Assembly: GCF_013201075.1 (NCBI RefSeq)
Contig: NZ_CP053708.1
Span: 3,911,501-3,975,500 of the forward strand
Source: Lichenicola cladoniae
GTDB lineage: Bacteria > Pseudomonadota > Alphaproteobacteria > Acetobacterales > Acetobacteraceae
Length of the DNA stretch: 64,000 nt
Direction: 5' to 3'
Positions 1-64,000 of the stretch are shown here, one piece after another. Positions within the stretch are counted from its first letter, which is position 1. Each line of letters starts with the position of its first letter. Made by a program: the position numbers and the translations under genes. Under the pieces are notes generated by a model. The model saw nothing but the letters and a program-made list of their open reading frames with translations, searched no databases and was not told the origin of the DNA.

Positions 1-1403
1 GCTTCCGACAGATGCGGCAGGGTCGGCGCCAGCACGGTACGGTATCCGGCCAGCGATGCTCCGGATGCCACTATATCGACGTCCTGACCGAGCCGCCGCG
101 CCATCTCGTACCAGCGGAAGCACATCTCGATATAATTGAAATCCTTGCCCTGCGGCTGGATGTCCAGCATCCAGGCCGCCTCGTAATCGAACACCAGGGC
201 AACCGGTGCCTGCGTGCTTGCCGGCAGGGTGCCGGCGCTTCGAAGTTCGGCCGCGACCTGGAGCGCCTCCTTGCCCCCCGCCGACACCGAGCGGTTAGGC
301 CGATGCAGGCCGGCATGCATCTGCTCCTGTGCGAACGGGCATTGCCGCCAGCGGAAATAGCTCACCACCTCGGCACCGTGCGCAAATGCCTCCCAGGTCC
401 ACAGCCGCACCATTCCGGGCTTCGGCACCGGGTTCCAGTCCGCCCAGTTCACCGGTCCGGGCTGCTGCTCCATGATCCAGAACCGTCCGCGTCCGATGCC
501 CCGATACAGATCGTGGTGGAAGGCCGCCATGTCGGGATGGCCTGTCTCGATGAAGGGTGCACGTTCCGCATCCCCGAACGGGAACTGGTCGGTGAAACCC
601 AGCGGGTATGAGTCCCAGGTCGCGAAATCGAGTTCCTCGCCCACCGCATGATGATCGAAACCGGTAAACCGGCCCATGAAGTTGTGGGTCACGAACCGGC
701 CCGGCGAATGGGCGCGCAGGATGTCCGCCTGCATCCGGCAATAGGCCCGCACCTGGTCGGAGGAGAACCGCCGGAAATCCATCCGCGCCGCCGGCGCAGT
801 TTCCGTGACCGCGCCGACCGGCAGCGACACCTCGGCGAAGGAACGCAATTCCGCCGACCAGAACACCGTGCCCCAGGCCTCGTTGAGCCGCCCGATGCTT
901 CCATAGCGGCGCCCGAGCCAGGCCTGGAATGCGCGCAGATCCTCCGGTCCGTAGGACAATACCGTGTCGTGGCAGCCGAACTCGTTGTCGATCTGCCAGC
1001 CGGCGACGGCCTGGTTGTCGCCGTAGCGCCCGGCGACCGCCTCCGTGATGCGGCGGCTCTCGCGGATCCAGGCCTCCGACGAGAAACCGGTATGGCGGCG
1101 GGACCCGAAGCCGCGCGTCCGGCCGTTCTCATCAGTCGGCAGGATGCTGGGCTCGCGATCGATCAGCCATTTCGGGGGGGTGGCGGTCGGCGTACACATC
1201 ACCACCCTCAATCCGGCGCCGCCCAGCACGCCGATCGCCCGGTCGAGCCAGGCCCAGTCGAAGCGTCCTGGTTCGGGTTCGATCCTGCTCCAGGCGAACT
1301 CGGCGATCCGCACGTAGGTAATACCGGCGGCGCGCATCGCGGTCGCATCGTCCGCCCACCAATCCTCTGGCCAGTGCTCGGGATAGTAGCAGACGCCCAG
1401 CAT
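1..1403 (-). CDS. GH42 beta-galactosidase, 3' end cut by window edge
   Basis: Hydrolyses terminal beta-galactosides; likely cytoplasmic, since no signal peptide is visible. The frame is open from the ATG at 1403 to the left edge (about 467 codons), so the C-terminal domains are missing only because the window ends. The N-terminus carries the GH42 signature [11 protein letters not shown]. The acid/base glutamate is E141 (WQIDNEF) and the nucleophile E312 (MEQQPG). Both fall at the positions I know from the Thermus A4 family member, which supports this start and an intact frame. It begins 10 nt after the alpha-galactosidase stop and is the last visible gene of a galactoside uptake and hydrolysis operon. 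Another GH42 specificity (for example on alpha-L-arabinosides) cannot be excluded. Confidence 0.9.
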
Positions 1404-1413
1404 CGCATTAGTG

Positions 1414-3540
1414 TCAGTCAAGTGCGGTGAGCTCCAGAACCAGTGCGGTTTCGGGCTGCAATTCCGGCAGCGCGATTCCGGCCGTGGCGAGCAACGCGCC
1501 TGGAACCAGCAGCCCTTCCGCGAACAGCGAACGCTGCGACTCCGACAGCCGCGTATCCAGATGCTGCGGCGCCGGCAGTTGCACCCGATAGCCGATTGCC
1601 GGATCGAGACCGGGAAGTGTCAGCGGCGGCGCACGAAGCGGATCGGTGCGTTCCTGCGCCACCAGGTAGGCGGCGTGCCGTCGATCGGACGAGACCACGC
1701 CACGCAAAAGACGCGCCGCCTGCGTCGGACGTGCGAACAGGTTGCCGCCATGCAGGAGCGGGCGCAGTCGCTTGTGCAGCGCGATCCAGCCGGCGAGCAT
1801 CTCAAGTTCGTCCGGGTCCAGCGTGGTCGGGTCCAGCTCGACACCCATATGCCCGAACAATGCCACGGCCGCCCGGAACGCGAGCGTATGCCGTCGTCCG
1901 GTCTGATGGTTCGGCGACGCCGCGACATGCGCACCCATCAACTCCGGTGGCAGGAAACGCGAAAAACCGCGCTGGATCGACAGCCGTTCCAACGCGTCGG
2001 TGCAGTCCGATGTCCAGACCCTGTGCGTATGGCGCAGGATACCGAAATCCGGACGGCCGCCGCCGGACGAACAGGTCTCGATCTCCAGCTGGGGGTGCGC
2101 CGCACGCAGCCGGGCCAGCAACGCGTAGTTGGCAAGCAGATGGCGCCGATAGGCGGGGTGCCCGTGCCGGTCGCCGGCCGCCACGAAGTCGCGGTTCATG
2201 TCCCATTTCAGGTAGGAAATCGGATGCGCGCGCAGCAGCGTATCAAGCTGGCCGAAGATGTCGTCCGCAATCTCCGGGCGGGTCAGATCGAGGATGAGCT
2301 GATACCGCGACGTGCGCAGCCTACGCCCGGCAACATGCAGCACCGCATCGGGATGGGCGCGATACAGGTCGCTGTCCGGGTTGACCATCTCCGGCTCGAC
2401 CCACAGCCCGAACTCCAGACCCTGCGACACGACGGCCTCGATCAGCGGCCCGAGCCCGTTTGGATATTTGACCGGATCGGGCCGCCAGTCGCCGAGCCCG
2501 GCATGCGGGTTGTTGCGTCCTGCCATCCAGCCATCGTCCAGCACGAAACGCTCGATGCCGATTTGTTTGGCGGCTGTCGCCTGCGCGACCAGGCGATCAT
2601 GCTGGTGCGTGAAGTAGTTGCCTTCCCAGGTGTTCAACGTGACCGGCCGTGGCCGCATCGCCCCATCCGGCCAGCGCAGGACGTCACGGCGCACACCGTC
2701 GTGGAAACGTCGCGACAGGCCGGCCAGCCCATCCGGCGAAAACGAGGCATAGGCCACCGGCGTCTCGATCGCCTCGCCCGGTGCCAATTCGACTTCTCCC
2801 GGATGCAGCAACTCGCCGGTGATCACCAGTACGCGGCCATCCTCGAGCCTCTCGGCGGTGGTGCGATGATTGCCGCTCCAGCCGAGATGGACGCCATAGA
2901 CCCGGCCTCGATCCTCATCGAAGCCGGCAGCACCGGCGATGATCCCGGGGAAACGGTCATGCAGGCGGCCGCGCCGGTTTTCCGATGCCCACAGTCCGCT
3001 GGAGAGATCGACCCGGCGCTCGGCGAACTCCCGGCCCCATCGTCCGTCGAACACGAGCAGTTCGGTCGCATCGGCCGGCAATAGAAAAACGCCGGCCGCC
3101 AGGCGTTCCACGTTGAGCGGCTCGTGTCCCTCGTTGCGGAGCACCGAGCGCATGCTCAGCAGGTCGCCGTCGGGCGCCAGGGCCAGGATTATTTCGAGTG
3201 CGAGTGCGGTCACCGGATCGCTCGCCGAGATCCGCAATTCCCCCGGCTCCTGGTGGATGGTCACCTCGGTAAATTCCGCAGACCAGTCGATGCGCCCGCG
3301 ACTGGCCGCCATTGCGGCGGTACGCTGCGAACCCGTCCCCAGCGTCGGCATCAGCACCGCTTCGACATGGTCTTCGTCGAGACCGTTGTGACGAAGCGCG
3401 CGATCGCGCAGGGAGGACACTGCGTCCAGCGAAACGCCATCGGGCAGGCGCGCACCCCAGTGCACGATCTCGGGCAGGCCCGTCACGCGTTGCAGAAGCA
3501 GCAAGGTCGTGTTGCTGCCATCAAGCCTGTGAGTTGTCAT
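1414..3540 (-). CDS. GH36 alpha-galactosidase
   Basis: Hydrolyses alpha-1,6-galactosides such as melibiose or raffinose-type sugars; 708 aa, typical of bacterial GH36 enzymes, no signal peptide. The beta-sandwich N-terminal domain is followed by a TIM barrel with nucleophile D447 (YLKWDMNRD) and acid/base D515 in WTSDCTD. The frame extends further upstream, but the ATG at 3540 is chosen because it overlaps the permease stop in an ATGA and because MTTHRLDG leads directly into the conserved fold. Cytoplasmic location and the coupled transporter suggest that intact oligosaccharides are imported and then split. Confidence 0.93.
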
Positions 3541-4391
3541 TCCTTCACCGATCCCAAGGTCAATCCGGAAATAAAGTGCCGCTGCATCAGGAAGAACACC
3601 ACGACCGACGGGGTTGCCGCGACGATCGCGCCGGCCGACATCAACTGCCATGAGGCCAGCCACATGCCCTGCAAGGCCTGCAGCCCGGCGGTAATCGGGC
3701 GGGCGCTGTCGGATTGCACCAGTACCAGCGCCCAGAAATAATCATTCCAGATGAACGTGAATTCCAGCACGGCCAGGGCCGCCAGGGCCGGACGGACCAG
3801 CGGCAACACGATCAGCCAGAAGATCCTGAAACTTCCCGCCCCGTCCATGCGGGCCGCTTCGAGCAGGGAGTCGGGAATCTCGCGCATGAAGTTGCGCATG
3901 AACAGCGTACAGAACCCGGTCTGGAACGCCGAGTGGAACACGATCAGCGCCCAGATCGTGTTGTAGAGCGGGAACACGTGGATCATCAGGTCCCGCACCG
4001 GGATCATCAGGATCTGGAACGGCACGAAATTGCCGGCGATGAAGATCGCCAGGACGAAGCTGCTGGCGCGGAAACGGAACTTCGCAAGCCCGAACCCCGC
4101 CAGCGTCGACAGCACCAGCGTTCCGGCCACCGCGGGCAAGGTGATTTCGATCGAGTTGAGCAGGTAGCGGCCCATCGGCGAGGACGTGAAGACCGCCGCG
4201 TAGTTGCCGAACAGGTTGGTGCCGTGCGGCCATCCCCAGTAGTTGCCTTGGGCGAGATCCTGCGCGGTGCGGGCCGAGGTCAGGAAGATCGCCAGCAGCG
4301 GCAGCAGCCAGATGATCAGGCTGACCGGCAGTGCCACGCGATACAGCGCCCGTGCGCCCGGAGAAGCGGTCTGGATCGGGCGGGGAAACAT
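3537..4391 (-). CDS. carbohydrate ABC transporter permease (MalG type)
   Basis: Inner-membrane subunit of a CUT1-family sugar importer; 284 aa with about six membrane segments. The EAA loop reads EAARMDGAG, the coupling site for an ATPase, followed by the usual FRIFWLIVLPLVRPAL. The start at 4391 shares one base with the stop of the upstream permease, and the gene ends in an ATGA overlap with the alpha-galactosidase, so the three are translationally coupled. The substrate is inferred to be an alpha- and/or beta-galactoside from the neighbours. Confidence 0.9.
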   Translation of the reverse strand: MFPRPIQTASPGARALYRVALPVSLIIWLLPLLAIFLTSARTAQDLAQGNYWGWPHGTNLFGNYAAVFTSSPMGRYLLNSIEITLPAVAGTLVLSTLAGFGLAKFRFRASSFVLAIFIAGNFVPFQILMIPVRDLMIHVFPLYNTIWALIVFHSAFQTGFCTLFMRNFMREIPDSLLEAARMDGAGSFRIFWLIVLPLVRPALAALAVLEFTFIWNDYFWALVLVQSDSARPITAGLQALQGMWLASWQLMSAGAIVAATPSVVVFFLMQRHFISGLTLGSVKE

Positions 4392-5269
4392 CAGCGCCGC
4401 TCCTGCCGAAGCATGATGACCAGGAAGATGGCGATATAGATATCCATGATCGCGAACAGCACGACGGCGATGGCCGCCCCGTAGCCGTAGCGGAACGACA
4501 GGAAGGTCTGCTCGTACATGTAGTAGGCGAGCACGGCGGAGCTGTCGTACGGACCGCCCTTGGTCATGATCGACACCAGGTCGAACGACCGCAACGCACC
4601 GACCACCGAGACGACGACGGCAATGAAGGTTGCCGGCCGCAACTGCGGGATGATGATGTTCCAGAGCATGTTCCAGCCACGCGCCCCATCCATGCGGGCG
4701 GCTTCGACGATCTCGCCGTTCACCGCCGTCAGGCCTGTCAGATACAGGATCATGCAGTATGCGGTCTGCGGCCAGAGACCGGCGACGATGACGGACGGCG
4801 TCGCCCAGTTGGCGTTGCCCAGCAGCGATACGCCGTGCAGGCCGATCGCATGCAGGCCCAGGTTCAGCAGCCCGAAATCGCCGTTGAAGAACCACGAAAA
4901 CACCAGCCCGACCACGACCTGGGAAATCACGAACGGGAAGAAGAACAGGGACTTGTAGAGCCGCATACCCGCGATGCTCTGGTTGAGGAACAACGCCATC
5001 GCCAGCCCGAATACCGGAGCCAGCATGTAGGACAACAACCACCAGATGTTGTTGACCAGGGCGGTATAGAACACATCGTCGCCGAACAGCTCGGTATAGT
5101 TCCCGAGCCCGACCCAGCGCATGCGGTGGATACCGTCCCAGTCGTGCAACGACACCCAGATGCTGTCGGCGATCGGCCAGAGCACGAACACCGAGAAGAA
5201 CAACGCGGCGGGCGCGATGAACGGCAGCGCCGCCATCCCGCCACGCATGCGATTGGCGGAGGCCGACAT
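4391..5269 (-). CDS. carbohydrate ABC transporter permease (MalF type)
   Basis: Second membrane subunit of the same CUT1 importer; 292 aa. It opens with a cytoplasmic stretch and a first helix near residues 12-32, and carries the EAA loop motif EAARMDGARGW near residue 190. It starts 7 nt after the binding-protein stop with a GAGG Shine-Dalgarno. No MalK/MsmK-like ATPase follows in this operon, so the energising subunit must be encoded elsewhere or shared with another importer. Confidence 0.9.
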   Translation of the reverse strand: MSASANRMRGGMAALPFIAPAALFFSVFVLWPIADSIWVSLHDWDGIHRMRWVGLGNYTELFGDDVFYTALVNNIWWLLSYMLAPVFGLAMALFLNQSIAGMRLYKSLFFFPFVISQVVVGLVFSWFFNGDFGLLNLGLHAIGLHGVSLLGNANWATPSVIVAGLWPQTAYCMILYLTGLTAVNGEIVEAARMDGARGWNMLWNIIIPQLRPATFIAVVVSVVGALRSFDLVSIMTKGGPYDSSAVLAYYMYEQTFLSFRYGYGAAIAVVLFAIMDIYIAIFLVIMLRQERR

Positions 5270-5276
5270 GCCGGCC

Positions 5277-6515
5277 TCAGTTGGCCGGCGCGTAGATGCG
5301 CAGACGCGCCCGGTCGATATCGGCGAGGATGCGGTCCAGCCTGTCCGGCTTGATCATGAACTCCTGGAAGCGCTTCATCGCCAGTGTCGCCAACGCCTCG
5401 TCGGTATCGCGATCGAAGAACTGCGAATGATCGGGCGTTGCCTGGAGCAGCTTGCGCCCGTCGACCAGAAAACGATCATCGACCAGCTTGGCTTGCGTAT
5501 TGGCCGGGATCTGTTTCTCGTAGCGGTTGATCATCTCCTGGATGTCGGGCTGCATCATGAAGGCGACGAACTTCATCGCGCCTGCCTTGTTGACCGCCCC
5601 CTGCGGGACGGCCACGGAATCCATTGGTGCGTCCTCCGCCCGGGCAACGCCGGGGGTGATGCTGGGGAACGGCGCGTACTGCATCACCTTTTCCATCTCC
5701 GGCGAGAAGTTGGCGGTGATGAAATTGCCCAGCAGCATCATTCCGGCGCGACCCTGGAACAGCAGCGCCTGGCTTTCCTGCATGCTGAGTTCGGCATGAT
5801 TGGGTACGAAGCACTTACGGTCGATAAGCTGCTTCCAGTGCGCGAACACATCCCGCACTTTTGGGTCGAGGTAGGACATCTTCCCGGACATCAGCTGCAT
5901 GTGCGAGGCATAGCCGTTGATCCGAAGGTCGAGATAATCGAACCAGGCGGCGGTCGGCCACAGATCCTTGGAGCCGATGTCGATCGGGGCCACGCCGATC
6001 GCGTTCAGCTTGTCGCAGGCGCCGAGCAGATCGTCCCAGGTGGCGATCGGACCGATGCCGGCCTTCTGAAACAGGTCGCCGCGATAATAAATTCCATACT
6101 GATACTGGGTGTAGGGCACCGCATACTGCTTGCCGTTGTCGGTCACGAGTGCCACCGCGGTGGGACCGAACGCCTCCTTCATCGCCGGCGTCCACAACGC
6201 ACTCACGTCGGCGAGCAGGCCGGGCTGCACGAACTGGCGAAGCCGAACGCCTGTGTACCAGAGCACCACGTCGGGCGGTGCCGATGTCAGCCAGTTCCGG
6301 ATCGACTGCTTGTAGGCCTCGTGGTCATAGACGTTGAGTACGACGTGGGTGCCCGGGTTGGCGGCCTCGAAGCGTTTCACCACTTCCTGGAAGGCTGCCT
6401 TGGGCTGTGGGTCGGACTGATCGGTGTTGACGGTAATGCTATCGGCGCGCGCGGCAACCGGCGCCAGGGCGAGCGCTCCCATCAGGAAGCGGACGACCCA
6501 GGAAGTCCTGGACAT
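5277..6515 (-). CDS. extracellular sugar-binding protein of ABC transporter
   Basis: Periplasmic receptor for the CUT1 importer; 412 aa. A clear signal peptide (residues 1-24) ends near VAARADS. The mature protein has the layout of the family-1 extracellular solute-binding fold, with DVVLWYTG, PYTQYQYGIYYR and a late cluster of aromatic residues typical of sugar contacts. It is the first gene of the galactoside operon. Its promoter should lie in 6516-6687, where I see no convincing -35/-10 or operator. Confidence 0.9.
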   Translation of the reverse strand: MSRTSWVVRFLMGALALAPVAARADSITVNTDQSDPQPKAAFQEVVKRFEAANPGTHVVLNVYDHEAYKQSIRNWLTSAPPDVVLWYTGVRLRQFVQPGLLADVSALWTPAMKEAFGPTAVALVTDNGKQYAVPYTQYQYGIYYRGDLFQKAGIGPIATWDDLLGACDKLNAIGVAPIDIGSKDLWPTAAWFDYLDLRINGYASHMQLMSGKMSYLDPKVRDVFAHWKQLIDRKCFVPNHAELSMQESQALLFQGRAGMMLLGNFITANFSPEMEKVMQYAPFPSITPGVARAEDAPMDSVAVPQGAVNKAGAMKFVAFMMQPDIQEMINRYEKQIPANTQAKLVDDRFLVDGRKLLQATPDHSQFFDRDTDEALATLAMKRFQEFMIKPDRLDRILADIDRARLRIYAPAN

Positions 6516-6687
6516 TGCTGTATTCCCCGTTCGGCCCGCGTGATCCCGAGGCCGTTACGAGGATATGAACACGGCTTGGCGAACCTGTCGTCCAAATTTA
6601 CGGCGCCCGGTTTCTACCGGACCGCACATGCAGGATGCGGGGGCAAATTCGCGTCACCGTGCCCGGTGCGCCGTCACGCGGAACAGG

Positions 6688-7527
6688 TCAGAGAAGCCGG
6701 GAATGGTGCTCGATATGGTCGGCGATAAAGCTCTGGATGAACCAGTATGAATGGTCGTAGCCGGCGTGGCGGCGCAGGGTCAGCGACTGGCCGGCCTCCG
6801 CAGCCGCCTGCTCAAGGCGATCCGGACGAAGCTGCTCGTCGAGGAACTGGTCCGCCTCGCCCTGGTCGACCAGCAGCGTCGTCGGATGCACCTTGCCGGC
6901 GCGGAGCAGCAGCGTCGGGTCGTGCGCAGCCCAGCTGGCCCGATCCGGGCCGAGATAGGCCGAGAACGCCTTTCGGCCCCAGGGAACGTCGCTGGGGTGG
7001 CAGATCGGCGCGAAGGCCGAGACCGAGTGCCAGCGAGTGGGATCGGACAGGCCCAGCGCCAGAGCGCCGTAGCCGCCCATCGAATGACCCATGATGCCGC
7101 GCCGATCGGGACGCACCGGGAAGTTGGCCTCGACCAGCGTCGGCAGCTCGTCGTTGACGTAGCTGCCCATGCAGTAATGTGCCGACCAGGGCGCCTCGGT
7201 CGCGTCCAGGTAGAAGCCGGCGCCGGTGCCGAAATCCCAGTCGGCATCCTCGCCCGGGATGCCGGCGCCGCGCGGGCTGGTGTCGGGGAACACCATGACC
7301 AGCCGATGGTCCGCCGCGAGCCGCAGCACGGCGGACTTGGTGGCGAAGGTCTCCTCGTTGCAGGTCAGGCCGGCCAGCGCATACAGCGCAGGCGCCGGCG
7401 ACGCGGCATCGACGCCATCCGGCACGAAAACGCCGAAACGCGCATCCAGGCCGCCAAGCGCCTCGGACACGTGGCTGTGGAAGCCGAGATTACCGCCGAA
7501 ACAGCGCTGGGCCGACCGGGTCTGCAT
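6688..7527 (-). CDS. fghA: S-formylglutathione hydrolase
   Basis: Hydrolyses S-formylglutathione to formate and glutathione, the second step of glutathione-dependent formaldehyde detoxification; cytoplasmic, 279 aa, the usual length. The alpha/beta-hydrolase triad is visible as S149 in GHSMGG, D226 in QGEADQF and H259 in GYDHSYWF. The ATG at 7527 shares its A with the stop of the dehydrogenase gene, so the two enzymes are translationally coupled. The esterase D family name fits equally well, but the partner gene makes the formaldehyde role firm. Confidence 0.95.
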   Translation of the reverse strand: MQTRSAQRCFGGNLGFHSHVSEALGGLDARFGVFVPDGVDAASPAPALYALAGLTCNEETFATKSAVLRLAADHRLVMVFPDTSPRGAGIPGEDADWDFGTGAGFYLDATEAPWSAHYCMGSYVNDELPTLVEANFPVRPDRRGIMGHSMGGYGALALGLSDPTRWHSVSAFAPICHPSDVPWGRKAFSAYLGPDRASWAAHDPTLLLRAGKVHPTTLLVDQGEADQFLDEQLRPDRLEQAAAEAGQSLTLRRHAGYDHSYWFIQSFIADHIEHHSRLL

Positions 7528-8642
7528 CAGTACATCACCACGCTGCGGATGCTCTCGCCGCGGGTCATCAGGTCGAAGCCCTCGTTGATCTGCTCGAGCT
7601 TCAGGTGATGGGTGATCAGCGGATCGATGCTGATCTTGCCGTCCATGTACCACTCCACGATCTTCGGCACGTCGGTGCGCCCACGGGCGCCGCCGAACGC
7701 CGAGCCGATCCAGCGGCGGCCGGTGACCAGTTGGAACGGGCGGGTCGAGATCTCCTGTCCCGCCGAGGCCACGCCGATGATGGTGGACACGCCCCAGCCG
7801 CGATGGCTGCACTCCAGCGCCTGGCGCATCAGGGTCGGGTTGCCGACGCACTCGAAGCTGTAGTCGGCGCCGCCGCCGGTGAGCTCGACCAGATGGCCGA
7901 CCACGTCGCCGTTCTCGCCGAGATCCTTCGGGTTCACGAAGTCGGTCATGCCGAACTGCCGCGCCATCGCCTCGCGGCCGGGATTGATGTCGACACCGAC
8001 GATCTGGGTCGCGCCGACCATGCGGGCACCCTGGATCACGTTCAGGCCGATGCCGCCCAGACCGAACACCACGACCGACGATCCGGGCTCCACCTTGGCG
8101 GTGAACAGCACCGCGCCGATGCCGGTGGTGACGCCGCAGCCGATGTAGCAGATCTTGTCGAACGGGGCGTCCTCGCGGACCTTCGCCAGTGCGATCTCGG
8201 GCAGCACCGTGTAGTTCGCGAAGGTCGAGCAGCCCATGTAGTGCAGGATCGGCTGGCCCTTGTACGAGAAGCGCGAGCTGCCGTCCGGCATGACGCCCCT
8301 GCCCTGGGTCGCGCGGATCCGGGTGCACAGGTTGGTCTTGCGGGACAGGCAGCTTTTGCAGTTGCGGCATTCCGGCGTGTAGAGCGGGATCACGTGGTCG
8401 CCTGCCTTCAGGCTGGTGACGCCGGGCCCGACCTCGACCACCACGCCTGCGCCTTCATGGCCCAGGATCGCCGGGAACAGGCCTTCCGGATCGGCGCCCG
8501 ACAGGGTGTATTTGTCGGTGTGGCACAGGCCGGTCGCCTTGATCTCGACGAGTACCTCGCCCTCGCGTGGTCCCTCGAGCTGGATCGTCTCGATTTCGAG
8601 AGGCTTGCCGGCCTCGAATGCTACTGCCGCGCGAACGTCCAT
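7527..8642 (-). CDS. frmA: S-(hydroxymethyl)glutathione dehydrogenase / class III alcohol dehydrogenase
   Basis: Oxidises S-(hydroxymethyl)glutathione, formed spontaneously from formaldehyde and glutathione, to S-formylglutathione with NAD+; 371 aa. Zinc-dependent medium-chain dehydrogenase: catalytic zinc ligands in GLCHTD and GHEGAG, structural zinc cysteines in [17 protein letters not shown], and the NAD fold GLGGIGLN. The ATG at 8642 (MDVRAAVAF) is preferred over an ATG 12 codons upstream because the family starts here. It is first in a two-gene operon with fghA and is divergent from a formate-dehydrogenase-like gene across a 158-nt promoter region. Confidence 0.95.
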
Positions 8643-8800
8643 GATCTCGAGACTCCGACCTTTTGAAGGCGTGCACACAAGGGCCGCGCGGGGCGGAGGT
8701 CAATGCACGTCGGCGGATCTTGGCGGCCCGCTGGTTACAACCTACTTATAGGGCCAGTCCATGCCGCGGCCGGCTGTCGTGCGCCTCTAGGAAATCCGCC

Positions 8801-11119
8801 ATGTCCGGTTCGTCACGCTTCAAGCCAAACTCCAGTCCGGCCGGCGGCTGGGGAGCCCTGAATGCCACGGCGCGGATCCTGCGCGAGCAAAGCGTGATCG
8901 CCCAGTCCACGACGACCTTGCTCAAGATGAACAAGCCCGGCGGGTTCAAATGCTCGTCCTGCGCTTGGCCGAACCCGACGCCCGGCCACGTCAAAACCTT
9001 CGAATTCTGCGAGAACGGCGCCAAGGCGCTGGCCTTCGAGACCACGCGCAAGCGGGTGACACGCGAGTTTTTTGCTGCCCACACGGTCAGTGAACTGCGC
9101 GGCTGGTCGGACTACGACCTGGAACAGCAAGGCCGCCTGCCCGAGCCGATGCGCTACGATGCGACGACCGACCACTACGTGCCGTGCTCCTGGGACGAGG
9201 CGTTCGCCGACATCGCGTCCGAGCTGCAGGCGCTGGACAGCCCGGACGAGGCGGAGTTCTACACATCCGGACGCACCTCGAACGAGGCGGCGTTCCTGTA
9301 TTCGGTGTTCGTGCGCCAGTTCGGCACCAACAACTTCCCCGACTGCTCGAACATGTGCCACGAGCCGACCAGCCGGGGCCTGCCGAAATCGATCGGCATC
9401 GGCAAGGGCACCATCACCATCGACGACTTCGCCAAGGCGGAGGCGATCTTCATCATCGGCCAGAACCCGGGCACCAACAGCCCGCGTATGATGACCAACC
9501 TGGTCGAGGCGCGGCATCGTGGCGTGCCGATCGTGGTGATCAACCCGATGCCCGAGCGGGCGCTGATGAAGTTCACCGAGCCACAAAATGCCGTCGAGAT
9601 GGCGACCGGCGGCTCGACCAAGATCGCCAGCGAGTTCGTACATGTGCGGATCGGCGGCGACATCGCGGTGCTGAAGGGCATCCTGCGCGCCTTGCTGGAA
9701 GCCGACGACGCCTCGCGCGCGGCCGGAACCGGCGCGCTGATTGACGACGAATTCATCGCCACCCACACGCACGGTTTCGAAGCGGCGGCAGCGGCGGCGC
9801 GCGCGACCGGCTGGGACGAGATCGAGGCGGTCAGCGGCATCGACCAGGCGCAGCTCGCCCGTGTCGCACATATCTATGCGCAGTCGAAGGCCACCATCAT
9901 CTGCTACGGCATGGGAATCACCCAGCATCAGCGCGGTTCGAACGCGGTGCAGCAGATCGCCAACCTGTTGTTGGCCAAAGGCAATATCGGCAAGCCGGGT
10001 GCGGGCATCGCGCCGGTGCGCGGCCATTCAAACGTGCAGGGCGACCGTACCGTCGGCATCGACGAGAAGCCGACCCAGATCTACCTGGACCAGCTCGAGC
10101 AGGTGTTCGGCTTCCGGCCGCCACAGGAGCATGGGCACGATACCGTCGAGGCGGTCGAGGCGATGGTCGCGGGACACTCCAAGGTGTTCATCGCGATCGG
10201 CGGCAACTTCATCCATGCGATCCCCGACACGCCGATCGCCTACGAGGCCATGAGCCGGCTGAAGCTGAGTGTCGCCGTCAGCACCAAGCTAAACCGCGGA
10301 CATGTGGTGCATGGGCACAAGGCGTATATCCTGCCGTGCATCGCGCGGGCCGAGCTCGACATCCAGAACGGGGTGAAGCAGCGAATCACCATCGAGGACG
10401 CGACGTCGATGGTCGGCGCGTCGTCGGGAATACTGGAACCGGCGTCTCCGGACCTGATTTCCGAGATTGCCATCGTCTGCAGGATGGCGCGGGCGACCCT
10501 GCCGGACTCCGCTATTCCGTGGGAAGACTACGAGGGCAATTACGACCTGATCCGTGACAAGATCGCTGCGGTCTATCCGAAGCTCTATGCGCGCATGAAC
10601 GAGCGTCTGGACGAGCCGCAGTTCCACCTGCGCAATTCCGCCCGCGAGCGCGAGTGGAATACGCCGAGCGGCCGCGCCAACTTCCTGGTGTTCGACGGGA
10701 TCGCGATGGACAAGCCGGTCGACGTCGAAGGCATGCTGCGGCTGGCGACGATCCGCAGCCACGAGCAGTTCAACACCACCATCTACAGCAACAATGACCG
10801 TTACCGCGGCGTCTATAACGACCGCATGGTCGTGTTCATGAACGAGGACGACATGAAGGCCCGCGGCATTACCGTCGAGGGTCCGGTCGAAATGGAGACG
10901 GTGTCGCTCGACGGAGCGAGGCGCTGGCTCGGCGGGCTCAAGGCACTGCCCTATCCGATCCCGCGTGGCTCGGTCGCCGCCTACTACCCCGAAACCAATG
11001 GGCTGCTGCCGCTGTATCACCATGACGAGTTGAGCAAGACGCCGGCCGCCAAGTCGATTCCGGTGCTGGTGCGGCCGAGCACGCCAGGCGCTGCCGGGTC
11101 GGCGATCCAGGGAATGTAG
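8801..11119 (+). CDS. FdhF/YdeP-family molybdopterin oxidoreductase alpha subunit
   Basis: Cytoplasmic molybdenum bis-MGD enzyme of the YdeP (FdhF-like alpha subunit) family; 772 aa. Three N-terminal cysteines C51, C54 and C70 could hold an iron-sulfur cluster. C186 in SNMCHEPTS sits where FdhF has its molybdenum-ligating selenocysteine. GQNPGTNSPR and GMGITQHQRG are typical cofactor-binding stretches. The ATG at 8801 has AGGAAA eight bases upstream. No electron-transfer partner is adjacent. Its divergent position from the formaldehyde-to-formate genes suggests, but does not prove, oxidation of the resulting formate; YdeP itself has no settled substrate. Confidence 0.85.
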   Translation: MSGSSRFKPNSSPAGGWGALNATARILREQSVIAQSTTTLLKMNKPGGFKCSSCAWPNPTPGHVKTFEFCENGAKALAFETTRKRVTREFFAAHTVSELRGWSDYDLEQQGRLPEPMRYDATTDHYVPCSWDEAFADIASELQALDSPDEAEFYTSGRTSNEAAFLYSVFVRQFGTNNFPDCSNMCHEPTSRGLPKSIGIGKGTITIDDFAKAEAIFIIGQNPGTNSPRMMTNLVEARHRGVPIVVINPMPERALMKFTEPQNAVEMATGGSTKIASEFVHVRIGGDIAVLKGILRALLEADDASRAAGTGALIDDEFIATHTHGFEAAAAAARATGWDEIEAVSGIDQAQLARVAHIYAQSKATIICYGMGITQHQRGSNAVQQIANLLLAKGNIGKPGAGIAPVRGHSNVQGDRTVGIDEKPTQIYLDQLEQVFGFRPPQEHGHDTVEAVEAMVAGHSKVFIAIGGNFIHAIPDTPIAYEAMSRLKLSVAVSTKLNRGHVVHGHKAYILPCIARAELDIQNGVKQRITIEDATSMVGASSGILEPASPDLISEIAIVCRMARATLPDSAIPWEDYEGNYDLIRDKIAAVYPKLYARMNERLDEPQFHLRNSAREREWNTPSGRANFLVFDGIAMDKPVDVEGMLRLATIRSHEQFNTTIYSNNDRYRGVYNDRMVVFMNEDDMKARGITVEGPVEMETVSLDGARRWLGGLKALPYPIPRGSVAAYYPETNGLLPLYHHDELSKTPAAKSIPVLVRPSTPGAAGSAIQGM

Positions 11120-11133
11120 CACCGGAGGTCAGC

Positions 11134-11165
11134 GGGACCGCACCTGATAGTCGGGATGCGGTCCC
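11134..11165 (+). terminator. hairpin after the YdeP-like gene
   Basis: A perfect 9-bp inverted repeat (GGGACCGCA / TGCGGTCCC) with a 14-nt loop starts 14 nt after the stop codon of the molybdoenzyme gene. There is no U-run, so it may act as a weak or Rho-assisted terminator or as an mRNA 3'-end stabiliser. Confidence 0.55.
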
Positions 11166-11337
11166 GTCGGTCTGCCCACGCTGCATGAACCTGCTGGACG
11201 AAACCTTCCAAAAGCTGACATGGAAGTTCCGTGGTCACCGACCGGGATTCGTGTCGCGCCTGATGCGGATTGATCGCAAACGGTGGCAGCTGGAACAGCG
11301 TTCAGGAAAACATGGACGTGCTAGGTGAGGCTGCCCG

Positions 11338-12477
11338 TCATGTGTCAGATGCTGCAAAGCTGCCGAATAGATTGACCAAGCTCCCCGGGGCGTCGTTACC
11401 GAAGAACAACTTCAGGTTCTGCGCCGACATACGTGCCGCCTCACGGCTTCGCGGGAACAGGGAGTCCTCATACGCGGACAAGGACGCGTTCATGTCATCA
11501 GGATTGTCGATAATCGCCCGGGCGAGTTCCGCGCCGTCATACATGGCTAGGTTGGCGCCCTCACCCGCGAATGGGGACATGAGGTGTGCCGCGTCGCCGA
11601 CCAAGGTCAGGCCGACCTTTCGCTTCCACTCATGCCCGACCGGCAGCGCATAGATCGGGCGGATCGTCGGATCGGCAACGCTGCCGGTGATGAACCTGAT
11701 AAGATGCGGCGCCCAGCCGGAGAACTTCTGGGCGATGAAATCCAAGGCTGCGGGAGCATCGCTGAAGTCTATGGACCTGATCCATTCTTCCTGCTCGTTC
11801 AACGCGACATATCCCGCGACGCTGCCATCGGCGCTGCGATGCGCGATGATACCCTTGCCCGGCGCCGCTGCCATGAGGGTGCCGGTTCCGATCGCCGCCA
11901 CGCTTTCCGCATTGCGCGCGTCCCCGGCGGCTAGCGCGATCTCGATGAAGCAAGTGCCTGAATAAACCGGCTTGGAATCGGAAAGGAGTGGGCGGACTTT
12001 TGACCAGGCGCCGTCAGCTCCGACGAGCAGATCAATCGCCGTCCGGGTCCCGTTGGCGAAGCCGACCTCGTGGCGCCCTTCTGCAGTCCGCGTCAGGTAC
12101 GTGACCTTGTGATCCCAACGGATCGCGGTATCCGGAAGCGAGGCAATCAGCATCGCGCGAAGCTCACCCCGATCGACCTCTGGGCACCTGGGCGAGCGGT
12201 CCCCCGCCTTGTCGAACAAGATAACCCCATCCTTGTTTACGACGCGCTTTGCATCTTCGCCGAGCCGAACAAGACGCAGAAATGCATCATACAGACCGGT
12301 CGCCTTGAGCGCGAGCTGGCCGTTATGCTCGTGTATATCGAGCAGGCCTCCCTGCTCCCTGGCGACCGGCGACAGCTCGGCCTCGTAGATTGTCGCTTCG
12401 ATCCCGTAGCGATGCAGGGTACGGGCAAGCGTCAGGCCAGCAAGGCCGGCACCGATAATCGCAAGGGTGTCTCGCAT
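11338..12477 (-). CDS. TetX-like FAD-dependent monooxygenase
   Basis: Single-component flavoprotein monooxygenase of the PHBH/TetX type; 379 aa, cytoplasmic. The dinucleotide-binding motif is GAGLAG (residues 9-14). The run GLLDIHEHNGQ, PEVDRGELRAML and GADGAWSKVR follows the TetX order closely, and the second FAD motif is GDAAHLMSPFAGEGAN from residue 294. The ATG at 12477 places the Rossmann strand at the N-terminus as expected. It stands alone, with no regulator beside it. Overall resemblance to TetX is clear in the FAD domain, but the substrate-binding part differs, so tetracycline as substrate is not implied; an aromatic or polyketide substrate is equally possible. Confidence 0.85.
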   Translation of the reverse strand: MRDTLAIIGAGLAGLTLARTLHRYGIEATIYEAELSPVAREQGGLLDIHEHNGQLALKATGLYDAFLRLVRLGEDAKRVVNKDGVILFDKAGDRSPRCPEVDRGELRAMLIASLPDTAIRWDHKVTYLTRTAEGRHEVGFANGTRTAIDLLVGADGAWSKVRPLLSDSKPVYSGTCFIEIALAAGDARNAESVAAIGTGTLMAAAPGKGIIAHRSADGSVAGYVALNEQEEWIRSIDFSDAPAALDFIAQKFSGWAPHLIRFITGSVADPTIRPIYALPVGHEWKRKVGLTLVGDAAHLMSPFAGEGANLAMYDGAELARAIIDNPDDMNASLSAYEDSLFPRSREAARMSAQNLKLFFGNDAPGSLVNLFGSFAASDT

Positions 12478-12810
12478 GCATGCGCTCCAGTGTCGCAGCA
12501 TCCTGCGATGCTGGCGGTTGTTCGGAGACGCTGGGCAGCCACGCAGGGTGCGTGGGCGACGTGTATGCGGCGGCTTGCAATGAAAGGGCAGCCGTTTTTC
12601 GCGACGCTCGATCGATATAGGAGGCTGTCGGGTTCAACAAGGCTTACGCCTTACTTGCGGCCCGTGCCTTCTCCCGGACTACCATCGTTTGCGGGAGCAG
12701 CGAGCGGCATGCGCGCCATGTTCGACAGCCTGGCTTTGAGCCTGGCGGTGGAACCCCGGCCCGGTCGACGACGGTCAATGCCGGGCGACTGGCCGAAGGC
12801 GCACTGGCTC
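12478..12810. other. intergenic stretch, nothing recognised
   Basis: Roughly 330 nt upstream of the monooxygenase start and upstream of an exporter remnant. It must contain the monooxygenase promoter (minus strand). Open frames cross it on both strands, but none has family resemblance, a ribosome binding site or sensible hydrophobicity. It may be partly decayed coding DNA. Confidence 0.4.
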
Positions 12811-13041
12811 CCGGGCTGGGGACCAATTTGGCTTGCAGCCCTGCTCGGGTTGGCGTTCGGAGTAGCAGCCGCCCTGTCCCACTCGATCTGATACGCAGCC
12901 GGGCACGCGCTGGCACGGTTGCTGCGGAACGATCGACAGTGGCAGGTGCTGAACGCCGTACTGGGTGTTCTGCTGGTCGCTCCGATCATCCCCGATGTGG
13001 CCCTGGCCGACCCACCGTGGGCGGATGCCGGTCAGCGATGA
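12811..13041 (+). pseudogene. C-terminal remnant of a LysE/RhtB-type exporter
   Basis: Reading straight through a TGA at 12889-12891 gives a continuous peptide with two hydrophobic helices. The first runs over GPIWLAALLGLAFGVAAAL. After the stop comes GHALARLLRNDRQ, then VLNAVLGVLLVAPIIP, ending at a TGA at 13039-13041. The amphipathic arginine-rich linker followed by a final helix with LNxxLGVLLVA is the usual C-terminus of LysE-family translocators. The TGA stands where a Trp is common in the family (TGG to TGA). No N-terminal half or start codon is recognisable upstream, so this looks like a decayed 3' fragment. It runs 10 nt into the bluB 3' end. Confidence 0.45.
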
Positions 13042-13694
13042 AGGATACGCGATCCGGCGTTCTGCCGGCGCTCCCATCCGGCTCGTTCCAGTTCTGGCGT
13101 GTCGTCCTCCGCCAGCAGGAAGCCCAGGCAGAAATAACCGATGAAGGTCCAGTGCGCGGGGATGTCGAGCGTCTCGGCAATCGCCGCCGGGTTCAGGATC
13201 GAGACCCAGCCCAGCCCCAGGTTGACGGCGCGGGCAGCCAGCCAGAGCGTGTGGGCCGCCATCACCGCCGAATACGTCGTGGTGTCCGGCATGGTCTCCC
13301 GGCCCAGCCGTTTCCCCTGCGCCGGTTCGGGATCGGCGAAGATCGCGAACTGGCTGGGGGCCTGGTCGAGTCCCGCCAGCTTAAGGCGCGCATAGGACGC
13401 GGCACGCTCCTGCGACTGATCGGCCAGGGCTCGTGCATTGCAGGCCTCGAAATCTGCACGGATGGCGGCTCGGCGTGACGGGTCGTCGACGATGACGAAC
13501 CGCCAGGGCTGGCTCAGCCCGACCGACGGCGCCAGGCACGCCAGCTCGAACAGGTCAGCGAGCAACCCAGCCGGAACCGGCTCGCGACTGAAATGCCGGA
13601 CGTCACGGCGCCAGGCGAACAGCTCGTCGAGTTGCCGACGAAATACGTCGTCGAAGGTTGGTCCGGCGCTGTCCGGAAGTCGCGCATCTGTCAT
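13032..13694 (-). CDS. bluB: 5,6-dimethylbenzimidazole synthase BluB
   Basis: Flavin-destructase of the nitroreductase fold that converts reduced FMN and oxygen to 5,6-dimethylbenzimidazole, the lower ligand of vitamin B12; 220 aa, cytoplasmic. Diagnostic BluB stretches are RRDVRHF, APSVGLSQPWRF, LKLAGL and LWLAARAVNLGLGWVSIL, with C-terminal PELERAGW. General nitroreductases lack the SVGLSQPWRF lid sequence. No other cobalamin gene is adjacent. The ATG at 13694 lies in the 5' flank of the divergent symporter gene. Confidence 0.93.
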   Translation of the reverse strand: MTDARLPDSAGPTFDDVFRRQLDELFAWRRDVRHFSREPVPAGLLADLFELACLAPSVGLSQPWRFVIVDDPSRRAAIRADFEACNARALADQSQERAASYARLKLAGLDQAPSQFAIFADPEPAQGKRLGRETMPDTTTYSAVMAAHTLWLAARAVNLGLGWVSILNPAAIAETLDIPAHWTFIGYFCLGFLLAEDDTPELERAGWERRQNAGSRILHR

Positions 13695-13789
13695 GCCGGC
13701 TCTTCTACGCCATCGGGCAGCGGAGCGAACGCCTGCATCGCCAGGCGCCGGTGCCGATGCAACGGCCCACGTCTGCGCTACAAAGGGGA

Positions 13790-15022
13790 ATGAGATCTTC
13801 GGGCGTCATTCTTCTCGCGATGCTGCTCGGCCTGATAGCTGGCGGCATCCTGCATGGCGTGGTGCCAGCACCGATATCCCAGTCGGCCGCCGATGATGCA
13901 GGGGTCGTCGCGGACCTGTTCCTCCGGCTGATCCGGATGATCATCGCGCCGCTGGTGTTCGCGACGCTGGCGGGCGGGATCGCCGGCATGCGAGGCGGCT
14001 CGATCGGACGGAGCGCCCTGCTGGCGATGACGTGGTTCGTCACCGCGTCGCTGGTCTCGCTAGGGCTGGGGCTCGTCGCCGCGAACGTGCTGCAGCCCGG
14101 CGCCGGCTTGTCGCTGTCGGTGCCGCCCATGGCTGCAGGCACCACCGCGGGCATCGCCAGGGGTTTCGACACACGCAGCTTCATCACCCATCTGGTGCCG
14201 TCGAGCGTGATCGACGCGATGGCGCGCAACGACATCGTAGAGATCGTGGTGTTCGCGTCGCTGTTCGGGACCGCGGTGGCCGCGATGCCGGACGCAGCCT
14301 CGACGCGCCTGCGCGGCATGCTGGCGGATCTGGCCGACGCGATGCTGGCCCTGACCAGACTGGTGATGCGGCTGGCGCCGGTTGCGGTGTTCGCAGCGCT
14401 GTTCGCGACGTTCGCACGCGGCGGGATCGGCATGGCAGGCAGTTTCGCAGCGTTCATCGGCGGCTTCTACGCGACCATGCTGGTGCTGTGGGTGCTGCTG
14501 GCCGGGGCAGGCTTCGTGCTGCTTGGACGGCCGGTGTTCGGCTTGCTCCGCGTGATCGCGCCGGCCGGCATGGTGGCGTTCGCGACGGCAAGCAGCGAGG
14601 CGGTGTTTCCGTTGATGGTCGCAACCCTGGAACGGTTCGGCGTGTCGCCGAGGCTGGTCGGGTTCGTGCTGCCGCTCGGCTACGCGTTCAACCTGGACGG
14701 TTCGATGCTGTTCCAGGCATTCGCGGCGCTGTTCATCGCGCAGGCCTACGGCATTCCGCTTACGATGGAGCAGCAGGTCGGGATGCTGCTGGTGCTGATG
14801 GTCAGCAGCAAGGGCACCGCCGGCGTGCCGCGTGCGGCGATCGTGGCGCTGGCGGCGGTCATGCCGGCGTTCGGATTGCCGGATGCGGGCCTGCTGCTGA
14901 TCCTGGGCGTGGACCATCTGCTCGACATGGGCAGGACCGCAACCAACGTGGTCGGCAATGCGATAGCGACCGCCGTGGTGGCACGCCGGACCGAGCCAGG
15001 TTTCCGGCGGGAGCCGGGATAG
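13790..15022 (+). CDS. dicarboxylate/amino acid:cation symporter (DAACS/GltP family)
   Basis: Inner-membrane sodium- or proton-coupled uptake carrier for C4-dicarboxylates or acidic amino acids; 410 aa. It shows the family's eight helices and two re-entrant loops, with the hairpin serines in ATASSEAVFP, the NLDGSM segment and the C-terminal substrate region DHLLDMGRTATNVVGNA. The start at 13790 is chosen over in-frame codons further upstream because AAGGGG lies just ahead and because the first helix then begins at residue 5. Substrate cannot be read from sequence alone. Confidence 0.88.
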   Translation: MRSSGVILLAMLLGLIAGGILHGVVPAPISQSAADDAGVVADLFLRLIRMIIAPLVFATLAGGIAGMRGGSIGRSALLAMTWFVTASLVSLGLGLVAANVLQPGAGLSLSVPPMAAGTTAGIARGFDTRSFITHLVPSSVIDAMARNDIVEIVVFASLFGTAVAAMPDAASTRLRGMLADLADAMLALTRLVMRLAPVAVFAALFATFARGGIGMAGSFAAFIGGFYATMLVLWVLLAGAGFVLLGRPVFGLLRVIAPAGMVAFATASSEAVFPLMVATLERFGVSPRLVGFVLPLGYAFNLDGSMLFQAFAALFIAQAYGIPLTMEQQVGMLLVLMVSSKGTAGVPRAAIVALAAVMPAFGLPDAGLLLILGVDHLLDMGRTATNVVGNAIATAVVARRTEPGFRREPG

Positions 15023-15412
15023 GCGGGACCTATCGGCAGCGTAACGATCGGTTGGGGTGATCGCTCCGGCCGAATGCGTGACCGTTGATCGCCGAGACGC
15101 ACGACCGCCGTATCGAAAACCAATCCTGCTCAACGCCGCGCCCTCGCACGGCCGGTCGCACGGAACGGTGATCGTCATGCTCGGACGTCACCGTCGCTGC
15201 ACGAGAGCCGCAATCACCCTGGCTACAGGCACGGCCTCCAAACCGTTCGGCGAGATAATGGCAGCGGGTGACCTATCCGTCGATCGCTTCGAAATCGGAA
15301 CCGTGAAGCGCGTCTTCAAGTAAGCACCTATCCAGACCGCGACGAATCGCCCTAGCATCGCAACGGCGTTGCCAAGAGCGCCGAATATAAAAAACAAAGA
15401 CCCGGAGGAAAC
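15023..15412. other. 390-nt leader region upstream of a sugar ABC operon
   Basis: No convincing gene. Short frames on both strands lack a ribosome binding site or family resemblance. The last 100 nt turn A-rich (around 15388-15398) and end in a GGAGGA Shine-Dalgarno for the binding protein, so the operon promoter probably lies here. Positions 15150-15166 carry a 17-bp sequence repeated exactly upstream of the OprB porin (62455-62471). Confidence 0.5.
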
Positions 15413-16366
15413 ATGCGTCGCCTCATCCAGGCTGCTCTCATGGGGGCGGCCACCCTTTCATTGTGCAGTGCACCAGCCGGTGCCCAGCAGAAGAAATCCC
15501 TTGCCCTGATCACCAACGTCTCGGCCGATTTCTGGACCGTCGCCCGCGCCGGCGTCATGAAGGCACAGAAGGAACATCCCGACTTCGCCATGCAGGTGAT
15601 CGTCACCGGCCAGGCAACGGCGGCCGAGCAACGTCGCGAGCTGGACGATCTGCTCGCCAACGGCATCGCCGGCGTTTCCATCTCGGCCATCGATCCCAAG
15701 AACTCTACCGAGGAGTTCAACAAGGTCGCCAGCCACGCCGTCCTCTTCACCACCGACAGCGACGCGCCGGGCTCCAACCGCGTGCTCTATATCGGCACCG
15801 ACAACAAGGCGGCCGGCCTGCAGGCTGCCACCGAGATCAGGAAGGCCCTGCCCCAGGGCGGCAAGATGATGGCCTTCGTCGGCACCATGGATGCCGACAA
15901 TGCGCGCGAGCGCGTCGACGGGATCAAGGAAGGGCTGCAGGGCAGCAACATCCAGATCGTCGACATCCGCACCGACGGCGGCGATTTCGCCAAGGCAAAA
16001 GCGAACGTGCAGGACGCGCTCGCAAAGGGCGGCCTCGACGTCCTGGTCGGCCTCTACAATTACAATACGCCGCAGATCTACTCCGCCGTGAAGGATGCCG
16101 GCATGTCCGGCAAGATCAAGGTCGTGGGCTTCGACGAGGACGCCCAGACGCTGCGCGGTGTCGCCGACGGCACGATCCAGTCGACGATCGTTCAGCAGCC
16201 GTTCGAGTTCGGCTATCAGTCGATGACCGACCTGGTGAAGTACATCAACGGCGACAAGTCCTTCATTCCGGCCAACCACCTCATCATCATTCCCACACGC
16301 ATCATCCAGAAGGACAACGTGCACGAGTTCCAGCAGAGCATGCGCAAGATGCTGGCTGCGAAATAG
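15413..16366 (+). CDS. sugar ABC transporter substrate-binding protein (RbsB type)
   Basis: Periplasmic binding protein of the ribose/galactose (PBP type I) class; 317 aa. A signal peptide is cleaved near AGAQQKK (residues 24-25). The two-lobed fold is marked by NVSADFWTVARAG, ISAIDP, DSDAPGS, GTMDADNARERVDG and VVGFDEDAQTLRGV. The last motif is typical of monosaccharide or polyol binders. GGAGGA lies seven bases ahead of the ATG. It is first in an operon with its own ATPase and permease, but no catabolic gene follows, so the ligand is open. Confidence 0.9.
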   Translation: MRRLIQAALMGAATLSLCSAPAGAQQKKSLALITNVSADFWTVARAGVMKAQKEHPDFAMQVIVTGQATAAEQRRELDDLLANGIAGVSISAIDPKNSTEEFNKVASHAVLFTTDSDAPGSNRVLYIGTDNKAAGLQAATEIRKALPQGGKMMAFVGTMDADNARERVDGIKEGLQGSNIQIVDIRTDGGDFAKAKANVQDALAKGGLDVLVGLYNYNTPQIYSAVKDAGMSGKIKVVGFDEDAQTLRGVADGTIQSTIVQQPFEFGYQSMTDLVKYINGDKSFIPANHLIIIPTRIIQKDNVHEFQQSMRKMLAAK

Positions 16367-16385
16367 CTCCGGAAGACTGCGCCGC

Positions 16386-17908
<1,523 letters not shown>

Positions 17909-17912
<4 letters not shown>

Positions 17913-18916
17913 CCCGGAAGGATTGGGGACTTCTTCTTCTCCTGATCGTCGTCGGTGGTATCACCGCGATCCTCAACCCGCGCTTCCTCTCCGCCGTCAA
18001 CCTGCTCGACATGGCCAACCTCATCGGCCTGTTCGGCATCTTCTCGATCGGCGAGGGGCTGGTGGTCATCACCGGCGGCATCGATCTTTCCGTCGGCTCG
18101 ATGTTCTCCCTGCTCGGCGTCATATTCATCGACCTACTGGTCAATCGCGGCGTACCCTGGCCGCTGGCGATCCTCGCCATCGTAGTTGGCGGCATCGTGC
18201 TCGGGGCGCTGCAGGGCCTGCTGGTGACCAAGGCCAAGCTCCAGCCGTTCGTCGTCACCTTGTGCGGATTGCTGATCTATCGCGGCGCCGCCCGCTACTA
18301 CACCACCGACGCCACCATGGGGTTCGGCTACACCGACGATTTCGACTGGCTCGGCTGGCTGGCGTCCGGGCGCAGCTGGGGCATCCCGCACCCGTTCATC
18401 CTGCTGATCCTGGTCGCCGTGGTCATGGGCGTGCTGCTGCATCGCTCGGTGTTCGGCCGCTACCTGTTCGCGATCGGCCGCAACGAGGAGGCCGCCCGCT
18501 TCTCCGGGATCCGCACCGGCGCGATCATCACCGGTGCCTACATCATCAGCGGCGGGCTGGCCGGCCTCGCGACGATCTGCCTGGTGTTCTACACGAATTC
18601 CGTCTCACCCTCGTCGTTCGGTAATTTCTACGAGCTCTATGCAATTGCCGCCGCCGTGCTCGGCGGCTGCAGCCTGCGCGGCGGCGAAGGCTCGATCATC
18701 GGCATCGTCCTCGGCACCGCCCTGCTCCAGGTGCTGCAGAACCTGGTGAACATCCTGGGCATCCCGAGTTCGCTCAACTTCGCCGTCATGGGCACGGTGA
18801 TCCTGATCGGCGTTCTTGCCGACCAGCCCTTTATCCGGCGCGCAATCCCATCGATCCGCTCGTTCCGCTCCGGCAGCGCGACGCCGGCCGCCAAATCGAC
18901 CAGGGCGATACCGTAA
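17909..18916 (+). CDS. sugar ABC transporter permease (RbsC type)
   Basis: Membrane subunit of the CUT2 importer; 335 aa with 8-10 hydrophobic segments. GGIDLSVGSMFSL and the coupling-helix region AIGRNEEAARFSGI, followed by LGGCSLRGGEGSIIG, are hallmark RbsC motifs. It overlaps the ATPase stop by four bases and ends the operon. The next gene is convergent. Confidence 0.92.
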
Positions 18917-18949
18917 CCCTGGCTGGCACGCGCCACGAACCGATCGGTT

Positions 18950-21184
18950 CTACCCCAGCAGGTCCTCGACCAGGATCGGCGTCTTGCGCACCCTGATGCC
19001 GGTGGCGTGGTAGATGGCGTTGGCGATCGCGGCGGGCATGCCGACGATGCTGACCTCGCCGACCGCCTTGGCGCCGATCGCGTTCACTACCGTGTCATGC
19101 TCGTCCAGCGTCTCGACGATCACGTCGCCGATGTCCGCATTGGTCGAGACGTGATAGCCGGCGAGATCGGTGTTGGCGAAGCGGGCGCGCGGCCGGTCGA
19201 CCCTGGTTTCCTCCAGCAGCGCGAAGCTGGCGCCCCAGATCATGCCGCCGGCGAGGTTGCTGTGCGCCGTGCGCGGATTGATGATCCGCCCGCATGCGAA
19301 CACCCCCACCATGCGCGACACCTTCACCGTGCGCAGCAGCGGGTCGATCCGGACCTCGGCGAACTGCGCGCCGAACGAGTGCGAGACGTGCGTGGCGGTA
19401 ACCGGCCCCGCGAATGCCATACCGCCGGCGAGGCCGCGACGCATCGACCGGTCATCCATGCCGGTCGGCTTCCAGTTGGCGGTCTCCTCGATGAACCCGC
19501 CGGGGCTGTTCCCGAGCACCTGCGCGATGCGGTGCCGGCTGCCGTCCGGACCGACCACATGCCCGTCGGCAATGGTGAAGCCGGCGGTATCGCCGCTGCC
19601 CGAGACGGCCTGGAACAGCCGGTCGCGGACGGCGGTCGCCGCCATGTGCACGGCCGATCCAGACGATCCGGTGGTGACCGACCCGCCGGCCATCGATCCG
19701 GACGGCAAGGTGGTATCGCCGAGATGGACCCGGACCAGTTCGTCGGACACGTGCAGCACGTCGGCGGCAACCTGGCCCAGCACCGTGTAGGCGCCGGTGC
19801 CGAGATCATGCGCGGCGCAGGACACGATGCAGGTGCCGTCCGCATTCAGCCGGACCCGCGCGGACGATGGCGCCATCGCCGACGGGTAGGTCGCGGTGGC
19901 GCAGCCCCAGCCGATCAGGGTGCCGTCGGCCGCCGTCATCGAACCGACGCCCGGCGTGCGGCGGTCCCAGCCGAACAGCTCGGCCCCGCGCCGGTAGCAC
20001 TGCACCAGGGAGCGGCTGCTCCAGGGCAGGTCGCTGACCGGGTCGCGGGCGGGCTCGTTGCGGATCCGCAGCTCGATCGGGTCCATGGCGAGCGCCACCG
20101 CCAGTTCGTCCACCGCGCTCTCGAACCCGAAGAAGCCGGGGGCTTCCGCCGGCGCCCGCTGAAAGCCGGGCGTGTTCACGTCGGTGGCGATGGTGGTTTC
20201 CCGCATCCGGATGTTGGGGGACGCATACATCCGTGCGGTGATCGCGGTCCCGGCAAAGGCGATATGGTCGATCGCGGCAGTCTGCCCGGCCTCGTCGTGC
20301 AGCACGGCGGTCAGGGTGCCGTCGCGTTCGGCGGCCAGGCGGACCCGGCTGCGCGTGGCCGGACGGAACGAGCCGACGGTGAACATCGCCTCGCGCGGCA
20401 CCACCAGCTTGACCGGACGGCCGAGCCGCCGCGCCGCCATCGCGACCAGCACGGTATGCGGCAGGATGGTGGCCTTGCCGCCGAAGCCGCCGCCGACGAA
20501 CGGGCTCTCGACCTTTATGTCGGCCATCGGGATGCCGAAGATCGTCGCTAGGCCGGCCTGGGTGCCCACCACCCACTGGCTCGGGACGTTGACCAGCAAG
20601 GTATCGTCGCGCCAGACGGCGGAGGTCGCATACAGCTCGATCGGGTTGTGATGCTGCGCCGGCGTGAGATAGGTCGCATCGATTTTGACCGGGGCGGCAT
20701 CGAACGCGGCTTCGGCATCGCCCTTGTCGATCGACTTGTCCGCCAGCCGGGTCTCGATGCGATCGGGATCGTCGATCGCCGCGGAGGCATGCTCGGCCTG
20801 GTAGTCGATCTCGACCTTCCGCGCGGCTTCCTCCGCCGCTTCCTGGGTGTCGGCCACGATCAGCGAGACGATCTGGCCGGCATAATGCACCTGGTCCGAA
20901 CTCAGCGGCATGAAGGAGGACTGCATGTGGCCGCCCTTCATGATGAAGGTCTCGCCGTTCAGCGTGGCGTTCAGGCTGCGATGGGTGAGCACGAGGCGGA
21001 CACCGGGGACGGCTTCCGCGGCCGCCGTGTCGATCCGGGTCATGCGGCCACGGGCGATCGGGCTGGTGGCGATCGCGGCGTAGGCGGTGTCGGCGTGGGG
21101 AAAATCGGCGGCATAACGCGCGACGCCGGTGGCCTTGGCGGCGGCGTCGCGACGGACGACCGGACGACCGATGCTTCCATCCAT
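18950..21184 (-). CDS. paoC: PaoC-like molybdenum subunit of aldehyde oxidoreductase
   Basis: Large catalytic subunit of a xanthine-oxidase-family aldehyde dehydrogenase; 744 aa, about the length of E. coli PaoC. GGGFGGKA, APAEAPGFFGFESAVDELA and SGSAVHM are typical cofactor contacts. The catalytic base is E710 in GEVSIVGMP. It would carry molybdopterin cytosine dinucleotide and oxidise aldehydes, often aromatic, with water as oxygen donor. It is last in a three-gene operon, three bases after the FAD subunit. The family also contains isoquinoline and other oxidoreductases, but the PaoB-type partner points to aldehydes. Confidence 0.9.
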   Translation of the reverse strand: MDGSIGRPVVRRDAAAKATGVARYAADFPHADTAYAAIATSPIARGRMTRIDTAAAEAVPGVRLVLTHRSLNATLNGETFIMKGGHMQSSFMPLSSDQVHYAGQIVSLIVADTQEAAEEAARKVEIDYQAEHASAAIDDPDRIETRLADKSIDKGDAEAAFDAAPVKIDATYLTPAQHHNPIELYATSAVWRDDTLLVNVPSQWVVGTQAGLATIFGIPMADIKVESPFVGGGFGGKATILPHTVLVAMAARRLGRPVKLVVPREAMFTVGSFRPATRSRVRLAAERDGTLTAVLHDEAGQTAAIDHIAFAGTAITARMYASPNIRMRETTIATDVNTPGFQRAPAEAPGFFGFESAVDELAVALAMDPIELRIRNEPARDPVSDLPWSSRSLVQCYRRGAELFGWDRRTPGVGSMTAADGTLIGWGCATATYPSAMAPSSARVRLNADGTCIVSCAAHDLGTGAYTVLGQVAADVLHVSDELVRVHLGDTTLPSGSMAGGSVTTGSSGSAVHMAATAVRDRLFQAVSGSGDTAGFTIADGHVVGPDGSRHRIAQVLGNSPGGFIEETANWKPTGMDDRSMRRGLAGGMAFAGPVTATHVSHSFGAQFAEVRIDPLLRTVKVSRMVGVFACGRIINPRTAHSNLAGGMIWGASFALLEETRVDRPRARFANTDLAGYHVSTNADIGDVIVETLDEHDTVVNAIGAKAVGEVSIVGMPAAIANAIYHATGIRVRKTPILVEDLLG

Positions 21185-21187
21185 GGT

Positions 21188-22171
21188 TCAGATCCTCCGG
21201 CTGGCGAGCAGGGCGGCGCGGGCAACCACGCGGCGGCCGAGCTCGACCTTGAATGCATTCTGGCGCAACGGCCGCGCCCCGACGAAGGCTGCATCGCCGG
21301 CCTCCAGGGCGGTCGCCTGGGTGAGCTGGCGGCCGACAAGTGCTGCCTCGGCCTCGGGTGCCCGCCAGGGCCTGGAGGCGACGCCGCCGAGCGAGACACG
21401 TGCGGCCCTAACGTGGTCGCCGTCCATCTCGAGGGCGACCGTCGCCGAGACGAGCGCGTAGGCGTAGCTCTGGCGGTCGCGCACCTTCAGGTAGGTCGAT
21501 TTCCGGCCGAGCGGCGTCGCCTGCACGGTGATGGCGGTGACGATCTCGCCCGGCCGGAGCACGGTCTCGACCACCGGATCGTCGCCGTACGGCAGATGGA
21601 AGTCTGCGAACGGAACCGTGCGGCGGCCGGTCGCGGAGCTGATTTCCACGTCGGTGTCGAACGCCGCGAGCGCCGTTCCCCAGTCGCCGGGATAATTGGC
21701 GACGCACAGATCGGAGGTGCCGAACAACGCCATCTCGCGATCCTCGCCATCCAGGGCGGAACAGCCGGAGTTGGGAACGCGCTTGTTGCAGGCGGACACG
21801 CCGTTGCGGAAATACGGACACCGGGTGCGCTGCAGGATGTTGCCCCCGAGCGTGGCGGCGTTGCGAAGCTGCTGCGATGCGGCCTGTTGCAGGCTCTCGG
21901 GCAGGGCCGGGTAGTCGCGTAGCAGGGTCGGGTTCTCGGCCGCGTCGGCCATGCGCACCAGGGCGCCGAAGCGCAGCACCGGGCCGTCGGTATCGATCGT
22001 GGCCAATTCGGGCAGGTGGCCGATATCGACTAGGCTCGACGGTGCCGCGAGATCGCCGCGCATCAGGTCGATCATGGTGGTGCCGCCGGCGAGGATCGCA
22101 GCACCCGGCTGTGCGGCCTGCTGCAGTGCCTCGTTCAGGGATTGTGCACGGACATAGGTGAAGGGCTGCAT
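21188..22171 (-). CDS. paoB: PaoB-like FAD subunit with extra iron-sulfur insertion
   Basis: Medium subunit that passes electrons from the Fe-S centres to FAD; 327 aa. FAD contacts are LAGGTTMIDLM and ATLGGNILQRTRCPYF. The cysteine-rich insertion TRCPYFRNGVSACNKR plus NSGCSALDG is the [4Fe-4S] site known from E. coli PaoB and absent from ordinary xanthine dehydrogenases, which places this enzyme in the PaoABC group. The ATG at 22171 lies one base after the [2Fe-2S] subunit stop; the longer open frame upstream is only overlap. Confidence 0.9.
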   Translation of the reverse strand: MQPFTYVRAQSLNEALQQAAQPGAAILAGGTTMIDLMRGDLAAPSSLVDIGHLPELATIDTDGPVLRFGALVRMADAAENPTLLRDYPALPESLQQAASQQLRNAATLGGNILQRTRCPYFRNGVSACNKRVPNSGCSALDGEDREMALFGTSDLCVANYPGDWGTALAAFDTDVEISSATGRRTVPFADFHLPYGDDPVVETVLRPGEIVTAITVQATPLGRKSTYLKVRDRQSYAYALVSATVALEMDGDHVRAARVSLGGVASRPWRAPEAEAALVGRQLTQATALEAGDAAFVGARPLRQNAFKVELGRRVVARAALLASRRI

Positions 22172-22172
22172 C

Positions 22173-22670
22173 TCAGGCGTCTCCGGCGTTCGCGACATCC
22201 CGGACCGCGGCAACGATGTTGGGATAGGCACCACAGCGGCACAGGTTCCCCGACATGTATTCGCGGATCTGCTCGTCGGATCGGGCGTGTCCTTCCTGGA
22301 CGCAGGCAACCGCGGACATGATCTGGCCGGGCGTGCAGTAGCCGCACTGGAGCGCGTCATGCTCGACGAAGGCGGCCTGCATCGGATGCAGCGTACCGTC
22401 GGGCCCGGCGAGGCCTTCGATCGTGACGACCGGCCGACCGGACGCGGATGCCGCCAGGGTCAGGCAGGCGAGTTGGCGCCGGCCGTCGATATGGACCGTG
22501 CACGCGCCACAGGTTCCGTGGTTGCAGCCGACCTTGGTGCCGGTCAGCCCGAGATGCTCGCGGAGCGCATCCAGCAGTGTCGTGCGCGGATCGAGCAGAA
22601 GCGCATGCCGACGGCCATTGACGTGCAGGTCGAGCGGAACGACGACGCTCGACGATTGGGTCTGGGACAT
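22173..22670 (-). CDS. paoA: PaoA-like [2Fe-2S] subunit
   Basis: Small electron-transfer subunit; 165 aa. The plant-type [2Fe-2S] cysteines are in KVGCNHGTCGACTVH and the second cluster in QCGYCTPGQ with GNLCRCGAY. E. coli PaoA carries a Tat signal and the complex is periplasmic; here the first 20 residues have no twin-arginine, so this complex is probably cytoplasmic. First gene of the operon. Confidence 0.92.
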   Translation of the reverse strand: MSQTQSSSVVVPLDLHVNGRRHALLLDPRTTLLDALREHLGLTGTKVGCNHGTCGACTVHIDGRRQLACLTLAASASGRPVVTIEGLAGPDGTLHPMQAAFVEHDALQCGYCTPGQIMSAVACVQEGHARSDEQIREYMSGNLCRCGAYPNIVAAVRDVANAGDA

Positions 22671-22847
22671 GTGGCGGAACTCCGGTGTCTGTTCCAGGAA
22701 GAAGCAGTCGGACGCCGTGACAGTTCAGCGTCGCTACCGCTTCGACACAACGCCGCTCAGGCGGAAATGTCCCGCCACGATAGTCCATCCTGCGGCCCTG
22801 GCGCTACCGGGCCGCCAGCCCACAAGCTCGGGTCGAGCGAGGGCATG

Positions 22848-23603
22848 TCAGTCGATCGAGTGCAGGAAACGTCCGGAGCGGATCGACGCGATCCAGGAGG
22901 TGGGGCCGCCGGTGGTGACCGCGATGTCGCGCGATGCCAGGACGAGCTCGACGCGGCCCTGCAGGTTCCAGAGCGGCAACAGCCCGACGCCACCCTGACC
23001 GACCGGGACGCGGCTGTCGGCGGAGTTGTCGCGATTGTCGCCCATCACGAACAGGCAGCCGGCCGGTACGATCACATCGGGCGTGTCGTCGAGCGGGCCG
23101 TCTTTCCAGCGTTTGAGGATCGGGTGCGACCGGCCGTCCGGCAGCGCCTCGGTGAAGCGCTCGGCGGGAACCTTGCTGCCATCGGCAACTTCCTCGTCGC
23201 CCGGTCCGTCGTCATGCCACGTCACCTTCCGGCCGTTCAGCCAGAGCCGGCCGGCGCGCATCTGCACATGGTCGCCGGGCAGGCCGACAACGCGCTTGAC
23301 CCATGTCGTGCCGGGCATGGCCGGGCCGCGGAAGACGACGATGTCGCCCCGCCGGGGCAGGCTGGCAAATATCCGGGAGCCGCGCGGCAGCCTGTCCCCG
23401 AACGGCAGCGACGCGGTGCTGTAGCCATACGCGAACGGCTCGGCCAGCATCCGGTCGCCGATCAGCAGCGACGGCTGCATCGAGCCGGACGACACGGAAT
23501 AGGTGGCCGCAAGACTGCTGCGCGCGACGCAGACCAGAAACAGCGTCAGGGCGATCTCGGTCGCGGTGCGTCGCCACTGGGGTGGCGGCAATAGATTTGT
23601 CAC
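22848..23603 (-). CDS. lepB: signal peptidase I
   Basis: Inner-membrane serine protease that removes signal peptides; 251 aa from a GTG at 23603. One N-terminal membrane helix (residues 14-33) precedes the catalytic domain, with nucleophile S41 in SVSSGSMQPS and general base K103 in WVKRVVGLPGD; box E reads MGDNRDNSADSR. An in-frame ATG at 23732 would add 43 polar residues. I reject it because the GTG has GGGAC upstream and because a promoter for the divergent gene (23713-23738) would then lie inside lepB. It is shorter than LepB of enterobacteria, as usual in this class, and may be a second copy rather than the housekeeping enzyme. Confidence 0.88.
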   Translation of the reverse strand: MTNLLPPPQWRRTATEIALTLFLVCVARSSLAATYSVSSGSMQPSLLIGDRMLAEPFAYGYSTASLPFGDRLPRGSRIFASLPRRGDIVVFRGPAMPGTTWVKRVVGLPGDHVQMRAGRLWLNGRKVTWHDDGPGDEEVADGSKVPAERFTEALPDGRSHPILKRWKDGPLDDTPDVIVPAGCLFVMGDNRDNSADSRVPVGQGGVGLLPLWNLQGRVELVLASRDIAVTTGGPTSWIASIRSGRFLHSID

Positions 23604-23712
23604 GGCAGCGGCTTCGTCCCTGATCGAATGCAATTTCGACGAGGATGATGCGGCAGGGAAGTTAATAAAACGCAATGACCGGCATCGTGAATACCAAACT
23701 GGTTCAGCCTCC

Positions 23713-23738
23713 GTAACCTCGATGGACCGCACGGCGAA
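23713..23738 (+). promoter_or_regulatory. candidate SigF-type promoter of the DUF1223 gene
   Basis: Exact GTAACC (23713-23718), 16-nt spacer, CGAA (23735-23738). Predicted transcription would begin near 23745, about 50 nt ahead of the start codon. The same motif with the same spacing precedes the MXKDX gene and the b561-yedY operon. Confidence 0.65.
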
Positions 23739-23794
23739 GTCCCGTCATGCCGCGTCTCCTGCATGTGCAGGCAGGCGTCTATCGGAGCATGATC

Positions 23795-24499
23795 ATGGTC
23801 TTGCAAAGCACCGCATTCGCCATCCTGATGGTCGCGGGATTGGCCGTCTCGGCCCAGTCGGCCAGGGCTGCGGATATCGCGCATCCAACCGTCGTCGAAC
23901 TTTTTCAGAGCCAGGGCTGCTCATCATGCCCGCCAGCCAACGCCAACGTCATGGCGATCGCCGACGATCCTACCGTTCTCACCCTCTCATGGCAGGTGAC
24001 CTACTGGGACAATCTCGGCTGGAAGGATACCTTCGATAATCCGGCATTCACCAAGCGCCAGTATGAATACGCCGACGCGTTCCATCGCCAGCAGGTGTTC
24101 ACTCCAGAAGTCGTGGTCAACGGCCGATCGGATATCGTCGGCAGCAGGCGTGATGAACTCGACGCGCTGGTCCACCAGGATGATCGCGGCACCGGCGGCC
24201 CGAGCGTAACGGTCGCGGGAGACCGGGTGACGGTTTCCGGACCCGGCTCGGCTCCCGGCACTATTGTCCTGCTGGTCCGTTACAACCCGAACATCCTGCA
24301 GGTGCCGATCCGGCGTGGTGAAAATGGCGGCCAGACATTGCCGCACCGCAACGTGGTTCGTCAGCTGGTGTCTCTAGGAGACTGGAAGGGGCAGACACAG
24401 ACCTACGCCCTGCCTGCCGCCGGCGAGCCTGGCCTGAAAGCCGCAATCCTGGTGCAGGCGGGCCGTGGCGGGCCGATTATCGCAGCGGCGCGCGTCTGA
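23795..24499 (+). CDS. DUF1223 secreted thioredoxin-like protein
   Basis: Exported protein of the DUF1223 family, 234 aa from this ATG. The signal peptide covers residues 1-24 (ends SARAADI). The mature N-terminus is thioredoxin-like: VVELFQSQGCSSCPPAN contains a CSSC (CxxC) redox pair. It is followed by a YWD region and a C-terminal beta-rich half. An ATG two codons earlier (23789) is possible; 23795 has GGAG at the better spacing. The function of the family is not settled; a periplasmic thiol role is likely from the CxxC. The SigF-type promoter upstream ties it to the stress block downstream. An MFS gene follows 86 nt later. Confidence 0.85.
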   Translation: MVLQSTAFAILMVAGLAVSAQSARAADIAHPTVVELFQSQGCSSCPPANANVMAIADDPTVLTLSWQVTYWDNLGWKDTFDNPAFTKRQYEYADAFHRQQVFTPEVVVNGRSDIVGSRRDELDALVHQDDRGTGGPSVTVAGDRVTVSGPGSAPGTIVLLVRYNPNILQVPIRRGENGGQTLPHRNVVRQLVSLGDWKGQTQTYALPAAGEPGLKAAILVQAGRGGPIIAAARV

Positions 24500-24585
24500 G
24501 GTGGCCGCCAACTCGAAGCCCATGTAACACCGGACGGGCCGGACGGGTCGACCGCACGGCCTTAGGCCCCGACGGAGGCACATCC

Positions 24586-25749
24586 ATGACATCGAGACCG
24601 GACCGAATGATGATCCTGTCGTTGGGCTGGCTGCTTTTCGCCGTTATGTTCCTGGTGTTCGGCACCAACCTGCAGGGGGTCCTGCTGCCCATTCTGGGCC
24701 ACGAGCGTGGCAGCAGCATGGTGCTGATCGGCCTATTCTCGGCAGGCTGGTCGATGGGCTTCGTGCTCGCCTGCATCTGCGTCGGGCAGATGCTTGGCCG
24801 GTTCGGTCATGTCCGCGCCTTTCTCGGCCTCGCGCTGGTCTCCGCGGTTGCCACGGCCCTGCTGCCATTGTTCCCCAACGACTGGGCCTGGGTCGGACTG
24901 CGGGTGATCACCGGGTTCTGCTTCGGCGGCCTGTCGGCGATCGTCGAGGGCTGGCTGGTCGAACAGGCGGGCAGCGGCATCGGCTTTGCGAGTTACATGG
25001 TGGTAAACCTGCTGGCCTCGCTGCTTGGAACGCTCAGCCTCGGTGTCGTCGATGTCGCCGCAGCAACGCCGTTGCTGCTGGCGGCGGCAGCGGTGGCGCT
25101 CTCCGCGGTGCCCATCGCATTCGGGCGGTTGCCGCGACCGCCCATTCGTCCCGTCTTCCGGCCGCGTCTCGGCCTGCTGATGCGCCGGTCACCGCTGGGC
25201 ACGGCCGGCTGTATCGGCGCGGGCGTCATCACCGGTGTCATCGGTGGCCTGGCGCCGGTGTTCGGCATGATGTCGGCGCTGTCGATGCGCGCCGACACGC
25301 TGATGCTGGCAGCCAACTCGATCGGTGGCGCGATCGCCTACCTGCCGTTGAGCATGCTGGCGGAGAAACTGGGGCAGCGGACCCTGTTGACCGGCGTGAT
25401 CCTGCTGGGCCTGCTGGTCTGTGCGCCGCTGGCGCTGATGCCGCATCTGCCGCCGGCCGCCCTCATCGGCCTGATGGGAGCCTTCGGCTTCGCGCAGTAT
25501 CCGATCTATGGACTCTGCGTCGGTATCGCCAACCGCGAGGCCCCGGATCGTCCGGCGGCCCACATCGCCGGCGAACTCGTGCTGCTGTTCGGGCTGGGAA
25601 CCATCGTCGGACCGCTGGTCGGATCGCAGGTGCTGCGCGGCGGCACCGCCTCGCTTTTCGTGTTCGTGGCGTTCGTGCTGGTGCTTCTGCTGATCGGGTC
25701 GATCGGACTCAGGCCGCGTGCGGTGAGCCATCCACTGGCGGAAGCGTAG
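24586..25749 (+). CDS. MFS transporter (YcaD-like)
   Basis: Inner-membrane carrier of the major facilitator superfamily; 387 aa with 12 predicted helices. An opening segment FAVMFLVFGTNLQGVLLP and a loop GQMLGRFGHVR (motif A position) are followed by GFCFGGLSAIVEGWL in helix 5, as in the YcaD/YfkF group. A GGAGG ribosome binding site lies eight bases ahead of the ATG. Substrate unknown. It may share transcription with the DUF1223 gene. Confidence 0.85.
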   Translation: MTSRPDRMMILSLGWLLFAVMFLVFGTNLQGVLLPILGHERGSSMVLIGLFSAGWSMGFVLACICVGQMLGRFGHVRAFLGLALVSAVATALLPLFPNDWAWVGLRVITGFCFGGLSAIVEGWLVEQAGSGIGFASYMVVNLLASLLGTLSLGVVDVAAATPLLLAAAAVALSAVPIAFGRLPRPPIRPVFRPRLGLLMRRSPLGTAGCIGAGVITGVIGGLAPVFGMMSALSMRADTLMLAANSIGGAIAYLPLSMLAEKLGQRTLLTGVILLGLLVCAPLALMPHLPPAALIGLMGAFGFAQYPIYGLCVGIANREAPDRPAAHIAGELVLLFGLGTIVGPLVGSQVLRGGTASLFVFVAFVLVLLLIGSIGLRPRAVSHPLAEA

Positions 25750-25777
25750 GATCGACAGTCGGCGCAAATTTGGGGGG

Positions 25778-25808
25778 CGGGCAAGGCTAGGTAGAAACGC
25801 CTTGCCCG
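25778..25808. terminator. bidirectional terminator between convergent genes
   Basis: Perfect 10-bp inverted repeat CGGGCAAGGC / GCCTTGCCCG with an 11-nt loop, placed between the MFS stop (25749) and the MXKDX stop (25820). Short T-rich sequence follows on the plus strand (around 25817) and AAATTTG lies on the other side, so it can serve both genes. Confidence 0.75.
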
Positions 25809-25819
25809 ATGGCGGTGTT

Positions 25820-26089
25820 TTACTTCGGCTCTGCGGGGGCCGCCATCTTGTCGTTCGCCATGCTGTCATGGGCCATGGCATCGTGCTTCATCGCGCTATG
25901 CGTCATGGCACCGGATGACATCTTGTCATGGGCCATGGAGCCGCCCGGCGCTGCCATCTTGTCATGCGACATGCTGGAATGTGACATCGAGGATGCCGGT
26001 TTCTGCATCGTGTCCTGTGCGTACGCCGTGAAGGACACAGAGCCTGCCATCATGACGATGGCGGAGAAGACGGAAAGACGCTTGGACAT
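25820..26089 (-). CDS. MXKDX pentapeptide-repeat secreted protein
   Basis: Small exported protein, 89 aa. Signal peptide to about residue 25 (TAYAQDT), then Met/His/Ser/Lys-rich repeats (SMSHDKM, SMAHDKM, AMKHDAM) that match the MXKDX repeat family. Its regular His and Met spacing would suit loose copper or other soft-metal binding in the periplasm; this is inference, no function is established. The ATG at 26089 starts MSKRLSVF; an in-frame ATG six codons earlier lacks support. It has its own SigF-type promoter at 26147-26172 and sits next to periplasmic methionine-sulfoxide-repair-type genes. Methionines this dense are also natural targets of oxidation. Confidence 0.85.
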   Translation of the reverse strand: MSKRLSVFSAIVMMAGSVSFTAYAQDTMQKPASSMSHSSMSHDKMAAPGGSMAHDKMSSGAMTHSAMKHDAMAHDSMANDKMAAPAEPK

Positions 26090-26146
26090 AACGAGATCCT
26101 CGATCATGCAGGATCGTCGCGGTTGCGACGATAACCTGCCTGTTCA

Positions 26147-26172
26147 TTCGCCGGCGTCGTTCCGGCGGTTAC
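26147..26172 (-). promoter_or_regulatory. candidate SigF-type promoter of the MXKDX gene
   Basis: On the minus strand GTAACC (26172-26167), exactly 16 nt, CGAA (26150-26147). The predicted leader to the ATG at 26089 is about 50 nt. Confidence 0.65.
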
Positions 26173-26219
26173 ATGAAGATGGTAGAATCCCGAATGTCGT
26201 CGAACGGTCATCCAACGAC

Positions 26220-26978
26220 TTATGATCCACTGAACCAGTTGTAGCCCTGGTTTTCCCAGTAGCCGCCGGGGTTATGGTTGGTGATTGTGATGGCCGCAAT
26301 ATATTTCGGATTCTTGATGCCGAGCTTGGTCGGCATCCGCAGCTTCAGCGGCGCGCCATAGGCCGGCGGAAGTGGCGAGTCTCCATAGTCCAGCGCCATG
26401 ATCGTCTGTGGATGCAGCGCCGTCGCCATGTCGATACTGGTGAAGTAATCATCGAAGCATTTGAAGCCGACATAGCGCGCACGGAGATCCGCACCGATCC
26501 TTTTCAGAAAGACCGAGAACGGCACGCCGGACCAGTCGCCGATCGCACTCCAGCCTTCGATGCAGATGTGACGGGTGATCTGCCTCTGCTGCGGCAACTC
26601 GCGAAGCTGCGCCAGCGACCAGGGACGTCGATCGGCGATCTGGCCCGAGAGTTCGAGACGCCAACTCGCGGCATCGACGGTACGGATGTCGGCCATCCCG
26701 TAATAGGCATTGAACGGGAACGGCTTGGTGATCGCGCCGGGTGGGAACGTTGCGGCAAGATGGTCATTGCTGAACAGGGCCGCCTGGACCTTGTCGTTGA
26801 AGCGCGACATGATTTTCAACGCCTCATCGACGGAGTCGCCATCTTCCAGGTTGCATCCGGTCAGCATCGACAAGGCGCCGAGCGACAGGGCACTGCGCAG
26901 CATCAGCCGGCGTTCGATCTTGACCAGGTCGGGACGAACCTCGTCATAGGTCGGGCGGACCCGCCTGAACGGGTTCAT
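26220..26978 (-). CDS. YedY/MsrP-like molybdopterin oxidoreductase, predicted Tat lipoprotein
   Basis: Sulfite-oxidase-fold molybdoenzyme; 252 aa. The molybdenum ligand is C139 in RHICIEGWSAIG. GVPFSVFLKRIG, YFTSIDMATALHP and GAPLKLRMPTKLGIKNPKYI are conserved in the family. The N-terminus has a twin arginine (IERRLMLRS) and a lipobox LTGC (C42), so it is probably exported by Tat and lipid-anchored. Escherichia MsrP repairs methionine sulfoxide in the periplasm, but a sulfite or nitrate role is known for other family members. It starts in an ATGA overlap with the b561 gene, its likely electron donor. Confidence 0.88.
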   Translation of the reverse strand: MNPFRRVRPTYDEVRPDLVKIERRLMLRSALSLGALSMLTGCNLEDGDSVDEALKIMSRFNDKVQAALFSNDHLAATFPPGAITKPFPFNAYYGMADIRTVDAASWRLELSGQIADRRPWSLAQLRELPQQRQITRHICIEGWSAIGDWSGVPFSVFLKRIGADLRARYVGFKCFDDYFTSIDMATALHPQTIMALDYGDSPLPPAYGAPLKLRMPTKLGIKNPKYIAAITITNHNPGGYWENQGYNWFSGS

Positions 26979-27622
26979 GATGCGGTCTCCCGGTCGATCG
27001 GTTCGGCGACCCGGCCGCCGGTGATCATGCTGCGCAATGTCGACGGGACCAGAGCAACCAGGGCCAGATGCACCACGATGAAGCAGACGATCAACACCAT
27101 CATGGTGAAATGGATCACCCTGGCAACCGCATAGCCGCCGAATATCCACGACAGGAAACCGAGCTGGACCGGCTTCCAGATCGACAGGCCGGTGATCACG
27201 GTGAGCACGATGACAACCAGCACACCGGAATAAAGCAGCCGCTGCACCGCGTTGTAGTGACCTTCGCGATGCGCCAGGCGCAGGGTCAGCGCGGCGACGA
27301 TGTCGCGCAGGATCGCGCGCGGCCCGACCGGTCTGATATCGCGCCGGAAATGGCCGCTGCCGAAACCATAGACCAGATAGATCGCACCGGCGGCGGCCAG
27401 GGCCCACATGGCGGCGAAGTGCCAGTTCAGCGCACCGCCCAGCCAGCCGCCGATCGTCGCCCATTCCGGGAACGTAAAGGGCAGGATCGGCGATGCATTG
27501 TAGATCCGCCAGCCGCTCATGATCATGCAGACCATCGCGGCGGCCGAAATCCAGTGAGTCAGGCGTACGATGGCAGGATGCGCCCTCGGCGCCCGCCCTG
27601 GTTTTCGATGCATCTGGTTCAT
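26975..27622 (-). CDS. cytochrome b561-type membrane electron donor
   Basis: Inner-membrane di-heme cytochrome b, 215 aa, four helices. Paired histidines for haem appear in RLTHWISA, LNWHFAAM, RVIHFTMM and IVVHLALV. The first helix AAAMVCMIMSGWRIYN and the region GPRAILRDIV are typical of cytochromes that serve periplasmic molybdoenzymes. It is not the MsrQ fold, although it holds the same genomic position. It is first in a two-gene operon with the YedY-like enzyme and is preceded by a SigF-type promoter. Quinol is the presumed electron source. Confidence 0.88.
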   Translation of the reverse strand: MNQMHRKPGRAPRAHPAIVRLTHWISAAAMVCMIMSGWRIYNASPILPFTFPEWATIGGWLGGALNWHFAAMWALAAAGAIYLVYGFGSGHFRRDIRPVGPRAILRDIVAALTLRLAHREGHYNAVQRLLYSGVLVVIVLTVITGLSIWKPVQLGFLSWIFGGYAVARVIHFTMMVLIVCFIVVHLALVALVPSTLRSMITGGRVAEPIDRETAS

Positions 27623-27649
27623 GATTGGACGACCCCCGTTGGTCCGGCA

Positions 27650-27675
27650 TTCGGCGGGGCGGAGGATCCGGTTAC
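27650..27675 (-). promoter_or_regulatory. candidate SigF-type promoter of the b561-yedY operon
   Basis: On the minus strand GTAACC (27675-27670), exactly 16 nt, CGAA (27653-27650), about 28 nt ahead of the b561 start codon. A similar element faces the opposite way at 27707-27731. Confidence 0.7.
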
Positions 27676-27706
27676 GACGGCCGGAAACATTTCGGCGCAC
27701 CGTACT

Positions 27707-27731
27707 GTAACCGCCGGGGTGCCGCCGCGAA
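27707..27731 (+). promoter_or_regulatory. candidate SigF-type promoter of msrB-sigF-nrsF
   Basis: GTAACC (27707-27712), 15-nt spacer, CGAA (27728-27731), about 32 nt ahead of the msrB ATG. The spacer is one base shorter than in the other three sites. If used, it would make sigF autoregulated through msrB. Confidence 0.5.
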
Positions 27732-27763
27732 TACCATGTGGAAGCTGGAGAGCGGCGGGACGG

Positions 27764-28288
27764 ATGATGCGACACGATCGACGGGACATCTTGATCAAGG
27801 GCGTGGCTTTTCTGGGCGTCGTGGCCGCGGCACGCGGTGCACTGGCCGCGCCGCCGATGGCCACGACCGCGACCGTCGGCGGTTCGGAGGCCCATCCATA
27901 CGCCGTGGTCCACACCGAGGCCGAGTGGCGCCGCCTGCTCAGCCCGGGCCAGTTCGAGGTGCTCCGGCAGGCCGGCACCGAGGTTCCCTGGTCCAGCGCG
28001 TTGCTGAAGGAGAAGCGCCACGGCCGCTTCCTGTGCGCCGGCTGCAGGCGGCCCAAATTCGACGAGGCCACGAAGTTCGAGAGCGGGACCGGTTGGCCGA
28101 GCTTCTGGCAGCCGATCGGCGGAGAGGTTCTCGTGGCCACCGACACGAGCTTCGGCATGGACCGGTCGGAGGTGCATTGCGCGACCTGCGGCGGGCATCT
28201 CGGCCATGTGTTCGATGATGGCCCGAAACCGACCGGTCTTCGCTACTGCATGAACGGCATTGCCCTGGAGTTCCGGGCCGATGCATGA
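27764..28288 (+). CDS. msrB: exported methionine-(R)-sulfoxide reductase
   Basis: Reduces methionine-R-sulfoxide in proteins; 174 aa. Structural zinc cysteines C91/C94 (CAGC) and C139/C142 (CATC), catalytic C162 in RYCMNGIALEF, and the conserved SGTGWPSF and GGHLGHVFDDGP. The first 30 residues form a signal with RRDILIKG, fitting a Tat leader, so this MsrB would act in the periplasm, beside a periplasmic YedY-like enzyme. Two adjacent ATGs (27764, 27767) are both possible. It is followed by sigF after 134 nt on the same strand, probably co-transcribed. Confidence 0.92.
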   Translation: MMRHDRRDILIKGVAFLGVVAAARGALAAPPMATTATVGGSEAHPYAVVHTEAEWRRLLSPGQFEVLRQAGTEVPWSSALLKEKRHGRFLCAGCRRPKFDEATKFESGTGWPSFWQPIGGEVLVATDTSFGMDRSEVHCATCGGHLGHVFDDGPKPTGLRYCMNGIALEFRADA

Positions 28289-28422
28289 CCGCGGACACAT
28301 GCGAGCCGAGCGATAGTCCCGGACCGGCCATGTTGCGGCGTCGGTTCGACGGTCCTATCGTACCCGAATCGTCCTGGTCATTATCGGGCAAATCCGGATC
28401 CAAGGGATCAGCAGGACATGGT

Positions 28423-28953
28423 GTGAGCGATCGCGGCTGGACCGAGATGATGGCGGCGGCGCAATCCGGCAACGCCGCCGTCTATCGGCGCCTGCTCGGC
28501 GAAATCGACCCGTGGCTGCATCGTTACTTCGTGCGGCGCCTGCCGCCGGCGATGGTGGACGATGCCGTGCAGGACACGCTGCTTGCAGTGCACGAGAAGC
28601 GCCATACCTATGAGCCATCGAGGCCGTTCGAACCGTGGCTCGGCGCGATCGCCCGCTACAAATGGATCGACCGGCTGCGAGCGATGAAATCGTCCCGGAC
28701 CGAGGAACTGACGACTGACATTGCCATTCCCGATCATGAAGATGCAGTCACCAGCGCCAGGTCGCTGGAACGACTGCTCGATGAATTGAAGCCCGCGCAA
28801 GCCGATGTCATTCGCCTGGTCAAGCTGCAGGGCCTGAGTATTCAGGAGGCATCGTCGCGCACCGGGCAGACGATGTCGCTGGTGAAGGTCAATATCCACC
28901 GTGGCCTCGGCCGGCTGAGCTCGTTGGTACGGAAGCGCGCCGATGTCGAATGA
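28423..28953 (+). CDS. sigF: ECF sigma factor, SigF type
   Basis: Alternative sigma factor; 176 aa from a GTG with AGGA six bases upstream. Region 2 is AVQDTLLAVHEKR with RPFEPWLGAIARYKWIDRLR. Region 4 is the helix-turn-helix around SIQEASSRTGQTMSLVKVNIHRG. An in-frame ATG at 28285 would add 46 unstructured residues and overlap msrB; the GTG is preferred. Its stop overlaps the start of nrsF by 11 bases, the arrangement seen for sigma/anti-sigma pairs. As in Caulobacter SigF it is expected to be held by NrsF and released on heavy-metal or oxidative stress; its likely promoters are listed separately. Confidence 0.9.
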   Translation: MSDRGWTEMMAAAQSGNAAVYRRLLGEIDPWLHRYFVRRLPPAMVDDAVQDTLLAVHEKRHTYEPSRPFEPWLGAIARYKWIDRLRAMKSSRTEELTTDIAIPDHEDAVTSARSLERLLDELKPAQADVIRLVKLQGLSIQEASSRTGQTMSLVKVNIHRGLGRLSSLVRKRADVE

Positions 28954-29584
28954 ATTCCTGATCGATCGGCTGACGGTCGGTCTCAAGCCCGTGCGGCCGC
29001 GCAAGCCGGTCATCGACGGGGTCATCATCGGCGGCATCTGCCTGCTCGAGCTGATCCTGTTCCTGGGCATGGGTGCGACGCGTCCCAACATGCCGCTTGC
29101 CATGGTGCAGCCGTCCTTCTGGTGGAAGCTGACCGGGCTCGGCCTGATCGCCCTGTTCAGCGGCGCGGCAGCGGTCATGTCGTTCGACCCGGTCCGCTCC
29201 CCACGCCGCGGGCTGATCGCGGTGGTGGCGCTGGTGGCGATCTGCCTGGGTGCCGGGTGGATGATCGATGCCGGGCGCGGCGGCTGGGGCGCAGTGGTTG
29301 GCCGCCTCGACTGGCGCAACGGGATCTGGTGCGTCCACGACATGACGCTGCTGGCGATACCGCCGGTCATGGGCCTCGGGGTGCTCATGCAGCGCGGCGC
29401 TCCGACCGACCGGAAGGGCACCGCCTGGATGGTCGGGATCGCCGCCGCCGCCTGGGGTGCGTTCGTGTTCGTGTTCGCCTGCCCGTTCGACGATCCGCTC
29501 TATACGGCGGTCTGGTACAGCGTCGGATGCGGGATCGTCACGGTCGTATCGCGGCTGGCACTCCCGATCCTGACCCGCTGGTAG
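28943..29584 (+). CDS. nrsF: NrsF/DUF1109 membrane anti-sigma factor
   Basis: Inner-membrane negative regulator of the SigF-type sigma factor; 213 aa with six hydrophobic segments and a short cytoplasmic N-terminus. C130 (IWCVHD) and C180 (FACPFDDPLYTAVWY) lie almost exactly where I recall the two functionally important cysteines of Caulobacter NrsF (about 131 and 181), suggesting a thiol-based or metal-sensing switch. It overlaps sigF by 11 bases, so the two are translationally coupled. Confidence 0.9.
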   Translation: MSNEFLIDRLTVGLKPVRPRKPVIDGVIIGGICLLELILFLGMGATRPNMPLAMVQPSFWWKLTGLGLIALFSGAAAVMSFDPVRSPRRGLIAVVALVAICLGAGWMIDAGRGGWGAVVGRLDWRNGIWCVHDMTLLAIPPVMGLGVLMQRGAPTDRKGTAWMVGIAAAAWGAFVFVFACPFDDPLYTAVWYSVGCGIVTVVSRLALPILTRW

Positions 29585-29607
29585 CGGTGCCCTGCAGGAC
29601 CGTGGCC

Positions 29608-30540
29608 TCAGCGCTGGTCCCGGTAGTAGGGCACCCCGAGTGCCGCGGGGGCGGACAGGGTGAAACGGCCGCGGGCGAGCAGGGCCGGCAGGATCATGAA
29701 CAGCATCGTCACGAGATAAGGCAGCATCGACAGGAAGGCCGACGGGATGCCCCAGTTGCGGGCCTGCGCCAGGTAGCCGAGCGCGTTGACCAGGCCAAAC
29801 AGCAGCGCCCCGCCGACGATGCGCCAGGGGCGGTAGCCGGCAAAGATCACCAGCGCCACCGCGATCCAGCCACGGCCGGCAGTGACCCCGTCGGACCAGG
29901 AGGGCACGAAGCCGAGGGTCAGGTAGGCGCCGGCGGATGCGGACACCGCCGCGCCCAGCACGACATAGATGAAGCGTAACGGGATCACGCGGATGCCGGC
30001 GGCGTCGCAGGCAGCGGGGTTCTCGCCGATGGCGCGGAGCGTCAGGCCATGGCGGGTGCGGAACAGCAGCGCCTGCAGAACGAACGGCAGGATCAGGTAC
30101 GTCAGGTAGACCAGGATGTTCTGGTCGAACAAAGCCGGCCCGATGATCGGCAGGCGATCGAGCAGCGGGATCGGCAGGGCCTCGAACGTCGCCGCAGCCG
30201 GCTGTCCTGCATAGGTCCGGCCGATGGTGGCCGCGAGCCCAAGGCCACCCATGGTCAGCGCCATGCCGCACAGGACCTGGCTCGCGCGCGCCAGCACCGT
30301 GGCAACCGCGAACAGGCTTCCCGCAACCGCGCCGACGGCCAGTGCGGCGAGAAAGCCGATATACGGATCATGGGTGGCGGCCACGGTGGCGATTGCGGTG
30401 ACGGCACCGAGCGCCATCAGCCCCTCGACGCCGAGGTTCAGCACACCGACGCGTTCGGCCAGTAATTCGCCCAGCCCGGCCAGGGCAAGCACGCCGCCGG
30501 ACAGGATGGCGGTGTTGAGCAGCCCGGACACGATGTTCAT
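29608..30540 (-). CDS. nucleoside-type ABC transporter permease (second)
   Basis: Membrane subunit of a BMP/PnrA-type importer; 310 aa. LAGLGELLAERVGVLNLGVEGLMALGA, here quoted in two halves (LAGLGELLAERVG, LNLGVEGLMALGA), is the signature of YufQ-like permeases, and the coupling loop is AIGENPAACDAAGI. It overlaps the upstream permease by ATGA and is the last gene of the operon; it is convergent with nrsF at 23 nt. Confidence 0.9.
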   Translation of the reverse strand: MNIVSGLLNTAILSGGVLALAGLGELLAERVGVLNLGVEGLMALGAVTAIATVAATHDPYIGFLAALAVGAVAGSLFAVATVLARASQVLCGMALTMGGLGLAATIGRTYAGQPAAATFEALPIPLLDRLPIIGPALFDQNILVYLTYLILPFVLQALLFRTRHGLTLRAIGENPAACDAAGIRVIPLRFIYVVLGAAVSASAGAYLTLGFVPSWSDGVTAGRGWIAVALVIFAGYRPWRIVGGALLFGLVNALGYLAQARNWGIPSAFLSMLPYLVTMLFMILPALLARGRFTLSAPAALGVPYYRDQR

Positions 30541-31643
30541 GCTGCGGTCCTGGCGGATAACGGAGCCGGCGCACGCGGGTGCAGGACGACCACGCGGTAA
30601 TGGGCCAGGCGCTCGCCGATCGCGGCGAACATCAGGATCAGCCCGGTGAGTGCCACCGACGCGCTGGCCGGGATGCCGTGGGTCTGCAGCACGGTGCCGG
30701 CGTTCAGCACCAGTGCCATCAGCAGGCCGGTGACGATCGCGCCAACCGGCGACGAAGCGGCAAGCACGGCGACGATGATGCCGACATAGCCATAGCTGTT
30801 GGACAGGCCGGATTGCAGCCGGTGCACCGTGCCGGCGAGTTCCAGCATGCCGCCGATGCCGGCGATGGCGCCGCCGATCAGCATCGCCTCCAGCAGCCGG
30901 CGCCGGACGCGCATGCCGGCATAGGCGGCGGCGTTGCGGTTGGCGCCGCAGATGCGCAACTCGTAGCCCCAGCGCGTGAACCGGAACGCCAGGGCGGTGA
31001 CGACCGCGAGCGCCACGGAGACCGCGATTCCCCAGTGCACGCCGCCGAGATGCCAGTCGTGCGGCAGCTTCGGGATCGCGTACGGGATGCGCGGCGACTG
31101 GGCGGTGACCGAGCTGTGCTGGTCGCGCCAGGGGCCGGTGGCGAGATAATCGACCAGCAGGCGGGCGACGAAGTTCAGCAGCAGCGTGGTGATGATCTCG
31201 CTGGTGCCGAGGGTGAGGCGGGCCAGTGCCGGCACGGCGATCCAGGCGGCACCGCCCAGTGCGGCCGCGATCCCCATTAGGACCAGCATCGGCAGCAGCG
31301 GCCAGTGCGGGCCATACAGGCCGACGCCGGCAGCACAGATGGCACCGACGAAGAACTGCCCGTCGGCGCCGATGTTCCACAAGCCGACACGCAGCATCAG
31401 CGCCACCGAGAGCCCGCACATCACCAGCGGCGAGGCCAGCAGCAGCAGATCCTCGAAGCCGTACCGGCTGCCGAGGCTCTGGTGCAGGACCTGGCCGCCG
31501 AGGGCCAGCGGATGCAGGCCCAGCAGGCTGAGCAGGAGACCGGCGACCAGCACCGCGGCCAGGCCCGAGGCCAGATAGGCGCCGACGCGCAGGCTGCCGG
31601 AAATGGAGGGAACACGCTGGATGGTCCAGGTGGTGCGGGTCAC
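30537..31643 (-). CDS. nucleoside-type ABC transporter permease (first)
   Basis: Membrane subunit, 368 aa, GTG start at 31643 within a GTGA overlap with the ATPase stop. VALMLRVGLWNIGADGQFFVGA and LTLGTSEIITTLLLNF mark the YufP-like family (each is over a different helix), and the coupling loop is ICGANRNAAAYAGM. About ten hydrophobic segments. Substrate is inferred as nucleosides or a related base from family and from the BMP-type binding protein. Confidence 0.88.
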   Translation of the reverse strand: MTRTTWTIQRVPSISGSLRVGAYLASGLAAVLVAGLLLSLLGLHPLALGGQVLHQSLGSRYGFEDLLLLASPLVMCGLSVALMLRVGLWNIGADGQFFVGAICAAGVGLYGPHWPLLPMLVLMGIAAALGGAAWIAVPALARLTLGTSEIITTLLLNFVARLLVDYLATGPWRDQHSSVTAQSPRIPYAIPKLPHDWHLGGVHWGIAVSVALAVVTALAFRFTRWGYELRICGANRNAAAYAGMRVRRRLLEAMLIGGAIAGIGGMLELAGTVHRLQSGLSNSYGYVGIIVAVLAASSPVGAIVTGLLMALVLNAGTVLQTHGIPASASVALTGLILMFAAIGERLAHYRVVVLHPRAPAPLSARTAA

Positions 31644-33211
31644 AGCGCGATCGCTCCGGCCGGATGGGAGGCGGTCTGGCCGCTCATCAGCAGGCCGAGC
31701 CGTTCGGGATCGGCCTCGGCGGCGGGCAGGATGCCGGCGATGCGGCCGGCGAACAGCACGGCGATGCGATCGGCATGCTCGAGCAACTCCTCGATCTCCT
31801 CCGAAATCAGCACCACGCCGACGCCCTGGGCACTCAGCCGGTGCATCGCCGCATGCAGCGTGGCGACCGCGCCGATATCGAGACCGCGGGTCGGATACGC
31901 GGCGACCAGCACACGGCTGGCGATGCGTGTCTCGCGCTGCGCCACCAGGCGCTGCTGGTTGCCGCCCGACAGGTTGCGGACCGGCATGTCGGGGTCGCGA
32001 CGGTCCAGTTCGGCGTCGTCGATGATGCGCCGGGCCAGGATGCGCGCCCGGCCGGGACGGAAGGCGATGCCGTGCGAGACCGGAGGGCGCGCGTACTCGC
32101 GCAGCACCGCGTTCTCGGCGAGCGACAGGTCGGCGGCAAGCGCGGTCTTGAGCCGGTCCTCGGGGATGTGGCCGATGCCACGTTCGGCGAAATCGCGCGC
32201 GTCGGGCTGTGCTACCGGCACTCCATCGACAAGAACAAGGCCCTCGTCGGGGCGCAGGCAGCCGGTCAGGACTTCACTCAGGGCGCGCTGGCCGTTGCCC
32301 GCCACGCCGGCGATCCCGAGCACCTCGCCGGCCCGCACCTGCAGGTCGATACCGTCCAGCAGGACGATCCGCCGGGAGTCGCGCACGGTCACGCCCTGCA
32401 GTTCCAGCAGGACCGGCGCGTCGGGGCATACCCCCTGCCCTGCTTCCGGTGCCGTCGGCAGGCTGGTCTCGCCGATGATCAGGCGGGCCAGGGAGGCCCG
32501 GCTGGCGCCGGCGGTCGGCAGGCTGGCGACCGAGCGGCCGGCGCGCATGACGGTGACGTGGTCGGCGATCTCCATGACCTCGCCGAGCTTGTGGCTGATC
32601 AGGATGACCGAGTTGCCCTCGGCCCGGAACGCACGAAGTGCTGCGAACAGGACCTGCACCTCAGCGGGCGTCAGCACCGCCGTCGGTTCGTCGAGGATCA
32701 GGATACGCGCGCCGCGCGCCAGCACGCGCAGGATCTCGACACGCTGCTGCTCGCCGGCGGAAATGTCGGCAACATGGGCTGACGGGACCACGGTCAGGCC
32801 GAACCGCCGGACCAGCGCGGCGGTGCGTGCCTCCAGCACCGAGGCGGATGCGCGCCACGGCGTTTCGGACCAGCCGAGATGGATGTTCTCGGCCACGGTG
32901 AACGCCGGCACCAGCTTGAAATGCTGGTGCACCATGCCGATGCCGGTCGCGATCGCGACAGACGGGCTCTCGATCCGTCTCGGATGGCCCTCGATCAGGA
33001 TGGTTCCGGCATCCGGCTGGTACAGGCCGGTCAGCACGTTCATCAACGTCGATTTTCCGGCACCGTTCTCGCCCAGCAGCGCGTGGATCTCACCGCCGGC
33101 GAGAGTGAAATCGACACCGTCATTGGCCAGCGCGCCGTAGAACGACTTGGTGATGCCGCGCAACGCCACCAGCGAGCCGCGCTGACTGTCCAGGTTGGAA
33201 GCGACGACCAA
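31640..33211 (-). CDS. nucleoside-type ABC transporter ATP-binding protein
   Basis: Double-cassette ATPase of the YufO type; 523 aa from the chosen start. Walker A GENGAGKST, Q-loop MVHQHFKLVPAFTV, first signature ISAGEQQRVEILRVLARG, Walker B ILILDEPTAVL. The second cassette has GVAGNGQRALSE in place of a full P-loop and the signature LSGGNQQRLVAQRE. Its Walker B region VLVAAYPTRGLDIGA lacks the usual DEP. The start is uncertain: a TTG at 33211 sits 16 nt after the binding-protein stop, while an ATG at 33289 would overlap that gene by 62 nt and a GTG at 33169 would shorten the N-terminus. Confidence 0.87.
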   Translation of the reverse strand: MVVASNLDSQRGSLVALRGITKSFYGALANDGVDFTLAGGEIHALLGENGAGKSTLMNVLTGLYQPDAGTILIEGHPRRIESPSVAIATGIGMVHQHFKLVPAFTVAENIHLGWSETPWRASASVLEARTAALVRRFGLTVVPSAHVADISAGEQQRVEILRVLARGARILILDEPTAVLTPAEVQVLFAALRAFRAEGNSVILISHKLGEVMEIADHVTVMRAGRSVASLPTAGASRASLARLIIGETSLPTAPEAGQGVCPDAPVLLELQGVTVRDSRRIVLLDGIDLQVRAGEVLGIAGVAGNGQRALSEVLTGCLRPDEGLVLVDGVPVAQPDARDFAERGIGHIPEDRLKTALAADLSLAENAVLREYARPPVSHGIAFRPGRARILARRIIDDAELDRRDPDMPVRNLSGGNQQRLVAQRETRIASRVLVAAYPTRGLDIGAVATLHAAMHRLSAQGVGVVLISEEIEELLEHADRIAVLFAGRIAGILPAAEADPERLGLLMSGQTASHPAGAIAL

Positions 33212-33227
33212 AACCCGTGTCGCCGGC

Positions 33228-34334
33228 TCAGGCGTTCTTGAGGCCGGTGACGCCTTCGACCGGCCAGCTCCAGGCGCTGCAGGCGGCATCGTTCATGCTC
33301 TCGCCCTGTCGCACGCGGACCTTGCCATCGATGTCCCTGATCTCGCCGACGAAGGGGTTCCAACCGCCGATGATTCGCGTACGGACTGCGTCCGCCTGCG
33401 CCGCCACATCGGGCGGCACGCTCCGTCCCCAGGCATCGCGATCGACACCGTGGCCGACCGGCAGCAATACCCCGTTACCTGCGGTCCAGCTGCCCTTGAG
33501 ACGGCGGCCGATCTGGTCGTTGCAGTAGCCGTTCCAGTCCAGCAACAATGAGGTGATGTAGGCGTCCGGGCCCGACTTGCGCATGTCGGTGTTCCAGGTC
33601 GCACACTTGATGCCGGCTTTCTGGGCGACCTGCAGACAGGATGCATCGTCGAGATTGGTATAGATCAGGTCTACACCGTTCTGGATCAGCGCGGACGCGG
33701 CCTGTGACGCCGCCTGCGGATCGAACCAGCTGTTGATCAGGATCACCTGGGCCGTCGCATGCGGATTGACCGAGCGTGCACCGAGCAGGAACGAGTTGGC
33801 GCAGGCATAGACGGCCGGTACCGGGAAAGAGCCGACGAAGCCGAGGCGGCCGGACTTGCTCATCCGCGCGCTGGCGACGCCGATCACGTAGCCGATCATC
33901 CAGTGCTGGATATAGTACCAGCTTTCATTGTCCGACAGCCGGTGCCCGTTGCATTCGAGGAAGGCGACGTCGGGCGCATCGTCGGCAACGCTGGATAGCA
34001 GGTCGCCGTATTCCGAGGACGCGAACACGATGTTGGCGCCGTTCTCGACGAACTGGCGAAAGGTCCGGGTCGCATCCGCCGAAACCGGGATGCTCTCGAC
34101 CTCCAGGAACTTCGCAGCCGGAAAGGCGGCCTTCGCAGCCAGCAATGCACGATGATGGGTCGAGCTCCAGCCGCCGTCCGAGATCGGGCCGATATGACCG
34201 AACGCGATGACCGCATCGTTCTCCGCGACCGCCGCCAGGGATGGTGCGGCGACCGCACGCCGGGTGTTCCATGCGGATGCCAGAGGGGCGGACGCGGCTG
34301 CAGCCAGCAGGGTGCGGCGGGTCAGGATCGGCAT
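33228..34334 (-). CDS. BMP-family (PnrA-like) substrate-binding protein
   Basis: Periplasmic receptor of the nucleoside-type importer; 368 aa. The N-terminus TRRTLLAAAASAPLASA is a signal with a possible Tat motif. GHIGPISDGGWSSTHHRAL, YIQHWMIGYVIGVAS, KSGRLGFVGSFPVP and DVDLIY-like stretches (GVDLIYTNLDDAS) fit the basic membrane protein family, whose studied members bind purine nucleosides. First gene of a four-gene operon. The 261-nt region upstream is shared with the divergent 34596 gene; no purine riboswitch was recognised there. Confidence 0.9.
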   Translation of the reverse strand: MPILTRRTLLAAAASAPLASAWNTRRAVAAPSLAAVAENDAVIAFGHIGPISDGGWSSTHHRALLAAKAAFPAAKFLEVESIPVSADATRTFRQFVENGANIVFASSEYGDLLSSVADDAPDVAFLECNGHRLSDNESWYYIQHWMIGYVIGVASARMSKSGRLGFVGSFPVPAVYACANSFLLGARSVNPHATAQVILINSWFDPQAASQAASALIQNGVDLIYTNLDDASCLQVAQKAGIKCATWNTDMRKSGPDAYITSLLLDWNGYCNDQIGRRLKGSWTAGNGVLLPVGHGVDRDAWGRSVPPDVAAQADAVRTRIIGGWNPFVGEIRDIDGKVRVRQGESMNDAACSAWSWPVEGVTGLKNA

Positions 34335-34595
34335 ATCGGCGAGTCTCCGGTCAAAACCAACGGCCGCCTGTATGGCACGGTCACGGAACGATGGAACAGC
34401 GTCGGCCCGCCATCAACGGCGGCCTGCAAGAGGCGGATCGAGCAAGCGTCATGCCAGCCGCCCCTGGACATCATCGACCGCAGGCGAACCAGGTCTGCAT
34501 GCCGCTTGGCGCTTTGTGAAGACAGGACCCGCCGGCTCGATTAACCTCGGCGCCGGAGACAGCCAACCTGGCTGGCCGGTGGGACTGGGTCATCC

Positions 34596-34970
34596 ATGAA
34601 CCGATTTGTGCTGGCCTTCGCCAGCTTTGCCGCGATGGCATCCGCGCCGGCCATGGCGAGCACGCCGACGGCGCCGACCCGACCGTCACCTGCCCAGTCG
34701 TCACCTGCCCAGTCGTCACCTGCCCAGTCGTCACCTGCCCAGTCGTCGGCGGTCCAGTCGTCGGCGGTCCAGTCATCACCCGCGATGAAGACCGCCGCGG
34801 TGACGCCCGATATCTCGTGCCCGGGTGATACGATCGTCTGGGTGAACGCTCGCAACCATGCCTACCACGTGCAGGGCGACCCGTATTTCGGACACACCAA
34901 GCACGGGAAGTTCGAGTGCAGGAAGGCGGCCGATGCCGAGCGCGGTCACCAGTCCGCCAGGACCCGATAG
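34596..34970 (+). CDS. small secreted protein with Ser-Pro-Ala-Gln tandem repeats
   Basis: Exported protein, 124 aa. Signal peptide residues 1-21 (APAMAST). A low-complexity linker of SPAQS/SAVQS pentapeptides (about residues 31-60) leads to a compact C-terminal domain with CPGDTIVWVN, HAYHVQGDPYFGHT and GKFECRKAADAERG. The two cysteines (CPGD, FECR) probably form a disulfide. I know similar C-terminal domains as uncharacterised secreted proteins of Acetobacteraceae and relatives. No function can be assigned. Confidence 0.75.
   Translation: MNRFVLAFASFAAMASAPAMASTPTAPTRPSPAQSSPAQSSPAQSSPAQSSAVQSSAVQSSPAMKTAAVTPDISCPGDTIVWVNARNHAYHVQGDPYFGHTKHGKFECRKAADAERGHQSARTR
34686..34775 (+). repeat. 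six tandem 15-bp units within the 34596 gene
   Basis: Four identical units TCACCTGCCCAGTCG (34686-34745) are followed by two units TCGGCGGTCCAGTCG (34746-34775, last base changed). In-frame unit length means copy-number change alters linker length without breaking the gene. Confidence 0.95.
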
Positions 34971-34977
34971 ATCAGGA

Positions 34978-34995
34978 CGGGGGCCGATGCCCCCG
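34978..34995. terminator. hairpin between convergent genes
   Basis: Perfect 7-bp stem CGGGGGC / GCCCCCG with loop CGAT, between the stop of the repeat-linker protein (34970) and the stop of the YciF-like gene (35013). Very GC-rich stem, no clear T-run. Confidence 0.6.
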
Positions 34996-35012
34996 CCCCG
35001 ACGGCTCCGGAC

Positions 35013-35510
35013 CTATTTCGCGGCAGCCTTGGCGGTCTTCTCGACCAGCTTCGACGCGTATTCATCGGCCTTGTAGATGTCGGCGACGATCGCCCTGAGC
35101 TTGGCGACGTGGTCCTTCATGCCGAGCGCCTCGGCATAGGCGGTGGCGCAGCCGAACCCGGCGATCCCGTAGTGGCACATGCGCTGATACTGGGCGACGA
35201 TCACGATATCCAGGAGCTCGCCATCCTCCGGCGCCTCTTTCGTGGTGTGCTTGAGGGCTTCCTTGACCAGCCCCTCCATGCCCTTGCAGTGCTCCTTCTC
35301 GACCTCCTCGTCGGCGTCCTTGAGCAGCGCTTTCAGGGTGTCGGCATGCTTGGCGATACCGGCGGTCGAGGCCTCGAGCGTCTGCTTGAGCTTCGGGTCA
35401 TGGGCCTTCTGCGCCATCTGCTTGACGACCGCGATCATCTGGTCGTTCGCCGACCAGAGGTCCTTCATCTCGTCCGCGTAGATGTCCTTGAGGCTTTCAG
35501 GTGCTGACAT
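35013..35510 (-). CDS. YciF-like ferritin-fold protein (DUF892)
   Basis: Four-helix-bundle stress protein of the DUF892/YciE-YciF family; 165 aa. It opens with SLKDIYADEMKDLWSANDQM and shows regularly spaced Glu/His along the helices (EVEKEHCKGMEGLV, YQRMCHYGIAGF), which could hold a di-metal site. C-terminal EYASKLVEK repeats the family pattern. A GAGGAG ribosome binding site lies ahead of the ATG. Role in osmotic, acid or oxidative stress is inferred from relatives. Divergent from the bestrophin gene. Confidence 0.88.
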   Translation of the reverse strand: MSAPESLKDIYADEMKDLWSANDQMIAVVKQMAQKAHDPKLKQTLEASTAGIAKHADTLKALLKDADEEVEKEHCKGMEGLVKEALKHTTKEAPEDGELLDIVIVAQYQRMCHYGIAGFGCATAYAEALGMKDHVAKLRAIVADIYKADEYASKLVEKTAKAAAK

Positions 35511-35670
35511 GTCTTTGCTCCTCGTTGTATCCGAGCAGCTAGAAGCGGCGCAGGCCGGGATCGTTCATTCGGCATCTGCCCACGATTCACCTAATCAGCC
35601 GCTGGAGATATTGCGTGCGTCAGAGCAACACCCTCGTCCAGCCGTCGCCCGGCCTGTCCGGGCTGAGCAA

Positions 35671-36546
35671 TTGATCGTCGATCGTCGGACCGGCGTCGCC
35701 CGGATGCTCACCGAGAGCCTCGGTTCCCTGGGGGCCCTGTTCGCCTGGGACATCATCGTCGTGTTGATATTCCAGCTCGCCCACCGGAGCTGGATGGACC
35801 AGCCGGCGCTGCCGGTCTCGCTGATCGGCTCCGCGCTGGTGCTGTTCATGAGCGTGCGCAACACCACGGCCTATAACCGCTGGTGGGAGGCCCGTACGTT
35901 GTGGGGCTCGGTGGTCAACAATTCGCGCAGCTTCTCGCGGCAGATGGCGACGTTGCTGGGCGGGGCGCCGGAACTGACCCGTGCGATGATCGGCTTCGGG
36001 CACGCGCTCCGCGGCGGGCTGCGCGGCGTCGATGTCACGCCGGAGGTGCAGCGCTTCCTGACACCCGAACTCGCAGCCCGGGTTCGGGGACGGCGAAACC
36101 AGGCAAACGCGATTCTGTACGAGATCGGCGTGCTGGTCCGGGTTCAGGCGCTCGAACGAAAAATCCATCCGGCGGCTCAGGCCGAGATCGACCGCATGCT
36201 GTCCGACCTGGCCAATGCGCAGGGCGGCCTGGAACGCATCCGGAACACGCCGCTGGCGATCCAGTTCTCGACCTTGCCCCGCCTGCTGGTCCGGGTGTTC
36301 TGCCTCATCCTGCCGCTCTCGATGGTGCAGGATCTCGGCTGGATCACCCCGTTCGGCTCGACGCTGGTGGGCTTTCTGTTCGTCGCTCTCGACGAGATCG
36401 GTGGGGATCTCGAAAGCCCGTTCGAGGACAGCCCGCATGCGGTACCGATGCTGGCGATCACCAGGACGATCGAGATCGACCTGCTGCAGGCACTGGACGA
36501 ACCGGCGCCGGAGCCGATGCTCCCGGCCAGAGGCGTGCTACCGTAA
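35671..36546 (+). CDS. bestrophin-family anion channel
   Basis: Bacterial bestrophin (UPF0187); 291 aa from a TTG start. Two N-terminal helices around FAWDIIVVLIFQLA and LIGSALVLFMSVRN, the signature NTTAYNRWWEARTLWG, and a later LGWITPFGSTLVGFLFVALDEIG (read in parts) that forms the second pore half, followed by the acidic DLESPFED loop. The TTG is chosen by family start (IVDRRTGVARML); the frame stays open further upstream to 35482 but would overlap the divergent YciF gene. No good Shine-Dalgarno is visible, so the start is uncertain. Confidence 0.85.
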   Translation: MIVDRRTGVARMLTESLGSLGALFAWDIIVVLIFQLAHRSWMDQPALPVSLIGSALVLFMSVRNTTAYNRWWEARTLWGSVVNNSRSFSRQMATLLGGAPELTRAMIGFGHALRGGLRGVDVTPEVQRFLTPELAARVRGRRNQANAILYEIGVLVRVQALERKIHPAAQAEIDRMLSDLANAQGGLERIRNTPLAIQFSTLPRLLVRVFCLILPLSMVQDLGWITPFGSTLVGFLFVALDEIGGDLESPFEDSPHAVPMLAITRTIEIDLLQALDEPAPEPMLPARGVLP

Positions 36547-36551
36547 AGGCT

Positions 36552-36716
36552 TCAGCTGGCCCAGAAATAATGGACGATATCGACCAGGGCCGCGGCCGAA
36601 ATCGGCATCACCAGCAGGCAGATCGCGCAGAACAGGAACAGGAAGCCGAACACCCTGTCTCCGGTGGGCCTCGGTTGCTTGCGACCGGCATTGAAATCAG
36701 TCCCGTCGAACGGCAC
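36552..36716 (-). CDS. 54-residue single-helix membrane protein
   Basis: A small gene with a GTG start at 36716 and a strong AGGGAGGA ribosome binding site (36723-36730) seven bases upstream. The peptide has a polar N-terminus (VPFDGTDFNAGRKQPRPTG), one membrane helix (FGFLFLFCAICLLVMPISAA, about residues 23-43) and a short aromatic tail ending YFWAS. Positively charged residues before the helix predict an N-in orientation. It is convergent with the bestrophin gene (5 nt between stops) and divergent from PhnA. Unknown function; easily missed because of its length and GTG start. Confidence 0.7.
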   Translation of the reverse strand: MPFDGTDFNAGRKQPRPTGDRVFGFLFLFCAICLLVMPISAAALVDIVHYFWAS

Positions 36717-36891
36717 GGGCTATCCTCCCTCGATTTGGCTAAAACCGCTTCCAGCGCGCAATGGTTGCATCCCGTTTCGGTCAACTGACGGTTTGGCCGA
36801 TCCGGGGTGCTTCCCCGCGGATCACAAGGGCCGCCGCAACGATATCGCGCCATCCGATCGAAACAGCCTGCTTCATGCGACAGGAGCTGAC

Positions 36892-37197
36892 ATGACAGAC
36901 ACGAGCGGCGACTACACCTACGACGAGGCGACCGGAGAATGGGGGCCGCCACCCGCGCCGGTCGCCATCCCGAGGACGAGCAGGGCAGACGTCCGCGACG
37001 CGGCCGGGACCGTTCTCGCCGATGGCGATTCGGTCGCCCTGATCAAGGACCTGAAGGTGAAGGGCACGAGCCAGACCCTGAAGCAGGGCACTGTCATCAG
37101 GTCGATCAGGCTTACCGACGATGAACACGAGATCGACTGCCGCTTCGAGGGGATCAAGGGCCTGGTTCTTCGGTCCGAGTTCGTGCGCAAGCGCTGA
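36892..37197 (+). CDS. PhnA-like protein (YjdM family)
   Basis: 101 aa, cytoplasmic. The C-terminal PhnA domain is clear: DSVALIKDLKVKGTSQTLK, GTVIRSIRL, EIDCRFEGIKGLVLRSEFV. The N-terminal part keeps YTYDEATGEW, the end of the usual zinc ribbon, but has none of its cysteines. The old name alkylphosphonate uptake protein is misleading, since YjdM is not needed for phosphonate use; the real role is unknown. A CAGGAG sequence lies ahead of the ATG. Convergent with the GGDEF gene, 15 nt apart. Confidence 0.85.
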   Translation: MTDTSGDYTYDEATGEWGPPPAPVAIPRTSRADVRDAAGTVLADGDSVALIKDLKVKGTSQTLKQGTVIRSIRLTDDEHEIDCRFEGIKGLVLRSEFVRKR

Positions 37198-37212
37198 GGC
37201 GCGTTCGACCGG

Positions 37213-40164
37213 TCAGAGAGCCGGCCCGGGACGCTGCACGGCAACGGCCGGCTTGCCCGGATCGACCGAACGGCTTTCGACGACACGGTCGCGACCAGCC
37301 TCCTTTGCCTCATACAGCGCGGTGTCAGCGCGGCCGACGAGCGATTCCCAGTCGTCGCCCGGAACCACCCACGACAAGCCGATCGAGCAGGTCAGGCGGA
37401 TTACGGTGCCGGCCGCGCTGAAGGTATTCTCCCGGAACGCGCGATGCAGGTTCAGCACCCGCTTGGCACCGGCGCCGTCGGCATCCTGCAGGACGAGCAG
37501 GATCTCCTCGCCGCCGTATCGTCCGGCATGCTCGCCGTCGCGCATGGTTCCCGAAACGAGGCGGCCGATTGATCGAAGCACGTCGTCGCCGCCTAGATGG
37601 CCGTACTTGTCGTTCACCTGCTTGAAGTGATCGATATCGATCAGCGCCACGATCATCTCGCCGCCGACCGCGCCGCCCGACAGCTTGGCGGCAAGCCGCC
37701 GCTCCACCTCGGACCGGTTGAGCAGGCCGGTCAGGCTGTCATGGGCGGCCTGATAACGCAGCTGCGCGGTTGCTTCGGCAACATGGCGCTGGAGCTCCGC
37801 CTGTCGGACCAGGATAGCCCAGAACCGGAGGCGCATCGCGCCATACACGAACGCGACGCCACCCAGGACCCAGAGCGCCTCGGACCACCAGCGGCGCCAC
37901 CATGGATAGGCGATGTCGACGGTGAGCTCGGTCGGGGTGGAAGACCGATGGGTCAGCTTGTCGTAGCTGACCACGGTCAGCAGATGACGACCGGGCGGGA
38001 CGGACGGATAGCGCACAATGCCGGAGGATGATTCCGCCCAGTCCGCATCCACGCCCGAGAGGCGATAGCGGAACAGGATGGACCGCTCGGCACCATAGTT
38101 GGGCGTGCCGAACTGCAATGACAACGCGGCATTACTGTAGGGCAGCATGTCGCCCCTGACCGGGAGCGTGCCGAGATAGGCACCGCTTATCAGTGCAGTG
38201 ATCGGGCGATCCGTGAACATCTGGTCTGGATTTAGAAGATGGGACAGACCGTGGCTCGTCACGATCCACATCGAGCCGTCCGGATCTTCCCTGATGCCGC
38301 CCTGGGACACATCGTTCGACAGCAAGCCGCCGTCCGCATCGACGGAAACCCAATGCTGACCGTTGAATACGGAAACACCCAGCGTCGTTCCGGTCCACAC
38401 CCAGCCCCGGTGGTCCACCATGACGGTAAAGACGGAGTTGCTCTGGATATCGGCAGTGGCAATGGGGTGAAACGACAAAACCTGGTCGTTCGCCACGACA
38501 AGTCGAAAGAGGCCCCCTGGACCACCAACCCATAGAGTTTTGTCGCCACCCATGACAAGTGTGATCAGCTCGAACGCATCGCTTGGCCAGACGCCACCAA
38601 CCGCAATGTCGCTCATGTCATGGTGCAGGTGTCGAAGGCGATTGCCGGACAGATAGAACACTCCTCCGGACCCGTCCCTCATGAGGGCGGGCACTGCCGT
38701 GTGAAGCGATCCGACCTGCGTGGCCCGGAGCGGCATGCCCTGATGAGTATCGACGCGAAACAATCCAGCTTCCGTACCGATCCAGACCACCCCATGAGGA
38801 TCAGAAACAATCGTGTCGACGGGAGGCGTATTGAGGCGGGTCACCGAGTTGTCCACAGTGTCGATAACCTCTACGCCGGCGGAGGCGGCGGACGTCCAGA
38901 GCTTGCCTTCGGGTCCGGCCGCAACCGCAAACGATGGACCGGGAATCACTCGGCCTATCTGGAGGCGTGAGCCAATGCGGACGATTTCGTCAATCCCGGT
39001 ATCGGTAGCCAGCCAAGCCGAGCCGTTGGGAAGGTTGGCCAACATCCAGGACATGCCATCAGATACGCCTTCGGTCTTGTCGAGCGTCTGCCAGTGTCCG
39101 TAGCCTAACCAGCGAACTAGACCACCTCCGTAGATTTGAAGCCAAAACTGACCTGTCGCATCGGTCATGGCGCCGACGATAGTTCCGGGGGGCGCCCCAT
39201 CCTCTACTGTGATTGCGCGCCATCCGCTTGCCTCGAGAACCGCAAGTCCGTGATTGGTCTGCGTCACGAGGCGACCGTCGGGAGTTCTGAACAGGCCAAG
39301 ATAGGAAGCGTAGATAAGGTAGCGATCACCCTGGTCAGGAAGAACGACAACATTCCATTGTTGAGACCCAGGATTAAGTGTCGCGACAGACGTGAGCGAG
39401 CGCGCCGCAATGGAATCACCACTGCCGGCAACAACATCCAACCAGTTGCCGCCCTGCAGTCCTTGTGCAACTCCGTAACATTTCACATCACCAGGATCGG
39501 CCCTGCACAACCGTCCATCATCAAGCGCTTCCCAGAGAGCCCCTTGGACCGAGAAGACCGAAAGCGCTCCGGCGAGAAGCACCTGCTCTCCCGGATCATA
39601 GCTCATGGTCTCCACATGAGGCGATCCACTGTCCGGGACAATGATACGCAAGGTCGCATCGCCAGCGAGAAGCACGAACCCGCCCTGCCAAGGTACTAGG
39701 TGGTGCGGCTTGTTATTTGAAAACGACACGCCTGGATGAAGAGCTTTGTGAAACCGAAGCAAGCTAGGTGCGTGAGAGGCGTCGGACACACGATCGGAGA
39801 TCAAAATCTCATCTGAGTATGTGACGGCGATCCGTCCGTTGGACGTGATTGCGAGCCCGTAGACGGTCCCGCCTTCGCGCAAACCCTGATCGGGTCCCAG
39901 ATTGACGAACCGCCGGCCGTTGTAGGCGAACACGCCATGTTCACTGCAGACAAGTATATAGCCTGCGTGGTCCTGGATCATGCAGGCACCACCGACACTG
40001 GCAAGCCCCTGGTCTGCATCGTAAGTTCGAAAGGTCGAACGCGCGGCATGAGCTGGTATGGCAAATGATGATATGCCCAGCATCACCAGCAACGCGCCCG
40101 AGATGGTCTTTAAAATCCGACCTAGTATCGGACGTATGCATGCGATGTCCGTGGTCTTGAGCAT
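37213..40164 (-). CDS. propeller-sensor diguanylate cyclase (Reg_prop - Y_Y_Y - TM - GGDEF)
   Basis: Membrane-bound enzyme predicted to make cyclic di-GMP in response to a periplasmic signal; 983 aa. Signal peptide/anchor 1-41; about 14 beta-propeller repeats (IWIGTEAGLFR, MWIVTSHGLSHL and similar) over residues 45-690; a Y_Y_Y domain ending near 760; a membrane helix around 775-795; a short coiled coil; GGDEF domain from about 820. The active site is GGEEI at 884-888, the last position Ile rather than Phe. The I-site position reads RDGE (RxxE) rather than RxxD. The region coding for the N-terminal propeller is noticeably less GC-rich than the rest. It stands alone as an operon. Confidence 0.92.
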   Translation of the reverse strand: MLKTTDIACIRPILGRILKTISGALLVMLGISSFAIPAHAARSTFRTYDADQGLASVGGACMIQDHAGYILVCSEHGVFAYNGRRFVNLGPDQGLREGGTVYGLAITSNGRIAVTYSDEILISDRVSDASHAPSLLRFHKALHPGVSFSNNKPHHLVPWQGGFVLLAGDATLRIIVPDSGSPHVETMSYDPGEQVLLAGALSVFSVQGALWEALDDGRLCRADPGDVKCYGVAQGLQGGNWLDVVAGSGDSIAARSLTSVATLNPGSQQWNVVVLPDQGDRYLIYASYLGLFRTPDGRLVTQTNHGLAVLEASGWRAITVEDGAPPGTIVGAMTDATGQFWLQIYGGGLVRWLGYGHWQTLDKTEGVSDGMSWMLANLPNGSAWLATDTGIDEIVRIGSRLQIGRVIPGPSFAVAAGPEGKLWTSAASAGVEVIDTVDNSVTRLNTPPVDTIVSDPHGVVWIGTEAGLFRVDTHQGMPLRATQVGSLHTAVPALMRDGSGGVFYLSGNRLRHLHHDMSDIAVGGVWPSDAFELITLVMGGDKTLWVGGPGGLFRLVVANDQVLSFHPIATADIQSNSVFTVMVDHRGWVWTGTTLGVSVFNGQHWVSVDADGGLLSNDVSQGGIREDPDGSMWIVTSHGLSHLLNPDQMFTDRPITALISGAYLGTLPVRGDMLPYSNAALSLQFGTPNYGAERSILFRYRLSGVDADWAESSSGIVRYPSVPPGRHLLTVVSYDKLTHRSSTPTELTVDIAYPWWRRWWSEALWVLGGVAFVYGAMRLRFWAILVRQAELQRHVAEATAQLRYQAAHDSLTGLLNRSEVERRLAAKLSGGAVGGEMIVALIDIDHFKQVNDKYGHLGGDDVLRSIGRLVSGTMRDGEHAGRYGGEEILLVLQDADGAGAKRVLNLHRAFRENTFSAAGTVIRLTCSIGLSWVVPGDDWESLVGRADTALYEAKEAGRDRVVESRSVDPGKPAVAVQRPGPAL

Positions 40165-40356
40165 CCCATGACAGTCAAGGCCAAGTGTGGAGACACCTCA
40201 TCATAGAGCCTTGGCGATGCAATACAACCGGTCAGGGGATCCGGCCGCTCTCTGAATATTTAGATTCTTTTGATAAACGAGGCCAACTGCCAGGCGACAT
40301 CTGACAGGTGGCTCAACGTTGCAGCAAAATAGATTAAAGGACCTTATTACAAGTCT

Positions 40357-40542
40357 TTAGGTGGGGTAGTGGTGCCCGACATAGGGGTCGAAGCTCGCGA
40401 CGTTCATCGGCTGGGCGTGGCTCGTGACGGCCGCAATGGCCTGGCGAGCATGCTGGTCGTGAGCGATCGTTGACAGAGCGATGACCGCAACAAAAGTAAG
40501 CGCAGATGCGTGGGATACGACGCGACGAAGACGAGCGGTCAT
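40357..40542 (-). CDS. 61-residue secreted peptide
   Basis: Small gene with GGAG eight bases ahead of the ATG at 40542. It encodes a basic N-terminus (MTARLRRVVSH), a hydrophobic core (ASALTFVAVIALSTIA) and a polar, His/Tyr-containing tail ending DPYVGHHYPT, like a secreted or signal-anchored peptide. No family is recognised. It lies 190 nt downstream of the start of the propeller GGDEF gene on the same strand orientation, preceded by an unusually AT-rich region, so it may be separately regulated. Confidence 0.5.
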   Translation of the reverse strand: MTARLRRVVSHASALTFVAVIALSTIAHDQHARQAIAAVTSHAQPMNVASFDPYVGHHYPT

Positions 40543-41124
40543 GTTTAGTTCTCCGGGCTGCGGACACTTTGTCCACTGACAAACCTGACACTAGCTAGAA
40601 CAGATGACCAAATCAACAACCAAGAAAAGTAATATTAGAGAAATATAAAGAAATCGTTAAACTTTCCAAAATATAGAGTTATTATAACGTTATTATCTAC
40701 ATGCACACTGTTGGGTTCTGCATGCTTTTAATTCGTACGTTGGATCGACTGGATACGAATAGTATGTAGAGGCTGACCTATTGGGCGCTTGGCAGGACAG
40801 GTATTGATCCCTCGACACGGAGCAATGTCGGATCTCAACTCGCGAGATTGCTTCAGGCGAATTCGAAACAGCATTATCGCTAACGAAAATTTGATCAATA
40901 GGAAGGCGGGGAATCATCAGTTTGGAAGCCAAGCGGGCGTCGGCCGCACGATCATGACCCGATCCTGCCGGACAGATCGATCAGCACGCCTGTCTCCCGC
41001 TAGTTACGGTAACGTAACAGTCCTGTAGCCACGCCTTCTCCCTGGGAGACCCAGCACCGGTTCTGCTCCCCCAACTTGTTACAGAACCGTTACGGCCGCC
41101 GGGGTCGCTTCTTCCTGAGGCAGT
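40543..41124. other. 580-nt AT-rich non-coding region
   Basis: No supported gene. From about 40600 to 40720 the sequence is strikingly A/T-rich compared with the rest of the window. It should contain the promoter of the 61-residue peptide (minus strand). Five GTTAC/GTAAC pentamers lie between 41003 and 41093. A regulatory RNA or recently acquired DNA is possible; neither can be shown. Confidence 0.5.
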
Positions 41125-42009
41125 TCAGGGTGACGCGTAGGCGGAGCCATCCTCGGCGCGTGCCGGATGCAGCTCGTAATGGGGATGCGGCGGATGGGCG
41201 AGCTGGTCGAAACGGCGCGCCAGTTCACGCAGCCCGGCGCGAACGACCGGGCCATGCACGGCCATGCCGTGACCGGTCAGGAGATACTCCGGCTCGAGCT
41301 GCGCCAGAATCTCGACCGAACGACGCGCCGCCGGCCAGTCCTGGGTGAAGTACATCGGCGGCCCATGCAGTTCGGTCTCCGCGGTCAGCACCGCATAGGC
41401 GGATTCCTGTGCCGTCGTGATCACTGCGTCGGCTGCGAGCAGCATCCGGTCAGCCTGGCGCCAGAGCGAGACGTGGCCGACCGAATGGCCGGGGGTATGA
41501 ACCCAGCGCCAGCCGTCCATATGCGACACGCTGCCATCCGCAGGCAGGGCCTGCAGCCGGCTCCCGACATTCACCGGCCCGCGCGGATAGAGCGGCGAGG
41601 CCAGCGACATCAGGCCGCCGCCGATTTTCGGATCCGGCGGCGGATAGGCGGCACTGCCATCGAGATACGGATGTTCGAGCTGATGCGCATACACCGGCAC
41701 GTCCCAGTGATCGGCGAGCTCTTCCAGCACGCCGACATGATCGAAATGCCCGTGCGTCTGGATGATCGCCAGCGGACGCGCCAGGATACCGAAACGATGG
41801 GCGGCGGCCGCCATGATCGTGGCCGCGGTATCCGGCAGGCCGGTATCGATCATGACCCAGCCGCGGTCGCCGGCGCCGGCCGGACCGATGAACACCACAT
41901 TGACCAGGGTCAGCCGGAGATAGGCCACATCCGGCCGCACCTCGATGACACCGTTGCCGGTATCGGTGCCGATCACCGAAGAGGCATCGAGGGGGATCTG
42001 CTGGGTCAT
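41125..42009 (-). CDS. MBL-fold metallo-hydrolase
   Basis: Metallo-beta-lactamase-fold hydrolase, 294 aa, cytoplasmic. The metal motif is THGHFDHVG (HxHxDH), with further ligands in HTPGHSVGHV, LLAADAVI and LLTGHGMAVHG. The last one resembles the glyoxalase II/lactonase-type group rather than antibiotic-hydrolysing enzymes. The substrate is not predictable. It lies 64 nt downstream of the KdpE-like gene on the same strand and may be its operon partner. Confidence 0.88.
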   Translation of the reverse strand: MTQQIPLDASSVIGTDTGNGVIEVRPDVAYLRLTLVNVVFIGPAGAGDRGWVMIDTGLPDTAATIMAAAAHRFGILARPLAIIQTHGHFDHVGVLEELADHWDVPVYAHQLEHPYLDGSAAYPPPDPKIGGGLMSLASPLYPRGPVNVGSRLQALPADGSVSHMDGWRWVHTPGHSVGHVSLWRQADRMLLAADAVITTAQESAYAVLTAETELHGPPMYFTQDWPAARRSVEILAQLEPEYLLTGHGMAVHGPVVRAGLRELARRFDQLAHPPHPHYELHPARAEDGSAYASP

Positions 42010-42073
42010 CGCGCGTCACTCCTGCAAGCAACATTGACACGCGGAAGCGCCGGGTCCGGTTTCCCGGCGGATA

Positions 42074-42847
42074 CTACAAAACGGCGGGGTCGGCGTCCGG
42101 ATCCGGACGGCTCATCCGGTAGCCGATGCCGGGCTCGGTCTCGATCAGGCGGGCGGCGGCCGGGCCGAGCTTCTGCCTGAGATGGCCGATATAGACCCGG
42201 AGATACTGTACATCCTCGACATGGGCCGGTCCCCAGACCGTGGCGAGGAGCTGACGGTGGGTCATGATCCGGCCCTCGTGGCGCATCAAAAGAGCCAGCA
42301 GGCCATGCTCGCGCGGACTCAAAGGGACCGGGACGCCGTCCACCCTCACCTCGTGCCGGGCGGCGTCGAGCCGGACCGGCCCGATGACCAGCTTCTCGAT
42401 CGAAGCCGGCGTCACGTTCGAATCCGCGCCGGCAAGGGTGCCCCCGGTCCGGCCGTGCCGCAACGTGGCGCGCAGACGGGCCAGGAGTTCGCCCAGGCCG
42501 AACGGCTTCTCGACGTAATCGTCGGCGCCGGCATCGAAAGCGGCGATCTTCTCGGCCTCGCGATCGCGGGCCGACAGCACGATCACCGGCACGGCGGAAA
42601 AGCGGCGCAGCTTTTCCAGCACCAGCTTGCCGTCCATGTCGGGCAAACCGAGATCGAGCAGGACCGCGTCGGGCGATTGCGAAGCAGCCAGCCGGAGCGC
42701 TTCCGCCCCGTCGGCCGCCGACAGGCTGCGATAGCCCGCAGCTTCCAGGGCCGGACGCAGGAACCGGTGGATCTGCTTCTCGTCGTCGATGATCAGGACG
42801 GTCGGGTGATCGCTCGGGAGGCTGGTTTCGGGCTCGCTCGTACTCAT
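42074..42847 (-). CDS. kdpE: KdpE-like OmpR-family response regulator
   Basis: DNA-binding response regulator, 257 aa. The receiver domain has the acidic pair IIDDE, phospho-acceptor in LLDLGLPDMDG, and KPF lysine; FSAVPVIVLSARD and KIAAFDAGADDYVEKPFG are KdpE-like. The winged helix ends with VWGPAHVEDVQYLRVYIGHLRQKL in two parts (VWGPAHVEDVQYLR, YIGHLRQKLG) and ETEPGIGYRM, again KdpE-type. No kdpD sensor or kdpABC potassium ATPase is in the window. It starts eight bases after the last dehydrogenase gene of the polyol operon, so it may be co-transcribed with it. Confidence 0.88.
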   Translation of the reverse strand: MSTSEPETSLPSDHPTVLIIDDEKQIHRFLRPALEAAGYRSLSAADGAEALRLAASQSPDAVLLDLGLPDMDGKLVLEKLRRFSAVPVIVLSARDREAEKIAAFDAGADDYVEKPFGLGELLARLRATLRHGRTGGTLAGADSNVTPASIEKLVIGPVRLDAARHEVRVDGVPVPLSPREHGLLALLMRHEGRIMTHRQLLATVWGPAHVEDVQYLRVYIGHLRQKLGPAAARLIETEPGIGYRMSRPDPDADPAVL

Positions 42848-42855
42848 GCCCGATC

Positions 42856-43635
42856 CTACGACATGATCAGGCCGCCATCGACGTTGATGGTCTGGCCGGT
42901 GATGTAGCTCGCATCCGGGCCGGCCAGGAACGAGACCAGGCCGGCGACATCCTCGCCCTGCCCGGCCCGCCCCATCGGGATGTTGTCCACCCACTCCTGC
43001 ATCAGAGCCCCGGGCGCGTAATCGCCGAGCAGCTTGCCCCAGGCCTGGTCGTTATAGGCCCACATGTCGGTCTCGATGATGCCGGGACAGAAGGCGTTGA
43101 CGGTGATGCTCTCCTTCGCGACCTCCTTCGCCAGGCTCTGGGTGATGCCGATCACCCCGAACTTGCTGGCGGCATAGTGCGGCGTGAAGATGAAGCCCTG
43201 CCGCGCCTGGCCGGACGCGGTGTTGATCAGCCGGCCGCCGCCGCCGTGCTTGCGGATGCGCGCGATGGCCTCGCGGCAGCACAGGAACACGCCCTTTGTA
43301 TTCACCGCCATCACCTTGTCCCACTCGGCCTCGGTCAGGTCCTCGACGCGGGCGATGGTGATCACCCCGGCATTCTGCACCGAGATATCGACCCGGCCGA
43401 ACGCGCGCTCGGCCTCGTCATACAGGCGGGTGACGTCGGCAGAGCTGGTGACGTCGATCTCGACCGAGATCGCACGGCCGCCATTGTCGGTGATGCGCGA
43501 CGCGACGTCCGCGACCAGGCGTTCGTTGGCGGCAAGCACCACGGCGGCCCCGTCCCGGGCGAGGCGCGCGGCGATGGCGGCACCGATGCCGCGGCTGGCG
43601 CCGGTGATGACGGCGACCTTGTTCTCGAGGCTCAT
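42856..43635 (-). CDS. SDR-family polyol dehydrogenase
   Basis: Short-chain dehydrogenase/reductase, 259 aa. NAD(P) motif TGASRGIG, NAG (QNAG), catalytic Ser in INTASG, YAASK with Tyr and Lys, and the C-terminal YITGQTINVDGGLIMS that resembles sorbitol/galactitol dehydrogenases. Likely oxidises a polyol carbon to the ketose; the exact polyol is inference from the operon (kinase, transketolase, CUT2 importer). It overlaps the regulator stop in an ATGA and is the last metabolic gene of the operon. Confidence 0.88.
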   Translation of the reverse strand: MSLENKVAVITGASRGIGAAIAARLARDGAAVVLAANERLVADVASRITDNGGRAISVEIDVTSSADVTRLYDEAERAFGRVDISVQNAGVITIARVEDLTEAEWDKVMAVNTKGVFLCCREAIARIRKHGGGGRLINTASGQARQGFIFTPHYAASKFGVIGITQSLAKEVAKESITVNAFCPGIIETDMWAYNDQAWGKLLGDYAPGALMQEWVDNIPMGRAGQGEDVAGLVSFLAGPDASYITGQTINVDGGLIMS

Positions 43636-44606
43636 GGAAAAGCTCCTTGTTCGGGTGCGGCATCGAGCCGGGCGGCGGTGAACTGGTCGGTGACGAGCAC
43701 GTCGATCAACCGGCCCCGCAGCACGGCGAGCAGTGCCTGGTGCTTGCGCTGGCCGCCGGCGACGCCGACCACGCGCGGGATCGCATGCAACTGCTCGAGC
43801 GTGATGCCGATGACACGCCCCTCGATCGGGGATCGGATCGGCTGCCCGTCGGCATCGAAGAAATGCAGGCACAGGTCGCCGACCGCGCGCAATGCGCGCA
43901 GCTCCTGCAGTTCGGCGGCAGTGAACACGTTGCCGCTGTCGGCCAGCAGCTTCGACGGCTCCAGCCCGCCAACGCCGACCAGCGCCATGGTGATGCGGCC
44001 GAACTCCGCCAGGGTGGAAGCCACGAACGGGTCGGAGACCAGCGCCTTCTGCACCTCGATCGACCCGGCGACGCCCTGGGTCGCCAGCAGCATCGGTTCG
44101 GCCCCGGTGATGCGGGCGAGCCGGGTGGTGAGCGCGGTCGCGTGGCGCTGCACCGCCGGATTGCCCATGCCGCCCAGGATCTGCACCACGCGGGCCGCCT
44201 GCAGGCGACGGCCGGGATCGAGATTATCGACCATGCGCAGCAGGCTCTCGCTCCAGGACGAGATGCCGATGATCTCGCCGGGCTGCAGCGTCGCCTCGAG
44301 ATATTGCGCGGCGGCCTCGCCGATGCGCGACAGGATCTGTTCCTCGCGATCCTCGCCGCATTCGGCCACCACCACTTCGGACAGGCCGTAGCGCCCGACC
44401 AGCCGTTCCTCGAGCTCCGGGAAAGTCCCGGACGGGGTATCGACGGTGATCCGGACCAGCCCCTCGTCCCGTGCGCGCTTCAACAGGCGCGAGACCCCGG
44501 CTTGGGAGATACGAAGACGCTTTGCGATCTCGGTCTGCCTGACATCCTCGAGATGGTACATGCGGGCGACCCGGGCGATCAGTCGCAGCTCGTCAGACCG
44601 TGCCAT
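43632..44606 (-). CDS. SorC-family sugar-responsive transcriptional regulator
   Basis: 324 aa. An N-terminal helix-turn-helix (DVRQTEIAKRLRISQAGVS, about residues 20-40) is followed by the SorC sugar-phosphate-binding domain: GEIIGISSWSESL, VQILGGMG, LALVGVGG-like (MALVGVGGLEPSKLL), and VVGVAGGQRKHQALLAVLRG near the C-terminus. The family senses phosphorylated sugars, so a kinase product of this pathway is the expected ligand. It lies inside the operon it probably controls, between two dehydrogenase genes. A 14-bp palindrome at 52301-52314 is its candidate operator. Confidence 0.9.
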   Translation of the reverse strand: MARSDELRLIARVARMYHLEDVRQTEIAKRLRISQAGVSRLLKRARDEGLVRITVDTPSGTFPELEERLVGRYGLSEVVVAECGEDREEQILSRIGEAAAQYLEATLQPGEIIGISSWSESLLRMVDNLDPGRRLQAARVVQILGGMGNPAVQRHATALTTRLARITGAEPMLLATQGVAGSIEVQKALVSDPFVASTLAEFGRITMALVGVGGLEPSKLLADSGNVFTAAELQELRALRAVGDLCLHFFDADGQPIRSPIEGRVIGITLEQLHAIPRVVGVAGGQRKHQALLAVLRGRLIDVLVTDQFTAARLDAAPEQGAFP

Positions 44607-44618
44607 CCCGCAATCCGT

Positions 44619-45383
44619 TCACCAGCAGCAGAAACCGCCATCGACCAGCAGGTCGACGCCGGTGCAGAACGACGCAGCCTTGGAGGACAGGAAGATCGCC
44701 GGACCGACCAGCTCGTCGACATCTGCCATGCGGCCAAGCGGCGTGTCGGTCTCGAACAGCTTTACCTGTTCGGCGACCTCGGGGCGAATATTCATCGGCG
44801 TCGCCGTGTAGCCCGGGCTGATGGTGTTCACCCGGACGCCGCGATCGGCCCATTCCATCGCCAGGCTTTTCGACAGATGGATCACCGCCGCCTTGGATGC
44901 GTTGTAGTGCGCCTGCAGCAGGCCGCGATTGACGATCACTCCGGACATCGATGCGATGTTGACGATCGATCCACGCCGGTTCGGCAGCATCGCCCGCGCT
45001 TCCGCCTGGCAGGACAGGAACAGGCCGGTGACGTTGACGTCGAACATACGCTGCCACTGCGCCCGCGCCATTTCTTCCGCCGGCGCCGCGTTGGCGATCC
45101 CGGCGCAGTTCACCGCGAGCGCCAGGGGCCCGAGCGCGCCCTGCAGCGTCCCGATTGCCGCGGCGATGGACGCCTCGTCGGTGACGTCGCCGCGCAACGC
45201 CAGCGACCTGCGTCCGAGCGCCTCGATGCGCGCCACGGTCTCGCCGAGGCCGGGGCTGGCCGACATGTCGAAACAACCGACATCCGCACCCGCTTCCGCC
45301 AGGCCGACCGCGATCCGTTGCCCGATGCCGCTGCCGGCGCCTGTAACGAACGCGACATCACCGGTCAGATCGAAGAGCTTCAT
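44619..45383 (-). CDS. SDR-family dehydrogenase (arabinitol/xylitol dehydrogenase-like)
   Basis: Short-chain dehydrogenase, 254 aa. TGAGSGIGQRIAVGLAEAG cofactor motif, NCAG, Ser in NIASMSG, YNASK, and the C-terminal LLVDGGFCCW. MSGVIVNRGLLQAHYNASK resembles D-arabinitol/threitol-type polyol dehydrogenases. A second SDR in the same operon suggests either two polyol substrates or sequential oxidation/reduction (ketose epimer interconversion). It starts 45 nt after the ATPase gene, across a small hairpin. Confidence 0.88.
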   Translation of the reverse strand: MKLFDLTGDVAFVTGAGSGIGQRIAVGLAEAGADVGCFDMSASPGLGETVARIEALGRRSLALRGDVTDEASIAAAIGTLQGALGPLALAVNCAGIANAAPAEEMARAQWQRMFDVNVTGLFLSCQAEARAMLPNRRGSIVNIASMSGVIVNRGLLQAHYNASKAAVIHLSKSLAMEWADRGVRVNTISPGYTATPMNIRPEVAEQVKLFETDTPLGRMADVDELVGPAIFLSSKAASFCTGVDLLVDGGFCCW

Positions 45384-45400
45384 TGTCTTATCCTAAGTAG

Positions 45401-45421
45401 GTCGAAAACCGGCTAGGCCGG
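45401..45421 (-). terminator. weak intra-operon terminator or attenuator
   Basis: On the minus strand CCGGC-CTA-GCCGG followed directly by TTTTC, between the ABC ATPase stop and the SDR start. The 5-bp stem is short for full termination but could lower expression of the downstream SDR-regulator-SDR genes. Confidence 0.4.
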
Positions 45422-45428
45422 ATCATTT

Positions 45429-46919
<1,491 letters not shown>

Positions 46920-46950
46920 CGCATTGCTCCTGGCGGCATCAAGGCGAACG

Positions 46951-46971
46951 GGCCAGGGCGACGCCCTGGCC
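46951..46971 (-). terminator. strong intercistronic hairpin after the binding-protein gene
   Basis: Perfect 9-bp stem GGCCAGGGC / GCCCTGGCC with a 3-nt loop, 8 nt after the binding-protein stop and 31 nt ahead of the ATPase start. No U-run. In other ABC operons such hairpins protect the upstream mRNA and keep the binding protein in excess over the ATPase. Confidence 0.7.
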
Positions 46972-46979
46972 GATCGGCA

Positions 46980-47915
46980 TCAGGGGTGCTTGGCGAGGAA
47001 CGGCGCCACATTGGCCTTGGTGGTCAGCACCGCCTCCTGAAGCTGCTGCGCCGGCACCGGCTTGCCGGCGATCAGGTCGAGAGCCGAATCGACCGCAAGC
47101 TTGCCCATGAACTGCGTCTTCTGCGTCATCGTGGCGGCCAGCGTGCCCTTCTGGACTGCCTTCAGGCCGGCGACGTCGCCATCGAAGCCGACCACCATGA
47201 CCGGATGGTCCAGGTTGCCGACCTTGACGGCCTGTGCTGCACCGAGTGCGAGACCATCGGCGCGGCCGAAGAACACGGTGATGCCCGGATGCCGCTGCAG
47301 CATGTCCTGGGCGATCGAGAAGCCCTCGCTCTGCGACCATTCCTGGCTCGCCTGCTTTGCGACCACGTCGAGGCCGGTGCAGCTGGCGAGCGCATCGCTG
47401 AAGCCCTTGTTGCGATCGTTCTCCGGGGTGGTGCCGATCTGGCCCTGGATGATCGCGACGTGGCCCTTGCCGCCGGTCTCCTTGCAGACGAACTCGCCGA
47501 GGGTGTGCGCCGCCGCCACGCTGTCGGTCGCGATGAAACTGGTCGCCGGCGCATCGGGAGCGTTGCGGTCGACGGCGATGACCGGGATATGCGCCTTCTC
47601 GGCTGCACGCACCGGCACGCCGGCGGCGGTGGCGCCGGCCGGGATATAGATGATCGCCTTGACGTTGCGGGTGATCAGATCCTCGATCTGGTTGACCTGG
47701 GTGGCAGAGTCGCCGTGTGCATCGACCACGATCACGTCGGCGCCGCGCACCTTCGCTTCGGCGGTGACGGCCTGCTTGATCTGGTTGAAGAAGTCCGCCT
47801 GCAGGTTTGCCACCGCGAGTCCGATGGTCGGCCGTGTCTGCGCCATGGCCGGCACGGAGGCCGACAGGATGGCGGTGGCGGCGAACGTGGCGGCAAGTGT
47901 CTTGATCGTGGACAT
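46980..47915 (-). CDS. sugar/polyol ABC substrate-binding protein (RbsB type)
   Basis: Periplasmic binding protein, 311 aa. Signal peptide 1-25 ends at AMAQT. PBP type I motifs: LAVANLQADFFNQIKQAV, IYIPAGATAAGVPV, DRNAPDAPATSFIATDS, GHVAIIQG and MVVGFDGDVAGLKAVQKG. The ligand is expected to be a polyol or its ketose, judging by the operon. It starts 56 nt after the permease stop. Confidence 0.92.
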   Translation of the reverse strand: MSTIKTLAATFAATAILSASVPAMAQTRPTIGLAVANLQADFFNQIKQAVTAEAKVRGADVIVVDAHGDSATQVNQIEDLITRNVKAIIYIPAGATAAGVPVRAAEKAHIPVIAVDRNAPDAPATSFIATDSVAAAHTLGEFVCKETGGKGHVAIIQGQIGTTPENDRNKGFSDALASCTGLDVVAKQASQEWSQSEGFSIAQDMLQRHPGITVFFGRADGLALGAAQAVKVGNLDHPVMVVGFDGDVAGLKAVQKGTLAATMTQKTQFMGKLAVDSALDLIAGKPVPAQQLQEAVLTTKANVAPFLAKHP

Positions 47916-47971
47916 ACTATTTCCCCGGTTGATGCGGAGGCGTTCGTCGCCCCCTGCATGTGGTTCAGGTG

Positions 47972-48976
47972 TCAGGCGCGCCGGCGCAGCGTGTCGAAGG
48001 TGACGGCTACTGCGATGACGATGCCGATGACGACCTGCTGGATGAAGGGCGAGATGCCGACGAGGTTGAGCCCGTTATGCAGCACGCCGATGATGAAGAC
48101 GCCGACCACGGTTCCAGCGATCGAGCCGATGCCGCCGGACAGGCTGGCACCGCCGATCACCACCGCGGCGATCGCGTCGAGTTCGTAGCCGAGCCCCGCC
48201 GATGGCTGCGAGCTGTCGAGCCGGGCCGCCATCACCGCAGCCGCGACGCCGGCGAGCAATCCAGAGGTGACATAGACGGCGACCGTCAGCTTGCGCACCG
48301 GGATACCAGCGAGACGCGCCACCTCCGCACTGCCGCCGATCGCATAAAGGCTGCGGCCGGTGGCGCGATATCGCAGGAATACCCACGCCGCGAGTGCCAG
48401 CGCCACGAACACGCCGGCGGTGGCGGAGAGCACGCCGAGATGGCGGATGGTGGCGAGGCCGGTGAACCAGTCCGGATAGCCGACCACCTGCTGGCCGTCG
48501 GTGGTGATGTTGGCGAGCCCGCGCGCCACCGACATCATGGTCAGCGTGGCGATGAAGGCCGGCAACCGGGCGCGGGTCACCAGCAGGCCGTTGACCAGGC
48601 CGCAGATACCGCCAGTGACGATGCACAGCAGCAGGGCTAGCGGGAACGGCACGCCGTAATCCTGCGGCAGCCAGCCGAGCACCATGATCGACAGTGCCAG
48701 GATCGAGCCGACCGACAGGTCGATGCCGCCGATGATGATGACGCCGGTCATACCAAGTGCCAGAATACCAAGTGTGGTGACCTGATCGACAACGTTAAGG
48801 GCGTTGCGCAGGGTCAGGAATACGCTGGTCGTGCAGGCGAACACGATGCACAGCAGCACCAGCCCGATCAGCGGGCCCTGGGCGCCGCTGGTCAGGAAGG
48901 CGACCAGTCGCTTCGTGCCGCTCGCCGTACCACCGGTCAGCTTGGGCGAGGCAACCACGGTTTGTTGCTGGCTCAT
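47972..48976 (-). CDS. sugar/polyol ABC transporter permease (RbsC type)
   Basis: Membrane subunit, 334 aa, 8-10 helices. GGIDLSVGSILALSIMV, AIGGSAEVARLAGI and IGGASLSGGIGSIAGTVVG are RbsC hallmarks. It overlaps the kinase stop by ATGA. Gene order kinase-permease-binding protein-ATPase differs from the usual binding protein-first order. Confidence 0.92.
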   Translation of the reverse strand: MSQQQTVVASPKLTGGTASGTKRLVAFLTSGAQGPLIGLVLLCIVFACTTSVFLTLRNALNVVDQVTTLGILALGMTGVIIIGGIDLSVGSILALSIMVLGWLPQDYGVPFPLALLLCIVTGGICGLVNGLLVTRARLPAFIATLTMMSVARGLANITTDGQQVVGYPDWFTGLATIRHLGVLSATAGVFVALALAAWVFLRYRATGRSLYAIGGSAEVARLAGIPVRKLTVAVYVTSGLLAGVAAAVMAARLDSSQPSAGLGYELDAIAAVVIGGASLSGGIGSIAGTVVGVFIIGVLHNGLNLVGISPFIQQVVIGIVIAVAVTFDTLRRRA

Positions 48977-50445
48977 TGTGCGTTCTCCCTGATCCGCCGG
49001 CTTGAGGCGCGTGCGATCGCATCACGCCAGTGCCGGCTGTCCGATGGCAGGTTGGTCGCGACCGCGCTGAAGCGGTCGCGTGGTCGTGGCAGTGCGTCCA
49101 AGGCGGCGCGATCCCAGAGTCCCGCCGACAGGCCGGCGAGATGGGCAACGCCGAGTGCAGACAGCTCCGGCTCGACTGCCCGCAGCAGGGTGCAGCCGAG
49201 CCGGTCGGCCTGCATCTGCATCAGCCCGTCGGTGCGGGTAGGGCCGCCATCGACGAACAACTCGGTGACGGTGCCGACGCTGTGCCTGATGGCTTCGACC
49301 ACGTCCGCCACCTGCTGCACCACGCTCTCCACGGCCGCGCGGGCGATGGCCTCGCGCGTGGTGCCGAGCGTCAGGTTGGTCAGCAGGCCGACCGCGTCCC
49401 GGTCCCACCATGGCGCGCCGAGACCACCGAAGCCCGGCACCAGGACGACGCCATCGCTGCGCGCGGCGAGGCCCATCGAGACCAGGACGGGCACGTCGAT
49501 GCCCAGGATTCCGGCCATCCAGCGCAGGGCGGAACCAGCGGAGCGGATGTTGCCCTCGGCTGCATAGGCGGGGCGATCGGTCATCCAGCCGATGGTCAGG
49601 CACAGCCCGGCCTGGAGGTCGTCGGGTTCGGCGATCAGTCCCATGACCGACGAGCCGGTGCCGTAGGTTGCCTTGACCTGTCCGGGGGAGAACGCGCCGT
49701 GGCCGAACAGGGCGGCATGGCTGTCTCCCATCACGGCATGGATCGGGGTGCCGTCGGACAGCGGCGGCAGACCCCCCACCGACGGGAACGGTCCGGTGGA
49801 TGCAACGACACGCGGCAGGCAGATGCGCGGGATGCCGAACAGCGACAGGAGGTCGTCGTCCCAGTCCACCGCTCGAACGTCGAGAAGCTGCGTACGCGAT
49901 GCGTTGCCGGCCTCGATCAGATGATCGCCGGAAAATCGGCTCAGCAACCATGAATCGATCGTGCCGAGGCACAGCATCCCGTCGCGCGATCGCACGCGGT
50001 CGGGATCGTAATGGTCGAGCAGCCAGCGCGCCTTGACCGCCGAAAACATCGGGTCGAGCGGCAGGCCGGACCGCGTGCGCACCAGATGCTCGGTATCGTC
50101 GCTGCGAAGTGCGTCACAGATCGCCGCACCGCGCTGGTCCTGCCAGGAAATCACCGGCGAAATCGGTCGTCCGGTTGCCCGATCCCACAATAACAGAGAC
50201 TCGCGCTGGGTGGCGAAACCGACGGCGATCACTGCGGACGGCTCGTGTCCGGCAAGGCACGCGGCGACGGCGGTCTGGACGCTCTGCCAGATGGCGTCTG
50301 CATCCTGCTCGACCCAGCCAGGCTGCGGGTGGGTTTCGCCGACCGGTGCCGTGCCGCGGGAGATGAAGCGTCCGCCTGCGTCGATCAGCGCGCATTTCGT
50401 GGCGCTGGTGCCCTGGTCGATCGCGAGGATGAGCGGGGCACCCAT
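48973..50445 (-). CDS. FGGY-family carbohydrate kinase
   Basis: ATP-dependent kinase for a ketose or polyol, 490 aa. N-terminal phosphate motif AIDQGTSATKCALID, WVEQDADAIW, substrate loop TQRESLLLWDRATGRPISPVISWQDQR in parts (TQRESLLLWD, ISWQDQR), ATP motif YGTGSSVMG and FVDGGPTRTDGLMQMQADRLG in parts (FVDGGPTRTDG, QADRLG). The sequence is closest in feel to glycerol kinase-like FGGY members, but the linked transketolase suggests a pentulose such as xylulose. Start ATG at 50445, two bases after the transketolase stop. Confidence 0.9.
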   Translation of the reverse strand: MGAPLILAIDQGTSATKCALIDAGGRFISRGTAPVGETHPQPGWVEQDADAIWQSVQTAVAACLAGHEPSAVIAVGFATQRESLLLWDRATGRPISPVISWQDQRGAAICDALRSDDTEHLVRTRSGLPLDPMFSAVKARWLLDHYDPDRVRSRDGMLCLGTIDSWLLSRFSGDHLIEAGNASRTQLLDVRAVDWDDDLLSLFGIPRICLPRVVASTGPFPSVGGLPPLSDGTPIHAVMGDSHAALFGHGAFSPGQVKATYGTGSSVMGLIAEPDDLQAGLCLTIGWMTDRPAYAAEGNIRSAGSALRWMAGILGIDVPVLVSMGLAARSDGVVLVPGFGGLGAPWWDRDAVGLLTNLTLGTTREAIARAAVESVVQQVADVVEAIRHSVGTVTELFVDGGPTRTDGLMQMQADRLGCTLLRAVEPELSALGVAHLAGLSAGLWDRAALDALPRPRDRFSAVATNLPSDSRHWRDAIARASSRRIRENAQ

Positions 50446-50447
50446 GA

Positions 50448-51407
50448 TCAGGCCATCAGCTCCGTGGCTGCCGTGACGATGCCGTCGGCGTTCAACCCGA
50501 AATGGTCGAGCAGGAAGGATGCCGATCCGGTCGGGGCGAAGTGCGGCACGCCGAGGATGCGCATGCGCACCGGATGGTGGCGCACGACGGTTTCCGCCAC
50601 TGCCGAGCCAAGCCCGCCGGTGATGATCGCCTCTTCCGCGGTGACGATGCCACGGGTCTCGCGCGCTGCCGCCAGCACCGCGGCTTCGTCCAGCGGTGCG
50701 ATCGTCATCATGTTGAGCACGCGAGCCGAGATGCCGCGCGAGGCCAGGATGTCGGCGGCTTCCAGCGCGCATGATACCAGCACGCCGGTGGCGATCACCG
50801 TGACGTCGTTGCCTTCGCGCAGGGTAAGCGCGCGACCGGGCTCGAACACCGTGTCCTCGGGCGTTACCGCGGGCACCTTGAAGCGGCCGACGCGCATGTA
50901 GATCGGCCGGTTTGCCTGCGCGGCCCAGCGTGCGGCGTCCCGGGTCTGTTTCGGGTCGGCCGGGTTCAGGATGGTGATGTCGGTCAGCGCCCGCATCCAG
51001 GCGAAATCCTCGATCGAGTGGTGGGTGGGTCCGAGTTCGCCGTAGGACATGCCCGGGCTCTGGCCGCACAGCACGACGTGGTAATGATTGTAGGCGATGT
51101 CCGCCTTGATCTGCTCCAGTGCACGTCCGGTCAGGAACGGACCTGCGCAGCACACGAACGGAACGAAGCCGCCATTGGCCAGGCCGGCGGATACGCCGAC
51201 CATGTTCTGCTCGGCGATCCCGACATTGATCAGGCGCTCGGGAAATTCTTTCTGGAACGCGTTCATGTTGGACGAACCGACGGAGTCGTTGCAGACCACG
51301 ACGATACGTGGATCGACACGAGCCAGTTCGGCCAGCGTTTCGGCAAAGGCCACGCGGCAATCGAACGTCTCGATGCCGGAGGTGACGGGGGCGCTCATGT
51401 CGTTCAT
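50448..51407 (-). CDS. transketolase C-terminal subunit
   Basis: Pyrimidine-binding and C-terminal domains of a split transketolase, 319 aa. RLINVGIAEQNMVGVSAGLA carries the catalytic glutamate (IAEQN) that activates thiamine diphosphate. SPGMSYGELGPTHHSIED and the C-terminal VTAEEAIITGGLGSAVAE are typical. Start ATG at 51407 overlaps the N-terminal subunit stop by ATGA, so the two chains are made together. With the N-terminal subunit it would form the active enzyme transferring two-carbon units between sugar phosphates. Confidence 0.92.
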   Translation of the reverse strand: MNDMSAPVTSGIETFDCRVAFAETLAELARVDPRIVVVCNDSVGSSNMNAFQKEFPERLINVGIAEQNMVGVSAGLANGGFVPFVCCAGPFLTGRALEQIKADIAYNHYHVVLCGQSPGMSYGELGPTHHSIEDFAWMRALTDITILNPADPKQTRDAARWAAQANRPIYMRVGRFKVPAVTPEDTVFEPGRALTLREGNDVTVIATGVLVSCALEAADILASRGISARVLNMMTIAPLDEAAVLAAARETRGIVTAEEAIITGGLGSAVAETVVRHHPVRMRILGVPHFAPTGSASFLLDHFGLNADGIVTAATELMA

Positions 51408-52258
51408 TGCGCGCGGAGCTCCTCGATGGCCTGGAGGACCTGTTCGGGCGACGGCACCTTGTGATGCCATTCGACCCGGTCCTCGATGAACGACACGCCC
51501 TTGCCCTTGCGGGTGTTGGCGATCAGGAACCGCGGCTTGTCGATGCGGGGCGCCTCGAACGCGGCCAGCAGGGCGGCATGATCGTGCCCGTCGACCTCGT
51601 GCACCTCCCAGCCGAACGCGCGCCACTTGTCGCCGAGCGGCTCCAGGCTGTTGGTATCCTCGGTGCGTGCACCCTGCTGCAGCCGGTTGCGATCGACGAT
51701 CGCGGTCAGGTTGGACAGCTTGCGATGGCCGGCGAACATCGCCGCTTCCCAGTTGGACCCTTCCTGCAACTCGCCGTCGCCCAGCACGACGAAGGTGCGG
51801 TAATCCGACTTCGAGATCGTCGCGGCGATGGCCGCACCCACGCCGATCGGCAGGCCGTGCCCGAGCGGACCGGTATTGGCCTCCACCCCCTTCACCTTGC
51901 GGCGGTTGGGATGGCCGTTCAGCACCGAGAGCGGCGCCATGAAGGTCGAGAGCAGGTCCGGGCTGAAATAGCCGGCGGTGGCAAGCACGGAATAGAGCGC
52001 CGCCGAGCAGTGACCTTTCGACAGGATGAACCGGTCGCGTTCGGCCCACTCCGGATCGGCCGGACGGGTGCGCATGATGTCGAAGAACAGCGTGACCAGG
52101 ATGTCGGTCACCGAGAAGTCGCCGCCGATATGCCCCATGCGGGGCCCGGCGATCGTGTTGACGATCGAGACGCGGATGTCGGCGGCGATCTCCTTCAGTC
52201 GGGCTGCGCGCGCCTCGAGGGAAGAGGTATCGCCTGGCTGGGCGAGTGCCGTGCTCAT
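51404..52258 (-). CDS. transketolase N-terminal subunit
   Basis: Thiamine-diphosphate pyrophosphate-binding half of a split transketolase, 284 aa. GHIGGDFSVTDIL, SKGHCSAALY, GPLGHGLPIGVGAA and the TPP motif GDGELQEGSNWEA with IVDRNRLQQ are all present. First gene of the operon, with AAGGA seven bases ahead of the ATG. A 14-bp palindrome lies 43 nt upstream of the start codon. In this context it would consume the ketose phosphate made by the FGGY kinase. Confidence 0.92.
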   Translation of the reverse strand: MSTALAQPGDTSSLEARAARLKEIAADIRVSIVNTIAGPRMGHIGGDFSVTDILVTLFFDIMRTRPADPEWAERDRFILSKGHCSAALYSVLATAGYFSPDLLSTFMAPLSVLNGHPNRRKVKGVEANTGPLGHGLPIGVGAAIAATISKSDYRTFVVLGDGELQEGSNWEAAMFAGHRKLSNLTAIVDRNRLQQGARTEDTNSLEPLGDKWRAFGWEVHEVDGHDHAALLAAFEAPRIDKPRFLIANTRKGKGVSFIEDRVEWHHKVPSPEQVLQAIEELRAQ

Positions 52259-52300
52259 GACCGGTCGTCCTTCATTCTGGCACCGCCAACTCTAGAGAAT

Positions 52301-52314
52301 TGAATAATTATTCA
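52301..52314. promoter_or_regulatory. candidate SorC-family operator
   Basis: Perfect palindrome TGAATAATTATTCA, 43 nt upstream of the transketolase N-subunit ATG. Its A/T-rich core stands out against the surrounding GC-rich DNA. The TGAA...TTCA ends resemble operator half-sites I associate with SorC/DeoR-type regulators; the regulator gene is at 43632-44606 in the same operon. Confidence 0.6.
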
Positions 52315-52778
52315 TGCTCTGTGTTCCATTCATAGTTGAGCCTTCAATCGGGGAAGTCAAGCATGGACTGCCCCGGGCGAATGACTTGAGGGAAGCGCCA
52401 GGTGCCGGGCAGCGTCATGCTGCTCGCACCACTCCCCATCCCGGCATGGTTCCAGTGTAGCTCTGGAGACATTCTTGCTGCCTGAGTGCAGCACCCTCTG
52501 CGGTAGATTCCGATCAGGCAATGATCCAGGAATGATTTGTCATCTTCGTTCCGGACCAGCCGCCGGTGTGACGCGCCAAAACCCATGCTGGAACCCGGAA
52601 AAAGAGACTCGCTGACAGCGTCGTAGATTTTCGAAATGTGACGTTGCGGTAACGTGCCGATTGTTTTGTGGTCGACCGGCCCGGGATAAAGATTGTAACC
52701 TCTGGTTGTCGGGCACCCGTTCGACTAGGTTGTAGAATGTGCACCGAGGGCGGTTCGCGGTGGAGATCCAAGATTTCA
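52315..52778. other. divergent regulatory region, no gene seen
   Basis: Separates the polyol operon from the bacteriophytochrome gene. Open frames on the minus strand lack a ribosome binding site and family resemblance. The promoter of bphP should lie in the right half; a GTAACC at 52695-52700 is present, but no CGAA follows at the right distance. Confidence 0.5.
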
Positions 52779-55520
52779 ATGTCTTCGGCACGAATTGTCG
52801 GCTCGGACCAACATTTCTCGGCACTTAACGACCTGGATTGCACCCGGGAGCCGATCCATCAGCCTGGGTCGATCCAGCCGCACGGCGCACTTCTGGCGAT
52901 CAGTCCCTCGGCCGACCTGACGATCGTCGCCGGCAGCCGTAACATCGGCAGGATTCTCGAATGCGATCTTGCCCTATCGGGCATCATCGGGCTCGCAATC
53001 GGCGATATCCTTGGGCTGGATTTTGCCCGATCCGTGCAGATTCGGCTTCGAAACGGCGAGCTCCGGGCGGAAGCGCCCTGGCAGTCGATGCTCGAGTTGA
53101 TGTCGAATGGCCGGCCGGTGCTGCTCGATGCCTCGGTACATCTCCATAACGAGCTGATCCTGGTGGAACTGCAGCACGCAGGCATGCAGGGTCTGGATGC
53201 AGCGGGTCTTCTCCGGAAACTCCAGAATATACTCGCCGGTCTTCGGGACGCGGAAAACAGCCTGGAAGAACTGGCCGGCGTCGCGGCGCAGGCCATCCGC
53301 CACCTGGTCGGCTACGAGCGGGTGCTGATCTATCGTTTCGATGCCGACTGGAACGGCGTGGCGATCGCAGAGGACAAGGAAGCGGACTGGGATTTTTCCC
53401 TCGTCGGCATACGCTTCCCGGCCTCGGATATCCCGGCGCAGGCGCGCAGACTATACGAGCGCAGCCCGATGCGATGCGTCGTCGATCGGGATGCGACACC
53501 GGTTCCGCTCGACCGGATGCCGGACCTCCTTGACGACCCGCTTTCGCAGGGGCCGATCGACCTGTCGTTCGCGCAGCTGCGCAGCCTGTCTCCGGTGCAT
53601 CTGCAGATCCATCGGGAACTCGGCATCAACGGCACCATGTCCCTGTCGATCATGCGCGACCAGAAGCTCTGGGGACTGGTGGTGTGCCATCATCGTCTGC
53701 CGCATCATCCATCGGCCTCCCAGAAATCGGCTGCGTCGCTGATTACCAATGCCTTCGCGCTCGGGATCAGCGCCACCGAACGCAACCATGTCGAGCAGGC
53801 GCGGCGGGAGGATCTGGACCGGCTGTCCACCCTGCTGGCCTACATGGCCGAAGCGGACTCAGTGACCTCGGCGCTGACCACCGGCACCACCACGATCGGC
53901 AACCTGCTCAGTTCGTCCGGTGCGGCCGTGCTCTACGACGGCGAGGTGGCGCTGGTCGGACGCACGCCTTCGGAGGCGGAGGTGCGCGAGCTGGCGGAGT
54001 GGCTGCGAGTCCACCGGGGCAACACGACGCTGTTCCACACCAACAGGCTTTCGGTCGAGCTCCCCTCATGGGACAGGCTCACCTCGGTCGCAAGCGGCGT
54101 GATGGCGGTGTTCCTGTCCAGCGACCAGCGCGACATGCTGCTGTGGTTCCGGCCGGATGAGCCCGAACTCATAAGCTGGGGCAGCGGCGCGCATCTCAGC
54201 CCGGAGAGCAAGGCATCACGACCGGCGCCGATGTCTTTCACACGCTGGAGCGAGGTGCAGCGAGGCGTGGCGGTTCCCTGGACCAACTGGGAATCCGAGA
54301 TCGCGGAAACACTTCGCCACGGCATCACCGAGGTCATCGTCCGCGCCCTGCACCGGATTCGCGACCTGAACGAGAAGCTGCGCCAGGCGCAGAAGATGGA
54401 AGCCGTGGGGCAACTCACCGGCGGCATCGCGCACGACTTCAACAACCTGCTGGCCGGGATCATCGGCAGCCTGGAGCTGCTGCAGATCCGCGTGGGACAG
54501 GGCCGCATCGGCGAGATCGACCGCTATATCGCCATGGCGATGACCTCGGCCAATCGTGCCGCCTCGCTGACCCATCGGCTGCTGTCCTTCTCGCGCCGGC
54601 AGACGCTCGACTCCAAGCCGGTGGACGTGAACCAGCTCACCACCTCGATGGAAGACCTGATCCGGCGCACGGTCGGCCCGGCGATCAAGGTCGAGACGGT
54701 CATCGCGGTCAGCCTGTGGAAGGCGCTGTGCGACGCCAATCAGCTCGAAAGCGCCCTGCTCAACCTGGCGATCAACGCGCGCGATGCGATGCCGGACGGT
54801 GGACGGCTGAGCATCGAGGCGGCCAATGCCCGCGTCGACGACGATTACGGGCAGCGCCATCCCGAGATCCTGGCAGGACAATACGTGGTGGTCTCGATCA
54901 CCGATACCGGGACCGGGATGACCCCGGAGGTGGTTGGCCGGGTGTTCGAGCCGTTCTTCACGACCAAACCGCTCGGCCAGGGCACCGGCCTCGGGCTCTC
55001 CATGGTCTACGGCTTCGCCAAGCAGTCGAACGGCTATACCCGCATCGAGAGCGAGCCGGGCCGCGGCACCAGCGTGCACATCTATCTGCCGCGGGCACCC
55101 GGCATCGTCGAGCTGGAGCCCAGCGTCACCCTGTCGCTGTCGGACTCTGCGGTCAGTTCGGGCGAAACCGTGCTGGTGGTCGATGACGAACCGGTCATGC
55201 GCATGCTGATCGGCGACATGCTGCGCGATCTTGGTTTCGTCGTGCTCGAGGCGGCGGATGGGGCGGAGGGGTTGCGTGTGCTGCAGGCTACGCAGGGCGT
55301 CGACCTGCTGATCAGCGATGTCGGCCTGCCCGGAGGCATGAACGGCCGGCAACTGGCGGACGCGGCGCGGGTCCAGCGGCCCCAGTTGAAGGTGCTGTTC
55401 ATCACCGGTTATGCCGGGAGCATGCTGGTCGGCGACGGTGTGCTCGAGCCGGCGATGCATGTCATCACCAAGCCGTTCGCACTCGACGTTCTGGCCGCCA
55501 AGATCCGGGAGATGATCTGA
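52779..55520 (+). CDS. bphP: bacteriophytochrome hybrid histidine kinase
   Basis: Red/far-red photoreceptor kinase, 913 aa. The biliverdin-binding cysteine is C21 in LDCTREPIHQPGSIQPHG. Domains: PAS (25-140), GAF (165-325) with RFPASDIPAQARRLY and SLSPVHLQ plus CHH, PHY (335-520), histidine kinase with H552 in GGIAHDFNN and the ATP-lid motifs NLAINARDAMPDGG and GTGLGLSMVYGF, and a C-terminal receiver with D847 in LISDVGLPGG. The start at 52779 places the cysteine where family members have it; in-frame codons at 52668 and 52737 are less likely. No heme oxygenase gene (bphO) is near. The PHY tongue motif that is usually PRxSF reads APMSF here. Confidence 0.92.
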   Translation: MSSARIVGSDQHFSALNDLDCTREPIHQPGSIQPHGALLAISPSADLTIVAGSRNIGRILECDLALSGIIGLAIGDILGLDFARSVQIRLRNGELRAEAPWQSMLELMSNGRPVLLDASVHLHNELILVELQHAGMQGLDAAGLLRKLQNILAGLRDAENSLEELAGVAAQAIRHLVGYERVLIYRFDADWNGVAIAEDKEADWDFSLVGIRFPASDIPAQARRLYERSPMRCVVDRDATPVPLDRMPDLLDDPLSQGPIDLSFAQLRSLSPVHLQIHRELGINGTMSLSIMRDQKLWGLVVCHHRLPHHPSASQKSAASLITNAFALGISATERNHVEQARREDLDRLSTLLAYMAEADSVTSALTTGTTTIGNLLSSSGAAVLYDGEVALVGRTPSEAEVRELAEWLRVHRGNTTLFHTNRLSVELPSWDRLTSVASGVMAVFLSSDQRDMLLWFRPDEPELISWGSGAHLSPESKASRPAPMSFTRWSEVQRGVAVPWTNWESEIAETLRHGITEVIVRALHRIRDLNEKLRQAQKMEAVGQLTGGIAHDFNNLLAGIIGSLELLQIRVGQGRIGEIDRYIAMAMTSANRAASLTHRLLSFSRRQTLDSKPVDVNQLTTSMEDLIRRTVGPAIKVETVIAVSLWKALCDANQLESALLNLAINARDAMPDGGRLSIEAANARVDDDYGQRHPEILAGQYVVVSITDTGTGMTPEVVGRVFEPFFTTKPLGQGTGLGLSMVYGFAKQSNGYTRIESEPGRGTSVHIYLPRAPGIVELEPSVTLSLSDSAVSSGETVLVVDDEPVMRMLIGDMLRDLGFVVLEAADGAEGLRVLQATQGVDLLISDVGLPGGMNGRQLADAARVQRPQLKVLFITGYAGSMLVGDGVLEPAMHVITKPFALDVLAAKIREMI

Positions 55521-55564
55521 ACGGCCGGATGGGTGTAAGAGGCGCGAAACAAGTCTGAGTCCCG

Positions 55565-56050
55565 ATGCCATTCCACGTGTCCAGCCCGCCATCCGGCGAC
55601 GCGGTCGAGCTTGTCGCCCACCTCATCCAGATGGCCCTGACGCCGGTCTTCCTGTTGTCCGCGATCGGGACGTTGCTCGGTCTGTTCAACACGCGCCTGG
55701 CTCGCGTGTCGGACCACATGGAGCACATCACCGAACTTCTGGATGCCGACACCAGCGGAAGCGACAAAGCCCGCCTGACGTCCCAGCTTTCCCGGTTGAA
55801 GTCCCGGACCCTCATGCTGGACGCCTCGATCGCGCTCGGTGCGATCGGTGGCGCATCGACCTGCGGTGCCGCGTTCGCCCTATTCCTGGGCGGGGTGCGA
55901 AACACCCAGGTCGCAGGCTGGCTGTTCACGCTGTTCGGCGTCGCCCTCGGCTGCGCGGTCTTTTCGCTGATCGCCTTCCTGGGCGACAGCCTGCTGGCGT
56001 GGCATGGGCTGCATCGTGACGGAGCGATGCCGAGGCCGCCAAAAGCTTAG
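55565..56050 (+). CDS. DUF2721 membrane protein
   Basis: 161 aa with three hydrophobic segments (LTPVFLLSAIGTLLGLF; LDASIALGAIGGASTCGAAFALF; WLFTLFGVALGCAVFSLIAFLG). TPVFLLSAIGTLLGLFNTRLARVSDH is the family signature, quoted in part. A short charged region links helices 1 and 2. Function unknown. 44 nt downstream of bphP on the same strand. Confidence 0.85.
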   Translation: MPFHVSSPPSGDAVELVAHLIQMALTPVFLLSAIGTLLGLFNTRLARVSDHMEHITELLDADTSGSDKARLTSQLSRLKSRTLMLDASIALGAIGGASTCGAAFALFLGGVRNTQVAGWLFTLFGVALGCAVFSLIAFLGDSLLAWHGLHRDGAMPRPPKA

Positions 56051-56107
56051 CAACCCGACCATTCCGACACTGTTCTTGTGCATGACACCCAGGAACAGGA
56101 GGACGCC

Positions 56108-56422
56108 GTGGCGGATATCCAGGAGCCCGACACTTATGGCGAGGGCAAGCACGGGCAGGCCCGCCAGCTTGCGGACGCCGCGCTGAAAGCTCAGCGCGAA
56201 GGCCGTCTCGACGATGCCGACCGGCTATTCGCGGAAGCGACGCGGACCGATCCGCAGGCAGTCGAGGATGCGCTGATGCAGAGCGACGAGGGTGCGAAAT
56301 ACGATGCGGCCGAGATCGGCACCGATGCGGAAGTGGCGAGCATCAGCCGGACCATCGAACCCGGCTCCGACGCACCGTCACGCGCCGGGATCACCGGAAC
56401 CGGCAGCGGCGCCGACGGCTAG
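56108..56422 (+). CDS. small acidic hypothetical protein
   Basis: 104 aa from a GTG preceded by a strong AGGAGG (56097-56102). An upstream in-frame ATG at 56078 lacks a ribosome binding site. Highly polar and acidic; one helical segment (ARQLADAALKAQREGRLDDADRLFAEA in parts) looks like a single TPR-like helical hairpin. The C-terminus is Gly/Ser/Thr-rich and probably disordered. No known function. Confidence 0.6.
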   Translation: MADIQEPDTYGEGKHGQARQLADAALKAQREGRLDDADRLFAEATRTDPQAVEDALMQSDEGAKYDAAEIGTDAEVASISRTIEPGSDAPSRAGITGTGSGADG

Positions 56423-56433
56423 GGAGACCGTCT

Positions 56434-59073
56434 TCAGTCCTGGCGCAATAGGATTGCCGGACTGGCTGCAAGCCCGCGACGGGTTGCGAGGTAGCCGGCC
56501 ACGAGCATCAGCACGATCGCCAGGGCCATCACGGCGGCGACGGTGCCGGGAAGAAACGCCCACGGCGCCTTGAGCACGAGGTGCATCAGAAGCCAGCTCA
56601 GGCCCGCACCGACCCCGACCGCGCAGAGGCCGGCGATCGCGCCGAGGATGGCGAACTCGATCAGCCAGGCGGCACGAAGCTGGGCGCTCGTCGCCCCCAG
56701 AACGCGCAGCACGGCGGCCTCGGCAACCCGCTGACGCTGCGCGGCTGCGAGTGTCGCAGCCAGAACCAGCCCGCCCGACACCAGGGCCACGGCGCCGATC
56801 GCAGCCAGCGCCAAGGCGAGTTTGCGCACAAGGCCGCCGAGCTGCGTCAGGATGTCGGCGACGCGGATACCGGTCACGTTGGGCAGCGCGTCGGTCACGG
56901 CGGTCAGGATCGCGGCGTCGTCGGCCGGACGCCCGGTCGAGGCGACCGTGGCGACGACCGTATGCGGTGCGGCGGAGAGCAGGCCCGGTGACGCCATGAA
57001 GGCGAAGTTGAGCTGGAGCGAGCGCCAGGCGATTTCGCGCAGGCTCGCCACCTTCAGGTCGATGTCGCGACCGAGCACGTTCAGCCGGACGATCGAGCCG
57101 ACATGCACGCCCCAGCCCTTGGCGAGGCCGGCATCGAACGACAGCAGCGGCGGCCCGGCATAGTCGGGTGCCCACCACTGCCCGGCGACGACATGGGTGT
57201 CGGGCGGTGCGGCGCCGGCGATGGTCAGGCCATGGTCGCCGCGCAAGGCCCAGCGCGTACCGGCTGTGGCCTGGACATCCTCGGCCGGCACGCCGTCCAC
57301 CGCCACCACGCGGGTACGCAGGCTCGGCAGTTCGCGGACGTCGCCGACCGTCGGCATGGCGTGGAGCAGCGCGTCGAACCGAGAGACCTCGTCCGGCTGC
57401 AGGTCGATGAAATAGAAAGACGGCGCGTGTTTCGGGAGCTGGTCCAGCACCGCGGCCCTGAGGTCGCCCTCGGCCAGCGCGACGGTCGCCAGCACGGTCA
57501 GGCCGGCACCCAGCGCCAGCAGCAGTCGTGCAGCCGGTGCGGCCGGACGACTCAGTGCCGCCAGGCCCAGCCTCGCCCCGACACGCGCCACACCCGGACG
57601 CGGAGCGGGCCTCGGGATCGCCCGGGCGAGCCTGGTCAGGGCCCAGCCGGCCAGCCTGAACCCGACCAGGACGATCGCCGACACGACGCAGAAGCCGAGC
57701 GCGAGCCGCCTGTCGGGCGAAGTCAGCACGGCGAGCAGGACCAGCAGCGCCGACAGCCCGACCAGCCCGGCGACGGTCCGTGGCCGTCGTCCGATCCGGT
57801 CCGTCGATCCGCCGGCGGGACCGCGGAACAGCACCGCGGGCGGGACCGAGATCGCGCGCGACAGCGGGGCCAGGGTGAACAGGGAGGCGACGACGATGCC
57901 GAAGATCGAGGCCAGCCCGACAGGTGCCCATTGCAGCCCGCCCTGCGGCGCCACCGGCAGCAGGCTGGACAGCAGCTGCACCGCAATCGGTGGCAGCACG
58001 AGCCCGACGATAGCGCCGAGCACGATACCGGCGGCGCAGAGTCCGCCGACCTGGAGGCCGAACACCGTGACCGCCAGCACCGGCGGGCTCCCAAGCGAGC
58101 GCAGCACGGCGATGGTCTCGGTGCGGGACTCAAGCCAGCTCGAAACGCCGGCGGCAACGCCCATTCCGCCCAGCAGCAGCGCGGCCAGGGCGATCAGCGT
58201 CATGAACAAGGCGACCTGATCGACGACACGGGTCAAAGCCGGCGCGGCATCGTCGATGTCGCGGATGTGCCAGGCCTGGCCGGGGAAGCGGGTCCCGACC
58301 TCCTGTGCCAGAACACGCGATCGGGCCAGGCGGGCCGCCGCGGTCTCGGCCCGGTCCAGGTCCGGAAGCACGACGCGCAGCGATGTCGTCAGCAGCGCGC
58401 CGGGCCGCTGGAGGCCGGCCGCCGCCAGGGCGGACCGGGCGATCAGGATGGACGGCGCCAGTGCCGCCTGGCCGCCGGCGTCGGGCAGCCGGTCCAAAGC
58501 CGGGCCAAGGCGGAAGAACGTGTCGCCGAGGCGGAGCCGGGTACCGGGGCTGGCGCCGAGGCGGTCGATGATCAGCGGGTCCGCCAGCAGGCCCGGCTCG
58601 CCGCCGGCTCCCGCCAACGCGCCTGCCAGTGGGCCGGTGCCGCCAAGGGCCACCTGCCCCACCAGCGGATAGGCTGCGTCGACCGCATTCAGCTCGACCA
58701 GCATGCGACGCCCGGCGGGCCCGTAGAGCATGGAGCGCATGCGGACGACGTCGGACGTGCGCGCGCCCCGGGACTGCAGGAACGTAGCCAGCTCGGCCGG
58801 GAGAGGATCGCTGCTCTCGATCGCCAGGTCACCACCGAGAATGGCACGGCGCTGCTCGGCCACGCCGGACTGGATCGCATCGCGCAGGCCACCGATGGTG
58901 CCGATCGCAGCGACGCCCAGTGCCAGGCAGAGCAGGACGATGCCCATGCCGCGCAACACCCCGGTGCCGCCTCGCCAGTCGCGCAGCGCCAGGCGCAGCG
59001 CCAGGCGGACGGTGGCCGTCATCCCGCGCGGTGTCGCGTTCGCCATGGTCGCGAGCGGCCGGGTCTCGCTCAC
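56434..59073 (-). CDS. ybbP: FtsX-like ABC transporter permease (YbbP family)
   Basis: Large inner-membrane permease, 879 aa. One N-terminal helix, a periplasmic domain, a cluster of helices (LIALAALLLGGMGVAAGVSSWL with TETIAVLRSLGSP), a second periplasmic domain and a C-terminal helix cluster (AAVLRVLGATSAQLRAAWLIE). The duplicated FtsX pattern TIAVLRSLG/AAVLRVLGA is diagnostic. Start overlaps the ATPase stop by ATGA. In other bacteria YbbAP is linked to TesA and probably moves lipids or lipid-like compounds; the link is retained here. Confidence 0.92.
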   Translation of the reverse strand: MSETRPLATMANATPRGMTATVRLALRLALRDWRGGTGVLRGMGIVLLCLALGVAAIGTIGGLRDAIQSGVAEQRRAILGGDLAIESSDPLPAELATFLQSRGARTSDVVRMRSMLYGPAGRRMLVELNAVDAAYPLVGQVALGGTGPLAGALAGAGGEPGLLADPLIIDRLGASPGTRLRLGDTFFRLGPALDRLPDAGGQAALAPSILIARSALAAAGLQRPGALLTTSLRVVLPDLDRAETAAARLARSRVLAQEVGTRFPGQAWHIRDIDDAAPALTRVVDQVALFMTLIALAALLLGGMGVAAGVSSWLESRTETIAVLRSLGSPPVLAVTVFGLQVGGLCAAGIVLGAIVGLVLPPIAVQLLSSLLPVAPQGGLQWAPVGLASIFGIVVASLFTLAPLSRAISVPPAVLFRGPAGGSTDRIGRRPRTVAGLVGLSALLVLLAVLTSPDRRLALGFCVVSAIVLVGFRLAGWALTRLARAIPRPAPRPGVARVGARLGLAALSRPAAPAARLLLALGAGLTVLATVALAEGDLRAAVLDQLPKHAPSFYFIDLQPDEVSRFDALLHAMPTVGDVRELPSLRTRVVAVDGVPAEDVQATAGTRWALRGDHGLTIAGAAPPDTHVVAGQWWAPDYAGPPLLSFDAGLAKGWGVHVGSIVRLNVLGRDIDLKVASLREIAWRSLQLNFAFMASPGLLSAAPHTVVATVASTGRPADDAAILTAVTDALPNVTGIRVADILTQLGGLVRKLALALAAIGAVALVSGGLVLAATLAAAQRQRVAEAAVLRVLGATSAQLRAAWLIEFAILGAIAGLCAVGVGAGLSWLLMHLVLKAPWAFLPGTVAAVMALAIVLMLVAGYLATRRGLAASPAILLRQD

Positions 59074-59885
59074 GCGGTTGCCTCTGCGGCGGCCCGGAGC
59101 TGTCCATCCGAGACGACGAGCTGGCGATCGCAGCGCGCCGCCAGGGCGGGATCGTGGGTGATCAGCAGGAGGGCGGTGCCCTGCTGGCGCTGCAGTTCGA
59201 ACAGCAGCGCCTGCACGCTCTCGCCGGTGCGCACATCCAGGTTACCGGTCGGCTCGTCGGCCAGCAGCAGGGCCGGCCGTGGCGCGAAGGCGCGGGCCAG
59301 CGCTACCCGCTGCTGCTCACCGCCGGACAGCTGGCCAGGCAGATGTCCGAGGCGGTGGCCGAGGCCGACCTGGCGCAACGCGGCCTCGGCGGTTTCGAAG
59401 GCGCCCTCCCGGCCTGCGAGTTCCAGCGGCACCGCGACGTTCTCGAGGGCGGTCATGGTCGGGATCAAGTGGAAGGACTGGAACACGATGCCGATCCGCC
59501 GGCCGCGAAAGCGGGCCCGCTCGTCCTCGTTCAGGCTGGCGAGGTCGATTCCATCGACCAGCACATGGCCCCGCGTCGGACGCTCGAGCCCGGCGAGAAG
59601 CATGAGCAGGCTGGTCTTGCCGGAGCCGGACGGCCCGACGATCCCGACCGACTCTCCGGCCGCCACGGCCAGCGACATGCCGCGCACGATGTCCAGGGCA
59701 TCGGGAGAACGCTCGCCAACTGTGGGAGCGGGCGCACGTTGCAGCCGCAACGCCCGGCGCCACCCCGCGTTGACGGCGACCGGACGGGACTGCACCGTCA
59801 GCCAGAGGTCGCGCGCCTCTACGAGAGCCGGGCGATCGTCCCGGGAAGGCGCCGATCGGTCACGTTGGGGCGTATGTCCATCCAT
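59070..59885 (-). CDS. ybbA: ABC transporter ATP-binding protein (YbbA family)
   Basis: ATPase partner of the FtsX-like permease, 271 aa. Walker A GPSGSGKTSLL, Q-loop FQSFHLIPTMTALENV, signature LSGGEQQRVALARAFAPRP, Walker B LLLADEPTGNLD. A long N-terminal extension (about 60 residues) precedes the ATPase core, including an insertion before the Walker A strand. The ATG at 59885 shares bases with the ATG of the divergent tesA; a longer frame to 59921 also exists. Confidence 0.88.
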   Translation of the reverse strand: MDGHTPQRDRSAPSRDDRPALVEARDLWLTVQSRPVAVNAGWRRALRLQRAPAPTVGERSPDALDIVRGMSLAVAAGESVGIVGPSGSGKTSLLMLLAGLERPTRGHVLVDGIDLASLNEDERARFRGRRIGIVFQSFHLIPTMTALENVAVPLELAGREGAFETAEAALRQVGLGHRLGHLPGQLSGGEQQRVALARAFAPRPALLLADEPTGNLDVRTGESVQALLFELQRQQGTALLLITHDPALAARCDRQLVVSDGQLRAAAEATA

Positions 59886-60627
59886 GAAGGTTCCATATGG
59901 CCGCATGTCGCGCTGCACCAAGAGAGCGCGTCACCTGTGGCCGCTGATTGGCGCATCCGTGTTGGCGATCATGCTGTGGATACCGCATGGGCTCGCGGCC
60001 GGTTCCGGCACGTCGGCTGCTCCGGCGGGACAGGAAGCCGTGGCCCAGCCTGAACGCACGATCCGGATCCTCGCACTCGGCGACTCGCTGACCGCGGGCT
60101 ATGGACTGCCGCACGACCAGGGCTTCGTGGCACGCCTGCAGGCGGCCCTCGACCAGGCGGGCGCGCATGCGACGCTGCTGGATGCCGGCGTGTCGGGCGA
60201 CACCAGCGCCGGCGGGCTGGCCCGGCTGGACTGGGCTCTCGGCGATCACCCGGACGCGGCGATCGTCGAGCTCGGCGCCAACGATGGCCTGCGTGGGCTC
60301 GATCCGGGCCAGATGGAGCATAACCTTGGCGCGATCCTGGACCGGCTGGCAGCACTACATATCCCGGTCCTGTTCAGCGGGATGTTCGCGCCGCCCAATC
60401 TCGGGGCGCCGTACGGCCGGGCATTCCGCGAGGTGTTCGATCGGCTGTCACGCCGGCCCGGGCTGCTCTACGACCCGTTCTTTCTGCAGGACGTGGCCGG
60501 CAAGCATGGGCTGAACCAGGCGGACGGGATGCATCCGGCACCCGCCGGCGTGGCGATCATCGTGCACCGGATCACGCCGCTGGTCCTGAAGCTGGTGCAG
60601 ACCGCACGGAACACGCCGACGCGGTAG
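59884..60627 (+). CDS. tesA: TesA/arylesterase-type SGNH lipase, exported
   Basis: Periplasmic SGNH-fold esterase/lysophospholipase, 247 aa. Signal region up to about residue 40 (IPHGLAAGS). Block I GDSLTAGYGL with nucleophile Ser, block II GVSGDTSAGG, block III LGANDGLRG, block V DGMHP with catalytic Asp/His. Divergent from ybbA-ybbP, the usual tesA neighbours. The ATG at 59884 overlaps the ybbA ATG in the sequence CATG; an ATG at 59905 is a good alternative. Confidence 0.9.
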   Translation: MKVPYGRMSRCTKRARHLWPLIGASVLAIMLWIPHGLAAGSGTSAAPAGQEAVAQPERTIRILALGDSLTAGYGLPHDQGFVARLQAALDQAGAHATLLDAGVSGDTSAGGLARLDWALGDHPDAAIVELGANDGLRGLDPGQMEHNLGAILDRLAALHIPVLFSGMFAPPNLGAPYGRAFREVFDRLSRRPGLLYDPFFLQDVAGKHGLNQADGMHPAPAGVAIIVHRITPLVLKLVQTARNTPTR

Positions 60628-60842
60628 GCGCCGCTCGAAGTTGCGTGTCCGGACGCCGTCGTCGACCCAGTCGCGCCGCCTGTACGCGCGCCGTTTCCGA
60701 CGGCATGTAGAGGCCCGATCCGACCAGAACGCCGCTGCTGGCTGCCTTCCGCGGATTGGCGTTCCCGACTGCAAGAAATTGACGGTTCATGATGTCGTCG
60801 GTGAAAAGAGGATGCAGCCATCAACACTGGGCAGCTGGTAAT

Positions 60843-60864
60843 CCGGCGCGCCTTTTCGCGCCGG
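60843..60864 (-). terminator. terminator of the porin gene
   Basis: Perfect 8-bp stem CCGGCGCG / CGCGCCGG with a 6-nt loop, starting 10 nt after the OprB stop on the minus strand and also facing the convergent tesA. Very GC-rich stem. Confidence 0.65.
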
Positions 60865-60874
60865 GTCGGCGTTC

Positions 60875-62359
60875 TCAGAACAACTCGATATGGGTTTTGA
60901 AGCCAAGCAGAGCCGCATCATGCAGGTTCGTCTGCGCATTCGGACGGATGAAATACTGGAAATCGGGCGCGAAGGTGACGCCGCGCATCACGTGGATCTG
61001 GTAGGTCGCCTCGATATCCATGGTGTGGCTCTGGATGCCGGGCGTGCTGTCATTATAGAACTGCCCGCCATTGCCGGTAATGGGCAGGCCGAGTTCCTGC
61101 TGCAACTCCTCGGTCCGGGTCAGCGCATTCGATACCTGCAGGTAATTGAACGCGACCCCGACCAAGTCCTTCGGTCGCGCCTTCCAGAAGCCCTGGTCGA
61201 GCAGGGCGACTTCGTACTGGTCGTTGCGCGTCGAAGTGGACGGGTCGTTGTGGTAGAAGCCGCCCAGCACGATCAGGCCGTTGGTATTGCCCGGCCCGTT
61301 GCGCAGCAGCATCTGGTCGACCAGCACCCAGGCCGCCGTGGTGCCTTTACGCTGGCGCGGCGGCAGTCCGGTCTGACCGAGTGCACTGCCATTGACGTCG
61401 AAAAAGCCGTCCTTGTGGTTCTGGTTGTCATAGGCGAAACCGAGCTTGTAATGGCCCGGCAGCTTGTCTGGCCCGAACATCGGTTCGTAGCCGACTTCAA
61501 CCGGAAATGCCTCACCGTTGATCTGTGCTGAGCTGAACCGGAAGCCCGAGCGGAAACCATTGGTGGCACTGTAGATGTTGGCCTCGGTAAAGAAGATACC
61601 CGTCTGGATATAGGTACTCTTGGTCGGACGCACCCGCACCCGGGTCGCCCAACCGCCATCCGGATAGGACGAATGAGCAGTGTTGTCCGACGATGCCTTG
61701 GGGTTACCGCAGAACGAGTTGTTCATGAAGTTGCAGTAGAGCGGCGACGCTGAGAAGTCGTTCAGGAACGGGATGCGGCCAGCGGTGATGTCGAAGCGCC
61801 CTCCGGCCAGCGTCTCCTCGCCGTATGCATAAACAAGATGCACCGCCACGTTGCCGCCAGCGCCATAGATCTCCTGGCTGGGGTTGAGATTGTCGCCGAA
61901 GATCCGGCTGGCCGGAATGCCGTAGCGGCCGACAACGACGCTATGCGTCGAGAAACCGGACAGCCCCGCCAGGCGCTGCCAATCGATATCGGTCTCGAAC
62001 GCATACTGTCCGGCGTTGGTCGAGCCCTTGCGCGGACCGGAGACGATGCCGGAAAACTCGTTGGTGTCGTCGAGCAGGAGGTCGATGCCCGCCTTGCGCA
62101 GCTCACCGGTCCCGAACATGTCGCCGAACAGCGCTTCCGGAGCCGGCAACGGAGGTACCGCGGTGACGCTGGCCGGCAAGGCGACCCCAAGCGGCGTCGA
62201 GACGCGGGCACTCGGGTTGAGGGAGGTCTGCGCCCCTGCAGGAGCAGCCGCGAGCGCGATCAACAGGGCCAGACCGCTTGCTGCTGCTTCGATGGCTCTG
62301 GAGCCGCTTCTAACCGCAGCATCACGGCGGCACGCGGGCATCGTGCTGGTCTCGATCAT
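60875..62359 (-). CDS. OprB-family carbohydrate-selective porin
   Basis: Outer-membrane beta-barrel porin for sugars, 494 aa. Signal peptide with an extended n-region ends near PAGAQTS (residue 44). LAGLSGFSTHSVVVGRYG, GRFDITAGRIPFLNDF, SPLYCNFMNNSFCGNP, and a terminal Phe (THIELF) for barrel insertion fit the OprB family. The pair of cysteines in CNFMNNSFC is common in acetic acid bacterial members. Start ATG at 62359 with GGGAGAG upstream. Alone in its operon. Confidence 0.88.
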   Translation of the reverse strand: MIETSTMPACRRDAAVRSGSRAIEAAASGLALLIALAAAPAGAQTSLNPSARVSTPLGVALPASVTAVPPLPAPEALFGDMFGTGELRKAGIDLLLDDTNEFSGIVSGPRKGSTNAGQYAFETDIDWQRLAGLSGFSTHSVVVGRYGIPASRIFGDNLNPSQEIYGAGGNVAVHLVYAYGEETLAGGRFDITAGRIPFLNDFSASPLYCNFMNNSFCGNPKASSDNTAHSSYPDGGWATRVRVRPTKSTYIQTGIFFTEANIYSATNGFRSGFRFSSAQINGEAFPVEVGYEPMFGPDKLPGHYKLGFAYDNQNHKDGFFDVNGSALGQTGLPPRQRKGTTAAWVLVDQMLLRNGPGNTNGLIVLGGFYHNDPSTSTRNDQYEVALLDQGFWKARPKDLVGVAFNYLQVSNALTRTEELQQELGLPITGNGGQFYNDSTPGIQSHTMDIEATYQIHVMRGVTFAPDFQYFIRPNAQTNLHDAALLGFKTHIELF

Positions 62360-62689
62360 AGTCTCTCTCCCAGGGCAGCGTTCCGGATCGTATACTGCCG
62401 CAGCTGGTGAACCCCCATGTTGTGACAGGTCGAAGCCGCGTCGTCCGCCGCTTTGGCCGGTCGCACGGAACACGGCACCTGGTTGTTGCAACATTGCCGC
62501 ACTCGGGCCGCGGCGGTTCATCTGGCCGAAACGTGATGATGAAGAACCCAGTTCGAACCGAACTGAGCGGCCACGATGGCTGCAAAGCCCTGCGTTTATG
62601 CGCTCGGCGTCAGGGAGACGAGCGGCTCCGGCAATACGCTTCGGCAAGCCGACCGCTTCCGAGGCAGGCCCTGATCTCAAGAGCCCCGC
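62360..62689. other. 330-nt leader of the porin gene
   Basis: No gene seen. Contains the porin promoter region; an inverted repeat CAGTTC-N5-GAACTG lies at 62549-62565 and a 17-bp sequence shared with 15150-15166 lies at 62455-62471. Confidence 0.45.
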
Positions 62690-63385
62690 CTAGCGGCTGC
62701 CGGCGTCCCAGAACGCGGTCTCCAGCCGAACGGCGGTCCGGAAATCGCGGAGCAGTAGCGGGAAGCGATCGGCGGCACCGCGGGTGGCGCCAAGCGACTC
62801 CAGCCGTGCAAGTCCATCACGAACCAGCCCGTGATAGGCCGCTCCGGAATAGGTCTGGATCCAGTCGTAATACGGGTTGCCATCGCGTCTGGTCGCGGGG
62901 TCGGCCGCGATGCGCGAGCCGATCTCGCCGTAGCCGACCAAGCAAGCGGACAGCACCACCATCAGGTCGAGCAGGTCTCCGGCCTGGGCGCGGTCCAGCA
63001 GGAAACCCGAATAGGCCAGCAGTTCGAGCGACTGCGGCTCGGCCTGAAGCGCCGCCTCGTCGAGGCCCCACTGGGCGCAATAGGATACGTGGATAGTAAG
63101 CTCGCCCAGCAGCAGGCCTGCGACGATACCGGACGCGGTGCGCATGCCCTCCAGCGTATCGCTTTTGTAAATCGCCAGTGCGTAGCAGCGCGCATACTGC
63201 AGAAGGTAGAGATAATCCTGCACCAGGTAGCGCCTGAAACGCTCCGGCTCGAGAGTGCCGTCGGCCAGGCCGCGCACGAACGGATGGTCGATATAGGCCT
63301 CCCATTCGGCGCCGGCTTCCCGGCGCAGCCGGCCGAACAGGCCCTGGGTGATGCTCGGCATCGCCGTCTCGGCACTCCAGACCAT
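62690..63385 (-). CDS. tenA: TenA-family thiaminase II / aminopyrimidine hydrolase
   Basis: Hydrolyses aminopyrimidines in thiamine salvage; 231 aa, cytoplasmic. Catalytic cysteine C148 in LSACLVGYGEIG; other active-site residues in QDYLYLLQYARCYALA and YDWIQTYSG. The ATG at 63385 has GGAGG nine bases upstream; an ATG 17 codons earlier is not supported. Divergent from a ThiZ-like ATPase gene, the arrangement of thiamine-precursor salvage loci. Confidence 0.9.
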   Translation of the reverse strand: MVWSAETAMPSITQGLFGRLRREAGAEWEAYIDHPFVRGLADGTLEPERFRRYLVQDYLYLLQYARCYALAIYKSDTLEGMRTASGIVAGLLLGELTIHVSYCAQWGLDEAALQAEPQSLELLAYSGFLLDRAQAGDLLDLMVVLSACLVGYGEIGSRIAADPATRRDGNPYYDWIQTYSGAAYHGLVRDGLARLESLGATRGAADRFPLLLRDFRTAVRLETAFWDAGSR

Positions 63386-63482
63386 GCGTCTTTCCTCCTG
63401 CTCGCGACCGACGAGGGCCCGCGATGACCGGAGCAAAGTATGGAATTTGGTCTGGGCGCGCGACCCCCGCTATCCTGGCCGT

Positions 63483-64000
63483 ATGCCTGCATCGGTGATT
63501 GCGCCTGAACATCGGACGGCGACAGCCGAGCCGAAACTGCCCGGACTACTGTTCGAGCGGCTGAGCCTGCATTACGGCGGGTGGGTCATTTTCAGCGATC
63601 TGGACCTAGTGATACGCGGCGGCGAGTTCGTGGTGCTGCTGGGCGCCAGCGGCGTCGGCAAGAGCAGCCTGCTGCGGATCGCCGCCGGCCTGGCCAGGCC
63701 GGAGACCGGTCGCGTCGTCGCTACCGACGGGCTCGGGCTGGCTGGCCGGATCGCCTACATGGCGCAACAGGACCTGCTGTATCCCTGGCTGACCGTGCTC
63801 CGGAACGTCATGCTCGGGTCGCACCTGCGCGGCGAGCCACGCGACCCGGACCGGGCGCTGCACCTGCTGGAACGGGTCGGGCTGGCGGACCGCGCCCGCG
63901 CGTTGCCGTCCGAACTGTCCGGCGGCATGCGCCAGCGCGCGGCGATCGCGCGCACCCTGTACGAGGATCGGCCGATCGTGCTGATGGATGAGCCGTTCTC
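63483..64000 (+). CDS. thiZ: ThiZ-like ABC transporter ATP-binding protein, cut by window edge
   Basis: ATPase of the nitrate/sulfonate/thiamine-precursor importer group; 172 codons before the right edge. Walker A GASGVGKSSLL, Q-loop MAQQDLLYPWLTV, signature LSGGMRQRAAIARTLYE, Walker B VLMDEPF. The neighbour tenA suggests transport of formyl-aminopyrimidine or another thiamine precursor (ThiXYZ); without the permease and binding protein in view, taurine/nitrate-type transport cannot be excluded. Confidence 0.85.
   Translation, partial: MPASVIAPEHRTATAEPKLPGLLFERLSLHYGGWVIFSDLDLVIRGGEFVVLLGASGVGKSSLLRIAAGLARPETGRVVATDGLGLAGRIAYMAQQDLLYPWLTVLRNVMLGSHLRGEPRDPDRALHLLERVGLADRARALPSELSGGMRQRAAIARTLYEDRPIVLMDEPF

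Follow-up and report, generated by a model that had tools for sequence, protein, structure and literature searches.

A candidate ECF16-type SigF-NrsF regulon for periplasmic methionine and thiol repair in Lichenicola cladoniae and other Acetobacteraceae

In a 64,000-nt stretch of the Lichenicola cladoniae genome (the window), GTAACC recurs 15 or 16 nt from CGAA in front of genes grouped around a sigF-nrsF pair. Do these copies mark promoters of the SigF encoded there, and to what would the genes behind them respond? A motif scan with GTAACC-N15-17-CGAA yielded 5 matches in the window, against 0.09 expected from dinucleotide shuffles. Three have an N16 spacer and precede the DUF1223 gene (23713..23738, + strand), the MXKDX gene (26147..26172, - strand) and the b561-yedY genes (27650..27675, - strand). 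The fourth, an N15 variant divergent from the last of these (27707..27731, + strand), precedes msrB-sigF-nrsF. Positions, strands and spacings were as given in the preliminary description, and the copies face their genes at plausible distances, with ~50 nt from CGAA to the likely start codon of the DUF1223 gene (ATG 23789), ~57 nt for MXKDX (ATG 26089), ~27 nt for b561 (ATG 27622) and ~32 nt for msrB (ATG 27764). The fifth exact match (18913-18939, + strand, N17) was rejected as a promoter because of its position at the 3' end of a permease gene, which converges there with the 3' end of a xanthine-dehydrogenase-type gene. A relaxed scan of the window (GTAAC-N16/17-CGWW) returned the four reported sites and no others, so that the claim of no further promoter-positioned copy, with the N17 match rightly set aside, was upheld. 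The suggested similarity to Caulobacter was also correct: the SigF promoter of that organism is GTAACC-N16-CGAA, with starts mapped by 5'RACE for two operons (PMC3511200). ECF group 16 promoters follow tGTAACc-N16-CGAA (PMC3420878, PMC8315932), and a spacer one base shorter has also been seen at Bradyrhizobium EcfF promoters (PMC3420878).

Profile searches bore out the initial naming of the MXKDX, YedY-like, b561, MsrB and sigma/anti-sigma genes. The DUF1223 protein (23789..24499, + strand; PF06764, E=6.8e-58) has a signal peptide, a thioredoxin fold and a CxxC motif (GCSSCPP), and matches PDB entry 2axo (E=1.6e-30); the thioredoxin fold of DUF1223 has been described (PMC3091736). A gene for a YcaD-like MFS transporter (24586..25749, + strand; PF07690) follows 86 nt 3' of it. 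Co-transcription of the two is possible, and the promoter at 23713..23738 may serve both. The MXKDX (pentapeptide) protein (25820..26089, - strand), a Met/His-rich exported peptide, scored 46.9 bits with TIGR02953 (cut-off 41) and contains 11 Met and 6 His in ~65 mature residues, its leader being assigned by inspection. MsrB (27764..28288, + strand; TIGR00357 above cut-off, PF01641) carries a Tat-type leader (RRDILIKG) and is predicted to be periplasmic; Tat-like MsrB leaders occur in relatives too. No msrA is present between msrB and sigF in the window operon, the simplest reading being that it was lost there, and two other MsrA genes are found elsewhere in the genome. These identities, with a promoter/gene pairing that is kept in relatives, fit the earlier proposal of a periplasmic oxidation-repair programme.

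The remaining target unit encodes a YedY/MsrP-like molybdopterin oxidoreductase (26220..26978, - strand; PF00174) and a membrane cytochrome of the b561 type (26975..27622, - strand; PF01292, E=2e-23). The former has a leader with a twin-arginine and a lipobox (ERRLMLRSALSLGALSMLTGC), has its Moco cysteine in RHICIEGW and was aligned to E. coli YedY (1xdq). Note that it fell far below the cut-off of the MsrP equivalog model (80 vs 207 bits), which we counted against our preferred explanation. The cytochrome also gave weak matches to formate-dehydrogenase gamma models. A search of the genome for PF01794 (Ferric_reduct, the MsrQ family) gave no match, while the control search does match E. coli and Caulobacter; the b561 protein is thus the only visible partner of the YedY-like protein. 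Because the MsrP cut-off was not reached and no MsrQ-type protein is encoded in the genome, we refer to the enzyme as MsrP-like with a b561 partner.

SigF (28423..28953, + strand) is a group-16-type ECF sigma factor with sigma-70 regions 2 and 4 only (PF04542, PF08281). Its open reading frame (28285-28953) extends 46 codons further 5', to an ATG at 28285 that overlaps the msrB stop. We consider GTG 28423 probably the likelier start, because all five SigF differences between two genomic copies (see below) fall before residue 47 and the proteins of relatives have 176 aa. The nrsF gene (28943..29584, + strand; PF06532, E=3.2e-30) overlaps sigF by 11 nt, and the hydrophobic segments of its product are consistent with a multi-pass membrane protein. 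The NCBIfam NrsF equivalog model, much stricter than PF06532, was not reached (40 vs 300 bits). C130 and C180 of NrsF were invariant in an alignment of 18 sequences and correspond to the conserved anti-sigma cysteines C131/C181 of Caulobacter. In characterised systems NrsF keeps SigF at the membrane, two cysteines matter and stress releases SigF (PMC3511200; PMC3420878). A third ECF sigma/NrsF pair is located at C1:1003365-1004575 (L030, L035, L107), its sigma factor being 36% identical. This pair was counted against the SigF-NrsF reading, though no GTAAC-N16-18-CGAA site occurs within the 20 kb fetched around it.

Is the motif informative beyond the window? In the preliminary description, a motif frequent at random positions throughout the genome would have counted against the proposal. 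In the 6.06-Mb genome, a pattern search at N15-17 found 23 matches vs 24 for the reversed control, so that the bare motif frequency is no evidence; at N16 alone, the counts were 12 vs 3. The bare motif is therefore unspecific, the outcome that the preliminary description had set as refuting, and what sets the reported sites apart is their position and conservation. Matches within coding sequence (L002, L008, L010, L011, L012, L020, L021, L022) were rejected as promoters. In the reversed control, one 25-mer, AAGCCGCGAACCCCACAAACCAATG, accounted for six matches on C2 and C3, the smaller contigs, where it probably belongs to a mobile element. In one relative (G073) that is absent from the NrsF-positive list, the N16 motif occurred 20 times vs 4 for the reversed pattern; these copies may reflect a repeat element or another regulator.

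Several sites outside the window are in promoter position. One, at C1:917618, lies in front of a second b561-yedY operon (L025 5672-7110). Another (C1:847764) lies before a gene for a secreted lactonase-like propeller protein that starts 28 nt 3', and a 61% relative adjoins sigF-nrsF behind the motif in G082 (L083). An N15 copy at C1:843997 precedes a second msrB-sigF-nrsF. The description of the regulon as local was thus incomplete, as members are present elsewhere in the genome. Behind the second b561-yedY operon, a 219-aa probable membrane protein without a Pfam match is encoded (L025 7667-8326), and in relatives (L069, L108) this protein has a motif of its own in front of it. At C1:507128-507153 (L001, L026), GTAACC-N16-CGAA occurs ~26 nt before the probable ATG of dxs, possibly as an extra SigF target and possibly by chance. 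A motif at C1:917098, ~165 nt before an AraC-type gene, is an unproven candidate.

We next compared sigF loci across the family. NrsF was present in 72 of 150 sampled Acetobacteraceae genomes. A first set comprised 60 fetched NrsF loci (1.09 Mb, the third pair of the Lichenicola genome included) and a second set 80 named loci (1.01 Mb), the organisms being partly shared between the two. In the 60 loci, GTAACC and CGAA were separated by N16 in 74 cases and by N15 in 2, with 0-2 cases at each other length from 8 to 27, and the reversed control gave 1 match at N16. In the 80 loci, the counts were 143 for N16 and 8 for N15. Across 142 distinct N16 sites (GTAAC-N17-CGAA) the boxes were fixed and the spacer sequences differed. 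The first classified gene after the motif in the 60 loci was SigF in 16 cases, MsrB in 14, b561 in 13, MXKDX in 6 (by similarity, several more being recognisable by eye from their repeats) and DUF1223 in 3. DUF2282, thioredoxin and DUF417 proteins were other first genes in relatives. The N16 sites before MXKDX and b561-yedY have counterparts in relatives, the latter at the equivalent position. A layout of MXKDX, yedY-b561 and divergent msrB-msrA-sigF-nrsF is found repeatedly among acetic acid bacteria, for example on the Kozakia plasmid pKB14400_3 and in Gluconacetobacter diazotrophicus. Comparison of the locus thus supported the proposed promoter/gene pairing, with nearly all spacings N16.

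This pairing extends to DUF1223. Where a sampled genome had both genes, DUF1223 lay within 6 kb of NrsF in 8 of 11 cases. In all 8 such loci the motif was directly 5' of DUF1223, as in the window, or DUF1223 belonged to a run of genes (a putative operon) whose first member carries the motif; in L137 it is directly 5' of sigF. The leader and CxxC are kept in relatives. In the literature searched, where two papers mention DUF1223, we found none that links it to SigF. The sigma operon itself has the N15 spacer here while relatives have nearly always N16, a difference that we counted against our preferred explanation; the N15 promoter is probably weaker. In the close relatives L129, L083 and L086, no recognisable site lies directly before sigF, while strict sites precede the targets. 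Such an arrangement would agree with the weak autoregulation reported for Caulobacter SigF (PMC3511200).

The sigma operon of the window is duplicated elsewhere in the genome. The second msrB-sigF-nrsF copy (L024 7980-9879, C1:843979-845878) is 97.2% identical over 1900 nt and has the same N15 promoter, identical over the 25-mer. It has lost the b561 gene together with the divergent promoter, and of yedY only a 5' fragment is left (90% identical over 265 nt). An IstA-like transposase ORF (L024 13898-15502) is located ~4 kb away. The copies differ by 4 amino acids in MsrB, 5 in SigF and 9 in NrsF, including, from window copy to second copy, H132Y, D133K and T135M beside C130. The family consensus at this position (C-x-x-K-M) matches the second copy, suggesting that the window copy is the derived one. 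In a SigF+NrsF tree, the terminal branch was 0.020 for the window copy vs 0.0037 for the second.

Four things can be read directly from sequence: which genes are present, the conserved motif, the cysteines of the anti-sigma factor and the additional members elsewhere in the genome. They are consistent with an ECF16-type, NrsF-held SigF regulon for methionine and thiol oxidation in the periplasm, whose trigger is probably reactive chlorine or a comparable oxidant. We assign this reading a probability of about 0.87. NrsF would keep SigF at the inner membrane until an oxidant altered C130/C180 and SigF was released. The likeliest oxidant would be a reactive chlorine species such as hypochlorite, an alternative being a thiol-reactive metal or peroxide. 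SigF-RNA polymerase would then transcribe from the GTAACC-N16-CGAA promoters, providing MXKDX as a Met-rich sacrificial peptide, the Tat-exported MsrP-like reductase with electrons arriving via the b561-type cytochrome, exported MsrB and the exported thioredoxin-fold DUF1223 protein; the sigF operon would be transcribed through its N15 promoter. The nature of the signal, the step that frees SigF, what the enzymes catalyse and the supply of electrons from the quinone pool are all inferred. An oxidant is proposed as trigger on two grounds: the target set resembles that of hypochlorite modules (PMC4623255, PMC8315932), and a DUF692 arm is missing from the genome. A more detailed picture, doubtful at present, is that of a self-contained repair chain without MsrQ in Acetobacteraceae, in which b561 feeds the MsrP-like lipoprotein, DUF1223 serves exported MsrB as reductant or partner, and the two sigF copies of L. 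cladoniae have split roles, the window copy with the full cluster and changed residues by C130, the second with the ancestral residues and the divergent effector promoter lost.

Related systems support the core of this proposal and differ in some respects. Caulobacter crescentus SigF-NrsF, the ECF16 prototype, shares the N16 promoter, the two key NrsF cysteines and a YedY-type target (CC2748). In contrast, it also drives DUF2282-DUF692-DUF2063-DoxX operons, and msrA is unregulated there (PMC3511200). No DUF692/MNIO gene was found in the L. cladoniae genome, which thus lacks the metal-binding arm of Caulobacter. In Brucella melitensis (BcrS-AbcS/bcrXQP), the sigma operon is likewise divergent from a Met-repair operon encoding an MXKDX peptide and an MsrP-type enzyme; (T/C)GTAAC...CGAA promoters precede MXKDX-msrQP and the sigma operon, and the system responds to hypochlorous acid (PMC8315932). 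Brucella uses MsrQ and has bcrX in the same operon; in L. cladoniae, b561 takes the place of MsrQ, the MXKDX gene lies behind a promoter of its own and the first gene of the sigma operon is msrB. For Azospira suillum SigF-NrsF-MrpX-YedY1 and its perchlorate-island versions, a hypochlorite module of sigF/nrsF, yedYZ and mrpX (a Met-rich peptide) has been described, to which some islands add exported MsrA/MsrB. The system belongs to another bacterial class and to an island context, and the description consulted mentions no DUF1223 (PMC4623255). Bradyrhizobium EcfF-OsrA is alike in its ECF16 type, Met-sulfoxide reductase targets, cysteine-dependent anti-sigma factor and GTAAC motif with an N14-15 variant, but is H2O2-responsive and has other target genes (PMC3420878).

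Could a heavy metal (Cr, Cd, Cu), in place of reactive chlorine or oxygen species, be the physiological trigger of the same sigma factor and promoters? In Caulobacter, SigF is responsive to dichromate and cadmium, but peroxide, paraquat and diamide elicit no response (PMC3511200). However, its metal-linked targets (DUF2282-DUF692-DUF2063) need the DUF692 that is missing here, and the targets in L. cladoniae are Met-oxidation repair genes as in the HOCl-induced Brucella system (PMC8315932), leaving a metal trigger improbable, if worth keeping in view. A different question is what the b561-YedY pair does. For a similar pair in Acidocella, another member of the Acetobacteraceae, a YedY-type protein and an adjacent membrane cytochrome b were proposed, from the structural similarity of the cytochrome to formate dehydrogenase gamma, to form a sulfoxide-oxidising quinone reductase (nSor), in a passage that describes no regulation (PMC10715153). 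The weak formate-dehydrogenase gamma matches of the window b561 point the same way. Against this, the pair has SigF promoters and is syntenic with MXKDX and msrB (often msrBA), which places it in the repair regulon, and the absence of MsrQ was likewise counted against nSor. The promoters argue for a repair role without proving it, and we regard an nSor in place of a methionine sulfoxide reductase as distinctly unlikely. That the motif is the site of a different regulator, or arises by chance in GC-rich DNA, agrees with the N15-17 count being close to its reversed control, yet is very hard to reconcile with ~2 Mb of sigF loci in which the N16 spacing is strict and the motif stays paired with its genes, and with the agreement between this motif and a sigma promoter already published and mapped (PMC3511200, PMC3420878).

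In conclusion, the SigF-NrsF regulon is of a kind known from Caulobacter, Brucella and Azospira, and the Acetobacteraceae version is a further member. Its less documented parts are the thioredoxin-fold DUF1223 member, b561 in the place of MsrQ and the duplicated sigma operon. A well-founded oxidant-defence regulon is thereby extended to the Acetobacteraceae, where the near-invariant promoter spacing makes target prediction reliable. DUF1223 and the b561-YedY pair, both of uncertain role, become tied to oxidant repair, and the recent duplication of the sigma operon is a natural experiment on the divergence of such switches.
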